DNA of 8,790 bases from Syntrophaceae bacterium. GTDB lineage: Bacteria; Desulfobacterota; Syntrophorhabdia; Syntrophorhabdales; WCHB1-27. This document shows, in pieces, positions 1 through 8,790 of this stretch. The stretch covers positions 2,440 to 11,229 of the forward strand of contig PLSJ01000159.1 in assembly GCA_003165115.1 (NCBI GenBank), given 5' to 3'. The notes under the pieces are model-generated. The model worked only from the letters and a program-made list of their open reading frames with translations. It did no database searches and was not told the origin of the DNA. How positions within the stretch are numbered: the stretch's first letter is position 1; each line of letters starts with the position of its first letter. Made by a program: the position numbers and the translations under genes.

Positions 1-436
1 GTACCTTCCCATCTTCACCGACGGTTGCCCTGGGGTCGGCGAAACTGCCCACGAAAGCCACCTTTTTCGCGTCGGCGACCGGCGCAAGACCGATGCCTAT
101 GTTGCTGATCGGAGGGCCGAGCACCGCGACCGCCTTTTCCTGATCGACCAGGCGGTTAAAGGCCTTGATCGCCTCCTGCACGTCGCCCTTGGTATCGAGC
201 GTGATCAGCTTGATTTTGGCGCCGTTGATGCCGCCCTGGCCGTTTATTTTCTCGGCCGCAAGCTCCGCGCCGCGGGTGACCGCGTTGCCCCATACGGACG
301 TAGGACCGCTCAGGTCCTGAAGGTTGCCGATAACGATATCATGAGCCGGGGCGCCCATGGCCGGACCATATCCCCCGAGAAGGGCCAAGCCGCCCACAAG
401 CACACCCATCAAAACCGCTGCAGAGTACTTTTTCAT
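1..436 (-). CDS. LivJ-type ABC transporter substrate-binding protein, N-terminal part
   Basis: Periplasmic ligand-binding component of a branched-chain amino acid type (HAAT) ABC importer. The gene runs off the left edge, so only the first 145 residues are visible. Residues 1-31 form a Sec signal peptide: MKK, a hydrophobic stretch over residues 7-22, then a likely AxA cleavage site at A29-P30-A31. The mature start (HDIVIGNLQDLSGPTSVWGN) is typical of the type I periplasmic binding fold. So are the following features: GAELAAEKINGQGGING (57-72), an LITLDTKGD strand (78-85), and a VAVLGPPISN segment (103-112) that normally lies in the ligand cleft. The ATG start at 436 is supported by a GGGAGG Shine-Dalgarno. 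It lies downstream of the dehydrogenase gene on the same strand but has its own promoter in the gap. The ligand cannot be told from sequence: this family also takes up amides, aromatic acids and other small organics. The family call is firm; the substrate is unknown. Confidence 0.93.
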   Translation of the reverse strand, partial: MKKYSAAVLMGVLVGGLALLGGYGPAMGAPAHDIVIGNLQDLSGPTSVWGNAVTRGAELAAEKINGQGGINGAKIKLITLDTKGDVQEAIKAFNRLVDQEKAVAVLGPPISNIGIGLAPVADAKKVAFVGSFADPRATVGEDGKV

Positions 437-520
437 CTCGATCCTCCCGTGGCTGTCGTACGCTCCCAATTCCCTTATGATTCATCCAAAAGAGCTTTTT
501 CGTAAAGGTTACGCAGTTTT

Positions 521-549
521 TGTATAGCCTATTTCTCGCGGAACGTCAA
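521..549 (-). promoter_or_regulatory. Sigma-70-type promoter of the binding-protein gene
   Basis: Read on the minus strand, TTGACG (549-544) and TATACA (526-521) are separated by exactly 17 nt. These are 5/6 matches to the -35 and -10 consensus boxes. Predicted transcription starts near 514, giving a leader of about 77 nt before the ATG at 436. The position, in the 127-nt gap after the dehydrogenase stop, suggests the transporter gene can be expressed apart from the upstream oxidoreductase genes. Confidence 0.65.
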
Positions 550-563
550 TAAAAGGTTTCATA

Positions 564-1652
564 TCAAGGGATAAGCACCGCCTTCAACGCCTCGTGACTT
601 GCCATCACCGATAGCGCCTCGTTGGCCTCACTGAGTCTGAACCGGTGTGTGATCATTTTGGCGAATAGTCCCTGCTCCTTTTCGATCAGCTTCAGGGCCT
701 TCCAGGTATGGCGTGTACCGCTGACCCAGACGCCCTGGATCTTGATGTTCTTCCTGACGATCTCCCGGAAAAAATCGACGGTGCAGACGCCGGGCGGCTG
801 GGAAAAACCTATCGACAGGTATGCCCCGCCCACCCGCAGCAGGGGAAGGCCCTCGCGGACCGCGGAAGGGTCCCCCGCGGTCTCGACCATCACGTCGACG
901 CCCCGGCCCCCGGTCCGGCCGAGGATAAATTCTTTTCGTTCTTCGATGCCCGTCGTGCGCCGGTTGAGGACATCGGTTGCCCCAAAGGCCTTGCAGAGTT
1001 CCAGGCGGCCCGCGGATCCGCCCGTCACGAAGATCCGGCTCGCCCCGAGGCGCCGGGCGAAGGCCACGGCGTACACCCCAAGAGGGCCGGGGCCCTGGAT
1101 AAGCACGCTGCTCCCCAAAGAAAAATGGTGTTCGCCAAAGGCGTGGGCCACGGTGGCCCCGGAGCACGATGCCGAAACGAGGATAGCCGGATCGATGTCG
1201 CCGTCTATTCTGAAGATGTCGGTGAAAGCTGTGAGAACTATATTCCCCGCATAGCAGCCGTTCAGGCCCGGCGGCTCGGAAAGGGGCCGGTTTATTCCGT
1301 AGACCTTACGGCTCCCGCAGAGCCACGGCTGGTTCAGGACGGCGCAGTAGTAGCAGCCGTTGCAGCTCACACCGCGGTTCCAGAGGATGCGGTCCCCCGC
1401 CTTCACCGCCTCGCCGGTGACGTACGGTTTTGCTCCCTTCACGTCGACGACCGTTCCGACCCCTTCGTGGCCGAGCACGATCGGCAAAGGGGTCCTCTCA
1501 TCCTCGCCTTTCCACATGTGCACGTCGGAGCCGCACACGCCGGCGGCGTCGATCCGCACCAGCACCTCGCGATCATGCAGCGCCGGTACCTCGATCTCCC
1601 TCATCGCGAGAGGAGCGTTAAATGCCTCCAGCACCATGGCCCTTGTTTTCAC
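564..1652 (-). CDS. Zinc-dependent medium-chain alcohol dehydrogenase
   Basis: A 362-aa NAD(P)-dependent alcohol/polyol dehydrogenase of the MDR superfamily (threonine/sorbitol dehydrogenase-like). The catalytic zinc site is visible as C40 (GVCGSDVH) and H62-E63 (GHEGVG), with C163 as a possible further ligand. A structural zinc lobe is formed by C97, C100, C103 and C112. The Rossmann nucleotide-binding motif is GPGPLG at 187-192. The second Rossmann strand ends in VTGGSAGR rather than in an acidic residue, which leaves NADP use possible. The start codon is GTG: a GGGAGG Shine-Dalgarno lies 8 nt before it, whereas the internal ATG at codon 6 is too far from that site. The oxidoreductase gene upstream ends 24 nt before this start, so the two are probably cotranscribed. 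The enzyme most likely oxidises or reduces a small alcohol/ketone made or used by its partner; the substrate is not evident. Confidence 0.93.
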   Translation of the reverse strand: MKTRAMVLEAFNAPLAMREIEVPALHDREVLVRIDAAGVCGSDVHMWKGEDERTPLPIVLGHEGVGTVVDVKGAKPYVTGEAVKAGDRILWNRGVSCNGCYYCAVLNQPWLCGSRKVYGINRPLSEPPGLNGCYAGNIVLTAFTDIFRIDGDIDPAILVSASCSGATVAHAFGEHHFSLGSSVLIQGPGPLGVYAVAFARRLGASRIFVTGGSAGRLELCKAFGATDVLNRRTTGIEERKEFILGRTGGRGVDVMVETAGDPSAVREGLPLLRVGGAYLSIGFSQPPGVCTVDFFREIVRKNIKIQGVWVSGTRHTWKALKLIEKEQGLFAKMITHRFRLSEANEALSVMASHEALKAVLIP

Positions 1653-1676
1653 GAGTCAGCCCTCCCTTGTCACAGC

Positions 1677-3035
1677 TTAAAGGTGTTCCGCCACCCGGCC
1701 GGATTCCAAAGGCGGCTTCCCTTCCCGTCCCTTCTTATAAATCGGGAGATAGACTTCCTTATCCCGGGGCACGCAGCCGGCGCATCCCCCGTCGCGCATG
1801 ATCGTCGTGCACTGGCTGCACGCGAGACATGTCTTTTTGGGATCGAGCGCGCCTGCTTTCAGCAGATCGGCGGCAAAATCGGGGTAAGCGATCGAAAGGC
1901 GGCCGAAGCCGGCGATTTTCAGCCAACCCTGCTCGACGCACCCAGCGGCCACGTTCGGCGAGAACTGCCGCAGCCAGCTCAGGCCGGCGCCCATGATAAC
2001 CGCCTCGGGTGCCGCGGCCTGCATCGCCTGTGCCGCGCGGAGCAGGAGGTGGACGCCTTCCAGCGGATGCACGGGCGGAAGGTAGACGCCCTTGTCATAA
2101 GGTCTGGTCAGGTGGGGATTAAAGTAAGGATTTCCCGCGCTGATGCCGAAGAGTTTTACACCCTTCTCCCACAACAGCTTTACGAGTCTGGCCGGCTCGG
2201 CGTAGTCCGGCCTGTGATAGTCGTCTTTATCGGCGCCCCACGCGTAGGGGTGAGGCGCCTGTTCGTACACGCCCAGCCGGACCGCTAAGGTTATTTTCTC
2301 CCCGAGCCTGTCCCTGATCTTGTCGACGATGGAACAGAGCAGCCGGGTGCGGTTTTCGAAGCTGCCCCCGTAGCGCCCTTCCCTCGTGTGGGCGGAAAGG
2401 AGTTCCGCCAGAAGATACCCGTGGCAAGCCTTGACGTCCACCGCGTCGAAACCGGCCTCCGCCGCAGCCTGCGCGGCCGAGACGAACTTCTCTTCCAGTT
2501 GTTCCAGCTCCTCATCGGAAATCACGCGGACTTCGGGAAACCTGGCATCGAGAAAGGGGTTGCGAGCGGCGACAACAGGCGCAGGGGTACTGCCCGGCCT
2601 GCTGTAGCGCCCGGAGTGGGTAAGCTGGAGCACGGAATAGGGACGGCCATGCCCCGCGGCACTCGCGGCCCCGCGCAATTCCTCGAGGGTCGCGGCGATA
2701 TCACCCCTGGTCTCCTCGTTTATCTGCAACTGGCGCGGGTTTGCCCGTCCCTCGTTGACCACGGCGGTGGCCTCATACCAGACGAGACCGGCGCCGCTTC
2801 CGCCGAAACGTCTGTAGCGGCGGCGGGTAAGGCCGCTGGGCCTCCCCTCCGGCGTGCCGTCACAGCCCTCCATCGGGTTGATCGCCAGGCGGTTGGGTAT
2901 TGTTCTCTCACCGAGAGCTATCGGCCGTGAGAGGACGGCGACGTCCGCCGAAACGGGTATATCGAGCCCCATCCGTGTCATGTCCTCTTTCAATTCGTCC
3001 AGGTTTTTGTAGTGAAAACGATCATGCTGCGCCAT
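1677..3035 (-). CDS. Old Yellow Enzyme family NADH:flavin oxidoreductase with C-terminal cysteine cluster
   Basis: FMN-dependent TIM-barrel ene-reductase of the OYE/2,4-dienoyl-CoA reductase family, 452 aa. With M1 at position 3035, landmarks are: IPNRLAINPMEG (46-57, FMN-binding N-terminal strand), LQLTHSGRYSRP (136-147), DVKACHGYLLAELLS (200-214) with H205 at the substrate/FMN site, the hallmark RYGGSFENRTR (221-231) and VRLGVYE (252-258). A terminal cysteine group C403-x2-C406-x2-C409-x8-C418-x2-C421 resembles the 4Fe-4S site of dienoyl-CoA reductases but has different spacing. The protein stops soon after, so it lacks the second FAD/NAD-binding half of those enzymes. I chose the ATG at 3035 because GGAGG sits 6 nt upstream; an in-frame GTG at 3080 would add 15 residues but has a poor ribosome site. 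It is first in a minus-strand set with the alcohol dehydrogenase. It probably reduces an activated C=C bond; the substrate is unknown. Confidence 0.92.
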   Translation of the reverse strand: MAQHDRFHYKNLDELKEDMTRMGLDIPVSADVAVLSRPIALGERTIPNRLAINPMEGCDGTPEGRPSGLTRRRYRRFGGSGAGLVWYEATAVVNEGRANPRQLQINEETRGDIAATLEELRGAASAAGHGRPYSVLQLTHSGRYSRPGSTPAPVVAARNPFLDARFPEVRVISDEELEQLEEKFVSAAQAAAEAGFDAVDVKACHGYLLAELLSAHTREGRYGGSFENRTRLLCSIVDKIRDRLGEKITLAVRLGVYEQAPHPYAWGADKDDYHRPDYAEPARLVKLLWEKGVKLFGISAGNPYFNPHLTRPYDKGVYLPPVHPLEGVHLLLRAAQAMQAAAPEAVIMGAGLSWLRQFSPNVAAGCVEQGWLKIAGFGRLSIAYPDFAADLLKAGALDPKKTCLACSQCTTIMRDGGCAGCVPRDKEVYLPIYKKGREGKPPLESGRVAEHL

Positions 3036-3154
3036 GTCGGTCCTCCATCGCTCCCCATGCCACTTTTGCTGGTCTTTCACCTCGACCGTTCTTCGCCTTT
3101 GCCACGGACATCCCGGCCCGGAAAGCCCTTGCGGCCTTCCACGACCTTTCCGTT

Positions 3155-3160
3155 ATTATA
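3155..3160 (-). promoter_or_regulatory. Candidate -10 box of the minus-strand oxidoreductase genes
   Basis: The 199-nt divergent gap between the flavin oxidoreductase and tatD-type genes contains a perfect TATAAT on the minus strand, in an AT-rich patch with a run of seven A/T just upstream. The only -35-like element is TTGCGG about 19 nt upstream, which is weak and over-spaced. I see no convincing promoter for the plus-strand operon in the same gap. Confidence 0.35.
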
Positions 3161-3234
3161 ACAGATTTTTTTGCCCCGCCCGCAAACGATATCTCCATCA
3201 GGGAGTGGATTATCGGCGAGGGGATATGCTATAA

Positions 3235-4029
3235 ATGTCCATGTTCGTCGATTCCCACTGCCATCTGGAACTGGAAGAATATGACGAGGACCGCGAGGCG
3301 GTGATCGACCGGGCGTACGGGGCAGGCGTCACCCGCATGATCACGGTCGGGACGGAGGTGCGTTATTTTCCCAGGGTCGTGGAGATCATAGAAGCCCATC
3401 CGCAGGTCTATGGCGCCCTGGGCATCCATCCCCACAATGCAAAAGACTATTCCCCCGAAATCGAGGAGACCGTCAAGGGATTCCTGAACCATCCGAAGGT
3501 CGTCGGCTACGGTGAGATAGGTCTCGATTTCTACAGGGACCATTCGCCGAGAGCGCTGCAAGTCGAGGCGTTCCGGAGACAGATAGAGCTGGCCCGGGTC
3601 GCCGGACTGCCGGTGATCATCCACTCCCGGAACGCCAGGCAGGAGACACTTGAGATCGTGAAGGAGACACACCTACAGGTCCCCAGGACCGTGGTCCACT
3701 GCTACTCCTACGACCTTGCCACCGCAAAAAAGCTGCTCGATATGGGCATCTACCTTTCTATTCCGGGTACGGTTACCTACCCCGACACGGGACTGACAAA
3801 GATCGTGCGCCACGCGCCGCTCGACAGGCTGCTCTCCGAGACAGACGCCCCGTTCCTCACCCCCGTGCCGAAAAGGGGCAAAAGAAACGAGCCGGCCTTC
3901 GTAAAGCTCGTGGTGGAACGGATAGCCTCGATAAAGGAAAAGCCGGTCGATGAGGTCGCCTCCGTGCTGACCGATACCTTCGAGACCGTCTTTCTGTCCG
4001 GCAGAGGAAAGGTGGAGGGGGAGAGATAG
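3235..4029 (+). CDS. TatD family metal-dependent hydrolase (DNase)
   Basis: A 264-aa TIM-barrel amidohydrolase-superfamily enzyme of the TatD/YcfH group, which are divalent-metal-dependent cytoplasmic nucleases/hydrolases. Every metal-site motif is present: H8-x-H10 (VDSHCHL), GIHPH (63-67), E94 in GEIGLDFYRD (93-102), H130 (IIHSR), H155 (VVHCYS) and D204 (SETDAPFL). The length matches the family. The start at 3235 is preceded by GAGGGG about 9 nt upstream; an ATG two codons later is a possible alternative and would change little. It is the first gene of a tight four-gene operon. The C-terminal coding end (GGAGGGGGAGAG) also supplies the Shine-Dalgarno for the next gene, so translation of the two is probably coupled. 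The natural substrate of this subgroup is uncertain; 3'-5' exonuclease activity is known for E. coli TatD. Confidence 0.95.
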   Translation: MSMFVDSHCHLELEEYDEDREAVIDRAYGAGVTRMITVGTEVRYFPRVVEIIEAHPQVYGALGIHPHNAKDYSPEIEETVKGFLNHPKVVGYGEIGLDFYRDHSPRALQVEAFRRQIELARVAGLPVIIHSRNARQETLEIVKETHLQVPRTVVHCYSYDLATAKKLLDMGIYLSIPGTVTYPDTGLTKIVRHAPLDRLLSETDAPFLTPVPKRGKRNEPAFVKLVVERIASIKEKPVDEVASVLTDTFETVFLSGRGKVEGER

Positions 4030-4030
4030 T

Positions 4031-4588
4031 ATGAAACCGGCGGTCATTGTCGTCGATATGCTGGAGGATACATACGGAAAAGAGGAAGCCGCGCCGATTG
4101 AGGTGGCCAGGATCGTCGAGCCTGTGCGGGTGTTTCTCAAACGCTGCCGGGCCCTCTCCATCCCTGTCATATTTGCCTGTGACAGCTTCCTGGAAGGCGA
4201 TTTCATCTTCAAGGGGAGGATGAAGCCGCAGTCCATAAGGGGCACCGTGGGAGCGCAGGTGGCCGCGGCGCTCGAGGCCGAGCCGACGGACATCATGCTC
4301 CCGAAAAGGAGGTTCAGCGCCTTCTTCAAAACGGACCTCGACCAGACCCTCCGCACCATGCAGATAGACACGGTAGCGGTGGCGGGCATCAACACGCATT
4401 TCTGTGTCATCGCCACCGCCATCGACGCCATCTGTCACGACTTCTCCACGATCCTTCTCGAAGACCTCAGCGCCACCTACAAGGCGGAGATCCATGCAAC
4501 GTTCATGGACGTCTACCGGAGGTCGGCCATATACCCCCTGCTCAGGGTCGCGACGGGAGATGAATTTATCAACCTCCTTGCAGGATGA
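4031..4588 (+). CDS. Isochorismatase-like cysteine hydrolase
   Basis: A 185-aa member of the isochorismatase/nicotinamidase superfamily. The Asp-Lys-Cys triad is visible: D9 in VIVVDM, K92 in LPKRRFSAF and C125 in GINTHFCVIATAIDA, which matches the family pattern GxxTxxCV. F95-S96-A97-F98 after the lysine is also typical. D51 lies where nicotinamidases place the first metal ligand (FACDSF), but the rest of a nicotinamidase metal site is not obvious, so an amidase for another small amide or a ureido/carbamoyl compound is equally possible. Its ATG comes 1 nt after the tatD-type stop, and its end overlaps the next start by 4 nt (ATGA), the pattern of translationally coupled operon genes. The protein is cytoplasmic with no signal peptide. 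Superfamily membership is secure; the substrate is not. Confidence 0.9.
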   Translation: MKPAVIVVDMLEDTYGKEEAAPIEVARIVEPVRVFLKRCRALSIPVIFACDSFLEGDFIFKGRMKPQSIRGTVGAQVAAALEAEPTDIMLPKRRFSAFFKTDLDQTLRTMQIDTVAVAGINTHFCVIATAIDAICHDFSTILLEDLSATYKAEIHATFMDVYRRSAIYPLLRVATGDEFINLLAG

Positions 4589-5103
4589 CGCGCATGAGAC
4601 GCTCCGGAGCCATAGTCGGTCTTCTCGTCCTGGTCGCAGCCGGTATCGGCTGCTATCTCTATTCCCGGCCCGCCGCGCCGGCCGTCCGCCTCCCCGCCGC
4701 AACGGAAAAGGAAACCATATCGGTCTTTTTTTCCGATGAACGGGGGAAGCTGGGCAGAAAAACGGTCGAGGTGCACAAACAGTTGACGGACAGGGCCCGG
4801 GCCGATATCCTGTTCAGGGAGCTGAAAGAAGCGCGTTCCATACCGGACCGGCTGAGGCTCTACGAGCTGGCCGTGGGACAGGACGGCGTGCTCTACCTGA
4901 ATGTGTCGAAGGAGTTTATCGACCCGTCCAGCCCCGCAAGGGAGGTCCCCATGGTCTACAGCATCGTAAACTCCTTTGCGGCAAGTTTCCCCGGGGCGCG
5001 GAGCGTCCAACTGCTGGTTGAGGGGGAGCCGGTCTATACGAGGAGTGGATTGCTTTATATTTTGAAGCCGCTGCAGCCTCACAACGAATTGCTGGAGGAT
5101 TAA
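4585..5103 (+). CDS. Membrane-anchored GerMN-domain protein
   Basis: A 172-aa protein with a single N-terminal hydrophobic segment (about residues 8-26, IVGLLVLVAAGIGCYLY region), either a signal anchor or a signal peptide, followed by a GerMN domain at about 44-160. Recognisable domain features are ISVFFSDERG at the start, a helical ARADILFRELKEA stretch, GVLYLNVSKEFID (101-113) and YSIVNSFAASFPGARSVQLLVEGEP (125-149). GerMN was named from Bacillus GerM but is common in non-spore-formers as a periplasmic domain of unclear, possibly peptidoglycan-related, role. The start overlaps the preceding stop by 4 nt; M4 at 4594 is an alternative start and neither has a strong ribosome site. The serS start follows the stop codon directly. 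No lipoprotein Cys box is evident: C23 lies inside the hydrophobic segment without a clear lipobox. Confidence 0.85.
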   Translation: MTRMRRSGAIVGLLVLVAAGIGCYLYSRPAAPAVRLPAATEKETISVFFSDERGKLGRKTVEVHKQLTDRARADILFRELKEARSIPDRLRLYELAVGQDGVLYLNVSKEFIDPSSPAREVPMVYSIVNSFAASFPGARSVQLLVEGEPVYTRSGLLYILKPLQPHNELLED

Positions 5104-6372
5104 ATGCTCGATCCGAAATTGATAAGGGAAAAGACGGATGTCGTCATGGAAAGCCTCAGGAAGAGAGGGTCCGTATTCGACCTTGAAAAACTGATCAGGC
5201 TGGATGAGCTTCGGCGCGAGCTGATCAGGCGCGTGGAAGCGATGAAGAATCAGCGGAACGTGACCTCCGATGAGATAGCACGGCTGAAAAAGAGCGGCGT
5301 CGAGGCGAGGGAGCAGATAGAACAGCTTCGCGGCCTCGGAAAAGAGATACAAAAGGGAGAACAGGAGCTGAAGGAAGTGGAAGAACAATGGGAGTTCCTG
5401 AGCCTTGAAATACCGAACATTCCCCATGATTCCGTACCTGTCGGAACGGGCGAGGAGCAGAACGTGGTGGTCAGGACCTGGGGGGAGAAACCTCGTCCGG
5501 ACTTCGAGCCGGCCGCCCATTGGGACCTGGGCGAAAGGCTTGGCATACTCGACTTCAAAAGGGCAGCGAAGATCACCGGCTCCAGGTTCACCCTGTACAA
5601 GTCTCACGGGGCCCTTTTGGAAAGGGCGCTCATCAACTTCATGCTCGACCTTCACGTGCGTGAGCACGGCTATACCGAGGTGCTGCCGCCCTTCATGGTG
5701 AACAGGGACAGCATGACAGCCACCGGACAACTTCCGAAATTCGAAGAGGAGCTGTTCAAGCTTTCCGACCCTGACTACTTTCTCATACCGACCGCCGAAG
5801 TGCCGGTAACGAACATTTTCAGGGACGAGATCCTGAAAGAAGGCGACCTGCCGGTCAAATACGTCGCGTACACGCCTTGTTTCAGAAAAGAAGCCGGAGC
5901 GCACGGAAAAGACACGAGGGGCCTCACCAGGCAGCACCAGTTCAACAAGGTGGAGCTGGTAAAATTCAGCCTGCCCCAGGACTCGTATCCAGAGCTCGAA
6001 AGTCTGCTCCTCGATGCCGAGGATGTCCTGAAAAAGCTCTCCATCCATTACCGTGTATCCCTCCTGTCCACCGGTGATCTCGGCTTTTCGTCGGCAAAGA
6101 CCTATGACATCGAGGTGTGGCTCCCCGGCCAGAACATCTACAGGGAGATCTCCTCGTGCAGCAACTTCGGGGATTTCCAGGCCAGGAGAGCAAAGATCAG
6201 GTACAAGACAGGGGCGGGGAAGACGGAATTCGTGCACACCCTGAACGGTTCGGGGCTTGCGGTGGGCAGGACCGTCATGGCGGTCATGGAAAACTACCAG
6301 CAGGTGGACGGCAGCATCATGGTGCCGGAGGTGCTCAGGCCCTACATGTACGGCATGAACACCATCCTCTAG
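5104..6372 (+). CDS. serS: Seryl-tRNA synthetase
   Basis: A 422-aa class II aminoacyl-tRNA synthetase that charges tRNA-Ser (and tRNA-Sec) with serine; its length is normal for the bacterial form. Residues 1 to about 105 form the N-terminal tRNA-binding arm with a long antiparallel coiled coil (charged heptads from 35 to 98). The catalytic core then shows motif 1 around [12 protein letters not shown] to TEVLPPFMV (168-199), the serine-binding TAE at 230-232, motif 2 ([18 protein letters not shown], 257-274, then [10 protein letters not shown]) and motif 3 ([18 protein letters not shown], 382-399). A GGAGGA Shine-Dalgarno inside the end of the preceding gene, 5 nt from the ATG, fixes the start. 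The gene is the last of the tatD-type operon, with no spacer to the GerMN gene. I see no clear intrinsic terminator after it. Confidence 0.98.
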
Positions 6373-6631
6373 GGCGGCCGGGTTCGGGGCATCCGCTACG
6401 CGGGTCGCACGCCTTTCGCCTGTCTCTTCGGGGGCCATGCCTCACATACGAATGGTATGCCGGTGCGCAACCCCTTCATGGACCGCTTCCCGGCAAAATC
6501 CACCAAAATTTCCCCCGGCCGCGAGAAGCAGCCTACTAATTTCACAACTGAACACACACGGGCTTCTCGGACAAGTGAACGATGCCCTGTGAAAGCGAGA
6601 CGAATTTATTCCACAGAGCCTTCCTTTTCTC
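6373..6631. other. Gene-free spacer after serS with nested inverted repeats
   Basis: I find no credible gene, tRNA or U-tailed terminator in this stretch. The reading frames that cross it are antisense or shadow frames of serS. Two spaced inverted repeats interleave here. CGAGAAGC (6522-6529) pairs with GCTTCTCG (6562-6569), and TTTCACA (6540-6546) pairs with TGTGAAA (6588-6594). The order is A-B-A'-B', a pseudoknot-like topology that could equally be chance. Base composition shifts from GC-rich to AT-richer towards 6540, approaching the promoter at 6632. Confidence 0.4.
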
Positions 6632-6660
6632 TTGACACCCTGTGATGCTCGGTATAACAT
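6632..6660 (+). promoter_or_regulatory. Promoter of riboswitch unit 1
   Basis: A perfect -35 box TTGACA (6632-6637) is followed by TATAAC (6653-6658), a 5/6 match at a short 15-nt spacing, or alternatively TAACAT (6655-6660) at 17 nt. Either would start transcription around 6665-6668, only a few bases before the first aptamer. The proximity of promoter and aptamer is what supports the call. Confidence 0.55.
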
Positions 6661-6671
6661 AACAAACTGAT

Positions 6672-6764
6672 AAAGCCAAACCGCCGCGAGGACGGGACCG
6701 GGAAGCCAACGGGTCTCAGACCTGCCCGCTTTGTCCGTTGCCAGCCAGACAGCTGGGCTGCCAG
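6672..6764 (+). promoter_or_regulatory. GEMM-I (cyclic-di-GMP-I type) riboswitch aptamer 1, apparently degenerate
   Basis: The conserved skeleton of the GEMM-I class is present. AAAGCCAAACC (6672-6682) leads into a hairpin with a GCGA GNRA tetraloop (stem 6681-6685/6690-6695 with A6692 bulged). The core strand GGGACCGGGAAGCC (6694-6707) follows, then AACGGGTCT (6708-6716). The second helix pairs GTCT (6713-6716) with AGAC (6747-6750), and the closing strand is AGCTGGGCTGCC (6751-6762). Compared with the usual GGGACGNAAAGCC core there is one extra base, and G6702 sits where the ligand-intercalating adenine (A47 in the Vibrio Vc2 numbering) is expected. GGTC-TCA-GACC (6712-6722) could also form a small competing hairpin. 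The class call rests on my memory of the consensus. Binding ability is doubtful. There is no gene directly behind it. Confidence 0.75.
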
Positions 6765-6799
6765 ATAGAAAGAGTTTGCGCGCGAAGGAGCCCCTTTTT
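6755..6799 (+). terminator. Candidate intrinsic terminator / expression platform of unit 1
   Basis: GGGCTGCC (6755-6762), the 3' closing strand of aptamer 1, can pair with GGAGCCC (6787-6793) through seven base pairs with G6760 bulged. The loop is about 24 nt, and CTTTTT follows (6794-6799). Because the same strand closes the aptamer, aptamer folding and terminator formation would exclude each other, which would make ligand binding switch transcription on. The stem is modest and the loop long, so this is tentative. Confidence 0.4.
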
Positions 6800-6880
6800 C
6801 CTGATACTCCCCCCTTCCTGCCTGGTGTAGCCTCCTGATTTCGTTGCTAAAGAAAATCGGAAATGTTTTCAAGATTTCAG

Positions 6881-6909
6881 TTGACATTATATAACATATG
6901 TTTTACAAT
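6881..6909 (+). promoter_or_regulatory. Strong sigma-70 promoter of riboswitch unit 2
   Basis: TTGACA (6881-6886, 6/6) and TACAAT (6904-6909, 5/6) are separated by exactly 17 nt. Transcription would begin near 6916, about 6 nt before the second aptamer. A perfect 10-nt palindrome, AACATATGTT (6893-6902), lies wholly inside the spacer and could be a repressor or activator site. This is the best promoter in the window and is expected to drive the two secreted-protein genes. Confidence 0.75.
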
Positions 6910-6921
6910 GTCATTATCTTG

Positions 6922-7014
6922 AAAGGCCAAACCACCGGCGACGGTGGGACGGAAAGCCAACGGGTCTGGGACATGCTTCATGAAAAGCCTCCAGTAGACG
7001 GCCGGGCTGCCAGG
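6922..7014 (+). promoter_or_regulatory. GEMM-I (cyclic-di-GMP-I type) riboswitch aptamer 2
   Basis: A textbook-looking GEMM-I aptamer. It opens with AAAGGCCAAACC (6922-6933), then a six-pair hairpin (6932-6937/6942-6947) capped by a GCGA tetraloop, and the core strand GGGACGGAAAGCC (6946-6958). AACGGGTCT (6959-6967) follows, with GTCT (6964-6967) pairing to AGAC (6996-6999) and an inner GCTT/AAGC helix (6975-6978/6985-6988). The closing strand is GGCCGGGCTGCCAGG (7000-7014). In Vc2 numbering, G20 (G6926) and A47 (A6953) are retained, while the 21-46 pair is C-G instead of G-C, a compensatory change. G20 favours cyclic-di-GMP; the 3',3'-cGAMP-selective relatives carry A at that place. It lies about 95 nt before the start codon of the first secreted-protein gene and should control that operon. 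Confidence 0.88.
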
Positions 7015-7018
7015 AAGA

Positions 7019-7075
7019 ACTCTTACTCTGAAAGAAAAGGGGGGGTGAAGGGGCAAAGAGTAGTCTCTTTTTTTT
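7019..7075 (+). terminator. Candidate terminator/antiterminator expression platform of unit 2
   Basis: A hairpin AAAGAG (7055-7060), loop TAGT, CTCTTT (7065-7070) runs straight into more T (7068-7075 are all T), the arrangement of an intrinsic terminator, though the stem is AT-rich. Immediately after the aptamer, TTACTCT (7023-7029) can pair with AGAGTAG (7057-7063), and ACTCTT (7019-7024) with AAGAGT (7056-7061). Either pairing destroys the hairpin and would act as an antiterminator. A further alternative, CTGCCA (7007-7012) with TGGCAG (7075-7080), competes with closing of the aptamer. The direction of control (on or off with ligand) cannot be settled by eye. Confidence 0.45.
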
Positions 7076-7109
7076 GGCAGTCAGGTTATCAATTGTCTAA
7101 GGAGGATGG

Positions 7110-7811
7110 ATGAAAAGATTTTTGGTTCCAATTAGTTTTATGATGTTGCTCCTTCTCCCGTTTCTTGTGCCGGGTCATTCGATGGCGACTGCGTACCTGG
7201 ATTTCAGCATAGCGGGCACGGAGCAACTCTCGTGGGACGGGAACAGTAACGACGGTCTCGTCGGAAAAGTCACGGCGAGCTCGAAAGGCGCTTCCGTGTT
7301 TGCTCACGGCAGCACGGTTTCCGGAACGGAGAGCATCACGGGCGCGGTTCTCAATTTCACTACCGGCAAGTTCGTCACTCCCCCGTACCCGGATACAACA
7401 GCGGCATGGGGCTTCGCTCCAGGTGGGTCCGTGAAGATCACGGGGTCAATCGCGTCGCTGGGCCTCTCCAACGCCACGCTCTTTACGGCAACGTTCTCCG
7501 GGTCGCCGGTTGAAGTCGAAAAGGTGGAAAACGGCAGCAGCCTCTACTCCTACACTACGTTAGATTCCCTTAAGCTGACGTGGGTTAACCCTGCTCTCCT
7601 GAGCCATTATGGCTTCACGTCGGGGCTGAATACGGGCAATCTCGATATCTCCCTGAGCGCGTTCATGAACGCTACCTCCGGAAAGGCGTTCAGTCTCATC
7701 GGAGCCGGAGGCGGTGATGTCGTTTCTAATGTGCCCGTGCCGGCTTCCGTTCTGCTTCTTGCCCCAGGGCTCCTGAGCCTTGTGGGAATCAGAAAAAGGC
7801 ATTTGGGCTAG
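7110..7811 (+). CDS. Exported protein with VPxP-type (PEP-CTERM-like) sorting tail, paralogue 1
   Basis: A 233-aa secreted protein of unrecognised central family. It has a Sec signal peptide over residues 1-28 (MKR, hydrophobic 9-20, likely cut at SMA or ATA). The middle is Ser/Thr/Gly-rich, beta-strand-like and lacks cysteines (LSWDG 40-44, LNFTTG 81-86, GGSVKITGS 105-113, YGFTSGLNTGNLDIS 167-181). The tail carries V208-P-V-P-A-S213, then a hydrophobic helix (214-226) and basic R228-K-R230. Motif, transmembrane helix and basic end are the three parts of a PEP-CTERM/VPLPA-type signal that exosortase enzymes cleave in the inner membrane on the way to the cell surface. The start has GGAGG 4 nt upstream. 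The next gene begins 10 nt after its stop and encodes a paralogue with the same plan. Expression should be under riboswitch 2. A role in matrix or surface structures is inferred from the sorting class only. Confidence 0.85.
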   Translation: MKRFLVPISFMMLLLLPFLVPGHSMATAYLDFSIAGTEQLSWDGNSNDGLVGKVTASSKGASVFAHGSTVSGTESITGAVLNFTTGKFVTPPYPDTTAAWGFAPGGSVKITGSIASLGLSNATLFTATFSGSPVEVEKVENGSSLYSYTTLDSLKLTWVNPALLSHYGFTSGLNTGNLDISLSAFMNATSGKAFSLIGAGGGDVVSNVPVPASVLLLAPGLLSLVGIRKRHLG

Positions 7812-7821
7812 AGGAGAGATA

Positions 7822-8541
7822 ATGAAAAAACTTACACTCAGCATTTTCGGTTTAGTACTGGCTATTGCCCTCCTGGTCGCTGCGCCGGGTCAGTCGGCGG
7901 CCGCCCCAATGGCAATGTTCACCGCCGCCGGCTCCGGTTACCTGAGCTGGGCGGGGCCGGGCACGCCTCTTACGGGGCAGGTTGAAGTGATGGAGGTGAC
8001 GGGGTTCGACTCGGTGTTCAACGTCACCATGGACTCCCTGATCGACTCCGGCTCTCCTTATGCCGGATCGACGGCCGGGATAATGACGTTCACCACGGGC
8101 AACCAGATAGGCACAAACTTTACCTGGGCAGGCGGAGGCTCCTTTTCCATCTCCGGAGGAAGCTCCGACCTGGGGATTAGCACCGGCAGCGCCCTGTTGA
8201 AGGGCACCGGCACCCTCGGCGAGGTGACGATAAACGTGATATCGGGGGCTCCGTTTCTTGAGGTGGTGTTCAGCTCTCTGTCCGGTTCTATTCACCCCAC
8301 CATCGCAGCCGCCGCCGGTTTTGGCACGACTTCGGTCAACGGCTACATGAATATCGGCTTCAACAGTGACACGGCGCCCTCCTTTGCCGGCTTCACGTTC
8401 GGCTCGCCGAGCGACCCTAACGTCGCCATTCTAGGGAGCGGCGTAGTGGCGAACACCCCCGTTCCCGTCCCGCCTTCGGTCCTTCTCCTCGCCCCTGGTC
8501 TCCTGGGTCTCGTCGGTATGAGGAAACGGTTCAAGGCATAG
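7822..8541 (+). CDS. Exported protein with VPxP-type (PEP-CTERM-like) sorting tail, paralogue 2
   Basis: A 239-aa paralogue of the preceding protein. Its signal peptide spans residues 1-28 (MKKL, hydrophobic 7-21, cleavage at SAAA). The body is Gly/Ser/Thr-rich and shares several stations in order with its neighbour: LSWAG (41-45), IMTFTTG (87-93), GGSFSISGGSSDLGIS (105-120), GFGTTSVNGYMNIGF (166-180). No cysteine is present. The tail has P213-V-P-V-P-P-S219, a hydrophobic helix (220-232) and R234-K-R236. I chose the ATG at 7822, with GAGGAG 5 nt upstream; a more upstream in-frame ATG at 7780 would overlap the previous gene and bury the signal peptide. The pair most likely arose by tandem duplication and has diverged strongly in the middle. 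No exosortase gene is in the window, so the processing enzyme must be encoded elsewhere. Confidence 0.85.
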   Translation: MKKLTLSIFGLVLAIALLVAAPGQSAAAPMAMFTAAGSGYLSWAGPGTPLTGQVEVMEVTGFDSVFNVTMDSLIDSGSPYAGSTAGIMTFTTGNQIGTNFTWAGGGSFSISGGSSDLGISTGSALLKGTGTLGEVTINVISGAPFLEVVFSSLSGSIHPTIAAAAGFGTTSVNGYMNIGFNSDTAPSFAGFTFGSPSDPNVAILGSGVVANTPVPVPPSVLLLAPGLLGLVGMRKRFKA

Positions 8542-8561
8542 ACCGTCTTTTACGAAATATT

Positions 8562-8597
8562 AAGGGCAGGGCCATAAAAGCGGCTCTGCCCTTTCTT
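8562..8597 (+). terminator. Strong hairpin terminator after the secreted-protein pair
   Basis: Twelve pairs (8562-8573 with 8582-8593, one G-U) enclose an 8-nt loop and are followed by TTTCTT. The GC-rich stem (AAGGGCAGGGCC with GGCTCTGCCCTT) 20 nt after the second stop codon marks the end of the riboswitch-controlled operon. Confidence 0.8.
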
Positions 8598-8608
8598 GGA
8601 GAGAGGCC

Positions 8609-8782
8609 ATGCGCGATACGGTGATATGCTTCCGCACGAGTGATGATTTACGCAAAGCACTGGAAAAAGTCTCGGAGACGGACAGGAGATCGCTCTCTTC
8701 CGTGATAGAGCATATCCTCTACGATTACGTAGAGCGCAGGGAGCCGAAAGGGGTAACCGAAGAGAAGTGGGTATTCCGATGA
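8609..8782 (+). CDS. Small ribbon-helix-helix protein
   Basis: A 57-aa open frame with a GGAGAGAGG Shine-Dalgarno just ahead of its ATG. It starts with a short strand (TVICFRTS, 4-11), then a helix (DDLRKALEKVSE, 12-23), a turn, and a second helix (LSSVIEHILYDYVERRE, 29-45). This is the layout of the Arc/MetJ ribbon-helix-helix DNA-binding fold, in which two copies interlock and the strand pair (here I6, F8, R9, T10) enters the major groove. It follows the hairpin terminator directly, so it may have its own promoter or live on readthrough. Its stop codon overlaps an ATG (ATGA at 8779), suggesting a coupled partner gene beyond the edge, as is common for antitoxin or autoregulator genes. The target is unknown. 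Confidence 0.7.
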   Translation: MRDTVICFRTSDDLRKALEKVSETDRRSLSSVIEHILYDYVERREPKGVTEEKWVFR

Positions 8783-8790
8783 AGTCGGCC
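8779..8790 (+). CDS. Possible start of a further gene, cut by the window edge
   Basis: An ATG overlapping the ribbon-helix-helix stop codon (ATGA) opens a frame reading MKSA before the sequence ends. The overlap is the only support; nothing can be said about the product. Confidence 0.25.

What the first reader, a model, noticed from the sequence alone, without database searches (positions are those of the whole stretch)
6632..7110. Two successive promoter-plus-GEMM-I units in front of exosortase-type surface proteins
The sequence shows two TTGACA promoters, each placed a few bases before a GEMM-I-like aptamer, about 250 nt apart and on the same strand, ahead of two VPxP-tailed secreted proteins. 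Tandem riboswitches usually share one transcript; here each aptamer seems to have its own promoter. Established knowledge: GEMM-I RNAs sense cyclic-di-GMP (or 3',3'-cGAMP) and that signal governs biofilm and surface traits. Inference: cyclic-di-GMP sets the output of exosortase-sorted surface proteins, with two inputs merging on one operon.
Basis: partly seen in the sequence, partly recalled or inferred. Interest (0 to 1): 0.75.

Follow-up and report, generated by a model that had tools for sequence, protein, structure and literature searches.

The report
Paired promoter-riboswitch cassettes before surface proteins
Two c-di-GMP riboswitch sequences, each directly behind its own predicted promoter, stand in front of two predicted surface-protein genes and belong to a family of about 31 such units in this one genome; the second likely turns the genes on when c-di-GMP is high, while the first has an altered aptamer and would mainly add a separately controlled promoter.

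Summary
Two GEMM-I aptamers (6666-6766, 6917-7015) each follow a TTGACA-17-TAnnnT promoter-like site on one strand, before two genes with PEP-CTERM-like tails. They are two of about 31 such units in the draft genome; 25 of the 31 precede a PEP-CTERM-like tail. Both carry G20, so c-di-GMP is the predicted ligand. The doublet is not a local copy: the units fall in different promoter subfamilies, and aptamer 2 is closest (90%) to units elsewhere. Unit 1 is odd: G instead of A at position 47 (2 of 72 aptamers), no gene of its own, and a predicted fold cost of 16 kcal/mol against 1.4 for unit 2. So "two c-di-GMP inputs on one operon" is only partly supported. Not in the finding: 20 of 27 unit promoters carry a palindrome GTnAnnC-NNN-GTnnnAC over the spacer and -10 (null mean 1.0, maximum 5), and 13 of 14 genome-wide places of its stricter form are at GEMM units. 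A protein repressor layered on the riboswitch is therefore likely. Unit 1 has the palindrome; unit 2 does not. Unit 2 is predicted to be an ON switch: a CCUCC inside its aptamer masks the ribosome site until the aptamer folds.

The parts
6590..6631 (+). upstream block shared with other type A units (TGAAAGCGAGACGAATTTATT...TTTTCTC)
   Evidence: side-by-side listing of units, (grouping by eye)
6632..6660 (+). predicted promoter of unit 1, TTGACA-17-TAACAT
6641..6659 (.). palindrome TGTGATGCTCGGTATAACA, predicted repressor site over spacer and -10
   Evidence: exact match to the pattern (C402:9080-9098); statistics
6666..6766 (+). GEMM-I aptamer 1, G20, G47, P2 shorter and with a bulge
6784..6790 (+). 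GAAGGAG, SD-like, 18-24 nt after aptamer 1, no ATG, GTG or TTG in the next 30 nt: likely remnant of a lost gene
   Evidence: sequence; start spacing of other units
6881..6909 (+). predicted promoter of unit 2, TTGACA-17-TACAAT, without the left half of the palindrome
6917..7015 (+). GEMM-I aptamer 2, G20, A47, 18 of 18 core pairs
6988..6992 (+). CCUCC in the distal P3 part of aptamer 2, predicted anti-SD
7071..7096 (+). leader stretch that pairs with the 3' strand of aptamer 2 (6992-7015) in the predicted OFF state
   Evidence: duplex -24.8 kcal/mol, z -3.3 to -3.7
7100..7105 (+). AGGAGG, ribosome site of gene 1
   Evidence: accessibility
7110..7811 (+). gene 1, predicted secreted protein with PEP-CTERM-like tail
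7822..8541 (+). gene 2, predicted secreted protein with PEP-CTERM-like tail
   Evidence: (longer frame from 7780; start 7822 chosen by eye)
8562..8596 (+). likely end of the operon: AAGGGCAGGGCC...GGCTCTGCCCTTTCTT hairpin
   Evidence: sequence read by eye; not listed by the scan

Best explanation
Two predicted promoters, each followed by a GEMM-I sequence and belonging to different subfamilies, lie head to tail before two genes with PEP-CTERM-like tails, and the downstream unit likely works as a c-di-GMP ON switch of translation while the upstream one likely contributes a repressor-controlled second promoter rather than a second c-di-GMP input. Unit 2 (shown: canonical aptamer residues and complete core pairing). 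Predicted: without ligand, the leader at 7071-7096 pairs with the aptamer's 3' strand and CCUCC (6988-6992) covers AGGAGG (7100-7105); c-di-GMP folds P3, withdraws both and frees the ribosome site. Unit 1 (shown: exact palindrome over spacer and -10; G47; no start codon close behind its SD-like GAAGGAG). Inferred: a dimeric repressor shared by most units of the genome blocks this promoter; the aptamer is decaying or altered; the unit lost its own gene and was left in front of unit 2.
For: Aptamers. Unit family: 25 strong matches in 3.9 Mb, 31 with weak, gapped or decayed ones, 25 of 31 before a PEP-CTERM-like tail. Palindrome: >=7 of 8 positions in 20 of 27 promoters, null mean 1.0, maximum 5 in 3000 shuffles; 14 places genome-wide, 13 at GEMM units, reversed control 0. 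Unit 1 and unit 2 are 71% identical in the aptamer core, below the mean of 73% over 25 own aptamers; unit 2 is 90% like L004 and L012. G47 in 2 of 72 aptamers. Core fold cost: unit 1 16.2 in its own register, unit 2 1.4 kcal/mol. Ribosome-site openness of unit 2: 0.17 free, 0.50 with aptamer formed; L004 0.19 to 0.72, L008 0.15 to 0.63, L012 0.17 to 0.37, L017 0.03 to 0.40. Anti-SD word in distal P3 in 7 of 27 units, null mean 1.5, maximum 6 in 2000 shuffles. A possible intermediate exists at C271: a decayed unit with a shortened PEP-CTERM gene, 550-600 nt before another unit.
Against: No transcription start, ligand binding or repressor was measured; no repressor gene was identified. The accessibility model is not uniform: of 20 units, 10 open by 0.15 or more, 2 close by that much, 8 change little; L026 had a doubtful start codon. 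In unit 2 the start codon itself becomes less accessible in the bound model (0.24 to 0.03). RF03167, with G47 in its consensus, suggests that G47 aptamers form a natural group, so unit 1 may still bind; one other G47 aptamer (L076, relative G005) stands before a PEP-CTERM gene. Fold costs in alignment register run up to 26.5 kcal/mol among the 26 aptamers printed, so unit 1 is not the only costly one. The units are related by descent, so shared letters are not independent. The palindrome is hardly enriched in the 40 relatives searched: 117 strand matches against 92 for the reversed pattern.
Confidence: 0.5

Rival explanations
1. Both aptamers are working c-di-GMP switches, so the doublet gives a steeper or two-threshold response, as proposed for other tandem c-di-GMP-I riboswitches.
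For: Both match the family and keep G20; P3 of unit 1 keeps its pairs with one G-U; 347 doublets and 12 triplets are reported (PMC9481103, passages); G47 also occurs in L076.
Against: G47 in 2 of 72, shifted P2 and a predicted fold cost of 16 kcal/mol; transcripts from promoter 2 would not contain aptamer 1.
Confidence: 0.25
2. Unit 1 is an orphan riboswitch RNA: it is transcribed from its own promoter, ends before unit 2, and acts as a free RNA or a c-di-GMP sponge, like merRNA of Bdellovibrio.
For: No gene of its own; GAAGGAGCCCCTTTTTCC at 6784-6801 can form a short hairpin with U-rich 3' side; merRNA is an example without a gene (PMC3627812, passages).
Against: The hairpin is weak and is not in the terminator list.
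Confidence: 0.15
3. The shared palindrome is only the trace of copied promoters, not a protein site.
For: Type A units share about 40 nt upstream of -35 as well.
Against: Half-sites stay while the letters between -35 and palindrome, the centre and the P3 loops differ; the palindrome occurs in units with different upstream blocks, e.g. L012, L017, L020; decayed units keep it, e.g. both at C271.
Confidence: 0.25

Closest known systems
c-di-GMP-I (GEMM-I) riboswitch, RF01051 and its variant model RF03167
   Same: consensus, core pairing, G20; unit 2 over the RF01051 cut-off
   Different: unit 1 has G47 and a shifted P2; long P3 with an anti-SD word in 7 of 27 units
Tandem c-di-GMP-I riboswitches (PMC9481103, passages; PMC4759541, listing and start of abstract only)
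   Same: two aptamers of one class in front of one operon
   Different: each has its own predicted promoter, and the copies come from different subfamilies
tfoY leader of Vibrio cholerae (PMC7371385, passages)
   Same: several promoters around one GEMM-I riboswitch; a protein regulator and c-di-GMP act on one leader
   Different: one aptamer, an OFF switch, VpsR-driven promoters whose transcripts lack the riboswitch
c-di-GMP riboswitches beside PEP-CTERM genes in Methylophaga nitratireducenticrescens GP59 (PMC12530212, passages)
   Same: four of seven c-di-GMP riboswitches flank CTERM genes
   Different: here about 31 units with a common palindrome in most of the promoters

Membership tests
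c-di-GMP-I riboswitch, unit 2 | score over the RF01051 cut-off | tested here: met
   53.7 bits, cut-off 35
c-di-GMP-I riboswitch, unit 2 | G20, A47, C92 (numbering recalled) | tested here: met
c-di-GMP-I riboswitch, unit 2 | binds c-di-GMP | not testable with these tools
   needs in-line probing
c-di-GMP-I riboswitch, unit 1 | score over the RF01051 or RF03167 cut-off | tested here: not met
   48.8 bits against 59 for RF03167; not listed for RF01051 (not all candidates scored)
c-di-GMP-I riboswitch, unit 1 | A47 and regular P2 | tested here: not met
c-di-GMP-I-GGC variant (RF03167), unit 1 | G20, G47, C92 (meaning of the name recalled) | tested here: met
   the score stays below the gathering cut-off
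3',3'-cGAMP riboswitch (GEMM-Ib) | A at position 20 (recalled; a passage of PMC7288161, gives G20A as the cGAMP-binding mutant) | tested here: not met
   both units G
PEP-CTERM protein, genes 1 and 2 | score over the curated CTERM cut-off | tested here: not met
   TIGR03370 19.7 and 14.9 bits, cut-off 25.35; motif by eye
Exosortase system | an exosortase in the genome | tested here: inconclusive
   none at E<=0.001 in a 75%-complete draft, best E 0.39; present in G005 and G028

The most novel reading that the evidence does not exclude
This genome runs a regulon of about 31 surface-protein units in which one protein repressor and one second-messenger riboswitch are stacked on the same promoters. 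At the doublet the dead upstream aptamer has become a strand sponge: in the long transcript its 3' strand captures the leader stretch that would otherwise shut unit 2, so relief of the repressor gives expression without c-di-GMP, while promoter 2 gives expression only with it.
Probability: 0.13. Interest if true: 0.8.

Novelty: new variant of a known kind. Interest (0 to 1): 0.5.

Why it matters
If right, a whole set of exosortase-type surface proteins is gated twice, by a DNA-binding protein at the start site and by c-di-GMP on the RNA, and the doublet shows how such units are joined and lose parts. It also offers a natural aptamer change at a ligand-contact position (G47) next to an unchanged sibling.

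Tried and rejected
Local tandem duplication: rejected, unit 1 and unit 2 differ more than the average pair of own units. cGAMP sensing: rejected on G20. A simple terminator switch for unit 1: GGGCU of the 3' strand can pair with AGCCC before a U run, but this is not in the minimum-energy fold and the best duplex with the following 100 nt is no better than shuffled (z -0.03). A terminator in unit 2 (7047-7070): possible, but the SD-masking fold fits several units. A common expression platform for all units: not found, mean duplex z -0.69 over 24 units. The palindrome as a trait of the whole order: little support, 117 strand matches against 92 in the reversed control over 40 relatives. A scan of named genomes for palindrome plus aptamer gave one match, in a euryarchaeal record in which cmscan found no GEMM, taken as chance. 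The protein search with gene 1 returned only the window's own protein. PEP-CTERM genes without a unit: eight more were looked at; one (C409) proved to be a decayed unit; the other seven show no TTGAC with the palindrome in the 400 nt before the start chosen by the script, but for L086, L089 and L090 that start is uncertain, so this is weak. The TCCTACATACAA box of relative G005 was not pursued. Two weak RF03167 matches (L028, L029) were dropped before counting because they lack the GEMM core and the promoter by eye.

Full report
What was checked. The window is G000:C402:2440-11229 of a 3.9-Mb draft with 521 contigs, 75.4% complete. cmscan finds two c-di-GMP-I-clan aptamers on the + strand, 6666-6766 and 6917-7015, E 2.7e-9 and 4.2e-12; both are under the gathering score of RF03167, the best model (48.8 and 58.5 against 59). 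With RF01051 unit 2 passes (53.7 bits, cut-off 35) and unit 1 is not listed. Two promoter-like sites with 17-bp spacers lie at 6632-6660 and 6881-6909; the window-wide count of such sites is not much above chance (4 against 2.4), so the support for the promoters is comparative.

The unit family. The own genome has 25 matches to RF03167 with E<=1.6e-9 and five weaker ones. Of the five, L026, L027 and L030 have the GEMM core and a promoter by eye and were kept; L028 and L029 were dropped. With three gapped or decayed units found through promoters or PEP-CTERM genes (L037 and a second one at C271; L091) there are 31. A PEP-CTERM-like tail (pattern match, judged by eye) lies downstream on the same strand within 1.5 kb in 25 of 31; the two window units share one tail, and in L006 it is in another frame than the first open frame. 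L002 and L017 are cut by contig ends (L017 ends in VPLPPA); L001, L015, L016 and L022 have none. Of 30 units tabulated, 25 have TTGAC with a -10-like hexamer 16-18 bp on, ending 4-16 nt before the aptamer. So RNA starts would lie close to the first bases of the aptamer. Among the 72 matches in 10 of 41 genomes at E<=1e-4, the window pair is the only one with two neighbours on one strand less than 600 nt apart.

The palindrome. In 27 promoters (L001 and L005 left out as having no such promoter, L024 cut off), GTnAnnC-NNN-GTnnnAC is matched at 7 or 8 of 8 fixed positions in 20 and at all 8 in 14. Shuffling the letters between -35 and the right half, with the same search for the best place, gives means of 1.0 and 0.07 and maxima of 5 and 2 in 3000 trials. 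Across the whole genome TGTNATNCNNNGTATNACA with at most one mismatch lies at 14 places; the reversed pattern at none. Thirteen of the 14 are at GEMM units, counting C271:1200 (a truncated aptamer followed by a PEP-CTERM gene); C315:1060 is the exception. Unit 1 carries an exact copy at 6641-6659. Unit 2 keeps only the right half (5 of 8). Over 40 relatives there are 117 strand matches against 92 in the control, so the enrichment (23 against 0) is this genome's; two units of G028 have GTTATGC-ACT-GTGATAC and GTTATGC-ACT-GTGTTAC at the right place. A site over spacer and -10 would block polymerase, hence a repressor is the inferred reading; no repressor gene was found.

Origin of the doublet. 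Aptamer cores of unit 1 and unit 2 are 71% identical; the mean of all pairs among the 25 own aptamers aligned is 73%; unit 2 is 90% like L004 and L012, and unit 1 is at best 78% like any other. The upstream letters of unit 1 follow the type A units and those of unit 2 the type B units (grouping by eye). The doublet is therefore a meeting of two different units. Unit 1 has an SD-like GAAGGAG 18-24 nt after the aptamer; six of ten type A units with a start begin their gene 21-37 nt after the aptamer, the other four 89-209 nt after it. No ATG, GTG or TTG follows within 30 nt. C271 shows a plausible earlier stage: a decayed unit, a shortened PEP-CTERM gene, a terminator-like hairpin, then a second unit.

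Ligand side. On an alignment of 50 aptamers (25 of 28 own matches plus 25 of 44 from relatives) position 20 is G in 47 and position 47 is A in 49, unit 1 being the exception. Over all 72 (28 own, 44 relatives) position 20 is G in 69 and position 47 is A in 70; the two with G47 are unit 1 and L076 of G005, itself a weak match (42.6 bits) before a PEP-CTERM gene. The 18-pair core has covariation far above shuffled and slid controls (88.3% of cells paired; 95 cells changed on both sides against 27.9), so the family is a real structured RNA. Unit 2 has 18 of 18 core pairs and a fold cost of 1.4 kcal/mol. Unit 1 costs 20.7 in alignment register and 16.2 in its own P2 register; the other 24 printed run from 0.8 to 26.5 in alignment register, the high ones partly from misalignment.

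Switch side. In unit 2 the aptamer's 3' strand (6992-7015) pairs with 7071-7096 (-24.8 kcal/mol, z -3.3 to -3.7), and CCUCC with UAGAC next to it pairs with GUCUA and GGAGG at the ribosome site. With the aptamer enforced, mean openness of AGGAGG rises from 0.17 to 0.50, but that of the AUG falls from 0.24 to 0.03. Across 20 units, 10 open by 0.15 or more, 2 close, 8 change little. CTCCT or CCTCC occurs in the distal P3 of 7 of 27 units, null mean 1.5, maximum 6; several of the seven are close relatives. In the long transcript from promoter 1 the site is already at 0.51 without aptamer 2 enforced; unit 1's 3' region can pair with the same leader stretch (-23.0 kcal/mol, z -2.1 to -2.4; longer piece -36.4, z -2.7 to -3.0). 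Folding 480 nt at equilibrium is weak evidence, so this is kept as the novel case.

Targets. Both proteins have signal peptides by eye and CTERM-like tails; NCBIfam gives weak matches to flocculation protein PepA (E 3.6e-5 and 0.0016, 23.7 and 18.3 bits, cut-off 80) and to VPLPA-CTERM. Gene 2 is 41% identical to the product of another decayed unit (L091) over 253 residues, and gene 1 33% over 170.

Literature. c-di-GMP riboswitches beside PEP-CTERM genes are in print for Methylophaga GP59 (PMC12530212, passages). Tandem c-di-GMP-I riboswitches are common (PMC9481103, passages) and tandem c-di-GMP riboswitches are enriched in Thermodesulfobacteriota and Deinococcota (PMC12452182, passages); the phylum of this genome was not determined. 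Promoters around one GEMM-I leader with protein control are known for tfoY (PMC7371385, passages). The listings showed no title or abstract start about a palindrome shared by riboswitch promoters; no search was made for such a palindrome as such. The meaning of the name GGC in RF03167 is recalled; the one search for it listed three papers, of which passages of one were read.

Noticed in passing
L001; G001 and G003 loci L038, L047, L053, L057, L061, L039, L048, L056: GEMM-I units of the classical type sit behind sigma-28 (FliA)-like promoters (AAGTTT ... CGATAA, with variations, by eye), in contrast to the TTGACA promoters of the PEP-CTERM units.
   Followed up: partly
G005 (L040, L050, L054, L058, L062, L067-L080): A relative in another family has 22 GEMM matches; 12 of the 19 shown precede a PEP-CTERM-like frame. 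Its promoters share another box, TCCTACATACAA (36 exact places in 3.5 Mb; 72 with up to one mismatch, reversed control 20).
   Followed up: partly
L007, from about 60 nt after the aptamer: A second, decayed GEMM-like stretch follows the first without a visible promoter between; cmscan of that contig (L095) lists only the first.
   Followed up: partly
window 7045-7113: A possible 22-codon leader frame starts with GTG inside a G-rich SD-like stretch and its TGA overlaps the ATG of gene 1; AGGAGGTGA-like words stand at a similar place in several long-leader units.
   Followed up: no
window 6914-6886, - strand: A promoter-like site (ATGACA-17-TATAAT, 11 of 12) faces the other way across promoter 2.
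   Followed up: no
L016: One GEMM unit precedes a gene that looks, by eye, like a polysaccharide export protein, so the regulon may include the matrix machinery.
   Followed up: no
window 8609-8782: A 57-residue ribbon-helix-helix-like protein (RHH_5, E 0.035, 14.3 bits, cut-off 26) follows the operon.
   Followed up: no
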